Origin: CAVSKL01 sp963728475 [NCBI: Candidatus Eiseniibacteriota bacterium]
GTDB lineage: Bacteria; Eisenbacteria; RBG-16-71-46; JABDJR01
Direction of reading: 5' to 3'
Length of the DNA: 64,000 nucleotides
Assembly (NCBI GenBank): GCA_963728475.1
Contig: CAVSKL010000002.1
Span: 62,001 to 126,000, forward strand
In this document: in pieces, positions 1-64,000 of the stretch
How the letters are laid out: each line of letters begins with the position of its first letter
Position numbering within the stretch: the first letter of the stretch is position 1
Position numbers and translations under genes: made by a program
The notes under the pieces: model-generated
The model's database searches: none
Told to the model about the DNA's origin: nothing
Seen by the model: the letters and a program-made list of their open reading frames with translations, nothing else

Positions 1-154
1 GGGGCGCCGTCCCGGTCGCGGCTCGGCGCCGCGGCCCGTCCGGCTGGGTTCAGTCGGGGTCGGCGTCCCGGTTCGCGCGCCCGGCCGGTGCCGGCAGGCG
101 GTGAAGACCGGGCGCCGGCGCATCCCGGCCCGGGGATAGGCGGCCCCGGTCCCT

Positions 155-1609
155 CTACGACGCCGGGGTGAGCTCGCGAGGCTCGCGCGGCGCTCCCAGC
201 AGCGCCCGCGTCCGTCGGGCGCCCTTCTCGTGGAGGGTGGCGTGGCAACCGGAGCAGAGCGTGACCAGGTTCTCCGCAACGTTCTTCCCGCCCGACTCGC
301 GCGGGATGAGGTGGTGCACTTCCAGGAAGCGCGCGCTCCCGCAACCGGGCACCCGGCAACGATGGCCGTCCCGTTCCAGCACCCGGCGGCGCAGCGCGGG
401 CGGGATCACCGCGCGGTTCCGCTGGCCGGAGCGGTGCACCCGCGCATCGCAAAGCACCGCCTCCATCCGGGCCGGGCTCAAGGGCCGGTCCTCGCGCCCG
501 GCCACCACGCGGCCGCGCCCGCAATCGGGACACTGCCGCACCACGACCTGGTAGACGGGGTGCCGCCCGGCCGATCGCGAACCCGGGTCTCGCGCTGCCG
601 CGGTGGACGCTACCCGGGTATCCGGCTCTGGCCCGGAGGTCCGGTCCGTGGAGGTCCGTTCCCCCGGCCCCGAACCCGGGTCTCGCGCTGCCGCGGTGGA
701 CGCTCCCCGGGTGTCCGGCTCCGGCCCCACGCCGGCGCCGGCAGCCTGACCGGTCGTCCCGCGTGGCCCTTCGGATGCCGCGGCGGAAGCGGCATCCAAC
801 TCCGCACTCGGACCGGCGCCGGGCCGGCCGGCGGCCGCCTTCGGGCCTTCAGCGCGAGAAGCGCGCGCCGGCCGGGGGCTCTCCTCGGCGGCCAGAACTT
901 CCAGGGCAGCCACGATCATCTCCTCGCGGCTCGCGCGGCGGCCGCGCTTGCGAAGCTTCTCCACGAGCGCCTCGTATCGGGCGTAGAGCTCCGGTGGGAA
1001 CCGAAGCGAGATCGAAACCGGGACGTCGAGCGTCTCGTGCGGCGAGACCGCCGAGTCGAACGCCGGGTTCCCGGACGCACCGTTCCCGATCGCGCCCCTG
1101 GCCGCCTCGCCGGTCCGGCCTCCCGCGCCGCCGCCGGCCCGGGGGGATCCGCCGGCCGCCGCCAACAACGACCCCTGCGCGGGATTGCGCCGCCGCCGCG
1201 CCCGGGCCCGGCCGCGCGTCTCCCGGACCTCCCGCTCCAGCTCGCGCCGCGAGACCGTGCGCGCCTTCTCCACCCACCGGCGCTCGGTCTCCGGCGTGGC
1301 CACCGTCGCCACCGCCCGCGCCTTGGTCCAGGGCACCGCCCCGCAAGCCACCGACCGCTGCAGCTCCGGCAACCCTTCCAGGGCCCGGCAGAGCCGCAGG
1401 AACTGCGCGGTGGTCGCCTCGGAGAACCCGAGCCGGCCGGCGGCATAGAGCTGGATGGACGAAAATCCCAGCTTACGGAACAAGCGGCGCCGGTGCAGAT
1501 CGGAGAACCAGAGCACCACGCGCCGCTCCGATCCGCGGTAGTCGCGGACGGCGGCGCGGAGTTCGAGATCGACCTGCTGAGCGGGGAGACCGGGGCGAAA
1601 CTCGGACAT
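155..1609 (-). CDS. HNH endonuclease domain protein
   Basis: Encodes 484 residues. The N-terminal ~150 residues are a helical, charged region of the kind found before HNH domains in DUF222-like proteins. The last ~90 residues hold the nuclease: a CPDCG knuckle, then RDGHRCRVPGC, EVHHLIP and CSGCHATLH, which together give the HNH/zinc-ribbon signature of DNA-nicking enzymes. Between them lies a ~200-residue Gly/Ala/Pro/Arg-rich linker containing a direct duplication of a segment ending in STAAARDPGS. I chose the ATG at 1609 rather than the one at 1654 because GGGAGG sits just upstream of it and a promoter -10 covers the 1654 start. It stands alone. Such proteins are common in high-GC genomes and often multi-copy; target and role are unknown. 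Confidence 0.8.
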   Translation of the reverse strand: MSEFRPGLPAQQVDLELRAAVRDYRGSERRVVLWFSDLHRRRLFRKLGFSSIQLYAAGRLGFSEATTAQFLRLCRALEGLPELQRSVACGAVPWTKARAVATVATPETERRWVEKARTVSRRELEREVRETRGRARARRRRNPAQGSLLAAAGGSPRAGGGAGGRTGEAARGAIGNGASGNPAFDSAVSPHETLDVPVSISLRFPPELYARYEALVEKLRKRGRRASREEMIVAALEVLAAEESPRPARASRAEGPKAAAGRPGAGPSAELDAASAAASEGPRGTTGQAAGAGVGPEPDTRGASTAAARDPGSGPGERTSTDRTSGPEPDTRVASTAAARDPGSRSAGRHPVYQVVVRQCPDCGRGRVVAGREDRPLSPARMEAVLCDARVHRSGQRNRAVIPPALRRRVLERDGHRCRVPGCGSARFLEVHHLIPRESGGKNVAENLVTLCSGCHATLHEKGARRTRALLGAPREPRELTPAS

Positions 1610-1658
1610 GACGATACACCTCCCACGGGCGGGGCGAACGGCTAGACTCATCACATGG

Positions 1659-1686
1659 ATAGTAGCACAAGGGCCGGCGGCGTCAA
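1659..1686 (-). promoter_or_regulatory. Promoter of the HNH gene
   Basis: Reading the minus strand, a TTGACG -35 (1681-1686) and a TACTAT -10 (1659-1664) are 16 bases apart. The -10 is extended (TGC directly before it). It lies about 50 bases upstream of the chosen ATG. Confidence 0.6.
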
Positions 1687-1848
1687 CCCCAAATCATTGC
1701 GAAATAAGCTGGTTGCGTGATATTCGACGCACCTTGGACCGGGCGGTGGGAGCCTGTTCGGTCGATCGGAGACCGGCGGCTCGGTTCTCGACCCGCGCGA
1801 CCGAACCCAAGCGCCGGGAGGCTCGGTGGGCGCCCCCGCGGCACGATC

Positions 1849-1956
1849 AACCAGTAGCGTGGCGCAGTCAAAGCGCGGAGCGATCAACCAGCAACGCGGC
1901 GCAACCAGCCGGCGACGCAGCGAAACCAACCGCCAGCGCGGCGCAACCAGCCGCGT
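1849..1956. repeat. Degenerate ~17-21 bp tandem repeat
   Basis: About five diverged copies begin with AACCA and end in GCG-N-CGC, side by side. No gene covers them. They lie just upstream of a second, longer repeat array in the 1.0 kb gene-free stretch from 1610 to 2631. Function unknown. Confidence 0.55.
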
Positions 1957-2025
1957 GCGGACCTTCTAACACGCGGTGTAGCAACACGATACCCGGGTAC
2001 GCCGAATACAAGCAAATTACCTTGT

Positions 2026-2238
2026 GCGGGTGCCTGTTGCGGGCGCGCCGGACTTGGCCCGGCCTGTTCCGCCTCCCACGGCGGGTGCCTGTTGCGGGCG
2101 CGCCGGACTTGGCCCGGCCTGTTCCGCCTCCCACGGCGGGTGCCTGTTACGGGCGTGCCGGGACTTGGCCCGGCCTGTTCCGCCGCCCGCGGCGGGCGCG
2201 TGTTGCGGGCGCGGCGGGACTTGGCCCGGCGTACTCCT
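2026..2238. repeat. 55/56-bp tandem repeat, 3.8 copies
   Basis: Copies start at 2026, 2081, 2136 and 2192. The first two are identical 55-mers. The third has a one-base insertion (56 bp) and several substitutions, and the fourth is diverged and truncated. Each copy contains the inverted core GGCCCGGCC-like segment and a TGTTGCGGGCG block. The copies abut with no spacers, so this is not CRISPR. Perfect identity of copies 1 and 2 suggests recent expansion. Confidence 0.85.
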
Positions 2239-2480
2239 GAACCTGCGGTGCAGCCAACCGGGCACCGGTCGGCCGGTTCCCGCAGTGCGCCCAGCCGACC
2301 GCTGCCGGGCGGAGCCCGCTGGGGGGACCCGATCGAGCCCCGGCCGGAATCCGCGGTGGCTCCGATTCGCTCGCGGTTGGTGAGAATCCTCGATGGACCC
2401 AACCCGCGCCCCGGAGACCGCGGGGCACCCGGTTTACCGGGAGTCGGCAAGAGTCCGCGATGGGCCCATTCAACCCCCCC

Positions 2481-2631
2481 CGCCACAAACCCCCGCCACA
2501 ACCCCCGCACAACCCCCGCCACGACCCCCGCCACGACCCCCGGCATGACCCCCGCCACAACCCCCGCCACAACCCCCGCCACGACCCCCGCCACAACCCC
2601 ACCCGCACAACCCCACCCGCACCACCCACCC
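2481..2631. repeat. 12-bp minisatellite (G-rich on minus strand)
   Basis: About eleven near-perfect copies of a 12-mer of the form ACCCCCGCCACA/G run up to the stop codon of the M16 gene at 2632. On the minus strand, which is the mRNA-sense strand of that gene, this places many closely spaced GGGGG runs in the 3' untranslated region, a pattern able to form G-quadruplexes. It may slow or stop transcription of the M16 operon; that is inference. Confidence 0.8.
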
Positions 2632-4107
2632 CTACTCCACCTCCGGCTCCGGCAGCGGCCGCACCTCCACCTTGCCCGCACCTCCGAGCGCGTCCTTGAA
2701 CTGCTCCACGTTCCCGATCATGACCGTGATCATCGAATCGAGCGGGAGGAGGCGCGCGGCCAGCCCCTGCACCTGGTCGGGCGTCACCGCCCGGATCCGT
2801 TCCATGTACCCCTGGTAGAAGTCCGCGGACCGCCCGGAAAATTCCAGGTCCATGAGCGCCTCCACCACGTCCTCGGGACTGGAGAAGTCGCGCACGAAGC
2901 CGTTCACCAGCGCGTCCTGAGCCGCCTTGAACTCGCCGGCGGGCACCGGCTCCGCCGCCATCCCGGCCACGATTTTCCGCATGAGCTCCAGCGCCTGAAC
3001 CGTCGACGCGGTCTTGGTCTGGCACTGGACCACGAACGGACCGGGGTCGGTCCGGTCGGTGGGAAGCGAGCTGAACACCGAGTAGGCAAGCCCGGCGCGG
3101 TCCCGGACCTGCTGGAGCAGCCGGCTTGCGAACCCGCCCCCTCCCAGCACGTAGTTCAGCACCTGGGCGGCGTAGAGGTCGGGGCTGGTCATGGTGAGCC
3201 CGGGCTTCCCGAACGCGATCGCGGTCTGGGTCAGGTCGTTCTGATAGAGCACCACCGCCGGCGGCGCCACCTGCTCGGATTCCTCGGGATGGGGGGGGAA
3301 GGCCACCGGCGCGCGCTTCCACCCCGCGAACGCCGCCTCCAGCGCCGCCCGAGCCTCCGCCGGCGTGACGTCGCCGCTCACCGCGATCCAGCAGTTGCCG
3401 GGGACGTAGAACCGGTCGTGGTAGTCGTGGAGATCGGCCGCGGTGATCGCCTGGATCCGGTCCCACTCCGGGTAGCGCCCATAGGGATGGTCGCCGAACA
3501 GGAGCGCCCCGAACTGGCGGGTGACCGCGGAGCGGGGGTTGTCGTTCTGCCGGCGGATCGAGGCCTTGATCTCATCCTTGCGGAAGGCGATCCGGTCCTC
3601 GGGATAGGTGGGCTCCCGCACCATCTCGGACAGGAGCCCCAGCCCCTGCTCCAGATCCTTGCGCAGCACGTTGAGATCCAGATCGCAGGCCTCGTCGCCG
3701 GCGGAGACCTGCACCCGCGCGGCCAGGAAGTCCAGCGCCTCGTCCATGGCCCGGTAGTCGTGGCCCCGGGTCCCACCGGTGCGCATCAGGTTGAGCGCCA
3801 TGTTGGCGAGACCCGCCTTCCCGGCCGGCTCGTAGAAGTCGCCGGCCCGGAACCGGACCAGCACGTTCACGAGCGGAAAGCGGTGGTCGGGATAGACGTA
3901 GAGGACGACGCCGGCGGAGAGCGTGTCCCGGGCCACCTCGCGCCCCACCCGAGGCACCGTCCAGTCCAGGGGCGGGATGGCCAGCTTCTCCACCCGCTTC
4001 TCGCCCAGGGAAACCTTCTCCGGAGGGGCCTGGGCCCGGGCCGGAGAAGCCAGGAAGGAGAGCGCCGCCAGGGCCGGCAACAGGAGCCACGTGCGCGTCG
4101 CCTTCAT
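2632..4107 (-). CDS. Secreted M16-family peptidase-like protein without zinc motif
   Basis: Encodes 491 residues with a clear signal peptide (residues 1-26, ending ASPARAQA). It shows the two M16 half-domains: an N-terminal GVVLYVYPDHRFPLVNVLVRF strand region and a C-terminal region with GGGGFASRLLQQVRDRAGLAYSV, typical of the C half. Where active members carry HxxEH, it reads LANMALNLMRTGGT, so it cannot bind zinc in the normal way. The start ATG overlaps the stop of the upstream active M16 gene by four bases, so the two are translationally coupled. In the family, such pairs work as active plus inactive subunits of one periplasmic heterodimer (as in mitochondrial processing peptidase and paired bacterial M16 proteins). 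Confidence in family is high; substrate unknown. Confidence 0.9.
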   Translation of the reverse strand: MKATRTWLLLPALAALSFLASPARAQAPPEKVSLGEKRVEKLAIPPLDWTVPRVGREVARDTLSAGVVLYVYPDHRFPLVNVLVRFRAGDFYEPAGKAGLANMALNLMRTGGTRGHDYRAMDEALDFLAARVQVSAGDEACDLDLNVLRKDLEQGLGLLSEMVREPTYPEDRIAFRKDEIKASIRRQNDNPRSAVTRQFGALLFGDHPYGRYPEWDRIQAITAADLHDYHDRFYVPGNCWIAVSGDVTPAEARAALEAAFAGWKRAPVAFPPHPEESEQVAPPAVVLYQNDLTQTAIAFGKPGLTMTSPDLYAAQVLNYVLGGGGFASRLLQQVRDRAGLAYSVFSSLPTDRTDPGPFVVQCQTKTASTVQALELMRKIVAGMAAEPVPAGEFKAAQDALVNGFVRDFSSPEDVVEALMDLEFSGRSADFYQGYMERIRAVTPDQVQGLAARLLPLDSMITVMIGNVEQFKDALGGAGKVEVRPLPEPEVE

Positions 4108-5663
4108 CGGGCGTTCTCCTCTCCGGCGGACGGGGGGGTGAGCACCGCCACCGTGCGGTTCTCCGGGGCGAACAGCGTCCCGGCCACCCGCTGGACGTCG
4201 GCGGCGGTGACCGCCATCCGGTCCCGGTCGTGCTTCAGCATGTTCTCCCAGGAACCGGTGATCACCTCGAACACGGCCAGGTTGTAGGCCAGCCGCGACG
4301 GTTGTTCCAGGCTCCGGAGGAAATCGGCCTCGATCTGGTTCCTGGCCTTGGCCAGCTCCTTCTCGCTCACCGGCGCCGCGGCCAGGGTGTCGAGCTGGGC
4401 TTGGAGCGCGCTCTCCAGGGCCGGCATCTTGTCCGGCGACGGCGGGGCGGCGTCGATGGTGAAGAGGCCCGGGTACTTGTCGCCGCGAATCCCCGAGGAC
4501 ACGTAGGAGGCCACCTGCTGGTCCAGGACCAGCGACCGGTAGAGCCGCGACGTCCGCCCCGAGGTCAGGAGGGCGTCGATCACCTCCACCGCCGCGCGGT
4601 CGGCGCCGGTGAGGGCGCCGGTATGGTAGCCCACGGCCAGGCGGGGGGTAGCGTCGAAGGCGACCTCGATCCGGCGCTCCCCTCGCTGGGGGGGCTCCAC
4701 GGTGGTGACCACGTGGGCGGGGCCGGAAGCGGGAATGGGGCCGAAGTACTTCCGGGCCAGTTCCTTCACCCGGTCGGGGTCGATGTTGCCCACCAGCACG
4801 CTGGTCAGATGGTTGGGAGCGTAGTGCTCCTGGAAGTACTCGCGGACCGCGTGCCGCTCCAGCCCCTCCAGGTCGCTCTGCCAGCCGATCGCCGACCACT
4901 GGTAGGGGTGGGCCAGGTAGCCGGTCCCGATGAGCCCGATGTAGAGGGCCCCGTCGGGGTCGGTGTCGTAGGACCGGCGGCGTTCCTCCATCACCACGTC
5001 GCGCTCGGAGTAGAACTCGCGGAACACCGGGTTGGCGATCCGCTCCGACTCGAACAGCGCCCAGACCTCCAGCAGGTTGGGGGGGAAGGTCTCGGTGTAG
5101 ACGGTCTGGTCCTCGCTGGTGAAGGCGTTGAGCCCGCTGAACCCGAGCTTGCTCGTCACCACGTCGAGGTCGTTCTGCACGGTGTAGGCGCGCCCCGCCT
5201 GCTCCAGGGAGTCGGCGGCGGCCCGGAGCGCGGCCAGGGTGTCCGGGGTCACCTCGCGGAGGCCTCGGATTTCCTGTTTGCGAAGCTCGAAATAACGCGC
5301 CATCACCCCGTCGACCTTCTTCATGATCCGGCTCTCGGCGGCGAGGTCGGTGGTGCCGAAGGTGGTGGTCCCCTTGAACATCATGTGCTCGAGGACGTGG
5401 GCGGTGCCGGTGATGCCGGGCACCTCGTCCACCGAGCCCACGTCCACGTAGAGGAACGAGGCCACCACCGGGGTGGTCGGGTCGGGGACGAGCAGGAAGG
5501 TCATCCCGTTGGGCAGCCGGAAGCGCTCGACGTGGATGTTGATGCCGGCCCCGGTCTGGGCGCGGACGGCGGGCGCGGCCGCGGAGATCGCGAGCAGCGC
5601 GGCCAGGGCCGGACCGAGGCCCCGCAGGCGTTTCCGCCCGCGTGGGAAAGTGGAGTGGTTCAT
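4104..5663 (-). CDS. Secreted M16 zinc metallopeptidase (active subunit)
   Basis: Encodes 519 residues with an N-terminal signal peptide (cut near residue 36, after AVRAQ). The inverted zinc motif HVLEH is at residues 89-93, followed by MMFKGT as in processing-peptidase/pitrilysin-type enzymes. The downstream glutamate ligand probably lies in the ERDVVMEERRR segment. The C half contains LLTSGRTSRLYRSLV, typical of the substrate-enclosing domain. It is first in a two-gene operon with the zinc-less M16 partner, overlapping it by four bases. The likely role is degradation of small peptides in the periplasm or at the outer membrane. A promoter is visible 33-61 bases upstream. Confidence 0.93.
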   Translation of the reverse strand: MNHSTFPRGRKRLRGLGPALAALLAISAAAPAVRAQTGAGINIHVERFRLPNGMTFLLVPDPTTPVVASFLYVDVGSVDEVPGITGTAHVLEHMMFKGTTTFGTTDLAAESRIMKKVDGVMARYFELRKQEIRGLREVTPDTLAALRAAADSLEQAGRAYTVQNDLDVVTSKLGFSGLNAFTSEDQTVYTETFPPNLLEVWALFESERIANPVFREFYSERDVVMEERRRSYDTDPDGALYIGLIGTGYLAHPYQWSAIGWQSDLEGLERHAVREYFQEHYAPNHLTSVLVGNIDPDRVKELARKYFGPIPASGPAHVVTTVEPPQRGERRIEVAFDATPRLAVGYHTGALTGADRAAVEVIDALLTSGRTSRLYRSLVLDQQVASYVSSGIRGDKYPGLFTIDAAPPSPDKMPALESALQAQLDTLAAAPVSEKELAKARNQIEADFLRSLEQPSRLAYNLAVFEVITGSWENMLKHDRDRMAVTAADVQRVAGTLFAPENRTVAVLTPPSAGEENAR

Positions 5664-5695
5664 GTCTTTTACCCCCAGGGCGATAAGCCGCGGCG

Positions 5696-5724
5696 ACTAT
5701 CGCAAAGCACGCGGGAGCCGTCAA
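5696..5724 (-). promoter_or_regulatory. Promoter of the M16 peptidase operon
   Basis: On the minus strand, TTGACG (5719-5724) and GATAGT (5696-5701) are 17 bases apart, with TGC directly before the -10. It is back to back with the top6B promoter, so the 272-base gap carries divergent promoters. Confidence 0.6.
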
Positions 5725-5739
5725 CGGCGGCGCTCCGCG

Positions 5740-5769
5740 TTGACAACGCTTCCGCGGCGACCGTACATT
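5740..5769 (+). promoter_or_regulatory. Promoter of the top6B operon
   Basis: A consensus -35 TTGACA (5740-5745) and a -10 TACATT (5764-5769) are 18 bases apart. The predicted leader to the ATG at 5936 is about 160 bases. Confidence 0.65.
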
Positions 5770-5935
5770 GTTCGCTTCGCGGGGGCGCCGGCCCTACCGA
5801 CCCACCCAAGCCGGGCGTTCCGGAGGGGACGCGCGGCAACCGACCCCGACACGAATCCGACCCGTCCGCCGCCGCGATCGCGACTCCCCCCGTGGATCGC
5901 GCTTTTCCGCGTGGGCGGGGGGACGTGGATCGAGG

Positions 5936-7930
5936 ATGATGGCCAGGAAGAAAGAGGCGCCCAAGCAGCGCGCAAGGAAAACCAAGAAGCCGGGCCCGGC
6001 CGGCGGCGCCTCCGGGAAGAAGGCGTCCCCGGGGAAGGCGGTCTCGGGCGCGAAGACCCCCGCGAAGCAGGCGGCCGCCGCCGGGAGGACGGGCTCCGGC
6101 AAGAAGTCCGTCCCCGCCGGGAAGGCGGCCTCCGGGAAGACACGGATGAGCACCACCACCGCACCCGCAAAGGCGCGGCGCCGGCGGAAGCGGGGCGCCG
6201 GCCAGGAAGAGTTCCTGTTCTCCGAGCCGGAAGCCGGGGGAGCGGCCTCCGCGGAGCCGAGCGCGGCCCCGCCGGTCGAGAGCCCCTCCGAATCCCCCCC
6301 GGGGGCCTCGGAGGGGGACGCGGGAGGCGGGAACGGCGCCGGTCACCCCGGGCGCGGGCGAAGGCGGAGGAGCGCGCCCGCCACCGCCGCCTCCATGGCC
6401 AAGAAGCAGCGCGAGATCTCGGTGAGCGAGTTCTTCTCCAAGAACCGGCACTTGCTGGGGTTCGACAATCCGGCCAAGGCGCTGCTCACCACCATCAAGG
6501 AGGCGGTGGACAACTCGCTCGACGCCTGCGAGGAGGCGGGGATCCTTCCCGACATCCGGGTCGAGGTGGAGCAGCTGGCCGAGGACCGGTTCCGGGTGGC
6601 GGTCCAGGACAACGGGCCGGGGATCGTGAAGACCCAGGTGCCGCGGATCTTCGGGCAGCTCCTCTACGGGTCCAAGTTCCACCGGCTCCGCCAGTCGCGC
6701 GGCCAGCAGGGAATCGGGATCTCCGCCGCCGGCATGTACGGGCAGATCACCACCGGGCGGCCGGTGGTGATCCGGAGCCGGGTGGCCAAGGGAAAGCCCG
6801 CCCACCATTTCGAGATCCAGATCGACACCCGCAAAAACTCCCCGGTGGTGAACGTGGACCGGGAGATCGACTGGGAGGGGGTGGACCACGGGACCCGGGT
6901 GGAGATCGAGCTCGAGGCCACCTACCGGAAGGGCTCCCGCTCGGTGGACGCCTACCTGGAGCAGACCGGCCTCGCCAACCCGCACCTGCGCCTGGAATAC
7001 CGGCCCCCCCGGGACGAGCCGGTGGTGTGGGAACGGGCCGCCGAGGAGCTCCCCACCGAACCGCTGGAGATCCAGCCCCATCCCCACGGAATCGAGCTGG
7101 GGATGCTGATGAAGATGCTGGCCGAGACCAAGGCGCGGAGCGTGAAGGCCTTCCTGACCACGGAGTTCTCGCGGGTGAGCCCGCGGGTGGCGGCGGAGAT
7201 CCTGGCCAAGGCGAAGATCCGGGAGAACGCGTCGCCGCGCACCGTGCACCGGAACGCGGTGGAGGGGCTGTTCAAGGCGGTCAACCAGACCAAGCTCATG
7301 GCCCCGCCCACCAACTGTCTCTCGCCGATCGGGGAAGATCTGCTTCTCAAGCAGCTCCGGCAGGAGGTGGAGGCGGCCTTCTATACCGCCAGCACCCGGA
7401 GCCCTGCGGTCTATCGGGGGAACCCGTTCCAGGTGGAGGTGGCGCTGGCCTACGGCGGGAAGCTTCCCGGGGACGAGCCGATCACCCTCTATCGCTACGC
7501 CAACCGGGTGCCGCTCCTCTATCAGCAGGGGGCGTGCGCGGTGACCAAGGCGGTGCTGGGGACCTCGTGGCGGAGCTACCAGGTGCAGCAGTCGAAGGGG
7601 TCGCTTCCCATCGGGCCCATCGTGCTCATGGTGCACATCGCCTCGGTATGGGTGCCGTTCACCAGCGAGTCGAAGGAAGCCATCGCGCACTACCCCGAGA
7701 TCCTGAAGGAGATCAAGCTCGCCATCCAGGAGTGCGGGCGGCGGCTCGCCGTCTACATCCGGCGCGGGCAGCGGGAGCGCGAGGCGGAACGGAAGCGCTC
7801 CTACATCGAGAAGTACATTCCCCACATCGGGATCGCGCTCCGCGAGATCCTCGATCTCTCCGAAGAGCAGGAGGAGAAGATCGTGGTCACGCTCAAGGAC
7901 ACCCTGGAGCGCTCCCGCAAGCAGGACTGA
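5936..7930 (+). CDS. top6B: DNA topoisomerase VI subunit B
   Basis: Encodes 664 residues of the ATP-binding subunit of type IIB topoisomerase. The GHKL ATPase begins near residue 154. The N box is EAVDNSLDAC, the ADP-binding DNGPGI is at about 225-230, and the lid RGQQGIGISAAGMYGQ follows. A helix-two-turn-helix region (SVKAFLTTEFSRVS) and the transducer domain with the switch-lysine segment QQSKGSLPIGP come next. Residues 1-153 are an unusual low-complexity Lys/Ala/Gly-rich basic tail that archaeal enzymes lack; the conserved core could also start at the internal ATG at 6395. Two adjacent ATGs (5936, 5939) are possible starts. The partner subunit A lies at 9783, separated by two kynurenine-type genes. 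Topoisomerase VI is mainly archaeal and plant, and is sporadic in bacteria. Confidence 0.95.
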   Translation: MMARKKEAPKQRARKTKKPGPAGGASGKKASPGKAVSGAKTPAKQAAAAGRTGSGKKSVPAGKAASGKTRMSTTTAPAKARRRRKRGAGQEEFLFSEPEAGGAASAEPSAAPPVESPSESPPGASEGDAGGGNGAGHPGRGRRRRSAPATAASMAKKQREISVSEFFSKNRHLLGFDNPAKALLTTIKEAVDNSLDACEEAGILPDIRVEVEQLAEDRFRVAVQDNGPGIVKTQVPRIFGQLLYGSKFHRLRQSRGQQGIGISAAGMYGQITTGRPVVIRSRVAKGKPAHHFEIQIDTRKNSPVVNVDREIDWEGVDHGTRVEIELEATYRKGSRSVDAYLEQTGLANPHLRLEYRPPRDEPVVWERAAEELPTEPLEIQPHPHGIELGMLMKMLAETKARSVKAFLTTEFSRVSPRVAAEILAKAKIRENASPRTVHRNAVEGLFKAVNQTKLMAPPTNCLSPIGEDLLLKQLRQEVEAAFYTASTRSPAVYRGNPFQVEVALAYGGKLPGDEPITLYRYANRVPLLYQQGACAVTKAVLGTSWRSYQVQQSKGSLPIGPIVLMVHIASVWVPFTSESKEAIAHYPEILKEIKLAIQECGRRLAVYIRRGQREREAERKRSYIEKYIPHIGIALREILDLSEEQEEKIVVTLKDTLERSRKQD

Positions 7931-7951
7931 TCGCGGCCGGAGGATTGGATC

Positions 7952-9136
7952 ATGGCCGATACGGCGGTTCCGGAGCTGACCGAGGCGGAGGTCGCGCGCC
8001 GGCGGGAGGAATTCCCGATCCTGGCCCGCACCACCTACCTGGTGACCCACTCCCTGGGCGCCATGCCGCGGGGAGTGCGGGAGGCGCTGGCGAATTACGC
8101 CGATGCGTGGGCGTCCCGCGGGGTCCGGGCCTGGGAGGACTCCTGGTGGGACATGGCCGCGGAGGTGGCGGACGAGCTGGCGCCGGTGGTGGGGGCGCCG
8201 GCGGGGTCGCTATCGCTCCACCAGAACGTGGCGGTGGCGCTGGCGGTGGCGCTCTCGTGCTTCGAGTTCACCGGGGACCGCCGGCGGGTGGTCTTCGCCG
8301 AGGTCGAATTCCCCTCGGTGGTCTACCAGCTTCGCGAGCTGGAGCGGATCGGGGCGGAGCCGGTCCAGGTGGGGTCCCCCGACCGGTCCTATCCCTACCA
8401 GGCGCTCCTTCGCGAGATCGACGAGCGCACCAAGCTGGTGGTGGTCTCCCGCGTGGTCTACCACTCCGCTGAGCTGGTGGACCTGGCGCCGGTGGCCGCG
8501 CGCTGCCGGGAAGCGGGCGCGATGCTGCTGGTGGACGCCTACCAGGCGGGGGGGACGGTGCCCATGGACCTGGTGAGCGAGGGGGTGGACCTCGCGGTGG
8601 GGGGATCGGTGAAGTTTCTGCTGGGGGGGCCGGGGGTGGGCTACCTCTACGTGCGCCCCGGGCTCGAATCTCGGTTGCGCCCGAGGCTCACCGGCTGGAT
8701 GGCCCACCGGGCTCCGTTCGCGTTCGAGGTGGGGCCGCAGGAGCTTCGCGAGGAGGCGCGGTGGCGGTTCTTGGGGGGCACCCCCCACGTGCCGGCCTTG
8801 TATGCGGCGCGGGTGGGCTACGGGGTGATCCGTGAGGTGGGGCTGCCGGCGATCCGGGCGCGGTCCCTGGACCTCACCGCGCGTTTGATCGCGGCGGCCC
8901 GGGAGCGCGGCTGGCGGGTGGTGACGCCGGTGGAGGACGCGCGCCGGGGAGGCTCGGTCACTCTGGACCTGCCCGAGGCTCCGGACCTGGTGAAGCGGCT
9001 GGCGGCGCGGGAGATCCTGGTGGACTCCCGGCCCCGGGCCGGGGTGCGGGTCGGCCCGCACTTCTACAACACCGCGGTCGAGGTGGATCGTTTGGTGGAG
9101 GCGGTGGAGGAACTCCTGGAGGACCGCCGGTCATGA
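7952..9136 (+). CDS. PLP-dependent class V aminotransferase fold protein, kynureninase-like
   Basis: Encodes 394 residues with the class V (fold type I) layout. The N-terminal THSLGAMP resembles the substrate loop of kynureninase. The PLP-phosphate region follows LHQNVAVA (~89-96), the ring-binding Asp is in LLVDAYQAGG (D195), and the Schiff-base lysine is in GSVKFLLGGPGVGYLYV (K221). The KFLLGGPG pattern is the kynureninase form rather than the cysteine-desulfurase form. It starts with ATG after an AGGA site, 21 bases behind top6B, and overlaps the next gene by four bases. Next to a KynB-like gene, cleavage of kynurenine to anthranilate and alanine is the natural guess. No tryptophan dioxygenase is present in the window, so the substrate is unproven. 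Confidence 0.8.
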   Translation: MADTAVPELTEAEVARRREEFPILARTTYLVTHSLGAMPRGVREALANYADAWASRGVRAWEDSWWDMAAEVADELAPVVGAPAGSLSLHQNVAVALAVALSCFEFTGDRRRVVFAEVEFPSVVYQLRELERIGAEPVQVGSPDRSYPYQALLREIDERTKLVVVSRVVYHSAELVDLAPVAARCREAGAMLLVDAYQAGGTVPMDLVSEGVDLAVGGSVKFLLGGPGVGYLYVRPGLESRLRPRLTGWMAHRAPFAFEVGPQELREEARWRFLGGTPHVPALYAARVGYGVIREVGLPAIRARSLDLTARLIAAARERGWRVVTPVEDARRGGSVTLDLPEAPDLVKRLAAREILVDSRPRAGVRVGPHFYNTAVEVDRLVEAVEELLEDRRS

Positions 9137-9777
9137 CCCGCATCATCGACATCAGCCCGCCGGTCTCGATCCGCACCGCGGTGTGGCCGGGCGACACCCC
9201 GTACACGCTTTCCTGGGTGTCGCGAATGGAGGAGGGGGCGTCCTGCAACGTGGCCTCGGTGGCGACCACGCCCCACGTGGGGGCGCACGCCGACGGCCCG
9301 CTCCATTTTTGGTTGCAAGGCGCGGCGATCGGAGCGGTGGATCTGGAGCCCTATCTCGGCCGGTGCCGGGTGATCGATTGCACCGGGGTGAGGGTGGTGG
9401 ACGAGGAGGCGCTCTACGGACACGAGGTGTACGGGGTGGAACGGCTGCTGTTCAAGACCGGCACCTTCCCCGACTTCGAGCGCTGGAACGACGACTTCGC
9501 CTGGCTCGACCCGGGGCTGGCCCGGCGGCTGGGCCGGATGGGGGTCAAGTTGCTCGGAATCGACACCCCGTCGGTGGACGCGTTCGACTCCACCGAGCTT
9601 CCCACCCACCACGTGCTTCTGGAGCTGGGGGTGCGGAACCTGGAAGGACTGGACCTCTCCGGCGCCGAACCCGGGGACTATGAACTGATCGCCCTCCCGC
9701 TTCGGCTGGCCGAGGCGGACAGCTCGCCGGTGCGGGCGGTGCTCCGCCCGCTTGCCGGCGCCGGCTCGAAAGGGTAA
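9133..9777 (+). CDS. kynB: Kynurenine formamidase (cyclase family, KynB-like)
   Basis: Encodes 214 residues of the metal-dependent cyclase/arylformamidase family. It contains the diagnostic metal-binding motif HVGAHADGPLHF (H48, H52, D54, H58) and a C-terminal HHVLLELGVRNLEGLDLS segment, typical of bacterial KynB. N-formylkynurenine hydrolysis would supply kynurenine to the upstream kynureninase-like enzyme. The ATG overlaps the upstream stop (ATGA), and the stop lies six bases before the GTG of top6A, so all four genes read as one transcript. Substrate assignment rests on the motif plus the neighbour. Confidence 0.85.
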   Translation: MTRIIDISPPVSIRTAVWPGDTPYTLSWVSRMEEGASCNVASVATTPHVGAHADGPLHFWLQGAAIGAVDLEPYLGRCRVIDCTGVRVVDEEALYGHEVYGVERLLFKTGTFPDFERWNDDFAWLDPGLARRLGRMGVKLLGIDTPSVDAFDSTELPTHHVLLELGVRNLEGLDLSGAEPGDYELIALPLRLAEADSSPVRAVLRPLAGAGSKG

Positions 9778-9782
9778 ACACC

Positions 9783-10970
9783 GTGGCCAAGAAGAAGACG
9801 ACGACAGGGGCGGGGAAAGCGACCGGCGGCGGCGCCGGACCGGCGAGGAAGAAGACGGCGTCCCGGACCGGGACCCCCGGCGGGGCGGTCAAGGACACCG
9901 TCGCGCTCATCCGGACCGAGGCCCGCGACATCGAGGGGAAGATACTCAGCCGCGGCAAGCCCACGCTCAAACTTCCGCTCCGCGCGCTCGCCAACGTGAA
10001 GTACTCGGTCAAGAAGGGCCACTTCGAGATGAAGGGAAAGTCGAAGGAACGGACCCTGACCGTGAACACGGTCAAGACCTTCGCGCAGACGCTGCGCATG
10101 ATGTCGCTCTCCAAGGAGCTGGTGGAGGAGGACGACATCGCCTCGAAGCGAGAGGCGTACTACGTGAGCAAGAACTGGGGCGACGCCCGGTTCCTGGAGC
10201 AGCCGGAGTCGGATACGGTGATGGAGGACCTGGAGGCCCTGTTCGCGGTGAACCGGGAGCAGCTCGGGTTCATCCCCGAGGAGAAGGGCGGGGACGTGGC
10301 CGGGCAGCTGGTGGTGATCGACCGGGACCGGGACACCGGGGAGACGCTCCGGATCGACTGCACCAAGTTCGGGAGCGGCGCCTACTCGATCCCGATCTCG
10401 GTGGAGCACCTGGGGTTCGAGACCAAGGCGTCGTTCATCCTGGTCATCGAGACCTCGGCCATGTTCCAGCGGCTGGTCAAGCACAACTACTGGCGCGACG
10501 CCAACTGCATCCTGGCCTCCATGGGTGGCGTGCCCACCCGGGCCTGCCGCCGGTTCATCCGCCGGCTGGCCGACGAGAAGAAGATTCCGGTCTACGTGTT
10601 CGTGGACGGCGATCCCTACGGGTTCATGAACATCTACCGGACCTTGAAGGTCGGATCGGGGAACGCGGCGCACTTGAACGAGTACTTCTGCGTCCCGCAG
10701 GCGAGGTTCCTGGGGGTCACCCCGCAGGACATCATCGATTACGAGCTGCCCACGCATCCCTTGACCGAGACCGACGTGAAGCGCGCCCGGGACGCGATCA
10801 AGAACGACCCCTTCGTCCAGCACCACCGGGACTGGCAGCGGGCGCTGGAGAAGCTGATCTCCATGGGGGTGCGCGCGGAGCAGCAGGCCCTGGCCAAGCA
10901 CGGCCTCAACTACGTGATCGACACGTATCTCCCCGAGAAGCTGGCCAAGGCGGCGAGCTTCCTGCCTTGA
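9783..10970 (+). CDS. top6A: DNA topoisomerase VI subunit A (Spo11-like)
   Basis: Encodes 395 residues, starting at GTG with AAAGGG upstream. Residues 1-35 form a basic Lys/Thr/Gly-rich tail. The 5Y-CAP (winged-helix) domain carries the DNA-cleaving tyrosine in KREAYYVSKNW (Y126/Y127). The TOPRIM domain follows with E223 in LVIETSAMF and the Mg-binding DGDPYGF (D275, D277). With Top6B it forms the A2B2 enzyme that passes one duplex through another and relaxes or decatenates DNA. The two subunit genes are usually adjacent in archaea, and here they flank kynurenine-type genes. The start of the zincin gene overlaps its stop. Confidence 0.95.
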   Translation: MAKKKTTTGAGKATGGGAGPARKKTASRTGTPGGAVKDTVALIRTEARDIEGKILSRGKPTLKLPLRALANVKYSVKKGHFEMKGKSKERTLTVNTVKTFAQTLRMMSLSKELVEEDDIASKREAYYVSKNWGDARFLEQPESDTVMEDLEALFAVNREQLGFIPEEKGGDVAGQLVVIDRDRDTGETLRIDCTKFGSGAYSIPISVEHLGFETKASFILVIETSAMFQRLVKHNYWRDANCILASMGGVPTRACRRFIRRLADEKKIPVYVFVDGDPYGFMNIYRTLKVGSGNAAHLNEYFCVPQARFLGVTPQDIIDYELPTHPLTETDVKRARDAIKNDPFVQHHRDWQRALEKLISMGVRAEQQALAKHGLNYVIDTYLPEKLAKAASFLP

Positions 10971-11989
10971 CCTCGGCCATTGCGCTTCCCATCCTTCTCG
11001 CGCTCTCCGCGGCCGGCGCGGCGGCGGCCCCGTCTTCCGCGGACCCCTCCACCACCCTGGACCTTCGCGTGGAACCGGCGGTCGATCTCTACTTCACGGT
11101 GCGGACGCTGGCGGCGGGGGACGCAGCGCCGCCTCCGGAGATGGCCGAGGCGGTGGCGGGGGCGCGTTCGGTGGGAGCGGCGCTTCCGGCCCCCAGGCTG
11201 TGGGCGCTGGTGGACGGGATGGCCCTGGAGGGGAGGACCGCCGCCGAACTGGCCGCGCCTCTCGACCGGTTTCCCGGCACCTTCGTCGCCTCGACCGGCG
11301 ACACCCTCCGGATCGGGAGGGAGGTCCGGGCCCTGGGCGAAGCGCTGGCCGGAGTCGAACCGTGGTTTCTGGCGCAGCTCTGGCCCGGCCACCGGAAGCG
11401 CCTGACCGAGGCCCGCGACGACCTCGGACGAACCCTGGCCGCGCACCAGGCCGCCTGCTACCCGGCGGTGACGCGGGATCTCGACATGCCCGATCCGGGC
11501 CGCCCGGTGCCGGTCTACCTGGTGGCGGAGGCGCCGCCGCCGGGAGGGGTCACGGTGCGGCGCCGGGACGGCGCGGCGGCCGTGGTGGCGGTGGAGGACT
11601 TCACCGGGTCCACCCTGGCCGAGGTCGTCCTCCACGAGTCGATCCACGTGCTCGACGTGGAGACGGCGGGGGAACCCACCGTGCTCAACCGGGTGCGCGC
11701 GGGACTCCTCGAGGCCGGGGCCGCGCGATCCAGGCCCCGGTACCGCGACCTGCCCCACGCCCTGATCTTCGTCGAGGCCGCCGAGGTCGTGCGGCGGATC
11801 CTCGATCCCGCGCACCGCGACTACGGGGAGACCCACGGCGCCTACGACCGCATGAAGGACGCGATCCGGATCGTGCGGCCGGCGTGGCGCGGCCGGCTCG
11901 ACGGGACGATCGACGCGGACGAGGCGGTCCGGAGGATCGCGGCCGCGGCAGGGCCGTCCGGGAGCCCCCCGCGGAAGCCGGAGAAGTGA
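10967..11989 (+). CDS. Secreted HExxH metallopeptidase-like protein (zincin)
   Basis: Encodes about 340 residues if translation starts at the TTG at 10967, which overlaps the top6A stop (TTGA). The first 20 residues form a hydrophobic Ala/Leu signal peptide. The zinc motif HESIH is at residues ~223-227 in VVLHESIHVLD, and a possible third ligand lies in the following IFVEAAEVVRR helix. No family name could be assigned beyond a gluzincin-type fold. It ends ten bases from a convergent outer-membrane protein gene. Secretion makes a direct role with topoisomerase unlikely, so coupling may be only transcriptional. No in-frame ATG is near, so the start is uncertain. Confidence 0.75.
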   Translation: MTSAIALPILLALSAAGAAAAPSSADPSTTLDLRVEPAVDLYFTVRTLAAGDAAPPPEMAEAVAGARSVGAALPAPRLWALVDGMALEGRTAAELAAPLDRFPGTFVASTGDTLRIGREVRALGEALAGVEPWFLAQLWPGHRKRLTEARDDLGRTLAAHQAACYPAVTRDLDMPDPGRPVPVYLVAEAPPPGGVTVRRRDGAAAVVAVEDFTGSTLAEVVLHESIHVLDVETAGEPTVLNRVRAGLLEAGAARSRPRYRDLPHALIFVEAAEVVRRILDPAHRDYGETHGAYDRMKDAIRIVRPAWRGRLDGTIDADEAVRRIAAAAGPSGSPPRKPEK

Positions 11990-11999
11990 GGCGCCCGGC

Positions 12000-12626
12000 T
12001 CAGAGCGTGGCGACGAGGGCGCCGGCGAGCGTCCAGCGTCGCAGGCCTCTCTCCGTCCTGCCTTCCACCGTGGCGTTCTCGGAGGCGTACCGGGCCGCCG
12101 CGACCTCGAATCCCAGGTTGTTGTAGACCGGGAGGTCCGCGCCGAACGAGACGTGGTATCCGAGGAGGATCCGGTTCCGGTGGCTGATCGAACCCGGATC
12201 CCGGAGCTGGCAAGGGTCGCTCACCACCCAGCGGGTGTGGACGAGGAGGGGGCCGGCCCGCAGAAACAGGGACGGAGTCTCCGGCCCGGCCGTCCGGAGG
12301 CCGGCGGTGAGCAGCACCGGCAGGACGGTGGCGCGAAGCGGCGCACCCGCGCACTCCGCCTGGCTCGGTTCCACCCAGATCCCGGAGCCCCACCGCTCGG
12401 TGAGGAAGTATCCGAGGCCCCCGCCGAGCTCGAACCCGGTGCCTACCCGGCGGAGCACCTGCACCGTGGGCGTCATGCCCTCTCCGGAGTTCAGCATCCC
12501 ATCGCCCTCGCTCCAGCTCCAGGCCCCGCCGGTGATCACTTTCCAGTCGCCGGCGCGGGTGGGGGTGGACACGGCGGCGAGCAGGGCCGCAATCATGAGC
12601 GGAACGAAGGAGCGGAAGCATTTCAT
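12000..12626 (-). CDS. Small outer-membrane beta-barrel-like protein
   Basis: Encodes 208 residues with a signal peptide (cut near residue 25, after PTRA). It has alternating Gly/aromatic strands such as GFELGGGLGYFL and GYHVSFGADLPVY, and ends with LAGALVATL, consistent with an eight-stranded porin-like barrel. Two cysteines (in AECAGA and DPCQL) could form a loop disulfide. No specific family was recognised. Its own promoter is visible upstream, so it appears monocistronic. Confidence 0.7.
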   Translation of the reverse strand: MKCFRSFVPLMIAALLAAVSTPTRAGDWKVITGGAWSWSEGDGMLNSGEGMTPTVQVLRRVGTGFELGGGLGYFLTERWGSGIWVEPSQAECAGAPLRATVLPVLLTAGLRTAGPETPSLFLRAGPLLVHTRWVVSDPCQLRDPGSISHRNRILLGYHVSFGADLPVYNNLGFEVAAARYASENATVEGRTERGLRRWTLAGALVATL

Positions 12627-12665
12627 GGTGGAGCGCCTCGCGGTGAGTGCCGGGGGGCGTCCACG

Positions 12666-12694
12666 AGGGTAGGCGTCCCGGCCGGGGCGGTCAA
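12666..12694 (-). promoter_or_regulatory. Promoter of the outer-membrane protein gene
   Basis: TTGACC (12689-12694) and TACCCT (12666-12671) on the minus strand are 17 bases apart, 40 bases upstream of the ATG at 12626. Confidence 0.5.
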
Positions 12695-12741
12695 GCTCGG
12701 CCGTGCCTCCCGGGGATCGGCGATCCGGCCTCCGGCCGGCT

Positions 12742-13890
12742 TCACCCCTTCGGCCGCACCTCGTCCCGGGTGCCGCGGATGTCCTCGGGGTTCCGCCGGG
12801 CGGCGAAGAAGTCCGCGCGGAGCTGGGACAGCAGGGCCTCGCGGCGGTCGTAGAGGCGCTTCAACGGCCTGGGCGCGTGCTTCGACAGCGCATAGGCGGC
12901 GAGCAAGGGCGCGGCGATGGTGGAGTCGGTGTAGATCACCACCGAGTCGGGGAGCTTCTCCGGGTCCACCTTGCCCCAGGAAACCGCCTCGGCGGGGGTG
13001 GCGCCGGAGAGGCCGCCGGTGTCGGGGCGGGCGTCGGTGACCTGGATGAAGTAGTCGTGGCCGTTGTTCGGGAGCCCCAGGACCTCCTGGATCTGCGGCT
13101 CGGTCTGGAGCACGAAGTTCTTGGGGGAGCCGCCGCCCAGGAGCAGCACCGCGCTCCGCCCGTCGCGCTTGGCCTCGTAGACGATGGCCGCGGTCTCGTT
13201 CACGTCGCGGCTCACGTCGATCACCGGGCCGGCGTCGCGGAGCGCCATTTCGGCCACGTTCATCCCGATCGACGAATCCCCCGGCGAGGAGACGTAGCAG
13301 GGGACCCCCGCCCGGTAGGCCACGGTCAGGAGGCAAGTGTCGGCCAGCCCCAGCGATTCCTCGCGGGCGGCCAGGTGCTTTCCCAGGAGATGATGGAATT
13401 CCGCGGTTCCCATGGAGCGGTGGAACTCCTCGTGCTTCATCACCTCGCGCAGGTAGCTGTCGGTCTCGAGCAGGACCCGGTAGTCGAAGAGCACGTCGTA
13501 GATCCGGATCACCCCCGCCTCGAAGAGTTCGCGGTCGTCGAGCGCCGAGCTCCCCCGGTGGAGCGCCAGCCCCAGCCCGAAGTGGGCGTCGTGGTATAGG
13601 TTGGCTCCGGTGGAGACGATCCAGTCCACGAACCCCGCCTTCACCAGCGGGATCAGGGTGGAAAGCGAGACCCCGGCCGGGCTCAGCGCCCCCGCCACGC
13701 TCATCCCCACCGTGACGTCGGGGTCCAGGCACTTCTCCACCAGGAGGCGCGCCGCCTGCTGCAGCCGGCCCGCGTTATAGGCCAGAAACGCCCCATCCAC
13801 CAGCTCGTCCACCTTCATGCCCGCCGTCACCGGCCGGGGCCGGATGCGGGGCCCGGACAGGAAGCGGTTCTTCGCGTGGTCGTCGGTCAT
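12742..13890 (-). CDS. Deoxyhypusine synthase-like protein
   Basis: Encodes 382 residues of the deoxyhypusine/homospermidine synthase family. Recognisable parts are the NAD-binding region with [14 protein letters not shown], the PGDSSIGMN segment, and [13 protein letters not shown], whose lysine matches the family's catalytic lysine. Bacteria lack eIF5A, so a polyamine product (such as homospermidine or an aminopropyl/aminobutyl-agmatine derivative) is more likely than hypusine. The ATG is preceded by a perfect GGAGGA and overlaps the stop of the P-loop kinase gene by four bases. That coupling suggests a shared process. Confidence 0.9.
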
Positions 13891-14450
13891 GGTTCCTCCG
13901 GGAAGAGCGATTCCTGGCGCGCCCGCTCGGGTAGATTCAACCCCGCCAGCACCCGGGCCGGCCAGCGGTCGGGGTGCTCCTCGGGCAGCCGCAGCACCTG
14001 GACCTGGAAGTCGCGGATCAGGCCGTCGATGGTCTCGTCGATCTCCCGCTGGAACGCCAGCCCCACGTCGCGGACGCCGTCGAAGCTGGGGGTCTTCCAG
14101 ATCGGGACCTTGACCAGGAGCGTGTAGCCGGGGAGCCAGTCCTCGATCAGGGGTTCCAGCTCGCGCCTGCGGCCCATGCGGTGGACCAGGTAGGCGTAGT
14201 TGTCGAGCAGCGAGCGGTCGCACACCACCGCCTGGTGGCGGTCCTCGGCGGCCAGCTCCCGGGCGAGCTGGGTGAACAGGATCCAGGACTGGGCGGCCAG
14301 GGTGGTGTCCCGGTTGATGGGAAGGGGGCAGTCGCGGGCCACCTCCTTCACCAGGTCCACGGTGTAGTCCAGGCGCTTCAGGTTGGCGGCCAAGTCGAAG
14401 CAGAGGGTGGTCTTTCCGACCCCGTGGGTCCCGATGAACGCGATCTTCAA
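13887..14450 (-). CDS. P-loop ATPase/kinase, NadR- or AAA_28-like
   Basis: Encodes 187 residues starting at TTG (14450) with GAGGA five to six bases upstream. The Walker A is GTHGVGKTT (residues ~7-15). [11 protein letters not shown] follows, a nucleoside/nicotinamide-riboside-kinase-type segment. The C-terminal part is helical and without other domains. Proteins like this appear as ATP/GTP-binding or kinase-like hypotheticals; the substrate is unknown. It is first in a two-gene unit with the deoxyhypusine-synthase-like gene, so a role linked to polyamines or modification is possible but unproven. Confidence 0.8.
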
Positions 14451-14496
14451 CGTATCCTCGCTGCCGCTGGAGCCTGGGCCGCCGGTAAGCGCGGCG

Positions 14497-14505
14497 ATTC
14501 TAACA
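14497..14505 (-). promoter_or_regulatory. Extended -10 promoter of kinase/DHS-like operon
   Basis: On the minus strand the sequence reads TGTTAGAAT, an extended -10 with a good hexamer (TAGAAT), about 47 bases upstream of the TTG start. No clear -35 is seen, as expected for extended -10 promoters. Confidence 0.5.
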
Positions 14506-14511
14506 CAGGGT

Positions 14512-14629
14512 GGCGGGGGCCGCCGGAGGCCGGACTTGCCGCGGCGGCGGCGGCGCCATTTGCGGCGGGGGCCGCCGGAGGCCCGGCTTGCCGCGGCGGC
14601 GGCGCCATTTGCGGCGGAGGCCGCTTTCC
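14512..14629. repeat. GC-only tandem repeat between divergent operons
   Basis: A unit of 52 bases (14512-14563) is followed by a 49-base copy (14564-14612) and a 17-base remnant. Units contain GGGGGCCGCCGGAGGCC and a CGG-triplet run that differs by one triplet between copies. The units can fold into GC hairpins. The array fills most of the 291-base gap between the kinase/DHS-like operon and otsA. Confidence 0.75.
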
Positions 14630-14741
14630 GGTAGGGTAGGTTCAGGAGTTCGAGAGACGCCCCCGCGACCCGCGCCGCGGGAGCACTGTTTTGGGAATCC
14701 AATCTTTTCGTCCCTTGTCGTGCGGTTCTGAGGGGAATGGT

Positions 14742-16211
14742 ATGGAATCGGAGCCTGCTTCGTCACGGCGCCTGGTGGTAGTCTCCCACCGCGGTCCGGT
14801 CACGGTGGAGAACCGGCGGGGGGAGACCCGCTATCATCAGGGAGCGGGCGGCCTGGTGGCCGCCCTCGACCCGGTCCTGAGCGACCGCGGGGGGCTGTGG
14901 ATCGCCGCCGGAGAGAACCCGGCCGGCCACGAGGCCGGCACTCCGTTCGCGCCTCCCGGGCGCGACGGGTACGCGGTGATCCACCTCGACATCCCCCCCG
15001 CGCTCCACGAGCGGCACTATCTGGGCTTTTCCAACCGGGTGCTGTGGCCGCTGGCCCACGGCTTTCCCAACATGGTCCATTTCCAGCGGCGGGACCTGAA
15101 GGGTTACCTGGAAGTGAACGAGATCTTCGCCGACGCGGTGGTGCGCCACGCCCGTCCCGACGATCTCATCTGGGTGCACGACTACCAGCTCGCCGCGGTG
15201 CCCGCCCTGGTCCGGGCCCAGCGTCCCGACCTGCGCATCTCCTTCTTCTGGCACATCCCGTTCCCCGCCTTCGAGGTGTTCCGGGCGCTCCCGTACTACC
15301 AGGACATCCTGGCCGGCATGCTGGGCGCGGACTTCGTGAACTTCCACCTGGAGAGCTACTCGGACGCGTTCGCGGGCGCGGTCCAGAACCTGGTGGGAGG
15401 GCGCCGCTGGCAGCGCCGCCTGGTCACCTGGAACGGGCGCGAGGTCTCGGTGGGGAACCATCCCATCGGCATCGATCCCGACCACTGGGGCCGGATCCGG
15501 AGCGAACCCCGGGTGCTGCGCGAACGGGACCGGATCCGCGACCTCTGCGGCACCCCCCACATCATCGTGGGGGCGGACCGCCTGGACTACACCAAGGGGA
15601 TCCTCCAACGCGTGCAGGCGGTGGAGCGGCTCCTGGACCGGGAGTCCTGGCTCCGCGGCGAGTTCTGCCTGGTGCAGATCGCGGTCCCCAGCCGCACCCG
15701 GGTCCCCGAATACCGCGATATGCGTCGCGAGATCGACGAGACGGTGGGCCGGGTGAACGGACGATTCGCCCGCGGCAACTACGTCCCCATCCGCTACTAC
15801 TACCGGTCGATGCCCGCCCACCAGCTCGCCGCCTTCTACCAGGCCGCCGACGTGGGCCTGATCACCCCGCTCCGGGACGGCATGAACCTGGTGGCCATGG
15901 AGTACGTGATCGTCAACGAGGGGCGGCCGGTGGTGCTGATCCTGAGCGAGCTGGCCGGAGCGAGCGAGATCCTGGACGGGGCGCTCCTGGTGAACCCCTA
16001 CGACCTGGACGGGATGGCCGAGGGGATCAAGCTCGCCCTGGAGATGCCCGAAGACGAGCGCCGCCGCCGCACCGAGGCCCTCACCGACCTGGTGCGCCGC
16101 CACGACGTGCACCGGTGGGCCCGCGCCAACCTGGAGGAACTCCTGGGGGAAGCGCCGGCCTCGTCTCCGGACGAGGCCCGAATGGAACCGACGAACCCGC
16201 TGAAGGCGTGA
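14742..16211 (+). CDS. otsA: Alpha,alpha-trehalose-phosphate synthase (GT20)
   Basis: Encodes 489 residues and makes trehalose 6-phosphate from a nucleotide-glucose and glucose 6-phosphate in the cytoplasm. Family signatures are all present: VVVSHRGPV at the N terminus, GGLVAALDP, WVHDYQLAAVP, FFWHIPFPAFE, GADRLDYTKGI and DGMNLVAMEYV. I start at the ATG at 14742 with AGGGGAA five bases before it; an upstream in-frame ATG lacks such a site. It leads a four-gene trehalose operon, and its stop overlaps the GTG of otsB. Confidence 0.95.
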   Translation: MESEPASSRRLVVVSHRGPVTVENRRGETRYHQGAGGLVAALDPVLSDRGGLWIAAGENPAGHEAGTPFAPPGRDGYAVIHLDIPPALHERHYLGFSNRVLWPLAHGFPNMVHFQRRDLKGYLEVNEIFADAVVRHARPDDLIWVHDYQLAAVPALVRAQRPDLRISFFWHIPFPAFEVFRALPYYQDILAGMLGADFVNFHLESYSDAFAGAVQNLVGGRRWQRRLVTWNGREVSVGNHPIGIDPDHWGRIRSEPRVLRERDRIRDLCGTPHIIVGADRLDYTKGILQRVQAVERLLDRESWLRGEFCLVQIAVPSRTRVPEYRDMRREIDETVGRVNGRFARGNYVPIRYYYRSMPAHQLAAFYQAADVGLITPLRDGMNLVAMEYVIVNEGRPVVLILSELAGASEILDGALLVNPYDLDGMAEGIKLALEMPEDERRRRTEALTDLVRRHDVHRWARANLEELLGEAPASSPDEARMEPTNPLKA

Positions 16212-17035
16212 TCCCGCCCGCCGGCACCGGAGAGCCCGAACCGGTCGAACCCGCCGCCCTGGCCGGCCTCGCCGCCGGAGGCACCGCGAACGGCGGTCCC
16301 GTCGCGCTCTGCCTGGACTACGACGGCACTCTGGTCCCAATCGCCCCCACCGCGGACGAGGCGCGCGCGGACAAGGAACTCCGCTCCCTGCTCGCCGGGC
16401 TCGCCACCCTCCCCCGCATCCGGCTCGCGGTGGTGACCGGCCGGACGCTCGAGAGCCTGGACGAGGCCCTGGGCGAGGTGCCCGGAATCTGGCGCTTTGG
16501 CGTGCACGGCGGGGTGGGGCGGACGCCGGCGGGGGAGGACATTCCCGGCCTCTTCGCGCCCGGCTCCGAGGCCTCGGTGCGGCGGCTGGCCGCGGCCCTG
16601 GAGGGCGTGGCGTGGCCGCCGGGGGTGCGTCTCGAGAACAAGCGGCTGGCGCTCGGGCTCCACTACCGGAACGCTTCCGCCCACGATGCGGAGCGGGCGC
16701 TGGCGGTATTCCGGGAGCGCGCCGCCGCCGCCGCGCCCGGCGAACGGCTGGACCTGTTGTCCGGGAAGCAGATCCTGGAGGCCCGGCCGCGGGGCCTCGA
16801 CAAGGGGCGCGCGGTGCGATGGGTGCTCCGCCGGCTGGCTCCCGCCCGCGTGATCTACGTGGGGGACGACGTGACCGACGAGGACGGTTTCCGGGCCGCC
16901 TCCGGGCATGGATTCGGGGTGCTGGCCGCCCCGGAAGGCCGCCGGAGCGCCGCGCGGTGGCGTCTGGCCGGCCCCGGGGAGGTCCGGACCTTCCTCTCCG
17001 CCCTCGGGTTCAAGATTCGCGGGGACCGCCGATAA
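16208..17035 (+). CDS. otsB: Trehalose-6-phosphate phosphatase
   Basis: Encodes 275 residues of the HAD superfamily and removes phosphate from trehalose 6-phosphate. Motif I is CLDYDGTLVPI (nucleophile Asp), motif II lies in LAVVTGRT, the cap has GVHGGVG and LENKRLALGLHYRN, and motif IV is VGDDVTDEDGF. The first ~30 residues are a Pro/Gly/Glu-rich extension. The start is GTG within GTGA, overlapping otsA by four bases; no later start has a better site. OtsA-OtsB next to each other give a full two-step route. Confidence 0.94.
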   Translation: MIPPAGTGEPEPVEPAALAGLAAGGTANGGPVALCLDYDGTLVPIAPTADEARADKELRSLLAGLATLPRIRLAVVTGRTLESLDEALGEVPGIWRFGVHGGVGRTPAGEDIPGLFAPGSEASVRRLAAALEGVAWPPGVRLENKRLALGLHYRNASAHDAERALAVFRERAAAAAPGERLDLLSGKQILEARPRGLDKGRAVRWVLRRLAPARVIYVGDDVTDEDGFRAASGHGFGVLAAPEGRRSAARWRLAGPGEVRTFLSALGFKIRGDRR

Positions 17036-17042
17036 CCCCACC

Positions 17043-17705
17043 ATGAGCGGTGAACCCTTCGAGTTCGCGTCCGAGTCCTGGCTGGTGCGCTGGACCGGCC
17101 ACCGGGCGGACGATCTCAAGAGCTTCCTCAGCGGCCTGGAGAAGGTGAGCGGGTCCTCCATCTACTATCACTTCTACCAGAGCCTCTTCCGGCGGCACTT
17201 CACCACCGCCGACTACACCCACGATTTCGCCCGCTGGGCGCTGACCTCGCTCAACGCTCCGCCCCTGGCCGAGCGCCTGGCGGTGGTCGATCCGATCGGG
17301 ATCCGGTCCATCCGCGACGCCCGCGACCAGCTCCTCGCCCAGGTGAGGGCGTTTCTCGGCGAGGCGCGCTGGTTCAACCTCCGGGCGTCGGCCCCCTTCC
17401 ACTTCCTGGAGCAGGAGTCGTTCGTGATGCCCACCGGCCATCGCGCCTCCGGCCTCCGGGAGTTCCGGGACGGCCTGGCGCGGGTGGGCACCGCGTCGGT
17501 CTACTACCACCTGATCGAGGCCCGGCTCCGGCTGGAGCGCAACGACAACGACTTCTCCGCGTGGCTGGAGGGGGCCCTGGGCGAGCGCGAGCTGGCCGGG
17601 GCGGTGCGGCGGATCAACGTTCACCGCCGCTCCATCGACGTCACCCGGAAGCTGGTGATCGCGGAGGTGGAACGCCGCCTGGAGGGCGGGGAGGCGGCGG
17701 CATGA
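17043..17705 (+). CDS. DUF5752 family protein with two tandem homologous halves
   Basis: Encodes 220 residues, all-helical and cytoplasmic, with no catalytic motif I recognise. Its two halves are clearly related. Both have ES, then TGHRA, L-[KR]-x-F-x-x-GL, and an [IV]YYH motif, followed by a DF-[AS]-x-W segment and a charged helix ending in V. The family is met next to trehalose/GT4 genes, and here it sits between otsB and treT, overlapping treT by four bases. A role as a partner or regulator of trehalose synthesis is inferred from this position only. Confidence 0.8.
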   Translation: MSGEPFEFASESWLVRWTGHRADDLKSFLSGLEKVSGSSIYYHFYQSLFRRHFTTADYTHDFARWALTSLNAPPLAERLAVVDPIGIRSIRDARDQLLAQVRAFLGEARWFNLRASAPFHFLEQESFVMPTGHRASGLREFRDGLARVGTASVYYHLIEARLRLERNDNDFSAWLEGALGERELAGAVRRINVHRRSIDVTRKLVIAEVERRLEGGEAAA

Positions 17706-18985
17706 GCCCCGGCGCGCGCCCGTTTCCCCTTCCCCAACAACCCTCGGGGCCGACCCTCGACGCCTACATCCCGGTCCTGGGCGAGGCCGAGATCGAGGAG
17801 ATCCGGCGGATCGCCCGCGCGGTGGCCGGGGCCCGCATTCAGCACGTGAACAGCACCCGCGCCGGGGGCGGGGTGGCCGAGATCCTGGAGCGCCGGGTGC
17901 CGCTCGAGGTGGAGCTCGGGCTGGACGCCCGGTGGGACGTGCTCCGGGGAAACGGTCCCTTCTTCGAGGTGACCAAGACCTTCCACAATGCGCTCCACGG
18001 CGCCTCGGTGCGGGTGCTGCCGGAGCATCTGGAGATCTACAACCGCACCCTCGCCGGCAACCTCGACGTCATCCGGACCGACGCCGACGTGGTGGTGGCC
18101 CACGACACCCAGCCCGCGGGGCTGATCCGGGGGCGGGACCGGAACCGCGCCCGCTGGATCTGGCGCTGCCACGTGGACCTTTCCGAGGCCGACGTCACCG
18201 CCTGGGGGTTCGTGCGGGCCATGGTCGAGTCCTACGACGCCGCGGTGTTCCATCTCCCCGACTACACCAAGGACCTCATGGTGCCGCAGTACCTGGTGCC
18301 GCCGGCCATCGATCCCCTGAGCCCGAAGAACGAGGAGCTGGCCGGGGACGAGGTGCGGGCGGAGGTGGAGGGGCTGGGGATCGATCCCGATCTCCCCATC
18401 GTTCTCCAGGTGTCGCGCTTCGACCACCTCAAGGATCCGCTGGGGGTGATCGACGCGTTCGAGATGGCCTCGGGCTGGGAGCCGTCCCAGCTGGTCCTGG
18501 CCGGAGGCGGCGCCGACGACGATCCGGAGGGGGCCGAGGTGCTGGCCCGGGTGCGGGAGCGGGCGGCCGGGGTGCCGCACGTCCACGTGCTCTGCCTCCC
18601 CCCCGACAGCCACCGCGCCGTCAACGCGCTCCAGCGGGCGGCGCGGATCGTGGTGCAGAAGTCGGTGCGCGAGGGGTTCGGGCTGGTGGTGACCGAGGCG
18701 ATGTGGAAGCGGAAGCCGGTGATCGGGACCGCAGTGGGGGGGATCCGCCGGCAGATCCTCCACGGCATCACCGGGTTCCTCGTCCACGGGACCGAGGGCA
18801 TGGCGTACCGCATCCGGCAGCTCCTGGGCGATCCGGAGCTGGGGCGGGCGATGGGGGAGCGGGCGCGGGAGAACGTGCGGCTCAACTATCTCCTCCCCAC
18901 CAGCCTCAAGCAGTGGCTCCTGCTCTATGCCGCCGACCTGGGGGCGGGAGCGGGCATCACCCGGCTGAACGGCACCCTCCGCTGA
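17702..18985 (+). CDS. treT: Trehalose synthase, glycosyltransferring (GT4, TreT-like)
   Basis: Encodes 427 residues. It has the TreT-type N-terminal motif NSTRAGGGVAEIL and the matching WDVLRGNGPFFEVTK and HNALHG segments. VVAHDTQPAGL follows. The GT4 C-terminal nucleotide-sugar site shows VLQVSRFDHLKDP, VREGFGLVVTEAMWKRKPVIG and GGIRRQI. TreT joins glucose and NDP-glucose to trehalose in one reversible step. With OtsAB upstream, the operon therefore encodes two routes to the same sugar. It is the last gene of the operon and overlaps the DUF5752 gene. Confidence 0.9.
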   Translation: MSPGARPFPLPQQPSGPTLDAYIPVLGEAEIEEIRRIARAVAGARIQHVNSTRAGGGVAEILERRVPLEVELGLDARWDVLRGNGPFFEVTKTFHNALHGASVRVLPEHLEIYNRTLAGNLDVIRTDADVVVAHDTQPAGLIRGRDRNRARWIWRCHVDLSEADVTAWGFVRAMVESYDAAVFHLPDYTKDLMVPQYLVPPAIDPLSPKNEELAGDEVRAEVEGLGIDPDLPIVLQVSRFDHLKDPLGVIDAFEMASGWEPSQLVLAGGGADDDPEGAEVLARVRERAAGVPHVHVLCLPPDSHRAVNALQRAARIVVQKSVREGFGLVVTEAMWKRKPVIGTAVGGIRRQILHGITGFLVHGTEGMAYRIRQLLGDPELGRAMGERARENVRLNYLLPTSLKQWLLLYAADLGAGAGITRLNGTLR

Positions 18986-18996
18986 TCCCTGGGCTC

Positions 18997-19005
18997 TGAT
19001 ATAAT
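18997..19005 (+). promoter_or_regulatory. Extended consensus -10 promoter
   Basis: TGATATAAT contains a perfect TATAAT (19000-19005) with the extended TGN. It lies just past treT and 72 bases upstream of the TTG start of the frameshifted methyltransferase gene. It shows where that gene's transcript begins. Confidence 0.6.
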
Positions 19006-19076
19006 CCGCCGCCCGAAACGCGGTTAGCGGATCAGGATCCTCCGCATCCGGTGGCCGCCGGCACGGAGGCACGGCA

Positions 19077-19247
19077 TTGATCCTCTCGCCCCGAAACTTC
19101 CGCCGGGCGTTCCGGCTCCTGCGCGACCAGGGCCCGCGGGCGGTGGCGAGCCGGGCCGGCCATCAGCTGCGGAGCTGGCGCTACATGAAGCGGGCCCGGC
19201 ATCCCTTTCTGGCCTCCCCCCCATCGCCGAGGAGCTGCTGGGCATGA
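19077..19247 (+). pseudogene. 5' part of methyltransferase gene, cut off by a frameshift
   Basis: The TTG at 19077 has GGAGG seven bases upstream and a strong promoter 72 bases upstream. It opens a basic 56-residue frame (MILSPRNFRRAFRLLRDQG...) that stops at 19247. Adding one C to the seven-C run at 19216-19222 joins it in frame to the next CDS and gives one 336-residue protein reading through ASPPIAEELLGMTSPEEQ. So the true gene is probably 19077-20086. Confidence 0.65.
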
Positions 19248-20086
19248 CCTCGCCCGAGGAGCAGGCCTACCTCCGGTGGTACGCCCGCGACGCCTACCGC
19301 GGCGAGGGCGAGATCGTGGACCTGGGGTGCTGGATGGGCTCCTCCACCGTCCCCCTGGCCCTGGGCCTGACCGACAATCCCCGGGTAGCCGGCAAGGGGA
19401 AGCGCATCCACGCCTACGACATCTTCACCTGGGAGGACTGGATGGAGTGGACGGTGGTGGGGAGCCCGGTGGCCGGGCGCTACCGACCCGGGGACTCCTT
19501 CCTGGACGAGTACCTCCGGCGTACCGCCCGCTGGGAGCCCCTGATCGAGACCGTGCCCGGCGACCTCACCCGGCAGGGTTGGGAAAGCGGGCGGCCGGTC
19601 GAGTTCCTGTTCAACGACGCCGGCAAGAGCGAGGCCCTGGCCGCGGCCATCCTGCGGAACTTCTATCCCTTTCTCATACCCGGAAAATCGTTGGTCGTGG
19701 AGCAGGATTTCGCCCACTACTATACCTCGTGGGTGCATCTCGTCCGCTACCGGCTCCGGGAGTGGTTCGAGCCGGTGTTCCACGTGCCCTTCTCGGGCTC
19801 CGCGGTCTTCCGCACCACCGGGGCGGTGCCGCCGGGGATCCTGGAGGCGGACGCCCCGCTCGCCTCCTTCTCCGAGGACGACATCGAGGCCGCCTTCGCC
19901 GACTCGCTGGCCCTGGTGGGCGAGGAGATGAAGCCCAACGTGCTGGCCGCCCGGGTGATGGTTTGGCTCCATCTCGGCGACCCCGGGCGGGCCCGCCGGG
20001 AACTCTCCCGGGTGCATCAGGAGGGTTACGGGGGCCTGGACCTGATCAAGGTCGAGCAGGAGATCGAGGCCGCCCTCCGCCGCTGA
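19244..20086 (+). CDS. Class I SAM-dependent methyltransferase-like protein
   Basis: The intact frame gives 280 residues. The N-terminal glycine loop DLGCWMGSSTVPLALGL fits SAM-binding motif I. HAYDIFTWEDW matches the acidic end of strand 2, and LFNDAGKSE and SLVVEQDF follow. The pattern resembles TylF/macrocin-type O-methyltransferases or methyltransferases associated with glycan genes, but the substrate is unknown. Its ATG at 19244 is internal to a longer gene; the first ~56 residues are in another frame owing to a one-base loss in a C-run. The C terminus is rich in charged helices. Confidence 0.7.
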   Translation: MTSPEEQAYLRWYARDAYRGEGEIVDLGCWMGSSTVPLALGLTDNPRVAGKGKRIHAYDIFTWEDWMEWTVVGSPVAGRYRPGDSFLDEYLRRTARWEPLIETVPGDLTRQGWESGRPVEFLFNDAGKSEALAAAILRNFYPFLIPGKSLVVEQDFAHYYTSWVHLVRYRLREWFEPVFHVPFSGSAVFRTTGAVPPGILEADAPLASFSEDDIEAAFADSLALVGEEMKPNVLAARVMVWLHLGDPGRARRELSRVHQEGYGGLDLIKVEQEIEAALRR

Positions 20087-20268
20087 CCTTCCCCGGCCGG
20101 GCGGACCGGGGGCCGTATGTGCGCGGCCCGCCCCCGGTCCGGTATCATGCGCCCGGGACGGGCGCCGCCGCCGCGGGGCCCGTCACCTCCGGCTCCGGAC
20201 CGCGGGGAGGTCCGGGGGCCGGAGACCGGTGCCGCTGGAACGGACGGAGGCCGCAGGGAGGACCGGGC

Positions 20269-21498
20269 ATGAGACCGTGGACGACGGCGATCCTGGGAGT
20301 CGCGGTGGTTCTGGCCGGGTGCGGGGACCGGCACATGCCCTCGAAGCCGGCGCCGCCCCCCACGGTGACGGTGGAGCCGGCCTCGGTCCGGGTGACGGCG
20401 GGGGGGACGCTGCGTTTTGCCGCGACGGTCAGCGGGGCCGCGGACACCACGGTGACGTGGTCGGTGGACGAAGGGGCGGCCCGGGGGACGGTGGACTCCA
20501 CCGGCCTCTACACCGCGCCCCTGGACGTGGCGGACTCCACCCTCGCCACCGTCCGCGCCACCAGCCGCGCCGACACCTCGGCCGGGGGGACGGCGGCGGT
20601 GACGTTGCTTCCGGTGGTCCTTCCCGTGGCCGACCTGGTCCCGCTTCCCGCGGGCGCGTTCATCATGGGGAGCACAGAGGACTTCGGCGCCCTCCCCCGC
20701 AAGCGCGTCACCCTCACCCATGGGTTCCTTCTGGGGAGCACCGAGGTCACCAACGACCAGTACCTGGCCGCGCTCAACTGGGCCTACCGGCGGGGCTACG
20801 TGGCGGTGTCGCGGGACCGCATCTACGACCGGATGGACGGGAACACCGGGACGGAGGCGGCGCTGGTGGTCATGCTCGTGAGCGAGATGGAGTTCACCGG
20901 CGACGGGTTCTCGTTGCGGGACTACGGCCGCGGGATGAACCCGGACCATCCCGTACTCGGCGTTACCTGGTATGGCGCCGCCGCCTACTGCGACTGGTTG
21001 AGCCTCTGGCAGGGCCTTCCCCGCGCCTACGACCACGCCACCTGGGTCTGTAACCGGGGGAGTCCCTACACCGCCGCCGGCTATCGCCTTCCCACCGACG
21101 CGGAGTGGGAGTACGCGGCCCAGTACGACGACGGCCGCCGCTACCCCTGGGGGAGCGATCCCCCGAGCCACGACCTGGCCAACTACGGGGGCGAAGTGGG
21201 GTGGACGTCGGCGGTGGGGAGCTATCCGCCGGAGAAGGTGATCGCCGGACACGCCCTCTACGACATGGCGGGAAACGTGCGGGAGCCGTGCAACGACTGG
21301 AGCTCGCGGGACGCCCCCGCCTCCCGGGACCCGGTGGGGCCGGACACCGGCACGCAGAAGGTGCTGCGGGGCGGGTCCTGGGACATCACCAGCCTGAACC
21401 CCGAGCTTTACCTGCCGTGCGCGACGCGGCACGGAGCCGGCACCGATGGCGGCGCACTCCAGAGAGGGCTTCGCATCGCCCGTACCGTAAACCCCTGA
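20269..21498 (+). CDS. Lipoprotein with Ig-like and SUMF1/FGE-like domains
   Basis: Encodes 409 residues. The lipobox LAGC is at residues ~15-18 (start ATG at 20269 with GGGAGGA upstream). Residues ~30-125 form a BIG2-like Ig domain (VTVEPASVRVTAGGTLRF, DSTGLYTAP). Residues ~130-409 are a formylglycine-generating-enzyme-type domain with FIMGSTEDFG, EVTNDQYLAAL, YRLPTDAEWEYAAQY, YDMAGNVREPCNDW and KVLRGGSWD. The cysteines that make formylglycine in true FGE normally follow the RGGS motif and are absent here (DITSLN instead). It is therefore likely a non-FGE member with a binding or other role at the cell surface. Confidence 0.88.
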   Translation: MRPWTTAILGVAVVLAGCGDRHMPSKPAPPPTVTVEPASVRVTAGGTLRFAATVSGAADTTVTWSVDEGAARGTVDSTGLYTAPLDVADSTLATVRATSRADTSAGGTAAVTLLPVVLPVADLVPLPAGAFIMGSTEDFGALPRKRVTLTHGFLLGSTEVTNDQYLAALNWAYRRGYVAVSRDRIYDRMDGNTGTEAALVVMLVSEMEFTGDGFSLRDYGRGMNPDHPVLGVTWYGAAAYCDWLSLWQGLPRAYDHATWVCNRGSPYTAAGYRLPTDAEWEYAAQYDDGRRYPWGSDPPSHDLANYGGEVGWTSAVGSYPPEKVIAGHALYDMAGNVREPCNDWSSRDAPASRDPVGPDTGTQKVLRGGSWDITSLNPELYLPCATRHGAGTDGGALQRGLRIARTVNP

Positions 21499-21573
21499 CC
21501 GCCCCAGCGGCCCCGGCCGGACCCGTTTCGCGGGGTGCGGCGACGGGACGGGGTATGTCCTCCCGCGGGGCCG

Positions 21574-21582
21574 TGCTAGACT
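21574..21582 (+). promoter_or_regulatory. Extended -10 promoter of the PP2C phosphatase gene
   Basis: TGCTAGACT is an extended -10 ending 52 bases before the GTG start at 21635. The same TGC-TA-N3-T form recurs before several other genes in the window. Confidence 0.5.
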
Positions 21583-21634
21583 GCCGCCGCCTCGTTCCTC
21601 CCCCGGCGACCGGACCCTTTCCTGGAGGCCGCAC

Positions 21635-22846
21635 GTGTTCCAACCCAAGCACTTCTACCGGGAGCTCGAACTCCTGCTCCAGGAGCGTCGCGGCCGGCCT
21701 CTCTCCGGCCCCTGGTTCTCGCGGTTGGTGGACGAGACCGTGGCCCACTTCGGCGAGGAGCTCCGGATCGACAGCGGCCGGCTCTACGAGGAGGACGACG
21801 ATGGGTTCCGCCTGGTGCACGGCATCGGATCGCGCGATCCCAAGGCGGTGGGGCTGGCCATTCCCGACGACTACGAGCCGCTTCGCCTGGTGCTGGAGCA
21901 CCGGGTCTTCATCTTCGATCAGACCGTCGCGGGGCAGTCGCCGGAGCTGGAAGGGCGGCTGGGCGGGCCCGAGTCCGCGGCGCTCACCGTGAACAGCGTC
22001 CCCCGGCGGATCCTGGCCTTCGGGCTCCTCCCCGGCTGGCAGCGCGACGATCTCGATTTCGCCCTCCACACCGTCCGGAACGCCATCGACCTCCAGCTCA
22101 CCGTGCAGGGGCTGCAGATGGACATCGCCCAGGCCGCGGAGATCCAGCAGGCGCTTCTCCCCGAGGCCGCCCCCGGCTTTTCCGGCTTCGACATCGCCGC
22201 CCGGTCCATCCCCGCCGAACAGGTGGGAGGCGACTTCTACGACTTCATCCCCTATGAGGACCGGTCCATGGTGCTGGCGGTGGGCGACGCCAGCGGCCAC
22301 GGGCTGGGGGCGGCGCTCCTGGCCCGGGACACCGTGACCGGCATGCGCATGGGGGCGGAGCGGTCGTTGCGGATCGCCGAGGTGGTTCGCCGGCTGAACC
22401 GGGTGATCTCCCGGAGCGCGCTCTCCTCGAGGTTCGTCTCGCTCTTCTACGCCGACCTGGATGTGAGCGGCGACCTGGTCTATGTCAACGCCGGCCACCC
22501 GGCGCCGTGGCTGATCGGGGAGCGCGGGGTGCGGCGGCTGGAGACCGGGGGAACCATCCTCGGCCCCATCCGGGACCAGCACTATCGCCGGAGCTGGGCC
22601 CGCATGCGGACCGGGGACCTCCTGGTGGTGGTGACCGACGGGTTCCTGGAGCGCGCCGATGGCGCCGGGGCCATGTTCGACGACCGGGGGGTGGAGGCGG
22701 TGCTCCGGGAAGCGCGTGGCCGGAACGCGGCCGAGATCCTCGATGCCCTGTTCGCGGCCGCCCTCGAGTTCGGCGGCGGGAGCCCGTGGGAGGACGACAT
22801 CACCGCCATGGTGGTGCGGAGAACTTCCGCGGACGGACGGAGCTGA
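21635..22846 (+). CDS. RsbU/SpoIIE-type PP2C serine phosphatase with N-terminal sensor
   Basis: Encodes 403 residues, starting at GTG after a CTGGAGG site. Residues ~1-155 form a GAF-like sensor. A linker helix follows with MDIAQAAEIQQALLP, the hallmark helix before the phosphatase domain. The SpoIIE domain carries AEQVGGDFYDFI and LAVGDASGHGLGAALLA (metal-binding Asp residues), VNAGHPAPWLI, VVTDGFLERAD and a terminal WEDDITAMVV. Such enzymes dephosphorylate anti-sigma-factor antagonists in partner-switching stress control. No antagonist or anti-sigma kinase gene is next to it. Confidence 0.92.
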   Translation: MFQPKHFYRELELLLQERRGRPLSGPWFSRLVDETVAHFGEELRIDSGRLYEEDDDGFRLVHGIGSRDPKAVGLAIPDDYEPLRLVLEHRVFIFDQTVAGQSPELEGRLGGPESAALTVNSVPRRILAFGLLPGWQRDDLDFALHTVRNAIDLQLTVQGLQMDIAQAAEIQQALLPEAAPGFSGFDIAARSIPAEQVGGDFYDFIPYEDRSMVLAVGDASGHGLGAALLARDTVTGMRMGAERSLRIAEVVRRLNRVISRSALSSRFVSLFYADLDVSGDLVYVNAGHPAPWLIGERGVRRLETGGTILGPIRDQHYRRSWARMRTGDLLVVVTDGFLERADGAGAMFDDRGVEAVLREARGRNAAEILDALFAAALEFGGGSPWEDDITAMVVRRTSADGRS

Positions 22847-22861
22847 GAGGGTTCCGTCCCG

Positions 22862-24949
22862 TCAGGAGAACTTCCACGGCACCGCCACCAGGGTGACCGC
22901 GTGCGCCCGGTCGGTGAGCCCCCACGCCGCATTTAGGCGCAGGGTGGCGAGTCCCCCGGGGCCACCGAGCCGGAGCCCCACTCCGGCGTCGACCCGCCCC
23001 CGGGGATCCCCGCCGGTGAGGGGCGAGTTCCAGGCCCGGGCCGCATCCACGAACCCGGCCACGCCGGCCCGGAGGGGGAGCCGGGGGAGCGCCCACCACG
23101 TGGCCTCGAGGCCGCCCCCGAGAAGCCGCCGGCCGAAGACGGAGCCCTCCAGAATCCCGCCCCGGAGGAGCGGATGCGCGCGAAGGAGCGGGCGCCGCGC
23201 CTGGCCTACCCCGGCGCCGGGGACCAGGGCGAGGGGAGCGCGGCCACCGGCGGATTCGAGGGCGCCCCGGGCCCGCAGGTCGAACCGCGCCGAGGCGGGG
23301 AGAGGCGACCAACCAAACCCTGTGCGCGCCGCCGTGAACCCCGGCCCGGGAAACCAGGTCTCGACCGCGGCAAACGCTCGGAGCCGGTCGCCGGGGGAGG
23401 CCGCCTCCACCCGGAGCCCCGCGGCGGCCCGGTCCTCGGAGGGGTCCCAGTGGTCGTAGGCGAGCGATCCGCCGAGACGGACCGCCCCCGACAGCCATTC
23501 GGACCACGCCGCCGACGCGCGCCGGCGGGTTTCCACCACGCGCCCGGCGGCGGGGCCTCGATAGGTCTCGCTCTCGCGGAACCCCTCCACGGTGATCAGA
23601 CCGTGGAGTCCCCGCGGCGCGGGGGCGGTGGCGCGCAGCCCGAGGAGCGGACGCTCCCGGCTCCACCTCCAGGCGCCGTCCAGGCGCGCCCCGTTCCCGG
23701 TGGGGCCGGTAAGGGCCAGCCGGAGCTCCCGCGCCCCGGCCGCGTGCGCGGCGATTCCCAGCGCTTCCCAGGGGCCGCCCAGGAGCACCGGCCGCTCCAC
23801 CACCGCGGCCTCGACCTGCGCCCCGCCCCGGCCGGGGCGGTAGCGGACCGCCCCCGCCGCCACCGTGGGAAACGCGTCCAGGCGCCGCTCGGTGCGCCGG
23901 AGCCGCGACGGGGTGAGGAGGGACTCCGGAGCGAGTCCCAGGTAATGGATGAGCACGGGGTAGCGGGTGCGGTGGAGCCCCCGCACGCTCACCAGGTCCA
24001 CCCGAGGCTCCCCGACCGCGTTCCAGGCGGCGAGCGCGGCTTCGGGCTCGTCCGCCATGAATCGCGCGGCGGCGAGAAGCTTCCACGCCAGGGTGTCGCC
24101 GGGGGCGCGGGCCACCGCCTCCCCGGCCAACCGGGCGGCGGCCGGCCAGCGCGCCTGTTGAAACCGGAGCCCGGCCAGTTCCGTCCAGGGGCGGGAAGCC
24201 CGGGGGCAGAGGTCCCGGGCCCGGACGAGGAGGCTCTCCGCCCGGGCGGGGTTCCCGGCCTGGGCCTGAAGCACCCCGGCGTCGACGAGCGAGTCGCAGG
24301 GCGCGGGCGCCGCCGCGGGAGCCCCGACCGGAGGCGGTTCGGACGGTTCCGCGCCGGGCGCGGGGGTGACGACCAGGGCCCAGTACTCCGCCGCTTTCCA
24401 GTCGGCCAAGAACGCCGCGGCGTCCCGTTTCCGGCCGGGGCCCACTGCGGGGTCGTGATAGCGGATCCCGTCCGGCCCCAGGCCGGTCACCACCACGTAG
24501 TGGTAGCGGCCGGGTCGGACGCGCACGAGCGCGATCACCGGGCGCCCGCGGGAGATCTGCTCGCGAAGCCCGGCCAGGGTTCCGGAGAACGCGGCCGCGC
24601 GCCAGCCGGGACCGCGGGCGGCCTCGGCCAGATCCCCGGCGCGGATGCCTCCGGCCCCCGGGACGACCAGATCGCGGTAGTCCGCGGCCTGGACGCCGGT
24701 CGCGCCCCAGTACCGGAGCACCATGGCCAGCGCCGCCCCCCCGCAAAGTTCCGGGCCCTGCGACACGAAGGGGACGTCGCGCGGGAGGGAAACCTCGACC
24801 GCCGCCCCGGGGTCGCGGAGGGCCCCGCCCGCCGGAAATGCCGCGCCTGCCGAAGGCGCCCCGTCCGCCGAAGGCACCGCGCCCGCCCCGCCGGCGAGGG
24901 CGGCGATCACCGCCGCCGCAAGGGCGGAGCGGGCGGGGCAGCGCCTCAA
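22862..24949 (-). CDS. C39-like cysteine peptidase (PA2778-like) fused to TPR and outer-membrane-like region
   Basis: Encodes 695 residues with a signal peptide, starting at TTG 24949 with GGGAG upstream. Residues ~50-195 are a C39-like papain-fold domain: VSQGPELCGGAALAMVLRYWG (Gln/Cys), YHYVVVTGL (His) and YHDPAVG (Asp). Residues ~220-310 hold TPR-type helices (AGNPARAESLLVRARDLCP). Residues ~350-695 are a run of amphipathic strands with many Arg/aromatic alternations, ending WKFS, as in an outer-membrane barrel. Homologous PA2778-type proteins usually end after the TPR region, so the C-terminal third is unusual. The gene follows a PA2779-like gene by 13 bases, the pairing expected for PA2778. 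Confidence 0.8.
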   Translation of the reverse strand: MRRCPARSALAAAVIAALAGGAGAVPSADGAPSAGAAFPAGGALRDPGAAVEVSLPRDVPFVSQGPELCGGAALAMVLRYWGATGVQAADYRDLVVPGAGGIRAGDLAEAARGPGWRAAAFSGTLAGLREQISRGRPVIALVRVRPGRYHYVVVTGLGPDGIRYHDPAVGPGRKRDAAAFLADWKAAEYWALVVTPAPGAEPSEPPPVGAPAAAPAPCDSLVDAGVLQAQAGNPARAESLLVRARDLCPRASRPWTELAGLRFQQARWPAAARLAGEAVARAPGDTLAWKLLAAARFMADEPEAALAAWNAVGEPRVDLVSVRGLHRTRYPVLIHYLGLAPESLLTPSRLRRTERRLDAFPTVAAGAVRYRPGRGGAQVEAAVVERPVLLGGPWEALGIAAHAAGARELRLALTGPTGNGARLDGAWRWSRERPLLGLRATAPAPRGLHGLITVEGFRESETYRGPAAGRVVETRRRASAAWSEWLSGAVRLGGSLAYDHWDPSEDRAAAGLRVEAASPGDRLRAFAAVETWFPGPGFTAARTGFGWSPLPASARFDLRARGALESAGGRAPLALVPGAGVGQARRPLLRAHPLLRGGILEGSVFGRRLLGGGLEATWWALPRLPLRAGVAGFVDAARAWNSPLTGGDPRGRVDAGVGLRLGGPGGLATLRLNAAWGLTDRAHAVTLVAVPWKFS

Positions 24950-24962
24950 CGTCGCTCCCGGA

Positions 24963-25376
24963 TCAGGCGACCAGCAGAATGATGATGAGGATCAGCACCA
25001 GGGTCAGCACGGTGGTAGTGATGACCACCGCGGCGCCGCCGGCGAGCTGGGAGTCCAGGTTCCGGGCCTGGGTGGAGAGAGCGCTGAGCTCCTGGTCGGA
25101 AAGGGTGTTCACCCCATCCAGGGCACGGTCCACGTCGAGGCCGGCCCGTCCGGCCGCCTCGCGCACCGCGGGCCGGCCGAGGAGCGTGCGAATGGCCGCA
25201 CGGTCCGCGTCCCGGGCCGCGGCTCTGGCGTCCACCGCCTTCTGGAGATCCTGAGAGTGGACCAGGGTCGGGGAGTGGGGTGCGGCGGCGGCGAGGGCGG
25301 GGGACGCGCCCGCGCCGATCAGCAACACCAGGAAAGCGATGAACGCGCTACGCCATGACTGCTTCTGGGACGGCAT
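24963..25376 (-). CDS. PA2779-like (DUF6627) small membrane protein
   Basis: Encodes 137 residues. A hydrophobic segment (residues ~10-32) precedes a charged helical region with the family pattern RAAIRTLLGRPAVREAAGRAG, and then LSDQELSALSTQ. A long C-terminal membrane helix of Ile/Leu/Val (LTLVLILIIILLVA) ends the protein. The start has a perfect AAGGAGGT. The family is found with the PA2778-type peptidase, as here. A helper or substrate role for that peptidase is inferred from co-occurrence. Confidence 0.85.
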   Translation of the reverse strand: MPSQKQSWRSAFIAFLVLLIGAGASPALAAAAPHSPTLVHSQDLQKAVDARAAARDADRAAIRTLLGRPAVREAAGRAGLDVDRALDGVNTLSDQELSALSTQARNLDSQLAGGAAVVITTTVLTLVLILIIILLVA

Positions 25377-25935
25377 GAACGACCTCCTTGGTAGAGGAAT
25401 GCGGAGACAATGGTTTACAAGTCGGCCGGGCCCGAAACGCGTTCGGCGGGACCCGACCCCAATACATTCACCGTAGCAGACCGCCCGGATTCGCGCAAAG
25501 CCGGCCCGCGCGATTCGCGCGCGGGACCCCGGGGTGCTGCACCCCCGGATTTCCCGTTGGTCGTCCCCCAACCCCGGTCTTGACCGTCGCTTGGAGCGGA
25601 CAGGGTCCACGCGGGGGGGGAGGGGCGCCCGCCCCTTGAGGACCCACCGCGATGTGCGATAGGGGCGGAGGATGGACCACGGTGGTCCTATTGCCGCTGG
25701 AGAAGCCTGCGGGGAGGCTCCCGCAGGACCATGACCGCCGGGGATGGAACACCAGCGACTTCGATCTCCAGTGCGCACACCGGGCGGGGGATCCCTTCAC
25801 CGCCGCCGGCCCCATCGACGGCCTCCGGATCGCGCGGACCGCCGGTCCCCGGGATCCGGGGGAGGACGCCCGGTCGCGCCGGGAATTCCCGCGGAAGCGC
25901 GAGGAGCGTGCCCCCGCGGGAAGAGGGGAGGCCGC
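25377..25935. other. 559-base gene-free region with four inverted repeats
   Basis: No convincing gene is found on either strand. Perfect or near-perfect hairpins lie at 25505-25525 (8-bp stem, CCCGCGCG), 25528-25547 (GGGGTG/CACCCC), 25674-25688 (GGACCA-CGG-TGGTCC) and 25706-25727 (8-bp stem CCTGCGGG, six-base loop). The region separates the end of the GT2 operon from the PA2779-like gene and should hold its promoter. Only a weak TTGCGC-N17-TACGGT candidate is seen on the minus strand (about 25467-25495). Confidence 0.5.
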
Positions 25936-26616
25936 TCAGTCGGTGAAGCGGAACTTCACGATGGCGGCGATGGCGAGCAACGCGTCCGCCGCCCGGATCT
26001 TCTTCCCCTCGGCGTAGGTGCGGCCGTTGTAGGTGATGGGGATCTCGAACACCTTGAGACTGCGTTTGAACAGCTTGGCCGTAATCTCCGGCTCGATGTC
26101 GAAGGTGTCCGAGCGCAGGTTCATCTCGCGCAGGACGTCGGTGCGGACCGCCTTGTAGCCGGTCTCCATGTCGGTGAGGATGGTGTTGTAGAGGACGTTG
26201 GTGAGCCAGGTCAGGAGGCGGTTCGCCGCGTAATGCCAGTAGAGGAACACGCGGTGGGGCCCCAGGAACCGGCTTCCGTAGACCGCGTCCGCCCCCAGCT
26301 CCACGATCGGCCGCACCAGCTCGGGGAAGTCGCGCGGCTGGTATTCCAGGTCCGCGTCCTGGATCACGCAGATCTCTCCGGTGGCCTCGGCCAGGGCGCG
26401 CCGGACCGCGGCCCCCTTCCCGCGGTTCCGCTCCTGCCGGAAACCGCGCACCAGGCCCTCCGCCACCAGCCGCTCGATCACCGCCGCGGTGCCGTCGGTA
26501 GAGGCGTCGTCCACCACCACGATTTCCATTTCCAGCGGCACCGCCGCCACCGCCCGCACCACGCGCTCCAGGGTCTCTTCCTCGTTGTAGACCGGAACGA
26601 TGACGGTGAGCTTCAT
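25936..26616 (-). CDS. Family 2 glycosyltransferase (dolichyl-phosphate mannosyltransferase-like)
   Basis: Encodes 226 residues with a GT-A fold: MKLTVIVPVYNEEETLERVV, then EIVVVDDASTDGTAAVIE, GKGAAVRRAL, and the metal-binding IQDADLEYQPRD. The later GSRFLGP, NRLLTWLTNVLYNTILTDMETGYK and the acceptor region with EGKKI match DPM1-like or polyprenyl-phosphate glycosyltransferases. It has no transmembrane tail. It is last of a minus-strand set with the M28 peptidase and P5C dehydrogenase genes, 52 bases behind the former. Sugar and acceptor unknown. Confidence 0.9.
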   Translation of the reverse strand: MKLTVIVPVYNEEETLERVVRAVAAVPLEMEIVVVDDASTDGTAAVIERLVAEGLVRGFRQERNRGKGAAVRRALAEATGEICVIQDADLEYQPRDFPELVRPIVELGADAVYGSRFLGPHRVFLYWHYAANRLLTWLTNVLYNTILTDMETGYKAVRTDVLREMNLRSDTFDIEPEITAKLFKRSLKVFEIPITYNGRTYAEGKKIRAADALLAIAAIVKFRFTD

Positions 26617-26668
26617 GCGGTCCTCATCGGGCGCGCGGCGTCCGCCGGCCGGGGGCGCCCCGGGCCGG

Positions 26669-28108
26669 TCAGCGGTGGGGAACCGGGACCACCGCCGGGC
26701 TCGGGTGCCCGTCGCGGTCCAGGGCCTGGACCCCGAAGATGAAGTCGTCCTTGGAAAGGGGAAGGGTGACGGTGGTGACCCGCCCCAGGTCGCGCCGGTG
26801 GGTCCACGCCGGGTCGGTGGTCGCCCGCCACACCACCCGGTAGCCGGCCGGGCCGGGCCCCGGGCCCGCCCGCCAGCGGAGGGTGGTGTCGTAGGCCAGT
26901 CCCGACACGTCCACCGACACGCTCTCGGGCTCGGCGGGGGAGGAGGCGGCCTCGGCCAGGGCCGCCGCGTTCACCCGCGCCACCTGCGCCGCGTAGGCGT
27001 AATCCACGAACCGGGGAAGGTCGCCGTACTGGACGCCGTTCTCCACCCGCACGTCCTGGTGCTGGTGCCGGTAGTCCTCGTGAGGCTCGGAGAAGCGCAC
27101 CGCGGGGTAGCCGGCCTGGTTGAACGGGATGTGGTCGCCGCCCCGCAGGTACCGGTCGCGCCGGAATACCGGCCGGGCCTCGAACCCGGTCAGGTAGGTC
27201 GCGGCGGCCTCGGCCACGTAACGCGCCCACTGCCGGGACGGGGAATCGTTCTCGCCGCCCACCGCCGCCCGCAGCCGGGCCTCGGCCGGGGTCTGTTCCG
27301 CCGGCACCCCCTCGCTGAACACCCGGACGTAGCCGTTCTCCATCGAGCCGTCGCCGCCGCGGGTGTTGCCCACGATGTCGTTGGTGATCATGGCCGCGAT
27401 CCGGTCGCCGCGGGCCCGGGCCGCCTCCGCGTAGTGGGTGCTCCCGTAGAGGCCCTGTTCCTCGCCGGTGAACACCGCGAACACCAGGGTGCCGTCGAAG
27501 GAGCGCGGCGAGAGCACCCGGGCCAGCTCCAGCACCACCGCGGTCCCGCTCCCGTCGTCGTCGGCGCCGGGGGCGTCGCTCTTCGCCTCCATGACGTCGG
27601 TGGAGCGCGAGTCGAGGTGCCCGCCCACCACGTACATCCGGGCCGACCCGGCGGGGGCGGTTCCGGGGAGCACCGCCACCACGTTGGCCAGGTGGGCCGG
27701 CGACGGCATCCGAGGCCCCGCCGGTTGCACGAACCGGTCCACCCGGACCTGGAGCCGCCCGTCGTTGGCGGCGGAGATGGAGTCGAATTGCGCCTTCACC
27801 CAGCGGGTGGCGGCCCCGATCCCACGGGTGTCGCTCAGGGTGTCGCTCAGGGTGTGGCGGGTGCCGAAGGCGGCCAGCCGCCGCACGTCGGCCTCGATCC
27901 GCGCCGCGGAGATCCCGTCCACCGCCCCCGCCACCGGGTCGTCGCTCATCCGTTCCACCCCCACCGTGGGAGGGCGCAGGAACAGGTTCCCGCCCCGGGG
28001 GGGATCGCCGGCGGGTCGGGAGCCCGCGCAGGCGACCGTCGCCGCCAGCGATCCCAGGAGCAGGAGGCCGGCGGGGGATAGCCCCGCCGGCCCGGGCCCC
28101 GGAGTCAC
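26669..28108 (-). CDS. Secreted M28-family metallopeptidase (aminopeptidase-like)
   Basis: Encodes 479 residues with a hydrophobic N terminus ending in a lipobox-like TVACAG, so it is exported and possibly lipidated. The M28 zinc ligands and catalytic residues are clear: VVGGHLDS, GADDDGSGTA, FAVFTGEEQGLYGS (Glu-Glu), ITNDIVGN and GDHIPFNQAG. The last ~90 residues form an FN3-like domain (DTTLRWRAGPGPGPAGYRV, FGVQALDRDG). The start GTG overlaps the stop of the P5C dehydrogenase gene (GTGA). A small in-frame duplication reads LSDTLSDT. Expected to trim peptides in the periplasm or outside the cell. Confidence 0.92.
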   Translation of the reverse strand: MTPGPGPAGLSPAGLLLLGSLAATVACAGSRPAGDPPRGGNLFLRPPTVGVERMSDDPVAGAVDGISAARIEADVRRLAAFGTRHTLSDTLSDTRGIGAATRWVKAQFDSISAANDGRLQVRVDRFVQPAGPRMPSPAHLANVVAVLPGTAPAGSARMYVVGGHLDSRSTDVMEAKSDAPGADDDGSGTAVVLELARVLSPRSFDGTLVFAVFTGEEQGLYGSTHYAEAARARGDRIAAMITNDIVGNTRGGDGSMENGYVRVFSEGVPAEQTPAEARLRAAVGGENDSPSRQWARYVAEAAATYLTGFEARPVFRRDRYLRGGDHIPFNQAGYPAVRFSEPHEDYRHQHQDVRVENGVQYGDLPRFVDYAYAAQVARVNAAALAEAASSPAEPESVSVDVSGLAYDTTLRWRAGPGPGPAGYRVVWRATTDPAWTHRRDLGRVTTVTLPLSKDDFIFGVQALDRDGHPSPAVVPVPHR

Positions 28109-29661
28109 GACACCTTCTGCGAGGTGGACTTCGCCTGGAGGAAGAGGAGCAGGTAGTCCCTCCCTCCCGCCTTGGAATCGGTCCCGCTCATGTTGAACCC
28201 GCCGAAGGGCTGCCCCCCCACCAGCGCGCCCGTGCACTTGCGGTTGATGTAGAGGTTCCCCACGTGGAAGTCGCGAAGCGCCTCTTCCTGCTTCCGGGGG
28301 TTGTCGGTGTAGACCGCGCCGGTCAGCCCGTACTCGGTGTTGTTGCCGATGCGGATCGCGTCCCGCCAGTCCTTGGCCTTGATCACGGCGAGGATCGGGC
28401 CGAAGATCTCCTCCTGGGCCAGTTTCCCGTCCGGGGGAACGTCCTTGAACACGGTGGGCTGGATGAACCACCCCTTGGAGGAATCGCCCTCGCCGCCGGC
28501 GACGAGCTTCCCTTCCTTCTTCCCCGGCTCCATGTAGGACATGATCTTCTCGAACGCGTTCCGGTCGATCACCGGCCCCATGTAGTTGGCGAAGTCGGTG
28601 GGGTCCCCCTGCTTGATCCCGCGCACCTTGGCCAGGAGCTTGTCCACGAACGCGTCGTAGACCTTCTCTTCCACGACGGCGCGGGAGCAGGCGGAGCACT
28701 TCTGCCCCTGGTACCCGAACGCGCTCGCCATCACCCCCTGGGCGGCGGCGTCGAGATCGGTTTCCTCGTCCACGATGATGGCGTCCTTGCCGCCCATCTC
28801 GACCACCACCCGCTTGATCCAGAGCTGGCCCGGGTGATGCTCGGCGGCCTTGCGGTTGATCCCGAGGCCCACTTCCTTGGACCCGGTGAACCCGATGAAC
28901 CGGGTCCGGGGGTGCTGCACCAGCACGTCGCCGGCGATGGCGCCGGGGCCGGAGAGGTAGTTCACCACTCCCGCCGGGACCCCCGCCTCGCGGATGATGT
29001 CCATGTAGAGCCAGCCCATCATGGGAGTGGCGGAGGCGGGCTTGAGCACCACGCAGTTGCCGGCGATCCAGGGGGCGGAGGTGAGGCCGGTGAGGATGGC
29101 CATGGGGAAGTTCCACGGCGGAATCGCCAGCCCCACCCCGAGCGGGATGTAGTCCAGGCGGTTCTTCTCGCCGGGGACCGGGGTGACCGGCTGTTCGGCG
29201 CCGTAGCGCAGCGCCTCCCGGCCGTAGAACTCCAGGAAATCGATGGCCTCGGCGGTGTCGGCGTCGGCCTCGACCCAGGTCTTGCCCGCTTCCAGCATCA
29301 TCCAGGCGTTCACCTCGAGCTTGCGCCGGCGCATGATCTCCGCCGCCTTGAACGCGAGCTGGGCGCGCTCCTCGGGGCCGGTGCGCTTCCAGGTCTCGAA
29401 GGCCTTCCAGCCGTTCTCCAGCGCCTCCACCGCCAGCTTGGCGTCGGCTTTCTGGAACACTCCCACCACCTCGTCCCGGTTCGCCGGATTGGTGGAGTTG
29501 AAGGTGGCTCCCGCTTTGACTTCCTTCCCGCCGATCACCAGCGGGTACTCCCGGCCCATGGCCGCCCGCGCCCGGGCCAGCGCCTCTTCCTGAGCCTTGC
29601 GAGTCTCGGGCTTGGAGAAGTCGGTCAGGGGTTCGTTGCGGAACTCGTCGATCTTGAGCAT
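28105..29661 (-). CDS. pruA: L-glutamate gamma-semialdehyde (P5C) dehydrogenase
   Basis: Encodes 518 residues of the aldehyde dehydrogenase superfamily, of the ~515-residue single-function P5C dehydrogenase type. Motifs are IPPWNFPMAI, FTGSKEVGLGI (NAD binding), VVEMGGKDAIIV (catalytic Glu), GYQGQKCSACSR (catalytic Cys), EEIFGPILAVI, and a C-terminal PFGGFNMSGTDSKAGG typical of this enzyme. It oxidises glutamate semialdehyde to glutamate in proline or arginine breakdown. No proline dehydrogenase gene is in the window. GGAGGAGG precedes the ATG, and a promoter lies at 29726-29754. Confidence 0.94.
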   Translation of the reverse strand: MLKIDEFRNEPLTDFSKPETRKAQEEALARARAAMGREYPLVIGGKEVKAGATFNSTNPANRDEVVGVFQKADAKLAVEALENGWKAFETWKRTGPEERAQLAFKAAEIMRRRKLEVNAWMMLEAGKTWVEADADTAEAIDFLEFYGREALRYGAEQPVTPVPGEKNRLDYIPLGVGLAIPPWNFPMAILTGLTSAPWIAGNCVVLKPASATPMMGWLYMDIIREAGVPAGVVNYLSGPGAIAGDVLVQHPRTRFIGFTGSKEVGLGINRKAAEHHPGQLWIKRVVVEMGGKDAIIVDEETDLDAAAQGVMASAFGYQGQKCSACSRAVVEEKVYDAFVDKLLAKVRGIKQGDPTDFANYMGPVIDRNAFEKIMSYMEPGKKEGKLVAGGEGDSSKGWFIQPTVFKDVPPDGKLAQEEIFGPILAVIKAKDWRDAIRIGNNTEYGLTGAVYTDNPRKQEEALRDFHVGNLYINRKCTGALVGGQPFGGFNMSGTDSKAGGRDYLLLFLQAKSTSQKVS

Positions 29662-29725
29662 CGTCCTCCTCCTCTCGCGCCCCGCGGAGGCCGCCGAAGC
29701 GCCGAATCCTCTTCGAAACCCAACG

Positions 29726-29754
29726 AGTGTACCGGAGACCCCCGGCCGCGCCAA
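29726..29754 (-). promoter_or_regulatory. Promoter of the pruA-M28-GT2 set
   Basis: Minus-strand TTGGCG (29749-29754) and TACACT (29726-29731) are 17 bases apart, 65 bases upstream of the pruA ATG. Confidence 0.5.
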
Positions 29755-29814
29755 GCCGCGGGCGGGAGCCTCCGCGCGCCTTCCCGCGGCCGGCACCGGT
29801 TCATCGGCGGGCGG

Positions 29815-30828
29815 TCAACTCTGCACCTTATCCAGGATCGCCTCGGTCATGGCCTCGGTGCCGACCCCTCCCACCGGGTCGAGATCGCGCGTGACCGCGA
29901 CCCCCTCGCGGAGGACGTCGCGGACCGCCCGCTCCACCCGGGCCGCCTCCGCGGCATGCCCGAGGTGCCGGAGCAGCATCACTCCGGCCAGGATCACCGA
30001 GCAGGGATTGGCCAGGTCCTTCCCCGCGATGTCGGGGGCGGTGCCGTGCACCGCCTCGAAGATCGCCACCTCGGCGCCGATGTTGGCCCCCGGGGCCAGC
30101 CCCAGGCCGCCGATCAGCCCCGCGGCCAGGTCGCTCAGGATGTCCCCGAACAGGTTGGTGCTCACCACCACGTCGAACTGGTAGGGATCGCGCACCATCT
30201 GCATGGCCATGTTGTCCACGATCCGCTCCTCGAACACGATGTCCGGGTATCCCGGGGCGGTCTCCCGCGCCACCTCCAGGAAGAGGCCGGAGAGGATCTT
30301 GAGGATGTTCGCCTTGTGGACCGCGGTCACCTTCTTCCGCCGGTGGGCGCGCGCGTACTCGAAGGCGAACCGGCAGATGCGGAGCATCCCGGCCCGGGTG
30401 TTGACCCCGATCCCCATCGCCGCGGAGTGGCCCTCGCCCACCCAGTGCTCCATCCCCGAGTAGAGCCCCTCGGTGTTCTCGCGCACGATCACCAGGTCCA
30501 GGTCCGGGAACAGGCACCTCACCCCCGCGAACGCGCGGGCGGGGCGGACGTTGGCGTAGAGGTCGAACTCCTGCCGCATGGCCACGTTGATGCTCCGGAA
30601 GCCGATCCCCACCTGGGTGGTGCAGGGGCCCTTGAGCGCGACGCGGGTCTCGCGGATGGCGGCGAGGGTGGCGGGGGGGAGGGGATCGCCGGTGGCCCGG
30701 TAGGCGGCCTCGCCGGCGGGAACCTCCACCCACTCGATCGGCACGCCGGCGGCATCCAGGACCCGGCGGGCGGAGGCGACGATGCTGGGACCGATGCCGT
30801 CCCCGGGGATCACCGCGACTCTGGTCAT
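29815..30828 (-). CDS. Isocitrate dehydrogenase-like NAD(P)-dependent beta-decarboxylating dehydrogenase
   Basis: Encodes 337 residues of the isocitrate/isopropylmalate dehydrogenase family. It shows AVIPGDGIGPSIV, GFRSINVAMRQEFDLYANVRP and VIVRENTEGLYSGMEH. It also shows NLFGDILSDLAAGLIGGLGLAPGAN (metal-binding Asp) and AVHGTAPDIAGKDLANP. The RSxN and ENTEGLYSG forms fit NAD-dependent isocitrate dehydrogenase better than isopropylmalate dehydrogenase, though homoisocitrate or tartrate could be substrates. Probable reaction: isocitrate to 2-oxoglutarate in the TCA cycle. Two palindromes lie upstream. It is followed by pruA, whose product also feeds 2-oxoglutarate via glutamate. Confidence 0.88.
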   Translation of the reverse strand: MTRVAVIPGDGIGPSIVASARRVLDAAGVPIEWVEVPAGEAAYRATGDPLPPATLAAIRETRVALKGPCTTQVGIGFRSINVAMRQEFDLYANVRPARAFAGVRCLFPDLDLVIVRENTEGLYSGMEHWVGEGHSAAMGIGVNTRAGMLRICRFAFEYARAHRRKKVTAVHKANILKILSGLFLEVARETAPGYPDIVFEERIVDNMAMQMVRDPYQFDVVVSTNLFGDILSDLAAGLIGGLGLAPGANIGAEVAIFEAVHGTAPDIAGKDLANPCSVILAGVMLLRHLGHAAEAARVERAVRDVLREGVAVTRDLDPVGGVGTEAMTEAILDKVQS

Positions 30829-30865
30829 GAGCTGATTCCTTGCTGAAGCGGGCACGACGCGCAAC

Positions 30866-30920
30866 CGGTCCGAGGCCTCGGACCGCGCCGGAGGGGCGCG
30901 GGGGCGGGCGCCGGCGCCCG
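30866..30920. promoter_or_regulatory. Two perfect palindromes before the isocitrate dehydrogenase-like gene
   Basis: CGGTCCGAGGCCTCGGACCG (30866-30885, 20 bp) and CGGGCGCCGGCGCCCG (30905-30920, 16 bp) lie 38-92 bases upstream of the ATG and after the end of the TPR/barrel gene at 30984. They may terminate that upstream transcript or act as operators. No T-run follows on the minus strand. Confidence 0.45.
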
Positions 30921-30983
30921 GCGGGCGGAAAAGTCTAGCCCAAGGAGCGCGGGGGCGCCAGGGCGCGGCCGGAGGCGGGCGGG

Positions 30984-32417
30984 TCAGAAGCGGCGGCGGA
31001 TCGAGGCGTGGGCGTAGCTCCGGTCGTAACCGCGGCCGGTCTCCACGTTCCCCTCCGAGTGCCCCACCGAGAGGTCCACCCCCACCGGGCCCACCGCGTG
31101 GAAGAGCCCCACCCGCCATACCGCGTAGAGGACGGTGGCGCCGCCCCGCTCGCGGGCGGGGCCCAGGTCCAGCTCCCCGCTCAGGGTCCGGCGGTCGCGG
31201 GGTCCCCAGTTCCATTCCAGGGTGGCCGCGCCGGAGCGGAAGTCGCGCGGGGTCCAGACCCCGTTGTCCTGGTCGTGCCGGAAGTCCAGGTACCCGGCGG
31301 AGAGTCCGGCCCGGAGGCGGGCCGGGGCCCACACCTGGCGGGAGAGCGCGAGCCGCGCGCCCACCCGGCGGTTGGCGGCGAATCCGCCGGTGGCGTCGTA
31401 GTGCGCGACCTCGGTCGAGACCCGCACCCGGGTGAGCCACTCCGGGCGGAGCTCGATCCAGCCGCCCCCGCCGGTGCCGGTGATCCGCTCGGGATCGGTG
31501 CGGGCGGAGACCACCGCGAACCGCTCGCCGCCGGCCCCGACCCGGACGCGATCGGAAAGCGTCCAGTCCGCGCCGGCGAATCCGGTGGCCGGAAGCCCCG
31601 GGGTGCCGCTCACCGGGGCCTCGAACCGGGCCCGGAGGCCCAGGCGGGTGGCGGGGCGCGCCGCCGCCGTGACCCCCGCCCACCGGTCGTCGTGGGCGGC
31701 CAGGGCCGGGCTCCGGATGGACTGGAGGCGGGCGAAGGGGACGATCTCGAGCTGGGGATGAACGTGCACCGAGACTTCGGCCCAGACCGCGTTCGCCCGG
31801 TAGCGGTCGGAGTCCTCCGACCCGTCGTAGTAGACCGCGCCGGCCGGGGCGAGACCGTCCCGGACCGCGCGGCGGACGGCCGCCGCGTCCCGGTCGTCCG
31901 GCGAGAGAACCAGCGCGCGGGCGGCGCTGGCCCGGGCCAGGTCCGCCCGTCCCGCCCAGTTCTGGGCCGCGGCCAGCCCCACCCAAGGGGCGGCCCGCTC
32001 CGGCTCGCTCCGGGTCAGCGCCTCGTACCCGCGCCAGGCGGCCAGGTGGTCGCCCATCCAGTTCCGGACCAAGGCCTCGCCGAGCGCCAGGTCCACGTCG
32101 CCGGGGTCGGCAGCCCGGGCCCGGCCGAAGGCCGCGCGCGCCTCGCCGAGCCGCCCCGCCCACGCGTACTGGAAGGCCAGGCCGGATTCGATCTCGGTCC
32201 GCCGGGCCGCCGGCGCCACCGACCGGGCGAGTTCGTAGGCGTCGATCGCGGCGGCGTGCGCGTCCCGGCCCGAGGCCGCGCGCGCGACCGCGATCAGGGA
32301 GTCCACCGAAGTGGGGCGGGCGGCGATGCGGGTCTCCCGATCCGCTCCGCGCGCGGGGGCGCCGGCGGCCAGCAACCCGGCCCAGACCGCGATAAGTGCC
32401 GCGGCGGCCGCCCTCAC
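30984..32417 (-). CDS. TPR plus outer-membrane barrel protein (YaiO-like)
   Basis: Encodes 477 residues. The GTG start (32417) overlaps the upstream stop (GTGA). A signal peptide ends near residue 29 (ARGA). Residues ~35-190 contain tetratricopeptide helices (YAWAGRLGEARAAFGRARAADPGD and WVGLAAAQNWAGRADLARASA-like repeats). Residues ~210-477 form alternating strands ending SYAHASIRRRF with a terminal Phe, typical of outer-membrane barrels such as YaiO. It follows a membrane glycosyltransferase, so export or assembly of a surface glycan is plausible. Family-level call only. Confidence 0.8.
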   Translation of the reverse strand: MRAAAAALIAVWAGLLAAGAPARGADRETRIAARPTSVDSLIAVARAASGRDAHAAAIDAYELARSVAPAARRTEIESGLAFQYAWAGRLGEARAAFGRARAADPGDVDLALGEALVRNWMGDHLAAWRGYEALTRSEPERAAPWVGLAAAQNWAGRADLARASAARALVLSPDDRDAAAVRRAVRDGLAPAGAVYYDGSEDSDRYRANAVWAEVSVHVHPQLEIVPFARLQSIRSPALAAHDDRWAGVTAAARPATRLGLRARFEAPVSGTPGLPATGFAGADWTLSDRVRVGAGGERFAVVSARTDPERITGTGGGGWIELRPEWLTRVRVSTEVAHYDATGGFAANRRVGARLALSRQVWAPARLRAGLSAGYLDFRHDQDNGVWTPRDFRSGAATLEWNWGPRDRRTLSGELDLGPARERGGATVLYAVWRVGLFHAVGPVGVDLSVGHSEGNVETGRGYDRSYAHASIRRRF

Positions 32418-34081
32418 CGGCCGGCCTCCGCCGGTGCGGGAAGCACCCGGTAGAAGGTCCAGTCGCCGGCCGTCCCCGCCGGCTCCAGCCGTCCGGTCTC
32501 CCCGGCCGCCCGGTCCAGGTCCTCCGCTCCCGCCCGATAGGTCCGGAGCGCGCCGTCCACCGCGATCACCGCCCCGGGAAAGTCCAGGAGCCGCGCCGGG
32601 TACCCGTCCCACCACGGTTCCGGAAGCGGCTTGGTCGCCGCCCCGGTCCGGATGCCCACCACGTCCCACACGTTGGAGATCACCAGCCCCCGGGGACCCG
32701 CCAGCGCCCGGAGCCGGACCGCGGCCGGGTCGCCGTCCCAGGCCCGGTCATCCCATGCGGTGCTCGTCCAGTAGGGGGCGGTGAGGGCGCGTTCCTCGCG
32801 CCCCGCGTGCGCGACCAGGACCGAGGTCGCCGCGAGCTGGGGCAGGGCCAGGAGCACGAGCGCGGTGGCGATGAGGTTCTCGCGCGCGCGGCCCGCGGAC
32901 CGGCGGCGGTCGGCGGCCAGCAGCGCCCGCGCCGCGAGGACGGCCAGGAGGAGGAGCACCGGGTAGACCGGGGCCAGGTAACGGGTGTTGAGCGCATCGA
33001 AGCCCACCCGGCGGGAAAGGACGATCATGGCCGCGAGAAAGGCGGCGGCGTAGACCCAGAGGAGAAGGGCGAGCCCCCCGTCTCCGCGGGGGGAGCGGGA
33101 GCGCAGGTGCCGGAGGCGGCCGGCCAGGACCCCCGCTACGAGGAGCGCGCCCACCGCGCCCCCGGCGGCCAGCGCGGTCGCCCACGGCGCCCCCAGCCGT
33201 CCCACCGGACCGGTGGCGTCCACGGCCAGGGTATGGAGGGTGTCGCCGAGGATCCGGTCCCAGCCGAACCAGGCCGCCGGCCGGTCGGGCCCGAAGAAGG
33301 ACCCGGTGAGGGCGCGATTCCGCCAGAGCCAGGCCGCGTTGGGGAGCGCCGCCGGCAGGAGGTACGCGGCCAGGTTCCGCCCCAGGACCCGGGGCGGGCG
33401 ATGAAGCTCCAGGAGCCAGAGCCCGGCCGCGGTGGCCGCGATCAGGGTGAATCCCACGTAGCGGGCGAGCATGGCCGCGCCGGCCAGGGCCCCCGCCCCG
33501 GCATAGGCCCAGGCCGCCCCGCGGCGGCCCTCGAGCCCCACCCCGGCCAGGGCCAGGCTGGTCAGCGAAAGGGCGATGTAGAGCGGCTCCGACCACACGA
33601 ACGCCGACAGCATCACCGGATAGAAGAGCACGGCATGGATCCCCACCGTCCACGCCGCGGCCCCGGAGCCCCCGGCCCGGCGCGCGGCCGCCGCCAGCGG
33701 GAACACCGCCGCGGCCAGCAGCGCCAGGTTCAGCCACCGGGAGGCGGCGAAGGGAGAGGCCCCCAGGCGCATGATCCCCCCCAGGAGCACGGGGAAGAGG
33801 GGGGGCCAGGCGGTGAAGGGGACGTCGCGCGCGGGCTCGGCGAGGTCGGTGATCGAGCTCCGCACCCCCGAGCCCGTGGCCACGTGCCAGGCCGCGCTCA
33901 GGTACTGCACCGAGTCGGGGGTGACGGCGGGGCCGGAGCGGGTGGCCGCCCACCCCGCGGCCCCCAGCATCACGACCGAGGCCCCGACCGCGATCCCCAG
34001 CGCGTGGCGGGCGCGTCCGGGGACCGGGCCCGGGCGCGGGCGGGGGAAGTCGGCTGGCCGTGGGTTGGGTTCCGCTTGCAT
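32414..34081 (-). CDS. Polytopic membrane glycosyltransferase (GT39/ArnT-like)
   Basis: Encodes 555 residues with about ten to eleven membrane helices. After helix 1 it has TPDSVQYLSAAWHVATG, the Asp-containing first periplasmic loop of GT-C enzymes, and PFTAWPPLFPVLLG, as in dolichyl-phosphate-mannose:protein mannosyltransferase relatives. The C terminus is a soluble periplasmic domain (SNVWDVVGIRTGAATKPLPE). It should transfer a sugar from a polyprenyl-phosphate donor to an acceptor outside the membrane. It is translationally coupled to the TPR/barrel gene by a four-base overlap. The donor could be made by a GT2 enzyme such as the one at 25936. Confidence 0.85.
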   Translation of the reverse strand: MQAEPNPRPADFPRPRPGPVPGRARHALGIAVGASVVMLGAAGWAATRSGPAVTPDSVQYLSAAWHVATGSGVRSSITDLAEPARDVPFTAWPPLFPVLLGGIMRLGASPFAASRWLNLALLAAAVFPLAAAARRAGGSGAAAWTVGIHAVLFYPVMLSAFVWSEPLYIALSLTSLALAGVGLEGRRGAAWAYAGAGALAGAAMLARYVGFTLIAATAAGLWLLELHRPPRVLGRNLAAYLLPAALPNAAWLWRNRALTGSFFGPDRPAAWFGWDRILGDTLHTLAVDATGPVGRLGAPWATALAAGGAVGALLVAGVLAGRLRHLRSRSPRGDGGLALLLWVYAAAFLAAMIVLSRRVGFDALNTRYLAPVYPVLLLLAVLAARALLAADRRRSAGRARENLIATALVLLALPQLAATSVLVAHAGREERALTAPYWTSTAWDDRAWDGDPAAVRLRALAGPRGLVISNVWDVVGIRTGAATKPLPEPWWDGYPARLLDFPGAVIAVDGALRTYRAGAEDLDRAAGETGRLEPAGTAGDWTFYRVLPAPAEAGR

Positions 34082-34126
34082 TCCAAGCAGTTATCGGAAC
34101 CCGGCCCCCAGGACTTTTGCCCCGGC

Positions 34127-34140
34127 GGGGGATCTCCCCC
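34127..34140 (-). terminator. GC hairpin after spoVR
   Basis: GGGGGA-TC-TCCCCC forms a short perfect stem 21 bases past the spoVR stop on the minus strand. It has no T-run, so intrinsic termination is uncertain. Confidence 0.35.
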
Positions 34141-34160
34141 GGGGGCCTCGGGCGGGCCGC

Positions 34161-35660
34161 TCAAACCTCGGCGGCGATCTCCTCCTCGGTGATCTCGCCC
34201 CCGGAACAGGTGAGCCGGACCGGGGTGTCCTCGAACTGCGTCTCCAGGTGGACCGGCCGGCCCCAGATGAGGGACACGTTCCGGAGGGTGGCCTCGGCGA
34301 AGTTCCGCTGGAGCTCCACTCCCTCGAAGCGGTGCCACAGACCCAGCTCCCCGCGGTTGGCGAAGTTGCCGTCCTGAACGTAGATGAAGGGCTTTCCGTG
34401 GTTGGTGAGCGCGAACAGGAGCTGCTCCTTGACCTTCCGGAACTCGCGGCTCTGGACCTCCCTGGCGCCGGAACGCTCGTTGCGGGCGAAGGTGAAGAGC
34501 TTCTGGTCGCGGCAGAATTCCTCGGTGAAGAAGGTGTCGATGAAGGTGACGTCGTTGTAGATGCGCCGGACCTGGAAGATCTTCTCCCGGCCGAGGCCGA
34601 GCTTCCGGTCCCAGTTGCGCTTCTCCACGTAGTCGTCGCACTCGTCGTATTCCTTGCCGAAGCGCCCCTTGTTCCAGCGGTCCTCGATGTCGCGGAAGAG
34701 TTCCAGCCCGATCTTGTAGGGGTTGAGCCGTCCCGGCTGCATGCTCACCGTGCCCGAGTGGTGGTCGGCGTAGTCGATGACCTCGGCGTCGGTCAACAGC
34801 CGCTGGGTCATGAGGGTGGAGTGCCAGTAGGAAGCCCACCCCTCGTTCATGATCTTGGTCTGGGCCTGAGGCGCGAAGTAGTACGCCTCCTCGCGGATGA
34901 TCGAGAGCACGTCCCGCTGCCAGCGGTCGAGCGGCGCGTGCTCGATCAGGAACAGGAGCACGTCCTTCTCCGGTTCCTCGGGGAACCGGCGCTTGCGCTC
35001 CCGCTCCTCCAGGAGCCGGCGTTCCTGGTCTTCCAGGTAGTCGCGGGGGTTGATGAAGTTGTCCATGTAGTCCTTGGACCGGAGCCGGCGGACGGTGGGC
35101 CGCGATTCCAGGAGCTCCTCCTCCTCGTTCCGGGTATCCCGGCGGCGGCGGATGAAGGGGGAGTGGGGGTCGATGAGGTCGTCGATGGAGAGGCACGCGT
35201 CCACGAACTCCTCCACCTTCTCGATCCCGTAATGCTGGATGTAGCGGCGGATGCGGGCGGCGTGATTGGCGGTCTCGTCCATCATCTTGCGGTTGGTGTG
35301 CGCGAACGAGATGTTGTTCTTGAAGAAGTCGGCGTGGCCGTAGACGTGGGCCATCACCAACTTCTGGTCCATGTCGGTGTTGGAGGCGAGGAGGTAGGCG
35401 TAGACCGGGTTGGTGTTCACCACCATCTCGTAGATGCGGCTGAGGCCGTAGCGGTAGGACTTCGAAAGCCGCTCGTACTCCATTCCGAACCGCCAGTGGG
35501 GGTAGCGGGTGGGGAACCCCTCGTAGGCCGCGATCTGGTTCATCTGCTCGTAGTCGATCATCTCGAAGATGACGGGATCGAAGTCGAGGCCCTCGGAGCG
35601 GGCCAGCTCCTCCACCCTCGCCTTGATCCGGACGAGATGGGGTCCGATGTGGGTGGTCAC
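34161..35660 (-). CDS. spoVR: SpoVR family protein (YcgB-like)
   Basis: Encodes 499 residues, soluble and without signal peptide. The family is recognised by YEGFPTRYPHWRFGMEYE, YGLSRIYEMVVNTNPVYAYL, KLVMAHVYGHADFFKNN and NEGWASYWHSTLM, and by its usual length. Function in non-spore formers is unknown; in enterobacteria ycgB accompanies yeaGH expression in stationary phase. The start is GTG, four bases after the DUF444 gene stop, in the conserved order prkA - DUF444 - spoVR. No sporulation genes are seen, so a general starvation role is more likely than sporulation. Confidence 0.95.
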   Translation of the reverse strand: MTTHIGPHLVRIKARVEELARSEGLDFDPVIFEMIDYEQMNQIAAYEGFPTRYPHWRFGMEYERLSKSYRYGLSRIYEMVVNTNPVYAYLLASNTDMDQKLVMAHVYGHADFFKNNISFAHTNRKMMDETANHAARIRRYIQHYGIEKVEEFVDACLSIDDLIDPHSPFIRRRRDTRNEEEELLESRPTVRRLRSKDYMDNFINPRDYLEDQERRLLEERERKRRFPEEPEKDVLLFLIEHAPLDRWQRDVLSIIREEAYYFAPQAQTKIMNEGWASYWHSTLMTQRLLTDAEVIDYADHHSGTVSMQPGRLNPYKIGLELFRDIEDRWNKGRFGKEYDECDDYVEKRNWDRKLGLGREKIFQVRRIYNDVTFIDTFFTEEFCRDQKLFTFARNERSGAREVQSREFRKVKEQLLFALTNHGKPFIYVQDGNFANRGELGLWHRFEGVELQRNFAEATLRNVSLIWGRPVHLETQFEDTPVRLTCSGGEITEEEIAAEV

Positions 35661-35664
35661 CGGG

Positions 35665-36762
35665 TCACCGCCCCTTCCCCAGGAAGGTCTTGATCGAGTC
35701 CACGACCCCTTCCTTGCCGTCGATGCGGCTGGTCACCAGGAGCGGCGACTCGCCGAAGCGCTCATCCAGGTCCTTGATGAACTGGCCGCTTCCGTAGGGG
35801 CTCTCCACCTGGCCGTAGGAGAACTGGTTCACCCGGGGAAGGAGTTCCTCGGTCAGGAGCTTCACGCACACCTCGGTGTCCCCGCCCCCCCAGTTGTCGC
35901 CGTCGGAGAAGTGGAAGGGATAGATGTTCCACTCGTCGGCGGGAAAGTCGTCCTCCAGGATCTTGCGGCAGAGTTCGTAGGCGCTGGAGATCTTGGTCCC
36001 CCCCGACTCGCGCAGGTGGTAGAAGGTGTGGGCATCCACTTCGCGGGCGGCGGCGTCGTGGACGATGTAGCGGGTCTCCACCCGCTTGTACTGGCTCTTG
36101 AGCCAGGTGTCGATCCAGAACGCCTCGATCCGGACGATCTCCTTCTGCTCGTCGCCCATGGATCCCGACACGTCCATCATGTAGATCACCACCGCGTTGG
36201 CCTGGGGCTCTTCGGTCTCCGTCCAGGAGCGGTAGATGCGGTCCTCCCGGATCGGCACCACCCGGGGGACTTTGGGGTCGTAGGTCCCGGAGGCGATCTG
36301 GCGGCGGAGGGCCTTCCGGTAGGTCCGCTTGAAGTGGCGCAGCGACTCCGGCCCGGTGCGGCGCACCGACCGGTACTTGTCCTTCCGGCTCACCACGCTC
36401 CGCTTCCCGCGGGGTTCGATCCGGGGCAGTTCCAGCTCCTCGCCCAGCATCTGGGCCAGCTCGGCCAGGCTTACCTCGACCTCGAGGATGTGGGCCCCGG
36501 GGGCGTCTCCGGCCTGGCCCTCGCCCTGGCCGTCTCCGTCCACCGGGGAGCCGGGAGCGCCGTCGCCCTGGCCCACCCCGCCCTTGTTGTCCCCGAAGCG
36601 GAAGGTGGGGAGGTCCACCGAGGGCACGGGAATGGAGACGAGCTTGTCGCCCTGCTTGCCGATCAGCTCACCGCGCGTGATGTAGCGGCGCAGTTCCTTC
36701 TTGATCCGCCCGCGCACGATCTGGCGGAAGCGGCCGTAGTCCTGTTCGATTCTGAGAATCAA
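35665..36762 (-). CDS. yeaH: DUF444/UPF0229 family protein (YeaH-like, VWA fold)
   Basis: Encodes 365 residues. After an N-terminal region with a Gly/Asp-rich loop (~residues 60-85), the central domain shows [22 protein letters not shown]. It then has [21 protein letters not shown], a MIDAS (DxSxS) metal site of the von Willebrand A type, and [12 protein letters not shown]. The start codon is TTG. The protein is nearly always encoded with PrkA and SpoVR and probably works with the kinase as a co-chaperone or adaptor. Spacing on both sides (71 and 4 bases) supports a three-gene operon. Confidence 0.94.
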
Positions 36763-36833
36763 GTTGCATCACCCCGAGTCGGGTCGTGGCCGGGGGCCGC
36801 CCTCGCCGGAAAGCGGGGCGGCCGGAGGCCGGA

Positions 36834-38879
<2,046 letters not shown>

Positions 38880-38992
38880 GTCGTCTCACTCCTTTGGGCG
38901 CGGTCCCGGCCGGATCGCGCGGCCCGTGCCTCGCTTCGGTTATCGGTCGCTGGGACCGGATACACCCATCCCCGACCCTTCGAATTGCAATC

Positions 38993-39008
38993 TGCAACTT
39001 TCATGCCA
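38993..39008 (-). promoter_or_regulatory. Sigma-54 (-24/-12) promoter of prkA-yeaH-spoVR
   Basis: The minus strand reads TGGCATGAAAGTTGCA, one base off the consensus TGGCACG-N4-TTGCA, with exact GG to GC spacing. It predicts a start near 38983 and a leader of ~105 bases before the prkA ATG. This class needs an enhancer-binding activator acting from upstream (plus-strand positions above 39010). Confidence 0.7.
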
Positions 39009-39388
39009 TGGGCGGCTAAAGAGGGGTGGCGCAGGAGGGAGGGCGCGTGGGGAAGAGGAGCAGAAAGCTGGTGTCCGGACGGGGCTTGGGTTCCCGCCGA
39101 ACCGTTTAGAGGACCGTGGCGATCCTGGAGATCCCGCCGGGTGTTGCGGGGAAGAACCGGACCCGGAACCGGACCAGCCGGTGCCGGGTGCGCTTCCCTC
39201 CGGTCCACCTCTTGGCATCCCCGCGCCCGCTGCCTACGGGTGACATCTGCGTGCCCATCCCTGCCCAACCCCCCTGTCCACCTGATTTTACACCTTCGGA
39301 GGGGAAAGATTCCCTTTTCCGAGGCTGCCCTTGCCTTTTTCCACGATCGAAACCACTACGGAGCGTTGCCGGGAAGCGTGACGCGAGC
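39009..39388. other. Gene-free region upstream of the sigma-54 promoter
   Basis: 380 bases without a convincing gene. About 150-170 bases upstream of the -24 element is a direct repeat (AACCGGACC twice, 12 bases apart, about 39155-39175) that could be an activator site. GGGAA-AGA-TTCCC followed by TTTT lies at 39302-39318. Neither is proven. Confidence 0.35.
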
Positions 39389-39736
39389 TCAGCCCGGAGG
39401 CCAGTTCATCCGCCGTCCGCCCAGAAGGTGGAGATGAAGATGGAACACCGACTGCCCCGCGCCCTCCCCGCAGTTCATCACCAACCGGTAGCCGTCCTCG
39501 GCCACGTCCTGGTCGCGGGCGATCTTCGCCGCGGCCAGCAGGAGCCCTCCCACCAGATCCCGGTGCTCGGTCCGGAGATCGTTCACGGTGGGGACGTGGT
39601 CCTTGGGAACGAGGAGCACGTGGACCGGGGCCTGGGGGTTGGCGTCACGAAACGCCAGCAGCCGGTCGTCCTCGTAGACGACGTCGGACTCGATCTCCCG
39701 CCGGGCGATCCTGCAGAAAAGGCAGTCGGCGCTCAT
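39389..39736 (-). CDS. HIT family nucleotide-binding hydrolase
   Basis: Encodes 115 residues. Zinc-type N terminus ADCLFCRIARREI, then ESDVVYEDDRLLAFRDANPQAP and VLLVPKDHVP. The histidine triad is in QSVFHLHLHLLGGRR near the C terminus. Members of this PKCI/HinT branch hydrolyse AMP-lysine or AMP-amidate substrates. An alternative ATG nine bases upstream (39745) is possible; GGAAGG spacing does not decide between them. It diverges from the Cys-rich lipoprotein gene. Confidence 0.93.
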   Translation of the reverse strand: MSADCLFCRIARREIESDVVYEDDRLLAFRDANPQAPVHVLLVPKDHVPTVNDLRTEHRDLVGGLLLAAAKIARDQDVAEDGYRLVMNCGEGAGQSVFHLHLHLLGGRRMNWPPG

Positions 39737-39870
39737 CGTAGGCATCTTCCTTCCGGGGAAGAGCGGCGCGATCTCGGGGTATCTCCGTTGACGGCAAATT
39801 AGCACCGTGCCCGGAGGGGCGTCAATCGCGGCCCCCTTTACGGTGACGCGATGCGGCGGGACCCTTGGCC

Positions 39871-39879
39871 TGCTATCAT
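39871..39879 (+). promoter_or_regulatory. Extended -10 promoter of the Cys-rich lipoprotein gene
   Basis: TGCTATCAT is an extended -10 lying 72 bases upstream of the GTG at 39952. Confidence 0.5.
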
Positions 39880-39951
39880 GCCTCCCCCGAAGGCCCACTG
39901 CGCGCCGGCGGGAGCGCGGGTCTTCCCGACCCCAACAAGGAGCAATCAATC

Positions 39952-40365
39952 GTGAAACGGCAGACCTTCGGAATCTTGCTGGCCGGCCTGACCGCCGCCT
40001 GCGCGTGGGGGTGCGGCGGCGCCAAGCAGCCCGCCACCGACGGGGCCTCGGGCCGGGACGCCACCCCCGTGGTCCAGGCCGCGGACACCGCGGCCGCCGC
40101 CGACAGCTCGGTCTACATGTCGCACGAGGATCCCGACGCGATCTACACCGCCGCCGATCTCCCCGGCCTCGGCAGCTACCTCAAGGTCGACTTCACCGGC
40201 CTGAGCGCGGCCCAGGTCAACCGGGTCCTCCACCGGCTCCGCACCGAGAATTGCACCTGCGGCTGCCCCGACACCATCGACGAGTGCCTGGTGAAGGACC
40301 CGCAGTGCGACACCGCGGTCACCCTGGCCGGGCAGATCGTTCGCGAGGAAAAGCTGAAGCCGTAA
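39952..40365 (+). CDS. Small exported Cys-rich protein, probable lipoprotein
   Basis: Encodes 137 residues, starting at GTG after AAGGAG. The N terminus has a lipoprotein-type leader (LLAGLTAACAWGCGG), although which Cys is lipidated is unclear. An Ala/Asp-rich linker leads to a C-terminal ~45-residue domain with ENCTCGCPDTIDECLVKDPQCD. This C-x-C-G-C...C...C pattern resembles CcmH-type or PCYCGC-type thiol proteins, so a redox or metal-binding role in the periplasm is possible. No exact family was recognised. Confidence 0.75.
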   Translation: MKRQTFGILLAGLTAACAWGCGGAKQPATDGASGRDATPVVQAADTAAAADSSVYMSHEDPDAIYTAADLPGLGSYLKVDFTGLSAAQVNRVLHRLRTENCTCGCPDTIDECLVKDPQCDTAVTLAGQIVREEKLKP

Positions 40366-40393
40366 GCAGGCGGGGGGAGAGGCGCGCCGGGAA

Positions 40394-40807
40394 TCAGAAG
40401 CCCAGGGGACGGGTCAACCTGAGCTTGACCTCGAACCCGCGGCGCTCAGGCTGCATCTGGAGCCGGAGGCAGGTGCCGTCGTCGGCGGTGAGTTCCATGG
40501 AGTCCATCACCGAGTCCACCCGCCGCACCACCCGGTCCGCGGTCAGGAGCAGCACTCCCACGTAGCCCACCCTGTAGGCGATGCGCCCCAGGTCCTGGGT
40601 GGCGCCGGCGTTCTTGTCGCTGCGGTGGAAGATATCCGGTTGGTCGGCGAAGATCGGGACCGAGGCCGGGTCCAGGGTGAGGCGGGAGAAGGCCGAGGGA
40701 GGCGTGCGACGGTTCTCCAGTCGCGGAGAAGCTGCGTACGCGGCACCGGCCGAGGTGCCGAGCACCACGCCCAAGATAACCGCCCTGACCCAGGTCGTAC
40801 GCCGCAT
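40394..40807 (-). CDS. Small secreted protein of unknown function
   Basis: Encodes 137 residues with a signal peptide cut after YAA (~residue 25). The mature part has no motif I know. It ends with strand-like RRGFEVKLRLTRPLGF, and there is one Cys (DDGTCLRLQ). AGAGGGAT precedes the ATG, and an extended -10 promoter lies 34 bases upstream. It is convergent with the Cys-rich lipoprotein gene. Confidence 0.65.
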   Translation of the reverse strand: MRRTTWVRAVILGVVLGTSAGAAYAASPRLENRRTPPSAFSRLTLDPASVPIFADQPDIFHRSDKNAGATQDLGRIAYRVGYVGVLLLTADRVVRRVDSVMDSMELTADDGTCLRLQMQPERRGFEVKLRLTRPLGF

Positions 40808-40840
40808 TGTTGATCCCTCTTCGAAGCCCGAACTTTCTCC

Positions 40841-40849
40841 AGTATACCA
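40841..40849 (-). promoter_or_regulatory. Extended -10 promoter of the small secreted protein gene
   Basis: TGGTATACT on the minus strand is an extended -10 (hexamer TATACT), 34 bases upstream of the ATG at 40807. Confidence 0.55.
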
Positions 40850-40920
40850 GATCGGTCGTAGGGTACACCCCTTAACTCCGAAAAAGTTCCAGACTTACGG
40901 GTGCGGGTGCTGGGAACGGC

Positions 40921-41415
40921 TCAGACGGCGGCGGAGGGCTCCGGCGCCTCCACGAAGGGATCGAGGGCGGAGCGGATCGCCTCGCTGAAGGGGCGGGGCC
41001 GCCCGTCGCGGCCCACCGGGACGTGGGTGGTCCAGCCGGTGGCCAGCTCGACCCCCTCCCGCTCCACCCGGTACCGGAAGGTGACCAGGCGGGACCGGAG
41101 CGCGCTCACCCAGGCCGTGACCTCCACCGCGTCGTCGTACCGGGCGGGGGCCAGATAGCGCACGTGAGCCTCCACGATGGGGAGGAAAAAACCGTCCCGT
41201 TCCATCTCCGAGTAGGGGAGGCCCACCGCCCGCATGAAGTCGCCCCGCATGACCTCGAACCAGACCAGGTAGTTGGCGTAGTAGGCCATCCCCATCTGGT
41301 CGGTCTCGGCGTAGCGGACCCGGAACGCGGTGCGGACGCGGGTCCCCTCGCGGACCGTCCGTTCCGGCCAGGGCTCGGCGCCGTCCTCGGGACGGCGGGT
41401 ATCGCGTATACTCAA
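40921..41415 (-). CDS. YbgC-like acyl-CoA thioesterase (4HBT, hotdog fold)
   Basis: Encodes 164 residues with the YbgC/4-hydroxybenzoyl-CoA thioesterase signature VRYAETDQMGMAYYANYLVWFEVMRGDFM, in which the Asp is catalytic. The second strand region has EAHVRYLAPARYDD. The only supported start is TTG at 41415 with GGAG eight bases upstream. It diverges from alaX with 25 bases between starts, so the alaX promoter overlaps its 5' end. Acyl-CoA substrate unknown. Confidence 0.9.
   Translation of the reverse strand: MSIRDTRRPEDGAEPWPERTVREGTRVRTAFRVRYAETDQMGMAYYANYLVWFEVMRGDFMRAVGLPYSEMERDGFFLPIVEAHVRYLAPARYDDAVEVTAWVSALRSRLVTFRYRVEREGVELATGWTTHVPVGRDGRPRPFSEAIRSALDPFVEAPEPSAAV
41407..41412 (+). 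promoter_or_regulatory. -10 element of the alaX promoter
   Basis: TATACT on the plus strand, 29 bases upstream of the first alaX ATG. It lies inside the 5' end of the divergent thioesterase gene. No good -35 is seen. Confidence 0.4.
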
Positions 41416-41440
41416 TGATCCACTCCAACCCCATGGGACG

Positions 41441-42637
41441 ATGATGGTAACGACCCTTCGACTCTACCACGACGATCCCGAGCTTCGAAACTTCGAGGCC
41501 CGGGTGCTGCTGGCCCGGCCCGGTCCCGGCGGGAGCGCCGAGGTGCTGCTCGACCGGACCGCGTTCTACCCGACCGGAGGGGGACAGCCCCACGATCTGG
41601 GAACCCTGGGCGGGCGCGCGGTGCTGGAGGTGTTCGAGGAGGGGGAGGCGGTGGTGCACCGGCTGGACGGTCCGGTGGCGGGGGAAACCGTGCGGGGCGA
41701 GGTGGACTGGGACCGCCGCCTGGACCACCGCCAGCAGCACACCGGCCAGCACCTCCTGAGCCGGGCGTTTCTCGACGCCGCCGGCGCCGGCACCGTCGGT
41801 TTCCATCTGGGAGCCGCGCGATGCACCATCGACCTGGACCGGGAGGACCTCTCCGAGGCCTCGGTGGAGCGCGCCGAGCGCGAGGCCAACGCGGCGGTGC
41901 TCGCCGACCTGCCGGTGACGGTCGCCTGGTACGACGATCCCGCCCGGGTTCCGCGCGAGGTGCGCAAGGACGTTCCCACCACCGGCCGGATCCGGGTGGT
42001 GTCGGTGGGGAACTACGATCACAATCTCTGCTGCGGCACCCACTGCCCGCGCTCGGGCCAGGTGGGGCCGGTCAAGGTGCTCCGGTGGGAGCGGCGGAAG
42101 GGGGGGATCCGGCTGGAGTTCGTCTGCGGCGGGCGCGCGCTGGCCGACCACCGCGCCAAGCACGCCGCGCTTCGCGGGATCGCGCTCGCGCTCACCACCG
42201 AGGAGCTGGAGGTGCCGGGCCGGGTGGCGTCGCTGGTGGAGGAGCACAAGGCGCTTCGCGCCCGGGTCGAGAGAACCGAGGCCGAGCTTCGCGGGCGCCT
42301 GATCGCGGCGTGGGCGGCCGAGCCCGGAGCCGGCGCGTTTCACCGCGACCTGGGGCCGGAGCGGGCGGGGTGGCTCGCAGCGGCGTCCGCGTCCCTGGCC
42401 GAGGCCCGCGGGGAGCCGGTGCTCCTGACCTCGGAGGAGGCCGACGGGGTCCGGGTGGCGCTGGCCGCCCCCGCCGGCGGCCGGCACGCCGGCAACGCCC
42501 TCAAGGCGCTTCTCGCCGGCCACGGAGGCCGGGGGGGCGGCTCGGACCGGGTGGGCCAGGGCCGGGTTCCCGCCGACCGCCTGGCCGGGCTGCTCGGGGC
42601 CTGGGCGGCGGGTCCCGGGATGGAAGAAAACACATGA
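41441..42637 (+). CDS. alaX: Alanyl-tRNA editing hydrolase (AlaX-L type)
   Basis: Encodes 398 residues like the C-terminal half of alanyl-tRNA synthetase, without the catalytic core. The editing domain has FYPTGGGQPHDLG, HRQQHTGQHLLSRAF (first two zinc His) and CCGTHCPRSGQVG (Cys and His). A helical linker leads to a C-terminal DHHA1-like domain with GNALKALLAGHGGRGGG. It removes wrongly attached Ser or Gly from tRNA-Ala in trans. Two ATGs (41441, 41444) are possible starts. It overlaps the PTPS gene by four bases. Confidence 0.92.
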   Translation: MMVTTLRLYHDDPELRNFEARVLLARPGPGGSAEVLLDRTAFYPTGGGQPHDLGTLGGRAVLEVFEEGEAVVHRLDGPVAGETVRGEVDWDRRLDHRQQHTGQHLLSRAFLDAAGAGTVGFHLGAARCTIDLDREDLSEASVERAEREANAAVLADLPVTVAWYDDPARVPREVRKDVPTTGRIRVVSVGNYDHNLCCGTHCPRSGQVGPVKVLRWERRKGGIRLEFVCGGRALADHRAKHAALRGIALALTTEELEVPGRVASLVEEHKALRARVERTEAELRGRLIAAWAAEPGAGAFHRDLGPERAGWLAAASASLAEARGEPVLLTSEEADGVRVALAAPAGGRHAGNALKALLAGHGGRGGGSDRVGQGRVPADRLAGLLGAWAAGPGMEENT

Positions 42638-43071
42638 GTGAACCGGGATATTTGTATCTCACCAAACGGGTTGCGTTTTCGGCTGCCCACCGGCTCCACA
42701 ACCCGGCTTGGTCGGAGGAGCAGAACCTCCAGGTCTTCGGAAAGTGCGCCCGCCCGGGCGGCCACGGGCACGACTACGTGCTCGAGGTGACCGTCCGCGG
42801 CCGCCCCGATCCCGGGACCGGGATGGTGATCGATCTCGGGGAGCTGAAGGGGATCATCCGCCGGGAGGTCTGGTCCCGGTGCGATCACCGCGACATGAAC
42901 GCCGACGTGGACTTCATGAAGGGCCGGATCCCCACCGCGGAGAACATCGCGGTGGCGATGTGGGAGGCGCTGGAGCCGGCGCTTCCCCCGGGCCTCCTCT
43001 ACCGGCTGCGCCTGTACGAGACCGAACGGAACGTGGTGGAGTACTTCGGTCCCGGGGAGGCCGTCCGCTGA
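42634..43071 (+). CDS. 6-pyruvoyl-tetrahydropterin synthase / QueD family protein
   Basis: Encodes 145 residues. Zinc ligands are FSAAHRL (His) and GGHGHDY (two His). The catalytic Cys lies in [12 protein letters not shown], and [16 protein letters not shown] and YETERN follow. The C-x5-HGH spacing with GKC-x2-P matches animal-type PTPS rather than the C-x3-HGH of E. coli QueD, so a tetrahydropterin product is at least as likely as 7-deazaguanine. It overlaps alaX, and folE begins 53 bases later; FolE makes the dihydroneopterin triphosphate substrate. Confidence 0.9.
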
Positions 43072-43123
43072 CCGTCCTTCCCCGCGTTCCCGCCGGCCCG
43101 CGCGGGATGAGAAAGGATTCACG

Positions 43124-43786
43124 ATGACCGACGGCAAGCACCCCGGCATCCCCATCCGGCGACCCGCCCCCGCCGGGGATCCCGGCCTCCCGCTGGAGGA
43201 GCGGATGATTCCCGCGGACGCCCGCCTGGAGGCGATCATCCACGACCTCCTGGTGGAGCTCGGGGAGGACCCCGGGCGCGAGGGGCTGGTCCGGACCCCG
43301 GAGCGGGTGGCGCAGGCCTGGCGGTTCACCCTCCAGGGCTACCGGCAGGATCCCGAGGAGGTGTTGAACAACGCCCTCTTCTCCGAGGACACCGACGAGA
43401 TGATCTGCGTCAAGGACATCGAGCTCTACTCGATGTGCGAGCACCATCTCCTCCCCTTCGTGGGCAAGGCCCACGTGGCCTACATCCCCAACGGGAAGAT
43501 CGTGGGCTTCTCCAAGATCCCCCGGCTGGTCGACGTCTTCTCGCGCCGGCTCCAGGTCCAGGAGCGTCTCACCACCCAGATCGCCGCCACCATCATGAAT
43601 CTCCTGGAACCGCAGGGGGTGGGGGTGGTGATCGAGGCGGTGCACATGTGCATGACCATGCGCGGGGTGCAGAAGCAGAACTCGGTCGCGGTCACCAGCG
43701 CCATGCTCGGCGTCTTCCGCGAGGACCGCGCCACCCGGAACGAGTTCCTGGACCTGTTGAAGCGCCGTTCGGAGTTCCGCGGCTGA
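43124..43786 (+). CDS. folE: GTP cyclohydrolase I
   Basis: Encodes 220 residues. It converts GTP to dihydroneopterin triphosphate, the first step of folate, tetrahydropterin and 7-deazaguanine synthesis. Zinc ligands are in [13 protein letters not shown] and [11 protein letters not shown], and [24 protein letters not shown] is the usual core. The first ~30 residues are a Pro-rich extension. AAAGGA precedes the ATG. It lies directly after the PTPS gene, so GTP to a pterin is encoded in two consecutive genes. Confidence 0.96.
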
Positions 43787-43794
43787 CCCCGGCC

Positions 43795-43844
43795 GGACCG
43801 GCTTTCCCCGGCCGGCGGCCGGCCGCCGGGGGAAAGACCGGTCC
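43795..43844. terminator. Long inverted repeat between convergent folE and YncE-like genes
   Basis: GGACCGG and CCGGTCC form the ends, and CTTTCCCC(C)GGC/GCCGGGGGAAAG nest inside with one bulge. A GC-rich centre completes a roughly 20-bp stem. It begins nine bases after the folE stop and ends 33 bases from the YncE-like stop. No T-run on either strand, but position and symmetry fit a two-way terminator. Confidence 0.6.
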
Positions 43845-43876
43845 CGGCCGCGCCCGGGTCCGGCTCGTTCGACCGG

Positions 43877-44896
43877 CTAGTGCACCACCAGGTAGTTCCG
43901 GATTTCCGCCTCTCCGCCGTCCCCGGCCGGGACCGCCACGTAGAGGTGCTTTCCGTCGGGGGAGAGAATCCCGGTGCGGGCCCCCGGCGCGGTGGGGACG
44001 CCGTCCACCCGGGGGCACCGCTCGATCAGCCCGGTCGAGAAGATGTCCACCGAGCCGCCTCCCCCGATCAGGTAGATCCGCTTCCGGGCCGGGTCGTAGA
44101 TGAGATCGTCGGCGTCCTTCACCCCCCCGGACCAGGTCATGACGTTTCCGGTTTCGCTCCCCAGGACCAGGAGCTCCGCCGGTTCCCGGCAGGCCACGAA
44201 GATCCGCCCCTCGGTCTCGTCCACCGCGAGGGGGAAGTTGCCCGTTCCCGACTCCAGCACCCAGGTCGCCTCCACCTTGCCCGAGGCGCGGTCGGCCCGC
44301 ACCACCGCCCGCGCCGACGGCACGTTGACCAGGAGCTTTCCGTCGGAGGTGAGCGCGAACGCCTCGGGATGGCCGGGAAGCTCGATCCGGGTGGTAGGCT
44401 TCAGCGTCTCCGGGTCCAGCCGGACCACCGCCCCGTCCCCGTAACCCACCCAGGGGGCCCCGTCGGCGGGGTCGATGCGGATATTGTCGGCGTCGGGAAG
44501 CGAGCCGGCCTCGGCCAGGACGGTGAGGGAGTCCGAGAAGAGGCGGACCCGCCCCGCCGTCCCCTCGCTCACCACCACCCGGCCGCCGGGGAGCACCCCC
44601 ACCCCCTGCGCCCCCGCAAGCCCGGTGATCTCGCGCACGCGCGTTCCGGCCGCCAGATCCACCACCTCCAGCGCCCCCGCGTCGTGGGCGGCCACGAAGA
44701 GGCGGGTGCCGGTGGGGTCGAGGGCAAGGTGATCGAGCCGTCCGGCCACCCCGGGGAGCGGGACGGCTCCGGTCAGCTTCAGGATGTGATGGGCCTCGGT
44801 CCGGCTCTCGGTGGCGTAGGGATCGGTGGGTTGGTCCTGAGCCAGAAGACCGGTCACCGGGGCCGAGACCGCCAGGGCGATGAGAAGCACGATCAT
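43877..44896 (-). CDS. Secreted YncE-like beta-propeller protein
   Basis: Encodes 339 residues with a signal peptide (cut near ALAVSAPVTGLLAQ). The rest is a seven-bladed-propeller-like run of repeats of ~40 residues: GRLDHLALDPTGTRLFVAA, GVLPGGRVVVSEG, IRIDPADGAPWVGYGDG, LTSDGKLLVNV, VDETEGRIFVACR and LSPDGKHLYVAV. This matches YncE/lactonase-like propellers (YVTN repeats). Function is unknown; binding or lactonase activity is possible. GGAGGATT precedes the ATG. Confidence 0.85.
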   Translation of the reverse strand: MIVLLIALAVSAPVTGLLAQDQPTDPYATESRTEAHHILKLTGAVPLPGVAGRLDHLALDPTGTRLFVAAHDAGALEVVDLAAGTRVREITGLAGAQGVGVLPGGRVVVSEGTAGRVRLFSDSLTVLAEAGSLPDADNIRIDPADGAPWVGYGDGAVVRLDPETLKPTTRIELPGHPEAFALTSDGKLLVNVPSARAVVRADRASGKVEATWVLESGTGNFPLAVDETEGRIFVACREPAELLVLGSETGNVMTWSGGVKDADDLIYDPARKRIYLIGGGGSVDIFSTGLIERCPRVDGVPTAPGARTGILSPDGKHLYVAVPAGDGGEAEIRNYLVVH

Positions 44897-44952
44897 GGGG
44901 AATCCTCCGTCGGAAGATCCTAACCCCGCGCGGGCGGCGGGACACCCACCGT

Positions 44953-44982
44953 TTGACGGTCGTCCCCGGGGCGGTGGACACT
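44953..44982 (+). promoter_or_regulatory. Putative promoter of the GH15-HAD-zwf-opcA operon
   Basis: TTGACG (44953-44958) and GACACT (44977-44982) are 18 bases apart, 87 bases upstream of the GH15 ATG at 45069. Confidence 0.4.
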
Positions 44983-45068
44983 CACTGGGGCCCGCCGGGC
45001 CGGGGGCGGTCACGGCGGAGGTCCGGCGGAGTACTCATTCAAGCAATCGAACCCCTCCGGGAGGGAGC

Positions 45069-47036
45069 ATGCCTCGCGACATTCCCTTAGGCAACGGCTC
45101 GCTGCTCGTCAACTTCGACCGGAGCTACCAGATCCGCGACATCTACTGGCCCCACGTGGGCCAGGAGAACCACACCGCCGGCCATCCCTTCCGGTTCGGG
45201 GTGTGGGTGGACGGCGCCTTCCGGTGGACCGGCGACCCGGGATGGACGATCGCCCTCGACTACAGCGACGACACCCTCGTCGGCCGGAGCGAGCTGCGCC
45301 ACCCGGATCTGGGGCTCCGGCTGGTGAGCGAGGACGGGGTGGACTTCCACGAGAACCTCTACTTCCGCCGGATCACCGTTCACGACGAGACCGGCCGGAA
45401 CCGCGAGGTCCGTCTCTTCTTCTGCCACGACTTCCACATCTACGGGAACGAGGTCGGCGACTCCGCATACTACGAACCGGAGCGCGGAGCGGTGTTCCAC
45501 TACAAGGCCGAGCGCTGGTTCATGGTCAACACCGCCAAGGGCAAACCCGGTCGGTGGACGCTGGGGGTGGACCAGTGGGCGGTGGGGGTCAAGGAGACGG
45601 AGGGGAAGCAGGGGACCTGGGTGGACGCCGAGGACGGAACCCTCTCCGGGAACGCGGTGGCCCAGGGGAGCGTGGACTCCGCCGTGGCCCTGCACCTCGC
45701 GGTGGGCGGCGGGGCCTCGGCCGCCTGCTGGTACTGGATCGCGGTGGCGAAGAACTTCCCGGCCGTGGCCCGCGTGAACCGCATGGTCCGCGAACGCGGC
45801 CCGGAGTCGTTCCTGAACCGGACCTCGCACTACTGGCACCTCTGGGTCACCCGGCAGGAGACCGAGAGCATGGCCGACCTTCCCGGCGAGGTCGCCCGGC
45901 TCTACCGGAGGAGCCTCCTGGTGCTGCGCACCCAGATCGACGACGGCGGGGCGATCATCGCCGCCAACGACTACGACATCGCCCGCTACGCCCGCGACAC
46001 CTACTCCTACATGTGGCCGCGGGACGGCGCGCTGGTAGCCGCGGCGCTCATCGCCTCCGGGCACGCTTTCACCACCCGCCGCTTCTTCGACTTCTGCCGG
46101 GAGGTGGTGACCGAGGAGGGCTACCTCCTCCACAAGTACAACCCGGACGGCTCGCTCGCCTCCTCCTGGCACGCCTGGTACCAGGACGGGGTAAAGACCC
46201 TGCCGGTGCAGGAGGACGAGACCGCGCTGGTGCTGTGGGCGCTCTGGCGCCATTTCGAGCGCTTCCGCGACGTGGAGTTCATCAAGCCCCTCTACCGCGA
46301 TCTCATCGCCCGGGCCGCGGGGTGGATGCTCGCCTACCGGGATCCCAAGGACGGGCTGCCGGAGCCTTCCTGGGACCTGTGGGAGGAGCGGCGGGGAGTG
46401 CTGGCATGGACGGTGGGAGCGGTGTGGGGTGGGCTCGACGCCGCCGCGCGGTTCGCCGAGGCATTCGGCGAGGCCGATCTCGCCGCCCGCTGCCGCCGGG
46501 GCTGCGAGGAGCTGGCGGCGGGGGCCGAGGCGCGGCTGTGGTCGGAATCCGACCGGCGCTACCTGAGGATGGTGAACCGGACCGCCGGTGGGGGGCTTGA
46601 TCGGGACACCGTGGTGGACGCCTCGCTCATGGGGCTCTGGTACTTCGGGATGCTTCCCGCGGACCATCCCCACGTCCGGGCCACCATGGAGGCGGTGCGG
46701 GACCGGCTCACCGTGAAGACTCCGGTGGGGGGCGTCGCCCGCTACGAGGACGACCGCTACCAGCGGGCCTCGGACGACGTTCCCAACCCGTGGTTCATCT
46801 GCACCCTGTGGCTCGCCGAATGGACGATCGCGGTCGCCCGCTCGCGGGAGGACCTCGCCCCCGCCCGCGAAACCCTGGACTGGGCGGTCCAACACGCGCT
46901 TCCCAGCGGGATCATGGCCGAGCAGGTGCATCCCTACACCAACGCGCCCCTCTCGGTGAGCCCGCTCACCTGGAGCCATTCCACCCTGGTGGCCACGGTG
47001 CGGGAGTACGCGGCGCGATGGGAGGCCCTGCCATGA
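45069..47036 (+). CDS. Glycoside hydrolase family 15 (glucoamylase/trehalase-like)
   Basis: Encodes 655 residues without signal peptide, so cytoplasmic. The N-terminal ~270 residues form the beta-sandwich (MPRDIPLGNGSLLVNFD, IRDIYWPHVGQENH). The (alpha/alpha)6 barrel has YMWPRDGALVAAAL, SSWHAWYQDG, LPEPSWDLWEER (catalytic Glu) and GIMAEQVHPYTNAPLSVSPLTWSH (second Glu). Bacterial GH15 proteins of this size release glucose from alpha-glucans or trehalose. In an operon that leads to glucose-6-phosphate oxidation, and in a genome with a trehalose operon, either substrate makes sense. GGAGGG precedes the ATG, and the next gene overlaps by four bases. Confidence 0.92.
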   Translation: MPRDIPLGNGSLLVNFDRSYQIRDIYWPHVGQENHTAGHPFRFGVWVDGAFRWTGDPGWTIALDYSDDTLVGRSELRHPDLGLRLVSEDGVDFHENLYFRRITVHDETGRNREVRLFFCHDFHIYGNEVGDSAYYEPERGAVFHYKAERWFMVNTAKGKPGRWTLGVDQWAVGVKETEGKQGTWVDAEDGTLSGNAVAQGSVDSAVALHLAVGGGASAACWYWIAVAKNFPAVARVNRMVRERGPESFLNRTSHYWHLWVTRQETESMADLPGEVARLYRRSLLVLRTQIDDGGAIIAANDYDIARYARDTYSYMWPRDGALVAAALIASGHAFTTRRFFDFCREVVTEEGYLLHKYNPDGSLASSWHAWYQDGVKTLPVQEDETALVLWALWRHFERFRDVEFIKPLYRDLIARAAGWMLAYRDPKDGLPEPSWDLWEERRGVLAWTVGAVWGGLDAAARFAEAFGEADLAARCRRGCEELAAGAEARLWSESDRRYLRMVNRTAGGGLDRDTVVDASLMGLWYFGMLPADHPHVRATMEAVRDRLTVKTPVGGVARYEDDRYQRASDDVPNPWFICTLWLAEWTIAVARSREDLAPARETLDWAVQHALPSGIMAEQVHPYTNAPLSVSPLTWSHSTLVATVREYAARWEALP

Positions 47037-47809
47037 TCCGGCTGTTCATCTTCGACCTCGACGGAACCCTGGTCCGGACCGAAAAGCTCAAGGCCCTGTC
47101 CTACGCGCGCGCGGTGGAGGACCTCCGCCCCGGCAAGTTCACCGAGGACGAGGTCATGGACGCGTTCCGCGACTTCGTGGGGCGCTCGCGGAAGGACGTC
47201 TGCCTGGGACTGCTGGATCGGTTCAACCTCGAGGAGGCCGCCCGCGGCCGCATGAAGGACTACGACGCCAAGGAGCCCTGGGAAGGGTTGGCGGGGGTGC
47301 GGCTCGGTTACTACGCCGGGATCGCCCACGACCCGGAGGTGATTCGCCGGAACGGCCGGCCTCACACGATCGGCCTCGCCCGCCGGGCGCGGCTGGCCGG
47401 CTGCCGGACGGCGCTGGCCACCACCTCCCACCGGGAGCAGGTGGACCGGGTGATCGACGCGCTCGGTCTCGCCGCCGTGTTCGACCGGATCGCCGCCTAC
47501 GAGGACGTGGCCCGCACCAAGCCCGATCCCGAGATCTACAACCTGCTCCTCACCGAGTTCGGGTTTCAGGCCGACCAGGCCCTGGCCATCGAGGACTCCC
47601 CGTCCGGGGTGCGGTCCGCGCTCGCCGCCGGGGTGCCGGTGGTGGCCCTGGCCACCTCCTTCACCCGGGAGCGGCTGGCCGAGGCGCATCTTCTTCCCCC
47701 CGAGCGGGTGGCGGCGGGGGACGAGCACCTGCCCGGGACGGTGGAGCGGGCCGCCCCCGATTCCTGTCTGGGACGCGGCACCGAAGGCACGGAAGGAAGC
47801 AACTCATGA
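47033..47809 (+). CDS. HAD-superfamily hydrolase, beta-phosphoglucomutase/phosphatase-like
   Basis: Encodes 258 residues. Motif I is FIFDLDGTLVRTE (nucleophile and acid Asp), motif II is ALATTSHRE, the motif III lysine lies in ARTKPDPEIY, and motif IV is AIEDSPSGVRSALAAGVPVVAL. The cap is helical, as in the beta-PGM group. It may act on a sugar phosphate such as beta-glucose 1-phosphate. It sits between GH15 and zwf with four-base overlaps on both sides, so it is firmly part of the sugar operon. Confidence 0.88.
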   Translation: MIRLFIFDLDGTLVRTEKLKALSYARAVEDLRPGKFTEDEVMDAFRDFVGRSRKDVCLGLLDRFNLEEAARGRMKDYDAKEPWEGLAGVRLGYYAGIAHDPEVIRRNGRPHTIGLARRARLAGCRTALATTSHREQVDRVIDALGLAAVFDRIAAYEDVARTKPDPEIYNLLLTEFGFQADQALAIEDSPSGVRSALAAGVPVVALATSFTRERLAEAHLLPPERVAAGDEHLPGTVERAAPDSCLGRGTEGTEGSNS

Positions 47810-49368
47810 ACGACAAGGCGGCGGCCGGGACCGCGGAGAGCGCCAACCCGCTCCGGCGGGGCCAGGAACTGACCCGCGAGACCATCCCCTGCACCATGGT
47901 GATCTTCGGGGCCACCGGCGACCTGACCGCGCGCAAGCTGGTTCCCGCGATCTACAACCTGTCCTGGGAGGGGTTGCTCCACCCCGACACCAGCATCGTG
48001 GGGTTCGCGCGCCGCGACTGGGATGACGGGCGGTTCCGGTCCCTCATGCGGGAGGCGGTGGAGGAGCACTCGCGGCGGAAGCCGGTCGACGACGAGGTCT
48101 GGAGCCAGCTTTGCGACGACATGGTCTTCGTGCGCGGGGAGTTCCAGGAGGAGAGCGCCTACCGGGACCTGGCGGTGACCCTGGAGGGGATCGACCGGGC
48201 CCGGAACCACCCCGGCTGCCACCTCTTCTACCTGGCCACCCCCCCCAGCGCGTACCCGGAGATCGTGCGGAACCTCGGCCGGGCCGGCCTGGTCCGCGGG
48301 GTGGACGATCCCGGGTGGACCCGCATCGTGGTGGAGAAGCCGTTCGGCCGCGACCTCGACACCGCCCGGGAGCTGAACGGCGTCCTCAACTCCGTCTTCG
48401 ACGAGGACCAGGTCTTCCGCATCGACCACTACCTGGGGAAGGAGACGGTACAGAACATCCTGGTGTTCCGGCTGGAGAACGGGATCTTCGAGCCGCTCTG
48501 GAACCGCCACCACGTGGACCAGGTCCAGATCACGGTGGCGGAATCGGAGGGGGTGGGAACCCGGGCCGGGTTCTACGAGGAGGCGGGGGTGGTCCGGGAC
48601 ATGCTCCAGAACCACATGATGCAGCTCCTGACCCTGGTCGCCATGGAGCCCCCGTTTCGCTTCGCCGCCCGTGCGGTACGCGACGAGAAGGCCAAGGTGC
48701 TGCGCTCCATCCGCCCCTTCACCCCCGCCGACGTGAGCCGCTACGTGGTGCGCGGCCAGTACGGACCCGGGGTGACGGGCGGGAAGGAAGTGCCGGGGTA
48801 CCGCGACGAGAAGGGGGTGGCCCCGGATTCGAGGACCGACACCTACCTCGCCGCCCGGTTCCTGGTCGACAACTGGCGCTGGGCCGGCGTTCCCTTCTAC
48901 CTGCGCTCGGGCAAGCGCCTCCCCAAGCGCGCCACCGAGGTGGCCATCGTCTTCCGCACCCCGCCCTACGACCTCTTCCAGGGCGGGGGGCAGGCCAAGC
49001 CCCGGGCCAACGTGCTGCGGCTGCGCATCCAGCCCGACGAGGGGATCTCCCTCGCCTTCGAGTCCAAGGCCCCCGGGCAGGTCCTTCACATCGAAGAGGT
49101 GCGGATGGACTTCTTCTACGCGACCTCCTTCGGGAAGGAACCGCCCGAGGCGTACGAGCGGCTCCTCCTCGACGCCATCCTCGGCGATTCCACCCTGTTC
49201 TCCCGGCGGGACGAGGTGGAGCTGGCCTGGTCGATCGTGGACAGCATCGTCGGCGCCTGGGATGCCGACCCCGGCGACCGCCCGCACGCCTACGAAGCGG
49301 GGAGCTGGGGCCCCCAGGCGGCGGACGCGCTGCTCGAGCGGGAGGGGACGCGATGGTTGCGGATATGA
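47806..49368 (+). CDS. zwf: Glucose-6-phosphate 1-dehydrogenase
   Basis: Encodes 520 residues. NADP-binding FGATGDLTARKLVPA is at residues ~40-54. IVVEKPFGRDL and the active-site RIDHYLGKETVQN follow. The C-terminal domain has RWAGVPFYLRSGKRLPKRATEV and ends DALLEREGTRWLRI. It oxidises glucose 6-phosphate to 6-phosphogluconolactone. The ATG overlaps the HAD stop. The OpcA-like gene starts inside its 3' end, and pgl follows, giving the Actinobacteria/cyanobacteria-like order zwf-opcA-pgl. Confidence 0.96.
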   Translation: MNDKAAAGTAESANPLRRGQELTRETIPCTMVIFGATGDLTARKLVPAIYNLSWEGLLHPDTSIVGFARRDWDDGRFRSLMREAVEEHSRRKPVDDEVWSQLCDDMVFVRGEFQEESAYRDLAVTLEGIDRARNHPGCHLFYLATPPSAYPEIVRNLGRAGLVRGVDDPGWTRIVVEKPFGRDLDTARELNGVLNSVFDEDQVFRIDHYLGKETVQNILVFRLENGIFEPLWNRHHVDQVQITVAESEGVGTRAGFYEEAGVVRDMLQNHMMQLLTLVAMEPPFRFAARAVRDEKAKVLRSIRPFTPADVSRYVVRGQYGPGVTGGKEVPGYRDEKGVAPDSRTDTYLAARFLVDNWRWAGVPFYLRSGKRLPKRATEVAIVFRTPPYDLFQGGGQAKPRANVLRLRIQPDEGISLAFESKAPGQVLHIEEVRMDFFYATSFGKEPPEAYERLLLDAILGDSTLFSRRDEVELAWSIVDSIVGAWDADPGDRPHAYEAGSWGPQAADALLEREGTRWLRI

Positions 49369-50477
49369 GAGCCGGCGATCACGGCGGGGTGGTGCATCTC
49401 GGCGAGCGCGCCCCCCGCGGCCTGGAGGTGGAGGGGTTGAAGCACGACCTGGCCGCGCTCTGGAAGGAGGAAGGAGCCGCCCGGGCGGGAGAGGGCGCGG
49501 TCACCCGGGTCTGCCATTCCACCCTGGTCGTGCCCCTGGGAAACGGCGACGAGGAACACGACCTCATCGACGACATCATCCGGCTCTTCCCGTCGCGGAT
49601 CATCGCGGTCCATGCCGACGCCGGGCGGCCCCGCGGCGACGCCGAGGCCTGGGTGAGCGCCTCCTGCAGCCGGGGCTCCGACGGCGGTTCCCTAGTCTGC
49701 TGCGAGACCATCCACGTGGCCGCCGGGCCGGGGACCGGGCGGCTGGTGGTGAGCGCGATCCGTTCGCTGAGCGTGGGGGGGGTGCCGGTGGTGGTCCTGT
49801 CCGAACCGGTGTCCCCGCTCGAGGTGGACTGGATCGAGGCCCTGGACGGCCACCTCGACCTGGTGCTGGGTGACGGCGTCTACCTCGAACCGGATGCCGG
49901 GGTCGGGCTCTGGCGGCGGTGCCTGGAGGACGGGGGAGCCCCTCCCGATTATCGCGACCTCCTCTGGACCCGGCTGGCCGACTGGCGGCGGGCGCTGGCC
50001 CTCCCCTTCGACCCCCCCGGCGAGGCGGCGGCGCTCGCCTCGGTGACTGCGGTGGAGATGGAGGTGGCGCGCGGTCCGGGGTGGCTGCTCAAGGGATGGC
50101 TTCTGGCCGGCTGGCTCGCCTCGCGGCTGGACTGGAAGTGGTTCGGCGGCGAGGACGCGCCGGATCGCCTGCGCTTCCGCGGCCCTGCCGGCCCGGTCGA
50201 GTTCCGGACGGTGGCGCGTAACGCCGGGGACGACCCCGCCGCCGCGCTCTCGGTGACCATGGAATTTGCCGGACGTCCCGCCATCCGCTGGCGCAGGCTG
50301 GCCGAGGAGCGGGCGATCGTGGTGGAAAGCGGGGGGGAGCGCCTCTCCCGCCTCAATCAGTCCAAGATGAGCCGGGCTTCGGCGGTGGTGCGGGAGATTC
50401 ACCGGCACGCCCCCGACCCGGTGGCGGCGGAGGCGATGGCCTCGGCGGTCCGCTTCCGCGATACCCTGGGGAACTGA
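49353..50477 (+). CDS. opcA: OpcA-like glucose-6-phosphate dehydrogenase assembly protein
   Basis: Encodes 374 residues. The family shows up in VCHSTLVVPLGNG, SRIIAVHADAG and HVAAGPGTGRLVVSAIRSLSVGGVPVVVLS, in the LLWTRLADWR segment, and in LLKGWLLAGWLASRLDW, with position between zwf and pgl. OpcA proteins activate or assemble glucose-6-phosphate dehydrogenase and transmit redox control in cyanobacteria. The ATG at 49353 has GGGAGGGG upstream and lies 16 bases inside zwf; the alternative ATG at 49365 overlaps the zwf stop by four bases. Confidence 0.87.
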   Translation: MVADMRAGDHGGVVHLGERAPRGLEVEGLKHDLAALWKEEGAARAGEGAVTRVCHSTLVVPLGNGDEEHDLIDDIIRLFPSRIIAVHADAGRPRGDAEAWVSASCSRGSDGGSLVCCETIHVAAGPGTGRLVVSAIRSLSVGGVPVVVLSEPVSPLEVDWIEALDGHLDLVLGDGVYLEPDAGVGLWRRCLEDGGAPPDYRDLLWTRLADWRRALALPFDPPGEAAALASVTAVEMEVARGPGWLLKGWLLAGWLASRLDWKWFGGEDAPDRLRFRGPAGPVEFRTVARNAGDDPAAALSVTMEFAGRPAIRWRRLAEERAIVVESGGERLSRLNQSKMSRASAVVREIHRHAPDPVAAEAMASAVRFRDTLGN

Positions 50478-50487
50478 CCCGGCGGCC

Positions 50488-50496
50488 TGCTACACT
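50488..50496 (+). promoter_or_regulatory. Extended -10 promoter before pgl
   Basis: TGCTACACT is an extended -10 between the opcA stop and the pgl GTG at 50519. It would allow pgl and the genes after it to be transcribed apart from zwf. Confidence 0.45.
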
Positions 50497-50518
50497 GGGC
50501 GGTTTTGAGGAGAACCCC

Positions 50519-51283
50519 GTGACCGATCCGTTGCCCGGAGGCCGGGAAATCAAGATCTTCCCCGACAAACTCTCCCTCATGGAGGGAGGCGCGGAGTTCA
50601 TGGCCGCCCAGCTCGGAGCCAACGAGGGGGGGGTCCGGGTCGCCCTCTCCGGCGGCCATACCCCGATCCCGTTCTACGCCCGGCTCTCGGCGCCCACCCT
50701 GCGGGCGATGGTGAACTGGAGGAAGGTCCGGTTCACCATGATCGACGAGCGCTGCGTCCCCCCGGACCACGAGGAGTCCAATTTCCGCATGGCCCGCGAG
50801 ACGCTCCTCGGCCCGCTGGACATCCCCGCCGACCGGTTCATCCGGTTCCGGGGGGAGGACCCGCCGGAAAAGGCGGCGGAGAAGGCGCACAAGATGCTCC
50901 TGGCCTGGGCGCAACGGGTGCCGCTTTTCGACCTGGTGTTCCTGGGCCTGGGCGAGGACGGGCACGTGGCCTCGCTCTTTCCCGCCGACCGGTGGCCCGA
51001 TTTCGGCACCCGGCTCGCCGCCGCCACCCGCCACCCCAGCGGCCAGAACCGGATCACCCTGACTCCGCGCGCGCTCCGCTCCACCCGCGCCACCATGCTG
51101 CTGGTCACCGGCGAGAACAAGGCCGGGGCGGTGCGCGACACCCTGGCCGCGACCGAACCGTCGCCGCGGCATCCCGCCACCATGGTGCTCCCCCCCGGAG
51201 GGAAGGTGGTGTGGATGATCGACGAGGCGGCGGCGGCGGAGCTTCCGCCCGTCCTGCGGGAGGCGGCCTCGTCGGAACGCTGA
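50519..51283 (+). CDS. pgl: 6-phosphogluconolactonase
   Basis: Encodes 254 residues, starting at GTG with GAGGAG upstream. Diagnostic segments are VALSGGHTPIPFYARL, FTMIDERCVPPDHEESNFRM and VFLGLGEDGHVASLFP. It hydrolyses the lactone made by Zwf to 6-phosphogluconate. The order zwf-opcA-pgl supports the role. Its stop overlaps the next ATG by one base (TGATG). Confidence 0.94.
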   Translation: MTDPLPGGREIKIFPDKLSLMEGGAEFMAAQLGANEGGVRVALSGGHTPIPFYARLSAPTLRAMVNWRKVRFTMIDERCVPPDHEESNFRMARETLLGPLDIPADRFIRFRGEDPPEKAAEKAHKMLLAWAQRVPLFDLVFLGLGEDGHVASLFPADRWPDFGTRLAAATRHPSGQNRITLTPRALRSTRATMLLVTGENKAGAVRDTLAATEPSPRHPATMVLPPGGKVVWMIDEAAAAELPPVLREAASSER

Positions 51284-52146
51284 TGCGCGCCCGCGCCGCC
51301 GCGGCGTTGCTGGCCCTGGCGCTCACCGCCGCCGCGGCGGGAGCGGCGGCGGCCGGGGCCTGGCTCCAGGAGCCCGGCACCGCCTACCTTCGCCTGAGCG
51401 CGGGCCTCCTCTCCACCCGCGAACGCTTCGATCCCGGGGGACACCGCGTCCCCTTCGATCAGGCCGGCGGGGGATATCGCGACACCCGCTATCGCGATCT
51501 GGCGTCGACTCTCTACGCCGAGGTCGGGGTGGCTCCCGGATGGAACCTGGTCGCCGCCTCCACCTGGAAGCGGCTCCGCGCGGTCCAGCCCTCGGCGGTG
51601 TTCACCACCTACGGGTTCTCGGATCTCTCGGTGGGGGTCAAGCGCGGCCTCTACCGCGGCGGCCGCGCGGCGGCCTCGGTGCTGGTGTCGGCGACCGTGC
51701 CCACCGGATACGACCCGTCCGAGTATCCCGCGCTCGGCTCCAACGTGGCCGACTACGGGCTGGCGGTCTCGGCGGGCGGCTCCGCGGGCGGATTCTGGGG
51801 AACCGGCGACCTCGGCTACCTTCTCCGGGGCGGTCCCTTCCGCGACCAGGTGACGGGGTCGGTGGGAGGCGGGTTCGCGGTGGGTTCGCGGATCGGGATC
51901 CGGGCCGAGGCCCGGGGCGGCCTCGCGGTGGGTCCGAGGCCCCGCGCCGGGGCCACCGCGCGATTCGATCCCGCCGCCGTCGACCCCAGCCACCTGGAGC
52001 TAGCCGAAACCGCGGCGTTCGAGCTGGGACGGGGAGTCGCGGTCGAGGCCGAAGCGCGGACCACGGTGTGGGGCGAGAACACCCTCACCGGCACCCGGTG
52101 GAGCCTGGCCCTGGCCACCTCCCCCGCGCTCCGGTGGCGTCGATGA
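51283..52146 (+). CDS. Outer-membrane protein (transporter/porin-like barrel)
   Basis: Encodes 287 residues with an Ala-rich signal peptide (cut near residue 25). The mature part is a set of amphipathic strands (AYLRLSAGLLSTRERFDPGG, YAEVGVAPGWNLVAASTWKR, DLSVGVKRGLYRGG, ASVLVSATVPTGYD), as in MetA-pathway or transporter-like barrels. No exact family is assigned. It is coupled to pgl upstream (1-base overlap) and to an FN3 lipoprotein downstream (4 bases). Any metabolic link to pgl is unclear. Confidence 0.75.
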   Translation: MRARAAAALLALALTAAAAGAAAAGAWLQEPGTAYLRLSAGLLSTRERFDPGGHRVPFDQAGGGYRDTRYRDLASTLYAEVGVAPGWNLVAASTWKRLRAVQPSAVFTTYGFSDLSVGVKRGLYRGGRAAASVLVSATVPTGYDPSEYPALGSNVADYGLAVSAGGSAGGFWGTGDLGYLLRGGPFRDQVTGSVGGGFAVGSRIGIRAEARGGLAVGPRPRAGATARFDPAAVDPSHLELAETAAFELGRGVAVEAEARTTVWGENTLTGTRWSLALATSPALRWRR

Positions 52147-52832
52147 GCCGGGGGAGGGGTTCGGTGGCGGTCCTGGCGCTGCTGATCGGCGCCGCCGGCT
52201 GCGGCCACTCCGTGACCCCCACCGGCGACTTCCGCGACCCGGGATCGGTGCCGCGGCCTCTCGACCCCGACGCCCGCGCGATCAACACCGGGGTGCTGGT
52301 GAGCTGGTTCGCGGATGCCGGCGTCTTCGCGATCATCGACGGCTGGTACGTGTATCGCGCTCCCGCTCCCGACGGAGCCTTCGTCCGGCTCACCCCGGCG
52401 CCCCTGGTCGAGCAGAGCTTCTTCGACGCGGAGGTGAGCGGGGGGGCCACCTACCGCTACCGGGTGACCGCGGTCACCCCCGCGGGTCTCGAGAGCTTTC
52501 CCACCGATCCGGTCACGGTGACGGTGGACTTCGTCCCGCCGGCGCCTCCCACCGGAATCGCCGCGGCGGCCGAGCCCAACCCGGTGACCGGCGCCCCCCA
52601 GGTCCGCGTCTGGTGGAACGCCTCGCCCGAGCCGGACTTCGACCACTACAACCTCTTCCGCGACCCCCCCGTCCCCGGGCTCCCGGTGGTGACCGATCTT
52701 CACGACCCCGGGTACGTGGACATCGAGGTGGAGCCGGGAGCCGCCTATCGCTACTGGGTCACCGCCTGGGACCGGAGCGCCAACGCCTCCGCCGCCGCCG
52801 ACACCGCCTTGGTCACGGTGCCGCGACCCTAG
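52143..52832 (+). CDS. Lipoprotein with two FN3-like domains
   Basis: Encodes 229 residues. The lipobox is in LLIGAAGCGHS. Two ~90-residue fibronectin-type-III-like domains follow: the first has GVLVSWFADAG, DGWYVYRAPAPDGAF and YRYRVTAVTPAG; the second, in parallel, has VRVWWNASPEPDFDHYNLFR and YRYWVTAWDRSAN. Likely surface or periplasmic binding scaffold; ligand unknown. Its stop codon overlaps the stop of a convergent methyltransferase remnant. Confidence 0.8.
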   Translation: MSRGRGSVAVLALLIGAAGCGHSVTPTGDFRDPGSVPRPLDPDARAINTGVLVSWFADAGVFAIIDGWYVYRAPAPDGAFVRLTPAPLVEQSFFDAEVSGGATYRYRVTAVTPAGLESFPTDPVTVTVDFVPPAPPTGIAAAAEPNPVTGAPQVRVWWNASPEPDFDHYNLFRDPPVPGLPVVTDLHDPGYVDIEVEPGAAYRYWVTAWDRSANASAAADTALVTVPRP

Positions 52833-52954
52833 CCGCGGGGCGATCTCCAGGGATTGAACACCAGGATGAGCCGCCCGTCGGGCCGGAGGCAGCGCCTCAT
52901 CTCCCGAAGCGCGGCCCGGGGATCGGGGAAATGCTCGACCTCCAGTTTGCCATG
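52829..52954 (-). pseudogene. C-terminal remnant of a SAM methyltransferase gene
   Basis: On the minus strand an open frame reads HGKLEVEHFPDPRAALREM, then RRCLRPDGRLILVFNPWR, ending at TAG 52829. This matches the EHxPDPxxALREMxRxLRPGGRLI motif of class I methyltransferases. There is no start codon and no SAM-binding motif I; upstream it runs into the start of the divergent ATP-grasp gene. It is therefore the broken end of a lost gene. Confidence 0.65.
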
Positions 52955-52989
52955 GGGCGGCCGGTTCCCGGCTGGTATGCTCCCCCGCG

Positions 52990-53655
52990 ATGCGCATCTG
53001 CCTCCTCACCAACCAGGAACTGGACGCCGACCCGTTCCCCGCCGACGACTGGCCCTGCGATCCCCGCCCTTTCTTCCCCGAGGCGGAATGGCACCTGGCC
53101 ACCCTGACCGACAACCGGAGCTCGGTGGAGCGGGTGACCCGGCTCATCGCGGAGGGGTACGATCTCTTCTTCAACCTCTGCGACGGGGCGGCCGACCAGA
53201 GCATCCCCGGGATCGAGGTGGTCCGGACCCTGGAGGAACACGGGGTGGCGTTCACCGGCGCGACCTCGGACTTCTACGAGCCCACCCGGGAGATGATGAA
53301 GGAGGCCTGCCGCCGGGAAGGGATCGCCACCCCCGCCTACGTGCTGGCCCGGGACGCCGCCGACGTGGAGCGCGCCGCGTCCGTCCTCCGGTTCCCGCTC
53401 TTCGTCAAGCACCACAGCAGCTACTCCAGCGTGGCGCTGAGCCGCCGGTCGCGGGTGATGAGCCCCGCCGGACTCCGCCGGCAGGCGAGGAAGATCATGT
53501 CGCGGTTCGGCGCGGCGCTGATCGAGGAGTACGTGGAGGGCACCGAGTGCACGGTGCTGGTGGCCGAGAACCCCGAGGATCCCCGGCGCCCCACCGCCTA
53601 CACCCCGCTCCAGTACCGCTTCCCCCGGGGGAGAGCTTCAAGCACGCGCGAATGA
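52990..53655 (+). CDS. ATP-grasp ligase (D-Ala-D-Ala ligase-like), N-terminal part of frameshifted gene
   Basis: Encodes 221 residues before a premature stop. It has the pre-ATP-grasp and central domains of the D-alanine-D-alanine-ligase family: DLFFNLCDGAADQSIPGIEVV, FTGATSDFYEPTREMMKEACR, PLFVKHHSSYSS and ALIEEYVEGTECTVLV. One C missing from the five-C run at 53622-53626 breaks the frame; adding it joins the rest at 53652-54032 to give a full 347-residue protein. No ribosome site precedes the ATG. Whether it joins D-Ala residues or another pair of carboxylate and amine is open. Confidence 0.75.
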   Translation: MRICLLTNQELDADPFPADDWPCDPRPFFPEAEWHLATLTDNRSSVERVTRLIAEGYDLFFNLCDGAADQSIPGIEVVRTLEEHGVAFTGATSDFYEPTREMMKEACRREGIATPAYVLARDAADVERAASVLRFPLFVKHHSSYSSVALSRRSRVMSPAGLRRQARKIMSRFGAALIEEYVEGTECTVLVAENPEDPRRPTAYTPLQYRFPRGRASSTRE

Positions 53656-54032
53656 AGTGGGTGGACTACGACGCGATGGCCTCGTTCCCGGTGGACGACC
53701 CCGGCCTGGACGAGCGGCTCCGCGACGTCTCGCGACGGTTCTTCCGCGCCCTGGGCGGCGCCAGCTTCGGCCGCTGCGACCTTCGCGTAGACGGCGGCGG
53801 GACCCCCTTCATGCTGGAGATCAATCCCAACTGCGGGGTCTACTACCCGGCCACCGATCCCGGGAGCGCCGACCTCTGCCTGGCCCACGACCCCGCCGGA
53901 CACGTGGGGTTCACCCGCCAGATCATCCGGGCCGCGCTGGCGCGCCATCTCCAGCGGTCCGCGTCCCCGCCCGAGGCTCCCGCCGCCGCCGCCCGCCCGC
54001 GGCGCCCGCAACCCTACCTTCGCGACGGTTGA
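53652..54032 (+). CDS. ATP-grasp ligase, C-terminal part of the same frameshifted gene
   Basis: Encodes 126 residues from the ATG at 53652 (which overlaps the premature stop of the 5' part). It has the C-terminal catalytic half of an ATP-grasp ligase: GASFGRCDLRVDGGG followed by PFMLEINPNCGVYYP, where the Asp, Glu and Asn residues bind Mg-ATP. Alone it cannot be active. In the corrected frame it follows YRFPPGESFKHARMKW. It is probably one real gene with a sequencing or assembly error. Confidence 0.7.
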   Translation: MKWVDYDAMASFPVDDPGLDERLRDVSRRFFRALGGASFGRCDLRVDGGGTPFMLEINPNCGVYYPATDPGSADLCLAHDPAGHVGFTRQIIRAALARHLQRSASPPEAPAAAARPRRPQPYLRDG

Positions 54033-54051
54033 TTCTCCCGGTCGGGGCCGC

Positions 54052-54085
54052 CCGGCGGAACGGCGCTCCCGCCGCCGGCGTTTTT
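54052..54085 (+). terminator. Intrinsic terminator after the ATP-grasp gene
   Basis: CCGGCGG (54052-54058) and CCGCCGG (54072-54078) form a 7-bp stem around a 13-base loop, followed by CG and five T's (54081-54085). It lies 20 bases past the stop and is the clearest intrinsic terminator in the window. Confidence 0.65.
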
Positions 54086-54087
54086 CG

Positions 54088-54116
54088 TTGCCTCCGGATG
54101 GCCTATGTACTAAAGT
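54088..54116 (+). promoter_or_regulatory. Promoter and AT-rich leader of the GH16-like gene
   Basis: TTGCCT (54088-54093) and TAAAGT (54111-54116) are 17 bases apart. The next ~25 bases form an unusual AT-rich island for this genome. It has an AAAGTT/AACTTT inverted repeat (54112-54137) that could be an operator. Confidence 0.45.
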
Positions 54117-54188
54117 TTGAGGAACTTAGCTAACTTTGTGCGGAATCCGCCCAAAGGCCCTCCGTGGACGTTCAACCGGGAGTACCAG

Positions 54189-55793
54189 GTGCGTCGCTCG
54201 CTGACCCCGCTCCTCCTCGCCCTGGCCCTGGCCGCACTCGCCGGCACCGGTCCGGCGCGGGCCCAGTGCATCCTCGCCAACCCCAGCTTCGAGCTTCCCG
54301 GTTCCAGCGGCGCCGTCTTCGGCGGGTGGAACCAGTTCGGCTCGGTGGGGTCGGCGGCCACCACCAGGGTGCACGGCCACGTCGCCGCCCGCGCCACCGG
54401 CCCCAACACCGGGAACTGGGACGTGTCCGGTTTCTGGCAGAGCCTGGACGCGAGCCCGGGAGAACGGTTCCAGGCCTCGGTGAGCGGCTGGCACACCGCG
54501 GTGAACCCGCTCACCGGCGGCTCCCAGGCGCTCCTTAACATCGAGTGGCGCGACGCTTCCGGGAACCTCATCTCCTACGAGTCCCACATCGTGGCCACCG
54601 CCTCCACCCCTCTGGACGAGGTGCAGGCGATCTCGGTCCAGACCCAGGCCGCCCCCACCGGAACCGCCGCCGCCCGAATCCTGGTCGGCGCGCTCCAGCA
54701 GCCCGGCCAGCCGGCGCCGGACGTGTACTTCGACCAGGTCGCCTTCAACTCCCTGGGCCCGCCCACCCTGGACGACATCCAGTGGAACGACTTTCCCGGC
54801 GGGCGGACCCTCGATTTCAGCGACCGGACCTGGCGGGTCAAGGGCCCGGGCTACTACGGCCCGGGCCCCAGTCTCTTCTGCGATACCTCGAGCTGCGCCT
54901 GGGTGGACGCGAACGGGCGGCTCCACCTGACCATCAAGAAGATCGGCGGCTCCTGGTACAGCACCGAGGTGACCCTGACCGGCGCCCTCGGTTACGGCGA
55001 CTACGTGTTCACCACCCTCGGACGGCTGGACACCCTGGATCCGCACGCGGTGTTCGGGCTCTTCCTCTGGGAGTACGGCCCCTGCTACGACCCGGGGTAC
55101 CTGTGGTGGAATCCCTACAACGAGATCGACGTGGAGTTCAGCCGGTGGGGGAATCCGGCCAACGCGATCGCCCAGTTCGTGGCCCAGCCCGCCGACTACC
55201 CGGGCAACATCGACCGGTTCGACGCTGCCTTCTCCGACAGCGAGCTGACCAGCCACGCCTTCCGCTGGCTTCCCGACCGGGTGGAGTACCGGAGCTGGCG
55301 GGGCGGCCCCGGCGACGAATCGCCGGCGGCCCTTATCCATACCTGGACCTATACCGGGCCCCATCTCCCGCGCCCCGGGCAACCCCGGATCCACCTCAAC
55401 CTGTGGCAGGTGAACGGGCCCCCGGCCACCGACCAGGAAGTGGTGCTCGACGCCTTCACCTTCGTGCCGGAGGCGCAGCCGACCGCGGTCCCCTCCGGCC
55501 CGGGCCCTCCCGGGCCCGGCTCCTACCTGCGGGCGGCGACCCCCAATCCGTTCCGGTCGGGCACCGTCGTCGCCTATACCGTGGATCGCGAGGGGCCGGC
55601 CGAGGTCGCGGTGTACGACGTGGCCGGCCGGCTGGTGCGCACCCTGGTCGACGGGCCGGTCGCCGCCGGCGGCCATACCGTGAGCTGGGACGGGCGGGAC
55701 GAGGCGGGGAATCCGGTGGCCTCCGGGCTCTATCTGTACCGGCTGCGGACGGGGAACGTGGTGGAGTCGCGCCGGGTGGTGCGGCTCCGGTAG
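54189..55793 (+). CDS. Secreted GH16-like glycanase with C-terminal FlgD-like sorting domain
   Basis: Encodes 534 residues. I start at the GTG at 54189 (GGGAG six bases before) because it puts a signal peptide (LLLALALAALAGTGPARAQ) at the N terminus. Residues ~25-190 form a carbohydrate-binding-like jelly roll (NPSFELPGSSGAVFGGWNQ). Residues ~200-430 are a GH16-like domain with GYGDYVFTTLGRLD and the catalytic EIDVEFSRWG, which fits the EIDIEF motif of lichenases. The last ~75 residues are an FlgD-like Ig domain (EVAVYDVAGRLVRTLVDG, GNPVASGLYLYRL), common as a C-terminal domain in secreted proteins of Eisenbacteria and related groups. Likely cuts beta-1,3/1,4-glucans outside the cell. Confidence 0.85.
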   Translation: MRRSLTPLLLALALAALAGTGPARAQCILANPSFELPGSSGAVFGGWNQFGSVGSAATTRVHGHVAARATGPNTGNWDVSGFWQSLDASPGERFQASVSGWHTAVNPLTGGSQALLNIEWRDASGNLISYESHIVATASTPLDEVQAISVQTQAAPTGTAAARILVGALQQPGQPAPDVYFDQVAFNSLGPPTLDDIQWNDFPGGRTLDFSDRTWRVKGPGYYGPGPSLFCDTSSCAWVDANGRLHLTIKKIGGSWYSTEVTLTGALGYGDYVFTTLGRLDTLDPHAVFGLFLWEYGPCYDPGYLWWNPYNEIDVEFSRWGNPANAIAQFVAQPADYPGNIDRFDAAFSDSELTSHAFRWLPDRVEYRSWRGGPGDESPAALIHTWTYTGPHLPRPGQPRIHLNLWQVNGPPATDQEVVLDAFTFVPEAQPTAVPSGPGPPGPGSYLRAATPNPFRSGTVVAYTVDREGPAEVAVYDVAGRLVRTLVDGPVAAGGHTVSWDGRDEAGNPVASGLYLYRLRTGNVVESRRVVRLR

Positions 55794-55794
55794 C

Positions 55795-58700
55795 TCAGCC
55801 GGCCCGGACCGAGGCCTCGGGGACGTCCACGTCGATCCGCAGGATCTCTCCGGTGCGGGCGAAGACCGAACTGCTGGCCGCGGGATCGAGCCGCGGGCCC
55901 GGGAACTCCACCGGGCCTCCGCCGGCCCGGGTGAGCCGCACCCGCGCCGTTCCCCCGGTGAGCCGGTAGACCACCGGCACCTGGCAATAGGTGAAGGCCA
56001 GCCCCCGCGCCGGAACCTCGGTCGTTTGCGGATTGCCCTCCAGGTCCACGTAGGCGAACGTCCCGCCCTGGTCGAGGAACTCGGCCGCTTCCAGGAGCAC
56101 CGGCCGGAAACCCAGGACGCCGTCCTCGATCTCCACCCCCAGCTCGCCGAAGCGGGCGAGGATCTCCTCCTTCACCTGTCCCGTCATCCCCGGCTGGCGC
56201 GCGCCGGCGTGGGCGGGGGAGTGCGAGTAGGGGTCGGTGGGGAAGGCGCCGTACTCGGCCGCGCTCTTCTCGTAGCCCAGGCCCGACCGGATGCGCCGGT
56301 AGAACCGGGCGAGGGCGTCCTGAACCCCGGCTGCCGCCCCCTCGCGCTCCGCCCGGAGCGCGACCTCCTCCACCGCGAGCAACAGCTTGGCCACCATGTG
56401 CCAGTAAATGCATCCCAGCCCCTCGTAGCCGTACATCGTGCCGGAGCGGCCGGTGAAGGACGCGTGGTCGAACACCGTCTCGAAGAGGTCCAGCACCGCC
56501 CGCCGGCCCGCTTCCACGCGCTCCGCCCCGCCGTCCCGGGCGGCGAGCGCGTCCAGGGCGCGGGCCACGTCCCCGGCCCGGGCGAGGTCGCCCTGGAACC
56601 GGAGCGCGCCCAGGGCGTCGCGCTCGAGGATGGTGCCGTCGCCCCGCTCCAGGAGTTCCGCAAGCAGAGGGATCGCGGCCGCCGCACTCTCCGGAACCGT
56701 GTTCCGGGAGAGGAAGGAGGGGAGCGTGCGGTCGGGATAGAGGAGAAAGCTCCGGCGGGCGGGATCGTAGAGCCGGCTCTCGAAGAGGGCGCCGAGCAGC
56801 GCCACCGCTTCTTCCGGTCCCACCAGCCCCGAACCCAGCGCCGCTACCTGCCCCTCCAGCATCTCGTAGAGGGGGCGGACGCCGGCCTCGTCCCCCTCCG
56901 GGTCGATCTCGAGCAGATTGTAGGCGTGGTAGAGGCCGTCCTCCCGGCGGTTGGCCCGCAGGGTGTGGTCCAGGTGGGCGAGCGCGGCGCGGCAGAACGC
57001 GGCCACCTCGCCGGGGGCCAGCTGCTCCTTCCCCGAGAAACCCCGGGCGTAGACCGTCTCCCGGTAGCCGGAGAAGACGGTGCCCAGCCGGTCCAGGAGC
57101 CGGCGGCGCGCGGTCCGCGCGGGACCGGCGCCGGGGGTCTCCGACTCCAGCGCCTCCCGCACCCCCCGGAGCCACCGGACGACCTCGATCGAGACCGGGG
57201 CCCCGTCCTCCCCCCCGCCGCCGACCAGGCGGGCCAGGAAGTCCAGGTACCGGCGCAGATGGAAGAGCGTCACCACCGAGAGCCCGGCCCCGACCAGCGC
57301 GTTGTTGGCGTCGTTCCACTCCGGCCGCTGGGTGTTCATCCAGATCCCGCCCTCGGGGACGTAGTTCGAGAGCTTGGCCAGGGCCGGGACCACGAGCTTC
57401 TCCAGGAGGGTCACGTGCTCCACGCCGCCGCCCGGCCCGGGCAGCAACCGGCCGTCGGTGCCCAGCGCCCGCTCCCGTCCGGCGATCCGTTCCGCGCGTT
57501 CGCGGTCGAAGACGATGGTGTTCCGCGGGCCGGCCACTATCTCGGGGTAGGGCTTCAGCCGGTAGGGCACGTCGGCATAGGAAAAGATCTCCCGGTCGAG
57601 GAGCGCCTCCAGGGCGCCCGGGGCGAAGCGGGGGAGGTCTTCCAGGAACCGCAGCAGGTAAACGATCTGGTGGTCCCCCCAGTAGCCGATGTTGCTCCAG
57701 GGGTCGTCCGGATCCGGGGTCTCCCAGTCGATGCCGTCCCGGGTCACCCGGTAGGGATTGAACCCGTCCACGGTGGACGCGTTCACGAACTTGGCGGTGA
57801 AGTTGGGGAGAAAGGCGGGAAAGCTCCGCGCCAGCGCCTCCCAGTTCTGGAAGATGTCGCGCCAGTTGCCCTCGTATCGAAGCGCGCGCCCCCCCCCGGC
57901 GTCCCGCACCCGGATCTCGAACCGGTTCCAGGGACGGCTGGGGTCCCCGTGGCGGCGCCCGAACCAGAGGGGGAGGTACTCCAGGACCAGGCGCTCCAGG
58001 CCGGGATCGCCGGTTGCCTCCGCCCTCCGGCGGAGCTCTCCGGCGGGAATCCAGCCCCGGGGCCCGCCCGGCGGTTCGGGGAGGCGTTGCGCCGCGGCCC
58101 GGTTCCGGACGCGAATGAAGGCGGCGAAGTCGCGGGCGGGGAGGTCGTAGTTGCGGGCGAAGACCCCGCCCCGCATTCCGTTGAATAGCACGTCGGCGAA
58201 GTGGTGGACGGCGGCCGCGCGCCGCCCGGTGAGCTGGATGCCGTCGGCCGAGGCCACGATCCGCACCAGGTCCCCGGTCGCGCTTCGGAGCGCGCTCTCC
58301 AGCGCCGGCACCGGATCGGCTCCGGGGCCCAGCCGGACCCGGAGCGCGGCCAGCTGCACGTGGCTCCGCCCGGCGTCCAGCGCGGTGTGCCACCGCCGCG
58401 TCTCCCCGGGATTGAGCGGCAACGCGGCGCGGACCAGGTAGCTTCCCCGGCGGCCGGCGACCGTCGTCTCGGGCGGGGAGGGCCGGCCCCGGCGAAACGC
58501 CGGCGCCGCGTCTCCCGACAGGGTGATCCCGGCTCCGGGAAGTCCCCGGGTCCAGGCCACGTTCGCGCGGAGCGCCTCCGCCGCCTCGGCGCGGTCGGTG
58601 ATGCGGGCGGTGAGGGCGAACACTCCGATCCCGGTCCCCGGATCCAGGTCCGCGCGCCGGTAGGCTTCGACCAGCGAGCTCGAGTGCTGGTGAAGCGGGA

Positions 58701-59250
58701 GCGGGGCCCCCCAGGGGAGTACGTTTCGCACCCCGTCCAGGAGGTCGATTTCCGCGGGGCCGTCCGCCCCGTTCTCCAGGGTCGCGGTGCGCACCCAGCC
58801 GAACTCGTCGCAGGCCGCCCAGCGGTAGCGGAAGGCCAGCTCCAGATCGAGGTTCCGTTCCTCGAAGACCACCCGCCCCCCGTCCGGGCTCTTGTAGAGA
58901 TTGCGTTCGATCCGGAACTCCTCCTCCGCGCGCTCGGAAAAGGGCTCCCAGAGCCGGGCCGGGCCCGCCCCGCGGCTCACCCGGATCAGGGTGAGGGGGC
59001 CGGAGTGATGGTGGGCGTCGTGGAGCTTGTCCACCGTCTCGTAGGGGAAGAGGGCGCCGTCCGGGTCCACCCGGCCCGCGGTCAACCCCCCGGTGGAGCT
59101 CACGAACATCCAGAGATCGCTGGCGCTGGGCACGGTCATGAGGAAGGGGGGAAGGCGATGGTAGTCGCGGATCCGGCACCAGTCCGCGCCGTCCAGCTCG
59201 GCGAATTCCGGGGCCGGCCCGGACGACGAGTCGAGGAACGAAGTGCTCAT
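55795..59250 (-). CDS. Large six-hairpin (alpha/alpha)6 glycosidase-like protein
   Basis: Encodes 1151 residues, with no signal peptide from the ATG at 59250 and thus cytoplasmic. The N-terminal ~450 residues are beta-rich (LFPYETVDKLHDAHHHSG, DEFGWVRTATLENG, VRNVLPWGAPLPLHQH), as in the sandwich domains of GH94-like or GH15-like enzymes. A helical barrel follows with WRDIFQNWEALA, NIGYWGDHQIVYLLRFL, NTQRPEWNDANNALVGAG and YGYEGLGCIYWHMVAKLL. A C-terminal beta-sandwich begins near residue 1070. No characterised family was recognised with certainty; the whole resembles carbohydrate phosphorylases or debranching-type proteins. Its stop lies one base from the convergent GH16-like stop, and it follows GH17 by 38 bases. 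Confidence 0.75.
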   Translation of the reverse strand: MSTSFLDSSSGPAPEFAELDGADWCRIRDYHRLPPFLMTVPSASDLWMFVSSTGGLTAGRVDPDGALFPYETVDKLHDAHHHSGPLTLIRVSRGAGPARLWEPFSERAEEEFRIERNLYKSPDGGRVVFEERNLDLELAFRYRWAACDEFGWVRTATLENGADGPAEIDLLDGVRNVLPWGAPLPLHQHSSSLVEAYRRADLDPGTGIGVFALTARITDRAEAAEALRANVAWTRGLPGAGITLSGDAAPAFRRGRPSPPETTVAGRRGSYLVRAALPLNPGETRRWHTALDAGRSHVQLAALRVRLGPGADPVPALESALRSATGDLVRIVASADGIQLTGRRAAAVHHFADVLFNGMRGGVFARNYDLPARDFAAFIRVRNRAAAQRLPEPPGGPRGWIPAGELRRRAEATGDPGLERLVLEYLPLWFGRRHGDPSRPWNRFEIRVRDAGGGRALRYEGNWRDIFQNWEALARSFPAFLPNFTAKFVNASTVDGFNPYRVTRDGIDWETPDPDDPWSNIGYWGDHQIVYLLRFLEDLPRFAPGALEALLDREIFSYADVPYRLKPYPEIVAGPRNTIVFDRERAERIAGRERALGTDGRLLPGPGGGVEHVTLLEKLVVPALAKLSNYVPEGGIWMNTQRPEWNDANNALVGAGLSVVTLFHLRRYLDFLARLVGGGGEDGAPVSIEVVRWLRGVREALESETPGAGPARTARRRLLDRLGTVFSGYRETVYARGFSGKEQLAPGEVAAFCRAALAHLDHTLRANRREDGLYHAYNLLEIDPEGDEAGVRPLYEMLEGQVAALGSGLVGPEEAVALLGALFESRLYDPARRSFLLYPDRTLPSFLSRNTVPESAAAAIPLLAELLERGDGTILERDALGALRFQGDLARAGDVARALDALAARDGGAERVEAGRRAVLDLFETVFDHASFTGRSGTMYGYEGLGCIYWHMVAKLLLAVEEVALRAEREGAAAGVQDALARFYRRIRSGLGYEKSAAEYGAFPTDPYSHSPAHAGARQPGMTGQVKEEILARFGELGVEIEDGVLGFRPVLLEAAEFLDQGGTFAYVDLEGNPQTTEVPARGLAFTYCQVPVVYRLTGGTARVRLTRAGGGPVEFPGPRLDPAASSSVFARTGEILRIDVDVPEASVRAG

Positions 59251-59288
59251 GGACGCGGCGCTCCGGAACGCGGGCCGGCGGTCATGGT

Positions 59289-60323
59289 TCAGCGCCCCCC
59301 GGCCATCGCGGCCTTGGGGGTGCGGTCCGCGCGGTAGAGCCCCCAGTGCTTCTCCACCTCCTCGGGGGCGGGACCCCCTTTCCAGTTCTCGTCGAAGGCC
59401 TCGAAGTAGAACGTGGTGAGCCGCTCGCGCTCCGTCCACTCGCGAAGCGCCCGATAGAACACCGCCTGCTCAGGCTCGCCCACCGCTCCCTTCATGAGCT
59501 TCCCCTGGTCCCCTTCGGTTCCCCGCCGGGTGGCCCAGCCGGTTTCCCCCAGCACCACCTCGCGGCCGGGATGGGCGGCGCGGATCGACTCCACCGTCTT
59601 CCGGGTCCAGTCCACCGCGTCCTCGAGTGGGATGCCGTTCCAGAGGGGATGGGCGTGCACGGTGATGAAGTCGACCTCCGCCGCGACGGCGTCGCTCTCC
59701 AGCTTGTTCCAGAAGTTGTAGTCGTCGGCGGTGGTCACCGGGACCTCGCTCCGGGCCCGGAGCTCCCGGAGGACCGCGACCAGGCGCGCCGGATCCACCC
59801 GGTGATCCGACCAGGCGACCTGGGTCTCGTTCCCGGCGGAGAGGGCGGCCACGATTCCCGGATAGTCGTGGGCGAGACGGATGCCGCTCTCGATCTCGGC
59901 CCGGCCGGCGGCGGCCGCGGCGGAGTCCGGAGCGCCGTCGGCCCGCGTCCCGGGCGCGATCCACACCCCCAGCATCACCTTCAGGTCGAGGCTGTCGGCG
60001 GCGATGATCGAGAGCACGTCGGCGGCGGGTCCGGTGGACGCGTAGAGCCGGAGCAGGTGCCAGTGACAGGCCAAGAGGTGGAGATCCTGGCGGAGTTCGT
60101 CCCGGGTGGGCGATGCGCCGCCGGGGCGCTCTCCGTCCCGGTGGGGGCCATAGGCGATGCCGTTCCCGATCCAGCGGTCCCCCCGGTAGGGGGTGAAGGC
60201 CCGCACCGCGAACGGCTCCTCGCGGGAACCGGCGGGAGCCGCGGCGGCGGCAGCGGGACCGCCGCCGGCCCCGGCCGGGGCCCCGGTGAGAGCGGCGGCG
60301 AGGAGGAGTACCTGGATCTTCAT
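59289..60323 (-). CDS. Secreted GH17-like glucan hydrolase or transglycosylase
   Basis: Encodes 344 residues with an Ala/Gly-rich signal peptide (ATG 60323 after GGAGGT). The (beta/alpha)8 barrel shows the GH17 acid/base region ALSAGNETQVAW (Glu after Asn), FITVHAHPLWNG, and the nucleophile region VVLGETGWATR. TFYFEAFDENWKGG near the C terminus is typical of bacterial GH17. Likely acts on beta-1,3 or beta-1,3/1,6 glucans in the periplasm. First of a two-gene unit with the 1151-residue glycosidase-like gene. A strong RNA hairpin lies in its leader. Confidence 0.88.
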   Translation of the reverse strand: MKIQVLLLAAALTGAPAGAGGGPAAAAAAPAGSREEPFAVRAFTPYRGDRWIGNGIAYGPHRDGERPGGASPTRDELRQDLHLLACHWHLLRLYASTGPAADVLSIIAADSLDLKVMLGVWIAPGTRADGAPDSAAAAAGRAEIESGIRLAHDYPGIVAALSAGNETQVAWSDHRVDPARLVAVLRELRARSEVPVTTADDYNFWNKLESDAVAAEVDFITVHAHPLWNGIPLEDAVDWTRKTVESIRAAHPGREVVLGETGWATRRGTEGDQGKLMKGAVGEPEQAVFYRALREWTERERLTTFYFEAFDENWKGGPAPEEVEKHWGLYRADRTPKAAMAGGR

Positions 60324-60362
60324 CGACGGCTTGACCTCCGGCGGCGGCGCCCGGGGCGAAAG

Positions 60363-60392
60363 GCCGCGCCCCGGGAATCCCCGAGGCGCGGC
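60363..60392 (-). promoter_or_regulatory. Strong RNA hairpin in the GH17 leader
   Basis: On the minus strand GCCGCGCC-U-CGGG pairs with CCCG-G-GGCGCGGC around a GAUU loop: 13 pairs with one U-G wobble. On the plus strand the same position is a C-A mismatch, so the minus-strand RNA is the better folder. It lies 40 bases upstream of the ATG. Confidence 0.45.
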
Positions 60393-60566
60393 GCCGAACT
60401 CACACGTTCCGGAGGTGGAGTCCGGCGGACCGCCCGGCGATCGGATCTGCGGGGCCCCGGTCATTTCGCACGGGTCCCGCCCGGTTTTCCCCCCTGCTAT
60501 GGGCCCCGCCCTCGGCCGGGGCGGCCCCGCGGGCTCGGGAAAGTCCTCGAAGGACGCGGTGAATTC

Positions 60567-60593
60567 TTGACAAGGCCGGAGTGAGAGTACACT
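60567..60593 (+). promoter_or_regulatory. Promoter of the ABC ATPase - GH1 operon
   Basis: A consensus -35 TTGACA (60567-60572) is followed by TACACT (60588-60593) at a short 15-base spacing, or by CACTAT at 17. It covers the possible upstream GTG start at 60581, so translation from the TTG at 60641 is preferred. Confidence 0.55.
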
Positions 60594-60640
60594 ATGTTCG
60601 GGAGGAAAACAAAGTCTTCATTTGCCCCGGGGAGGATCCG

Positions 60641-61651
60641 TTGCCCGCACCCGCCGAAGCCACTCACCCGCCGCTCTTGGAGGTCCGAGGCGTCTCGAAG
60701 ACGTTCGAGTCCGGGAGCCCGTTCGGCCGCCGGCGCCGGGTGACCGCGGCCGAGGACGTGGACTTCCGGGTCGAGAGGGGGCGGGCGGTGGCGCTGGTCG
60801 GGGAGTCGGGGAGCGGGAAGAGCACCGTGGCCCGCCTTATCCTCCGGCTCGAGACCGCGGACGCCGGGGAGATCCTTCTCGACGGACGCGACGTGCTCGC
60901 CCGCGAACCCCGCGGCGCCTCCCTGCAGTACCGGGGGCGGGTGCAGATGGTGTTTCAGGACCCGTTCGGTTCGCTGAACCCGGTCCACGACGTCGCCCAT
61001 CACCTGGTGCGGCCGCTCCTCCGCCACCGGCGGGCCACCGCCGCCGAAGCGCGGTCCCGGGCCCTGGATCTCCTCCGCACGGTCGGGCTCCGGCCGGCGG
61101 AGGAGTTCATCGACCGCCACCCCTACGAGCTTTCCGGGGGCCAGCGCCAGCGGGTGGCCATCGCCCGGGCGCTGGCGGTGGAGCCGGATCTGCTGGTGGC
61201 CGACGAGCCCACCTCCATGCTCGACGTCTCCATCCGCATGGACGTCCTCCACCTCCTGGCGGAGCTGAAGCGCGAACGGGGCCTCGGACTGCTCCTCATC
61301 ACCCACGATCTCGCCTCCGCCCGCTACCTCGCCGACCGGATCCTGGTGCTGTTCCGGGGCCGGGTGGTGGAGGACGGGCCGGCCGGGGCGGTGGTCGACG
61401 CCCCCGCCCATCCCTACACCCGGGCGCTGGTGGCCGCGATCGCCGACGCCGGGGAGACCGGCGAGGCGGAGGCCGCGGCGCCCCCCGGGAGCCGGGCCGG
61501 CGACGCCGCCGGCCGGGGCTGCCCCTTCGTTCGCCGCTGCCCGGACGCGCTCGACCTCTGCCGCACCCGGGACCCCGCCCCCCGCGCCTACGAGGGGCGG
61601 CGGGTGCGCTGCCACCTCTATCCTCCGGATCCTCCGGAATCGGGGAGCTGA
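60641..61651 (+). CDS. Peptide/sugar ABC transporter ATP-binding protein (DppF/OppF-like)
   Basis: Encodes 336 residues from TTG (60641), which has GGGGAGGA six bases upstream. Walker A is GESGSGKST, the Q-loop is MVFQDPFGSLNP, the signature is LSGGQRQRVAIA, Walker B is LLVADEPTSMLD, and the switch His is in LLITHDL. The C terminus has the oligopeptide-transporter domain with CPFVRRCPDALDLC and a later Cys, the type that can bind an FeS cluster. No permease or binding protein is beside it, so it must pair with genes elsewhere. GH1 follows by six bases, which suggests uptake of beta-glucan oligosaccharides; such transporters move sugars in some bacteria. Confidence 0.9.
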   Translation: MPAPAEATHPPLLEVRGVSKTFESGSPFGRRRRVTAAEDVDFRVERGRAVALVGESGSGKSTVARLILRLETADAGEILLDGRDVLAREPRGASLQYRGRVQMVFQDPFGSLNPVHDVAHHLVRPLLRHRRATAAEARSRALDLLRTVGLRPAEEFIDRHPYELSGGQRQRVAIARALAVEPDLLVADEPTSMLDVSIRMDVLHLLAELKRERGLGLLLITHDLASARYLADRILVLFRGRVVEDGPAGAVVDAPAHPYTRALVAAIADAGETGEAEAAAPPGSRAGDAAGRGCPFVRRCPDALDLCRTRDPAPRAYEGRRVRCHLYPPDPPESGS

Positions 61652-61657
61652 TCCTTC

Positions 61658-63049
61658 ATGGCCGTTCACACCTTTCCCGACGGGTTTCTCTGGGGCGTGG
61701 CCACCTCGTCCCAGCAGATCGAGGGGGGCGCCCGCGAGGGGGGGCGCGGCGAATCCATCTGGGACCGCTTCGCCTCGGAGCCGGGGCGCATCGCCGACGG
61801 GTCCAACCCCGCCGTCGCCTGCGACCATTTCCACCGCTGGCGCGGCGACGTCGATCTCATGCGCTGGCTGGGGGTGAGCGCGTACCGGTTCTCGGTGGCC
61901 TGGCCGAGGATCGTGCCCGCCGGCACCGGCGCGGTGAACGAGGCCGGGCTCGACTTCTACGACGCTCTCACCGACGCGCTCCTGGAGGCGGGCATCCGGC
62001 CCTTCGTGACCCTCTACCACTGGGACCTTCCCCAGGCCCTCCAGGATCGGGGCGGCTGGGCCTCCCGGGACACCGTCGCCGCCTTCGCAGAGTACGCGGC
62101 GGTGGTGGCCGGCCGGCTCGGCGACCGGGTGCGCCATTGGGCCACCCACAACGAGCCCTGGTGCGCGGCCACCCTGGGCCACGAGGCGGGGGAGCACGCC
62201 CCCGGCCGGCGCGACCCCGCCGAGGCGCTCCGGGTCGCGCATCATCTCCTGTTGTCGCACGGCCGCGCCGTCCCCGCCCTCCGTGCCCACTGTCCCGAGG
62301 CCGAGGTGGGGATCGTGCTGAACCTGGTCCCGGTGGAGGCGGTCTCGGCCGAACCCGCCGACGTGGACGCCGCCCGCCGGCTGGACGGCTCGTTCAATCG
62401 CTGGTATCTGGACCCCCTCTTCCGGGGGCGCTACCCCGGGGATGCGGTGGCCGACCGGGTGCGGCGCGGGCACCTGGCCGGGGACCGGCTTCCCTTCGTG
62501 GAGGCCGGGGACCTGGAGGCGATCGCCGCCCCCCTGGACTTCCTGGGGCTCAATTACTACACCCGGGTGGTGGTGCGGGCGGGGGAGGGGGGCGAGCCGG
62601 CGGCGGTGGCCATGGCCCCGTCCCGGGACCTCACCGAGATGGGCTGGGAGGTCTACCCGGCCGGCCTCGCCGATCTCCTGGGCCGGCTCCACCGCGAGTA
62701 CGCTCCGCCCGCGATCTACGTCACCGAGAACGGCGCCGCCTTTCCCGACGGCCTCGCCGCCGGAGGGCGGGTCTCCGACGAGCGCCGGGTGGAATACTTC
62801 CGGAGCCATCTCGCCGCCGCCCATCGCGCGCTTGCCGCGGGAGTGCCGCTCCGGGGATATTTCGCATGGTCCCTTCTCGACAACTTCGAGTGGGCCCACG
62901 GGTACACCAAGCGGTTCGGCCTGTACCAGGTCGACTTCGCCACCCAACGACGATTTCCGAAAGACAGCGCTTTCTGGTATCGCGACGTCGCGGCCGCGAA
63001 CGGGGTCGAGGACGATGCGCGGGAGGATGCAGCAAGGAGGGTTCCGTGA
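61658..63049 (+). CDS. GH1 beta-glucosidase
   Basis: Encodes 463 residues, cytoplasmic. Family signature FLWGVATSSQQIEGG at the N terminus, acid/base in ATHNEPWCA, nucleophile in IYVTENGAAFPDG, and the C-terminal GYFAWSLLDNFEWAHGYTKRFGLYQVDF. It hydrolyses beta-glucosides from the non-reducing end. It follows the ABC ATPase gene by six bases, and its stop overlaps the next gene (GTGA). Consistent with final breakdown of imported beta-gluco-oligosaccharides. Confidence 0.95.
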   Translation: MAVHTFPDGFLWGVATSSQQIEGGAREGGRGESIWDRFASEPGRIADGSNPAVACDHFHRWRGDVDLMRWLGVSAYRFSVAWPRIVPAGTGAVNEAGLDFYDALTDALLEAGIRPFVTLYHWDLPQALQDRGGWASRDTVAAFAEYAAVVAGRLGDRVRHWATHNEPWCAATLGHEAGEHAPGRRDPAEALRVAHHLLLSHGRAVPALRAHCPEAEVGIVLNLVPVEAVSAEPADVDAARRLDGSFNRWYLDPLFRGRYPGDAVADRVRRGHLAGDRLPFVEAGDLEAIAAPLDFLGLNYYTRVVVRAGEGGEPAAVAMAPSRDLTEMGWEVYPAGLADLLGRLHREYAPPAIYVTENGAAFPDGLAAGGRVSDERRVEYFRSHLAAAHRALAAGVPLRGYFAWSLLDNFEWAHGYTKRFGLYQVDFATQRRFPKDSAFWYRDVAAANGVEDDAREDAARRVP

Positions 63050-64000
63050 GTTCGATACCGATCGCCCGCTTCCGGCGCGCGCTGGGAACGGCGGCCGCGG
63101 TCCTGGGGATCGCGGCGGCAGCGGCGGCCGCGCCGGCGGCGGCGCAACCGGCCGCGTCCGACGCTCCCGCGGTGGTGCGGGTGCTCCCCGACACCGGCGG
63201 CGTCCACCTGAGCGTGGACGGGCGCGACTTCATGATCCTCGGGATGAACTGGGACTACGTTCCGATCGGCGAGAACTACCTCTACAGCCTGTGGACCCAA
63301 CCCGACGACGTCATCGTCGAGGCGCTTTCGCGCGAGATGCCTCTCCTCAGGAATATGGGGGTGAACGCCATCCGCCAGTACGTGGGGATCCCCCCCCGGT
63401 GGGTGCGCTACATCTACGAGCGCTACGGGATCTACACCGTGCTGAACCATCCCTGCGGCCGGTACGGGTACACCCTGGACGGGGTGTGGATCCCCAACGT
63501 GAACTACGCCGATCCCGCTCTCCGGGCCGCGATCACCGCCGACGTGACCGCCATGGTCCGCGAGTACCGGGGGGTGCCCGGGGTGCTGATGTGGCTCCTG
63601 GGGAACGAGAACAACTACGGCCTGGCCTGGACCTCGTTCGAGACGGAAGCGCTGCCGGAAGGGGAGCGCGACCAAGCCCGCGCCCACGAACTCTACTCGC
63701 TCTTCGGCGCCATCATCGACTCGGTGAAGGCCGCCGACCCGTCGCACCCGGTGGCCATCGCCAACGGCGACGTCCAGTACATCGACGTGGTCGCCCGCGA
63801 CTGTCCCCATCTCGACGTGTTCGGCTGCAACGTCTACCGCGGGATCTCCGCCCGCGACCTGTTCCAGGTGGTCCACGACAAGCTCGGGACCCCGGTGATG
63901 TTCACCGAGTTCGGCTCCGACGCGTTCAACGAGAAGGAGATGCACGAGGACCAGCGGATGCAGGCCCGTTACCTCCTGGGGCAGTGGGAGGAGATCTATG
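63046..64000 (+). CDS. Secreted glycoside hydrolase (GH2 TIM-barrel/GH5-like), 3' end outside window
   Basis: At least 318 residues; the frame is open at the window end. The GTG start overlaps the GH1 stop by four bases and has a perfect AAGGAGG. The signal peptide ends near AAAAPAAAQ. The mature barrel begins GVHLSVDGRDFMILGMNWDY, with LMWLLGNENNYGL (acid/base Glu after Asn) and VMFTEFGSDAF (nucleophile Glu), the arrangement of GH2/GH5 clan-A enzymes. It lacks the sugar-binding N domain of large GH2 beta-galactosidases. Linkage specificity cannot be read from the sequence. Confidence 0.85.
   Translation, partial: MSSIPIARFRRALGTAAAVLGIAAAAAAAPAAAQPAASDAPAVVRVLPDTGGVHLSVDGRDFMILGMNWDYVPIGENYLYSLWTQPDDVIVEALSREMPLLRNMGVNAIRQYVGIPPRWVRYIYERYGIYTVLNHPCGRYGYTLDGVWIPNVNYADPALRAAITADVTAMVREYRGVPGVLMWLLGNENNYGLAWTSFETEALPEGERDQARAHELYSLFGAIIDSVKAADPSHPVAIANGDVQYIDVVARDCPHLDVFGCNVYRGISARDLFQVVHDKLGTPVMFTEFGSDAFNEKEMHEDQRMQARYLLGQWEEIY

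Follow-up and report, generated by a model that had tools for sequence, protein, structure and literature searches.

Kynureninase-like and arylformamidase genes between the topoisomerase VI subunit genes of a bacterial contig

Introduction

Topoisomerase VI, a type IIB enzyme, is sporadic among bacteria, which acquired it from archaea in at least two transfers according to PMC11302465; the main text of that paper mentions neither operon nor gene order nor kyn. In the window, as we call the whole stretch of 64,000 nucleotides of bacterial DNA that was analysed, the two subunit genes enclose a kynureninase-like gene and an arylformamidase gene, which raises the question of whether kynurenine breakdown has any part in the work of the topoisomerase. 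Kynurenine-pathway genes form kynA/kynB/kynU operons in Pseudomonas and others. Among the papers listed on bacterial Top6 and its gene neighbourhood, kyn operons and kynureninase residues, the titles and abstract openings describe neither the present arrangement nor the kynureninase subfamily discussed here. A preliminary description of the locus had proposed that the two genes might be passengers or might act in some unrecognised step connected with DNA topology or damage.

Results

The reading frames place top6B, a kynU-like gene, kynB and top6A in this order on the + strand (Table 1), with 21 bases between top6B and the kynU-like gene, a 4-base overlap (ATGA) at the kynU-like/kynB junction and 5 bases between kynB and top6A; the order, strand and gaps first described (21, -4 and 5) were borne out when the frames were re-read. 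GGAGG stands ahead of the kynU-like and kynB starts. The next reading frame runs across the top6A stop with a 4-base overlap, and the transcription unit may therefore include more than four genes; the product of this frame has no family match in Pfam or NCBIfam. GC3 is 0.937 for top6B, 0.924 for the kynU-like gene, 0.893 for kynB and 0.952 for top6A, close to the window mean of 0.924 (sd 0.022, 52 predicted genes), and the composition therefore shows no sign of a chimeric join.

Table 1. Positions in the window of the four clustered genes and the adjoining reading frame
Gene and product	Position	Strand	Basis
top6B, topoisomerase VI subunit B (GHKL ATPase and transducer; Lys/Ala-rich N-terminal extension)	5936..7930	+	TIGR01052, Topo-VIb_trans
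kynU-like, class-V aminotransferase-type PLP enzyme, divergent kynureninase subfamily	7952..9136	+	PF00266, KYNU_C, 1qz9, residue comparison
kynB, arylformamidase (kynurenine formamidase)	9133..9777	+	TIGR03035, 4cog
top6A, topoisomerase VI subunit A, GTG start	9783..10970	+	PF21180, PF20768, PF04406
Possible fifth gene of the transcription unit, secreted-looking protein with HESIH (HExxH) motif by eye	10967..11989	+	ORF, TTG start

Other genes in the window include a deoxyhypusine-synthase-family gene at 12742-13890 (PF01916, 2e-68), whose protein start resembles, by eye, one near the KynU-like gene in locus L208 (L-numbers denote the loci compared and G-numbers other genomes). A trehalose cluster follows at 14805-18985, with a glycosyltransferase 20 of OtsA type, a trehalose phosphatase, DUF5752 and a TreT-type glycosyltransferase, and three adjacent genes at 34161-38879 resemble, by eye only, a PrkA kinase / YeaH / SpoVR stress cluster.

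With 543.9 bits Top6B exceeds the TIGR01052 cut-off (380.7), and it matches PF09239 (Topo-VIb_trans, 1.3e-60) and PF02518 (7e-11), both the GHKL ATPase and the Topo VI transducer being present. Top6A matches PF21180 (2.2e-61), PF20768 (2e-18) and PF04406 (1.1e-14), all above cut-off, with TP6A_N and Toprim found together. Six Top6A models of NCBIfam also match it, each under its own cut-off (best NF003337, 486 against 675 bits), this cut-off being a naming threshold and not a defining trait; because the Pfam domains and many relatives more than 60% identical agree, we read these scores as reflecting lineage-specific cut-offs. At L002, for example, Top6A is 80% identical to that of the window over 357 columns. 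The two genes are those of a predicted topoisomerase VI, expected to carry out ATP-dependent strand passage as an A2B2 complex.

KynB lies barely above the TIGR03035 cut-off (224.0 against 223.05 bits) and resembles the solved enzyme 4cog (E 2e-51), whose HTGAHCD aligns with HVGAHAD at residues 48-54, giving KynB the arylformamidase motif, which we take to supply the metal ligands. The KynU-like protein matches PF00266 (2.6e-24) and KYNU_C (1.5e-14) and reaches 130.3 bits on the kynureninase equivalog TIGR01814, below the cut-off of 246.4. Among solved proteins the Pseudomonas kynureninase 1qz9 comes closest to it (E 8e-38), a match that we took as enough to predict the same fold. The original enzyme labels were thus broadly right, KynB being above its cut-off, with the amendment that the kynureninase belongs to a divergent subfamily under that of TIGR01814.

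The subfamily is defined here by 22 distinct genomes that match the window KynU at E <= 1e-50, 11 of which were aligned with the window to give 12 subfamily rows, the other 11 having been found in later sampling. For comparison the alignment included 1qz9, a G121 enzyme that passes the cut-off of TIGR01814 with 454 bits, and five G001-phylum rows, four of which carry canonical kynureninase residues. Seven residues (K227, D201, W256, R375, Tyr226, His204 and Asp132, in Pseudomonas numbering) have roles in the Pseudomonas enzyme that are described in the structural literature. The first four are kept, together with T282, in 12 of 12 subfamily rows, all of which retain the PLP lysine and the substrate arginine. 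Tyr226 is replaced throughout by Leu, His or Val and Asp132 by Val, Asn, Leu or Met (V at both positions in the window), and His204 is Gln in 11 rows, the window among them, and His in one.

Members of the subfamily occur in 3 of 7 genomes of the G002 phylum and 1 of 5 of the G004 phylum, the rest coming from two overlapping samples in which 8 of 193 and 21 of 386 genomes matched. A further 21 of 80 genomes of the G001 phylum match the window KynU at E <= 1e-30 (best 35% identity, E 3e-41) and are not counted among the 22. Since the gene finder gave wrong-strand genes on several GC-rich pieces (L092 and L207, for example), the spacings of kyn and tryptophan dioxygenase (TDO) family genes were taken from reading frames. 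In five of the 22 genomes, kynB lies directly downstream of the kynU-like gene, with a spacing of -4 in G003, G013 and G014, 4 bases in G249 and 51 in G292. In six others, a TDO-family gene lies directly upstream, overlapping by 4 bases in G121, G168, G218, G315 and G442 and separated by about 30 bases in G196. The TDO-family genes of G121, G168, G196 and G218 are above the PF03301 cut-off, and the proteins of G315 and G442 share 71-72% identity with that of G168, which itself scores 204 on TIGR03036 (cut-off 391). From this linkage, which covers 11 of the 22 genomes, kynurenine is the likely substrate, and the subfamily is a candidate alternative kynureninase.

In the other 11 genomes, tblastn found neither kynB nor a TDO-family gene beside the kynU-like gene, three of these (G100, G389 and G425) having it on contigs shorter than 5 kb. 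PF03301 matched in six of 16 KynU-carrying and related genomes searched, while neither G249 nor any of the seven G002-phylum genomes gave a match; in the window, one motif search and a family scan covering about 4.1-22.8 kb found no tryptophan dioxygenase. Homologues of kynB also occur in genomes with no match to the window KynU at E <= 1e-30, in G002 (42% identity) and G001 (47%). In G003 the kyn pair is preceded by an oligopeptidase-like gene (by eye) and a DUF2779 gene, an order that G014 appears by eye to share. G168 encodes, 0.9 kb upstream of its TDO gene and on the same strand, a 704-aa protein resembling salicylyl-CoA 5-hydroxylase (860 bits, cut-off 1078), with one opposite-strand gene in between.

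A scan of a genome collection for Top6A gave 53 loci, by title 17 Planctomycetota-type, 12 Krumholzibacteriota or -iia, 2 Gemmatimonadota-type, 2 Acidobacteriota-type, 1 Eisenbacteria, 1 Deltaproteobacteria, 14 further bacteria and 4 archaeal (3 Woesearchaeota). In searches of whole genomes, 45 of the 80 from the G001 phylum proved to have Top6A (E <= 1e-40), as did 22 of a sample of 386 around G002 (E <= 1e-20); 8 genomes of the G226 phylum gave none, and no relatives were found in viral contigs. The flanks of top6A were compared for most, not all, of the whole-genome matches. Same-strand top6B and top6A within 8 kb were counted as a pair and merged by Top6A sequence, which left 68 distinct pairs apart from the window, a sample biased toward genomes whose Top6A resembles its own. 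The survey used tblastn without composition adjustment, and its totals equal those with adjustment.

None of these 68 pairs has kyn genes between the subunits, the outcome of the genome search that the preliminary description had proposed. The window resembles the known bacterial and archaeal top6B-top6A operon in that both subunits are identified by Pfam and run B then A on the same strand, and differs in its two unrelated intervening genes, whereas 57 of the 68 other pairs have no recognised gene there. Estimated gaps in these 57 reach 403 bases, and in 10 of them lie at 161-403 bases, which may hold small ORFs. Ten pairs carry an M32 carboxypeptidase gene in the interval (L016, L017, L018, L019, L022, L023, L030, L032, L186 and L189/L191) and one an elbB gene (L199:6248-6904, in G026; NF008747, 277 bits against a cut-off of 180). 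The M32 loci form one Top6A sequence group, with titles partly Krumholzibacteriota; the proteins of L030 and L019 are confirmed by profile (Pfam PF02074), and the others rest on tblastn matches to L030 at 44-96% identity. Like the window, the operons of this group hold an unrelated same-strand enzyme gene between the subunits, but the insert is different, and M32 occurs across a clade in ten pairs where the kyn insert occurs once. The slot thus has three unrelated inserts (M32, elbB and the kyn pair), each in different lineages.

That the subunit genes are normally adjacent, as first stated, holds for those 57 of 68 pairs. At six other top6A loci with at least 8 kb upstream (L027, L035, L038, L039, L046 and L150), a profile search found no top6B within 8-10 kb upstream of top6A, and the subunit genes may be split; all but L150 are titled as Planctomycetota-type MAGs. 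Loci without a visible top6B, most of which end shortly upstream of top6A, were not counted as pairs. When the Top6B profile was run on ten such pieces and one control, only L142 and the control gave matches.

On a Top6A tree of 56 pairs and the window, which omits pairs with less than 60% Top6A identity or a short Top6A, the M32 label requires 3 changes, a number that none of 500 shuffles reached or undercut, and the four labels taken together require 5. The tree is compatible with a single early gain of M32 followed by losses, and with separate gains of elbB and kynUB, and from these label changes it follows that unrelated inserts come and go in the slot. In the Top6A and Top6B trees the window stands near, not firmly inside, groups titled Eisenbacteria and Krumholzibacteriota, a placement with weak support. 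A P5C-dehydrogenase-like protein of the window, so named by eye, matched in 43 of 193 genomes sampled, scoring best in G226 (62% identity) and reaching its highest identity over the full length in G016 (66%).

In four loci of one phylum (L002, L003, L143 and L144), a SufS-type cysteine desulfurase gene lies directly downstream of top6A. We had considered this class-V aminotransferase-type gene as a relocated kynU and rejected the idea, the L143 gene scoring 504 bits on SufS (cut-off 475.1) and L002, L003 and L144 matching L143 at 52-86% (tblastn); a separate kynU-like gene in G003, G013 and G014 also counters it.

Discussion

We favour, at a probability of about 0.86, the reading that a kynurenine-catabolism pair has lodged in a permissive slot of the Top6 operon as a passenger with no role in topoisomerase action. 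A two-gene unit, the kynU-like gene followed by kynB, would have been inserted between top6B and top6A in the lineage of the window, and would owe its retention to an interval open to same-strand genes and to translation signals that were not disrupted. For the two enzymes we predict hydrolysis of N-formylkynurenine to kynurenine by KynB, followed by cleavage of this product to anthranilate and alanine by the KynU-like protein; both genes would be co-transcribed with top6A and have no part in what the topoisomerase does. Gene content, spacing, the absence of the kyn genes from the 68 other pairs, the kyn unit at other sites and the other unrelated inserts are the observations behind this account. 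Relatives do have top6B and top6A adjacent and kyn genes elsewhere, which, by the condition that the preliminary description had set, points to a local insertion and supports the passenger proposal. The tight coupling also noted at the outset is real as regards the 4-base kynU/kynB overlap; the same overlap is present without top6 in G003, G013 and G014, and it therefore belongs to the kyn pair itself.

Some points run counter to the insertion account. A gap of 5 bases to top6A is also expected under selection for co-expression. The searches described above showed no TDO in the window, the G002 phylum or G249 that could supply N-formylkynurenine. Finally, half of the KynU-subfamily genomes (11 of 22) have no kynB or TDO neighbour, and kynB occurs without KynU in G001 and G002. 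Compared with the kynA/kynB/kynU operons, the window shares a kynB above cut-off, and its KynU subfamily adjoins kynB or TDO genes in half of its genomes, but no kynA was seen beside the pair, the score of KynU falls short on TIGR01814, and the residues Tyr226, His204 and Asp132 are replaced.

An unlikely alternative shifts the weight from the insert to its site: in this group of bacteria the top6B-top6A interval would be a recurrent, tolerated place for unrelated enzyme genes, kept because translational coupling across the insert sets the dose of Top6A, with the kyn genes representing an alternative kynureninase subfamily of different active-site arrangement. Slightly less probable again is co-regulation without a biochemical link, in which kynurenine breakdown is coupled to a programme of growth phase or stress for which Top6 is needed as well, and the order has been selected for expression timing. 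Genes on one strand that overlap or almost touch, with GGAGG ahead of kynU and kynB, would suit such a programme, and three different enzyme inserts in the slot, with a SufS-type gene after top6A in four pairs, suggest that expression together with top6 is acceptable or even useful; however, a peptidase, a DJ-1/PfpI-type protein and kynurenine enzymes have no evident common function, and in G003, G013 and G014 the subunit genes, with no kyn gene between them, are on a different contig from the kyn pair.

A functional link, in which topoisomerase VI or the DNA damage it handles is affected by a kynurenine-pathway metabolite (kynurenine, anthranilate or an NAD precursor), is very improbable: the gene order that invites the idea is seen in one contig only and is unrepeated in the 68 other pairs, all seven G002-phylum genomes have Top6A, yet G002, G015, G016 and G017 have no KynU match (E <= 1e-30), and nothing was found that ties kynurenine chemistry to topology, which leaves the proposed step in DNA topology or damage unsupported. 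Equally improbable is an assembly artefact joining two loci, for although the arrangement was seen once, on a single contig, two such joins would be needed, both junctions are gene-tight with frames intact on either side, and GC3 is window-like.

For topoisomerase VI, the meaning of a probable kyn passenger in its operon is small: unrelated genes can lie between the two subunits of a bacterial top6 operon. The KynU-like subfamily, which lacks residues held important in the Pseudomonas enzyme, may matter more than the Top6 result.
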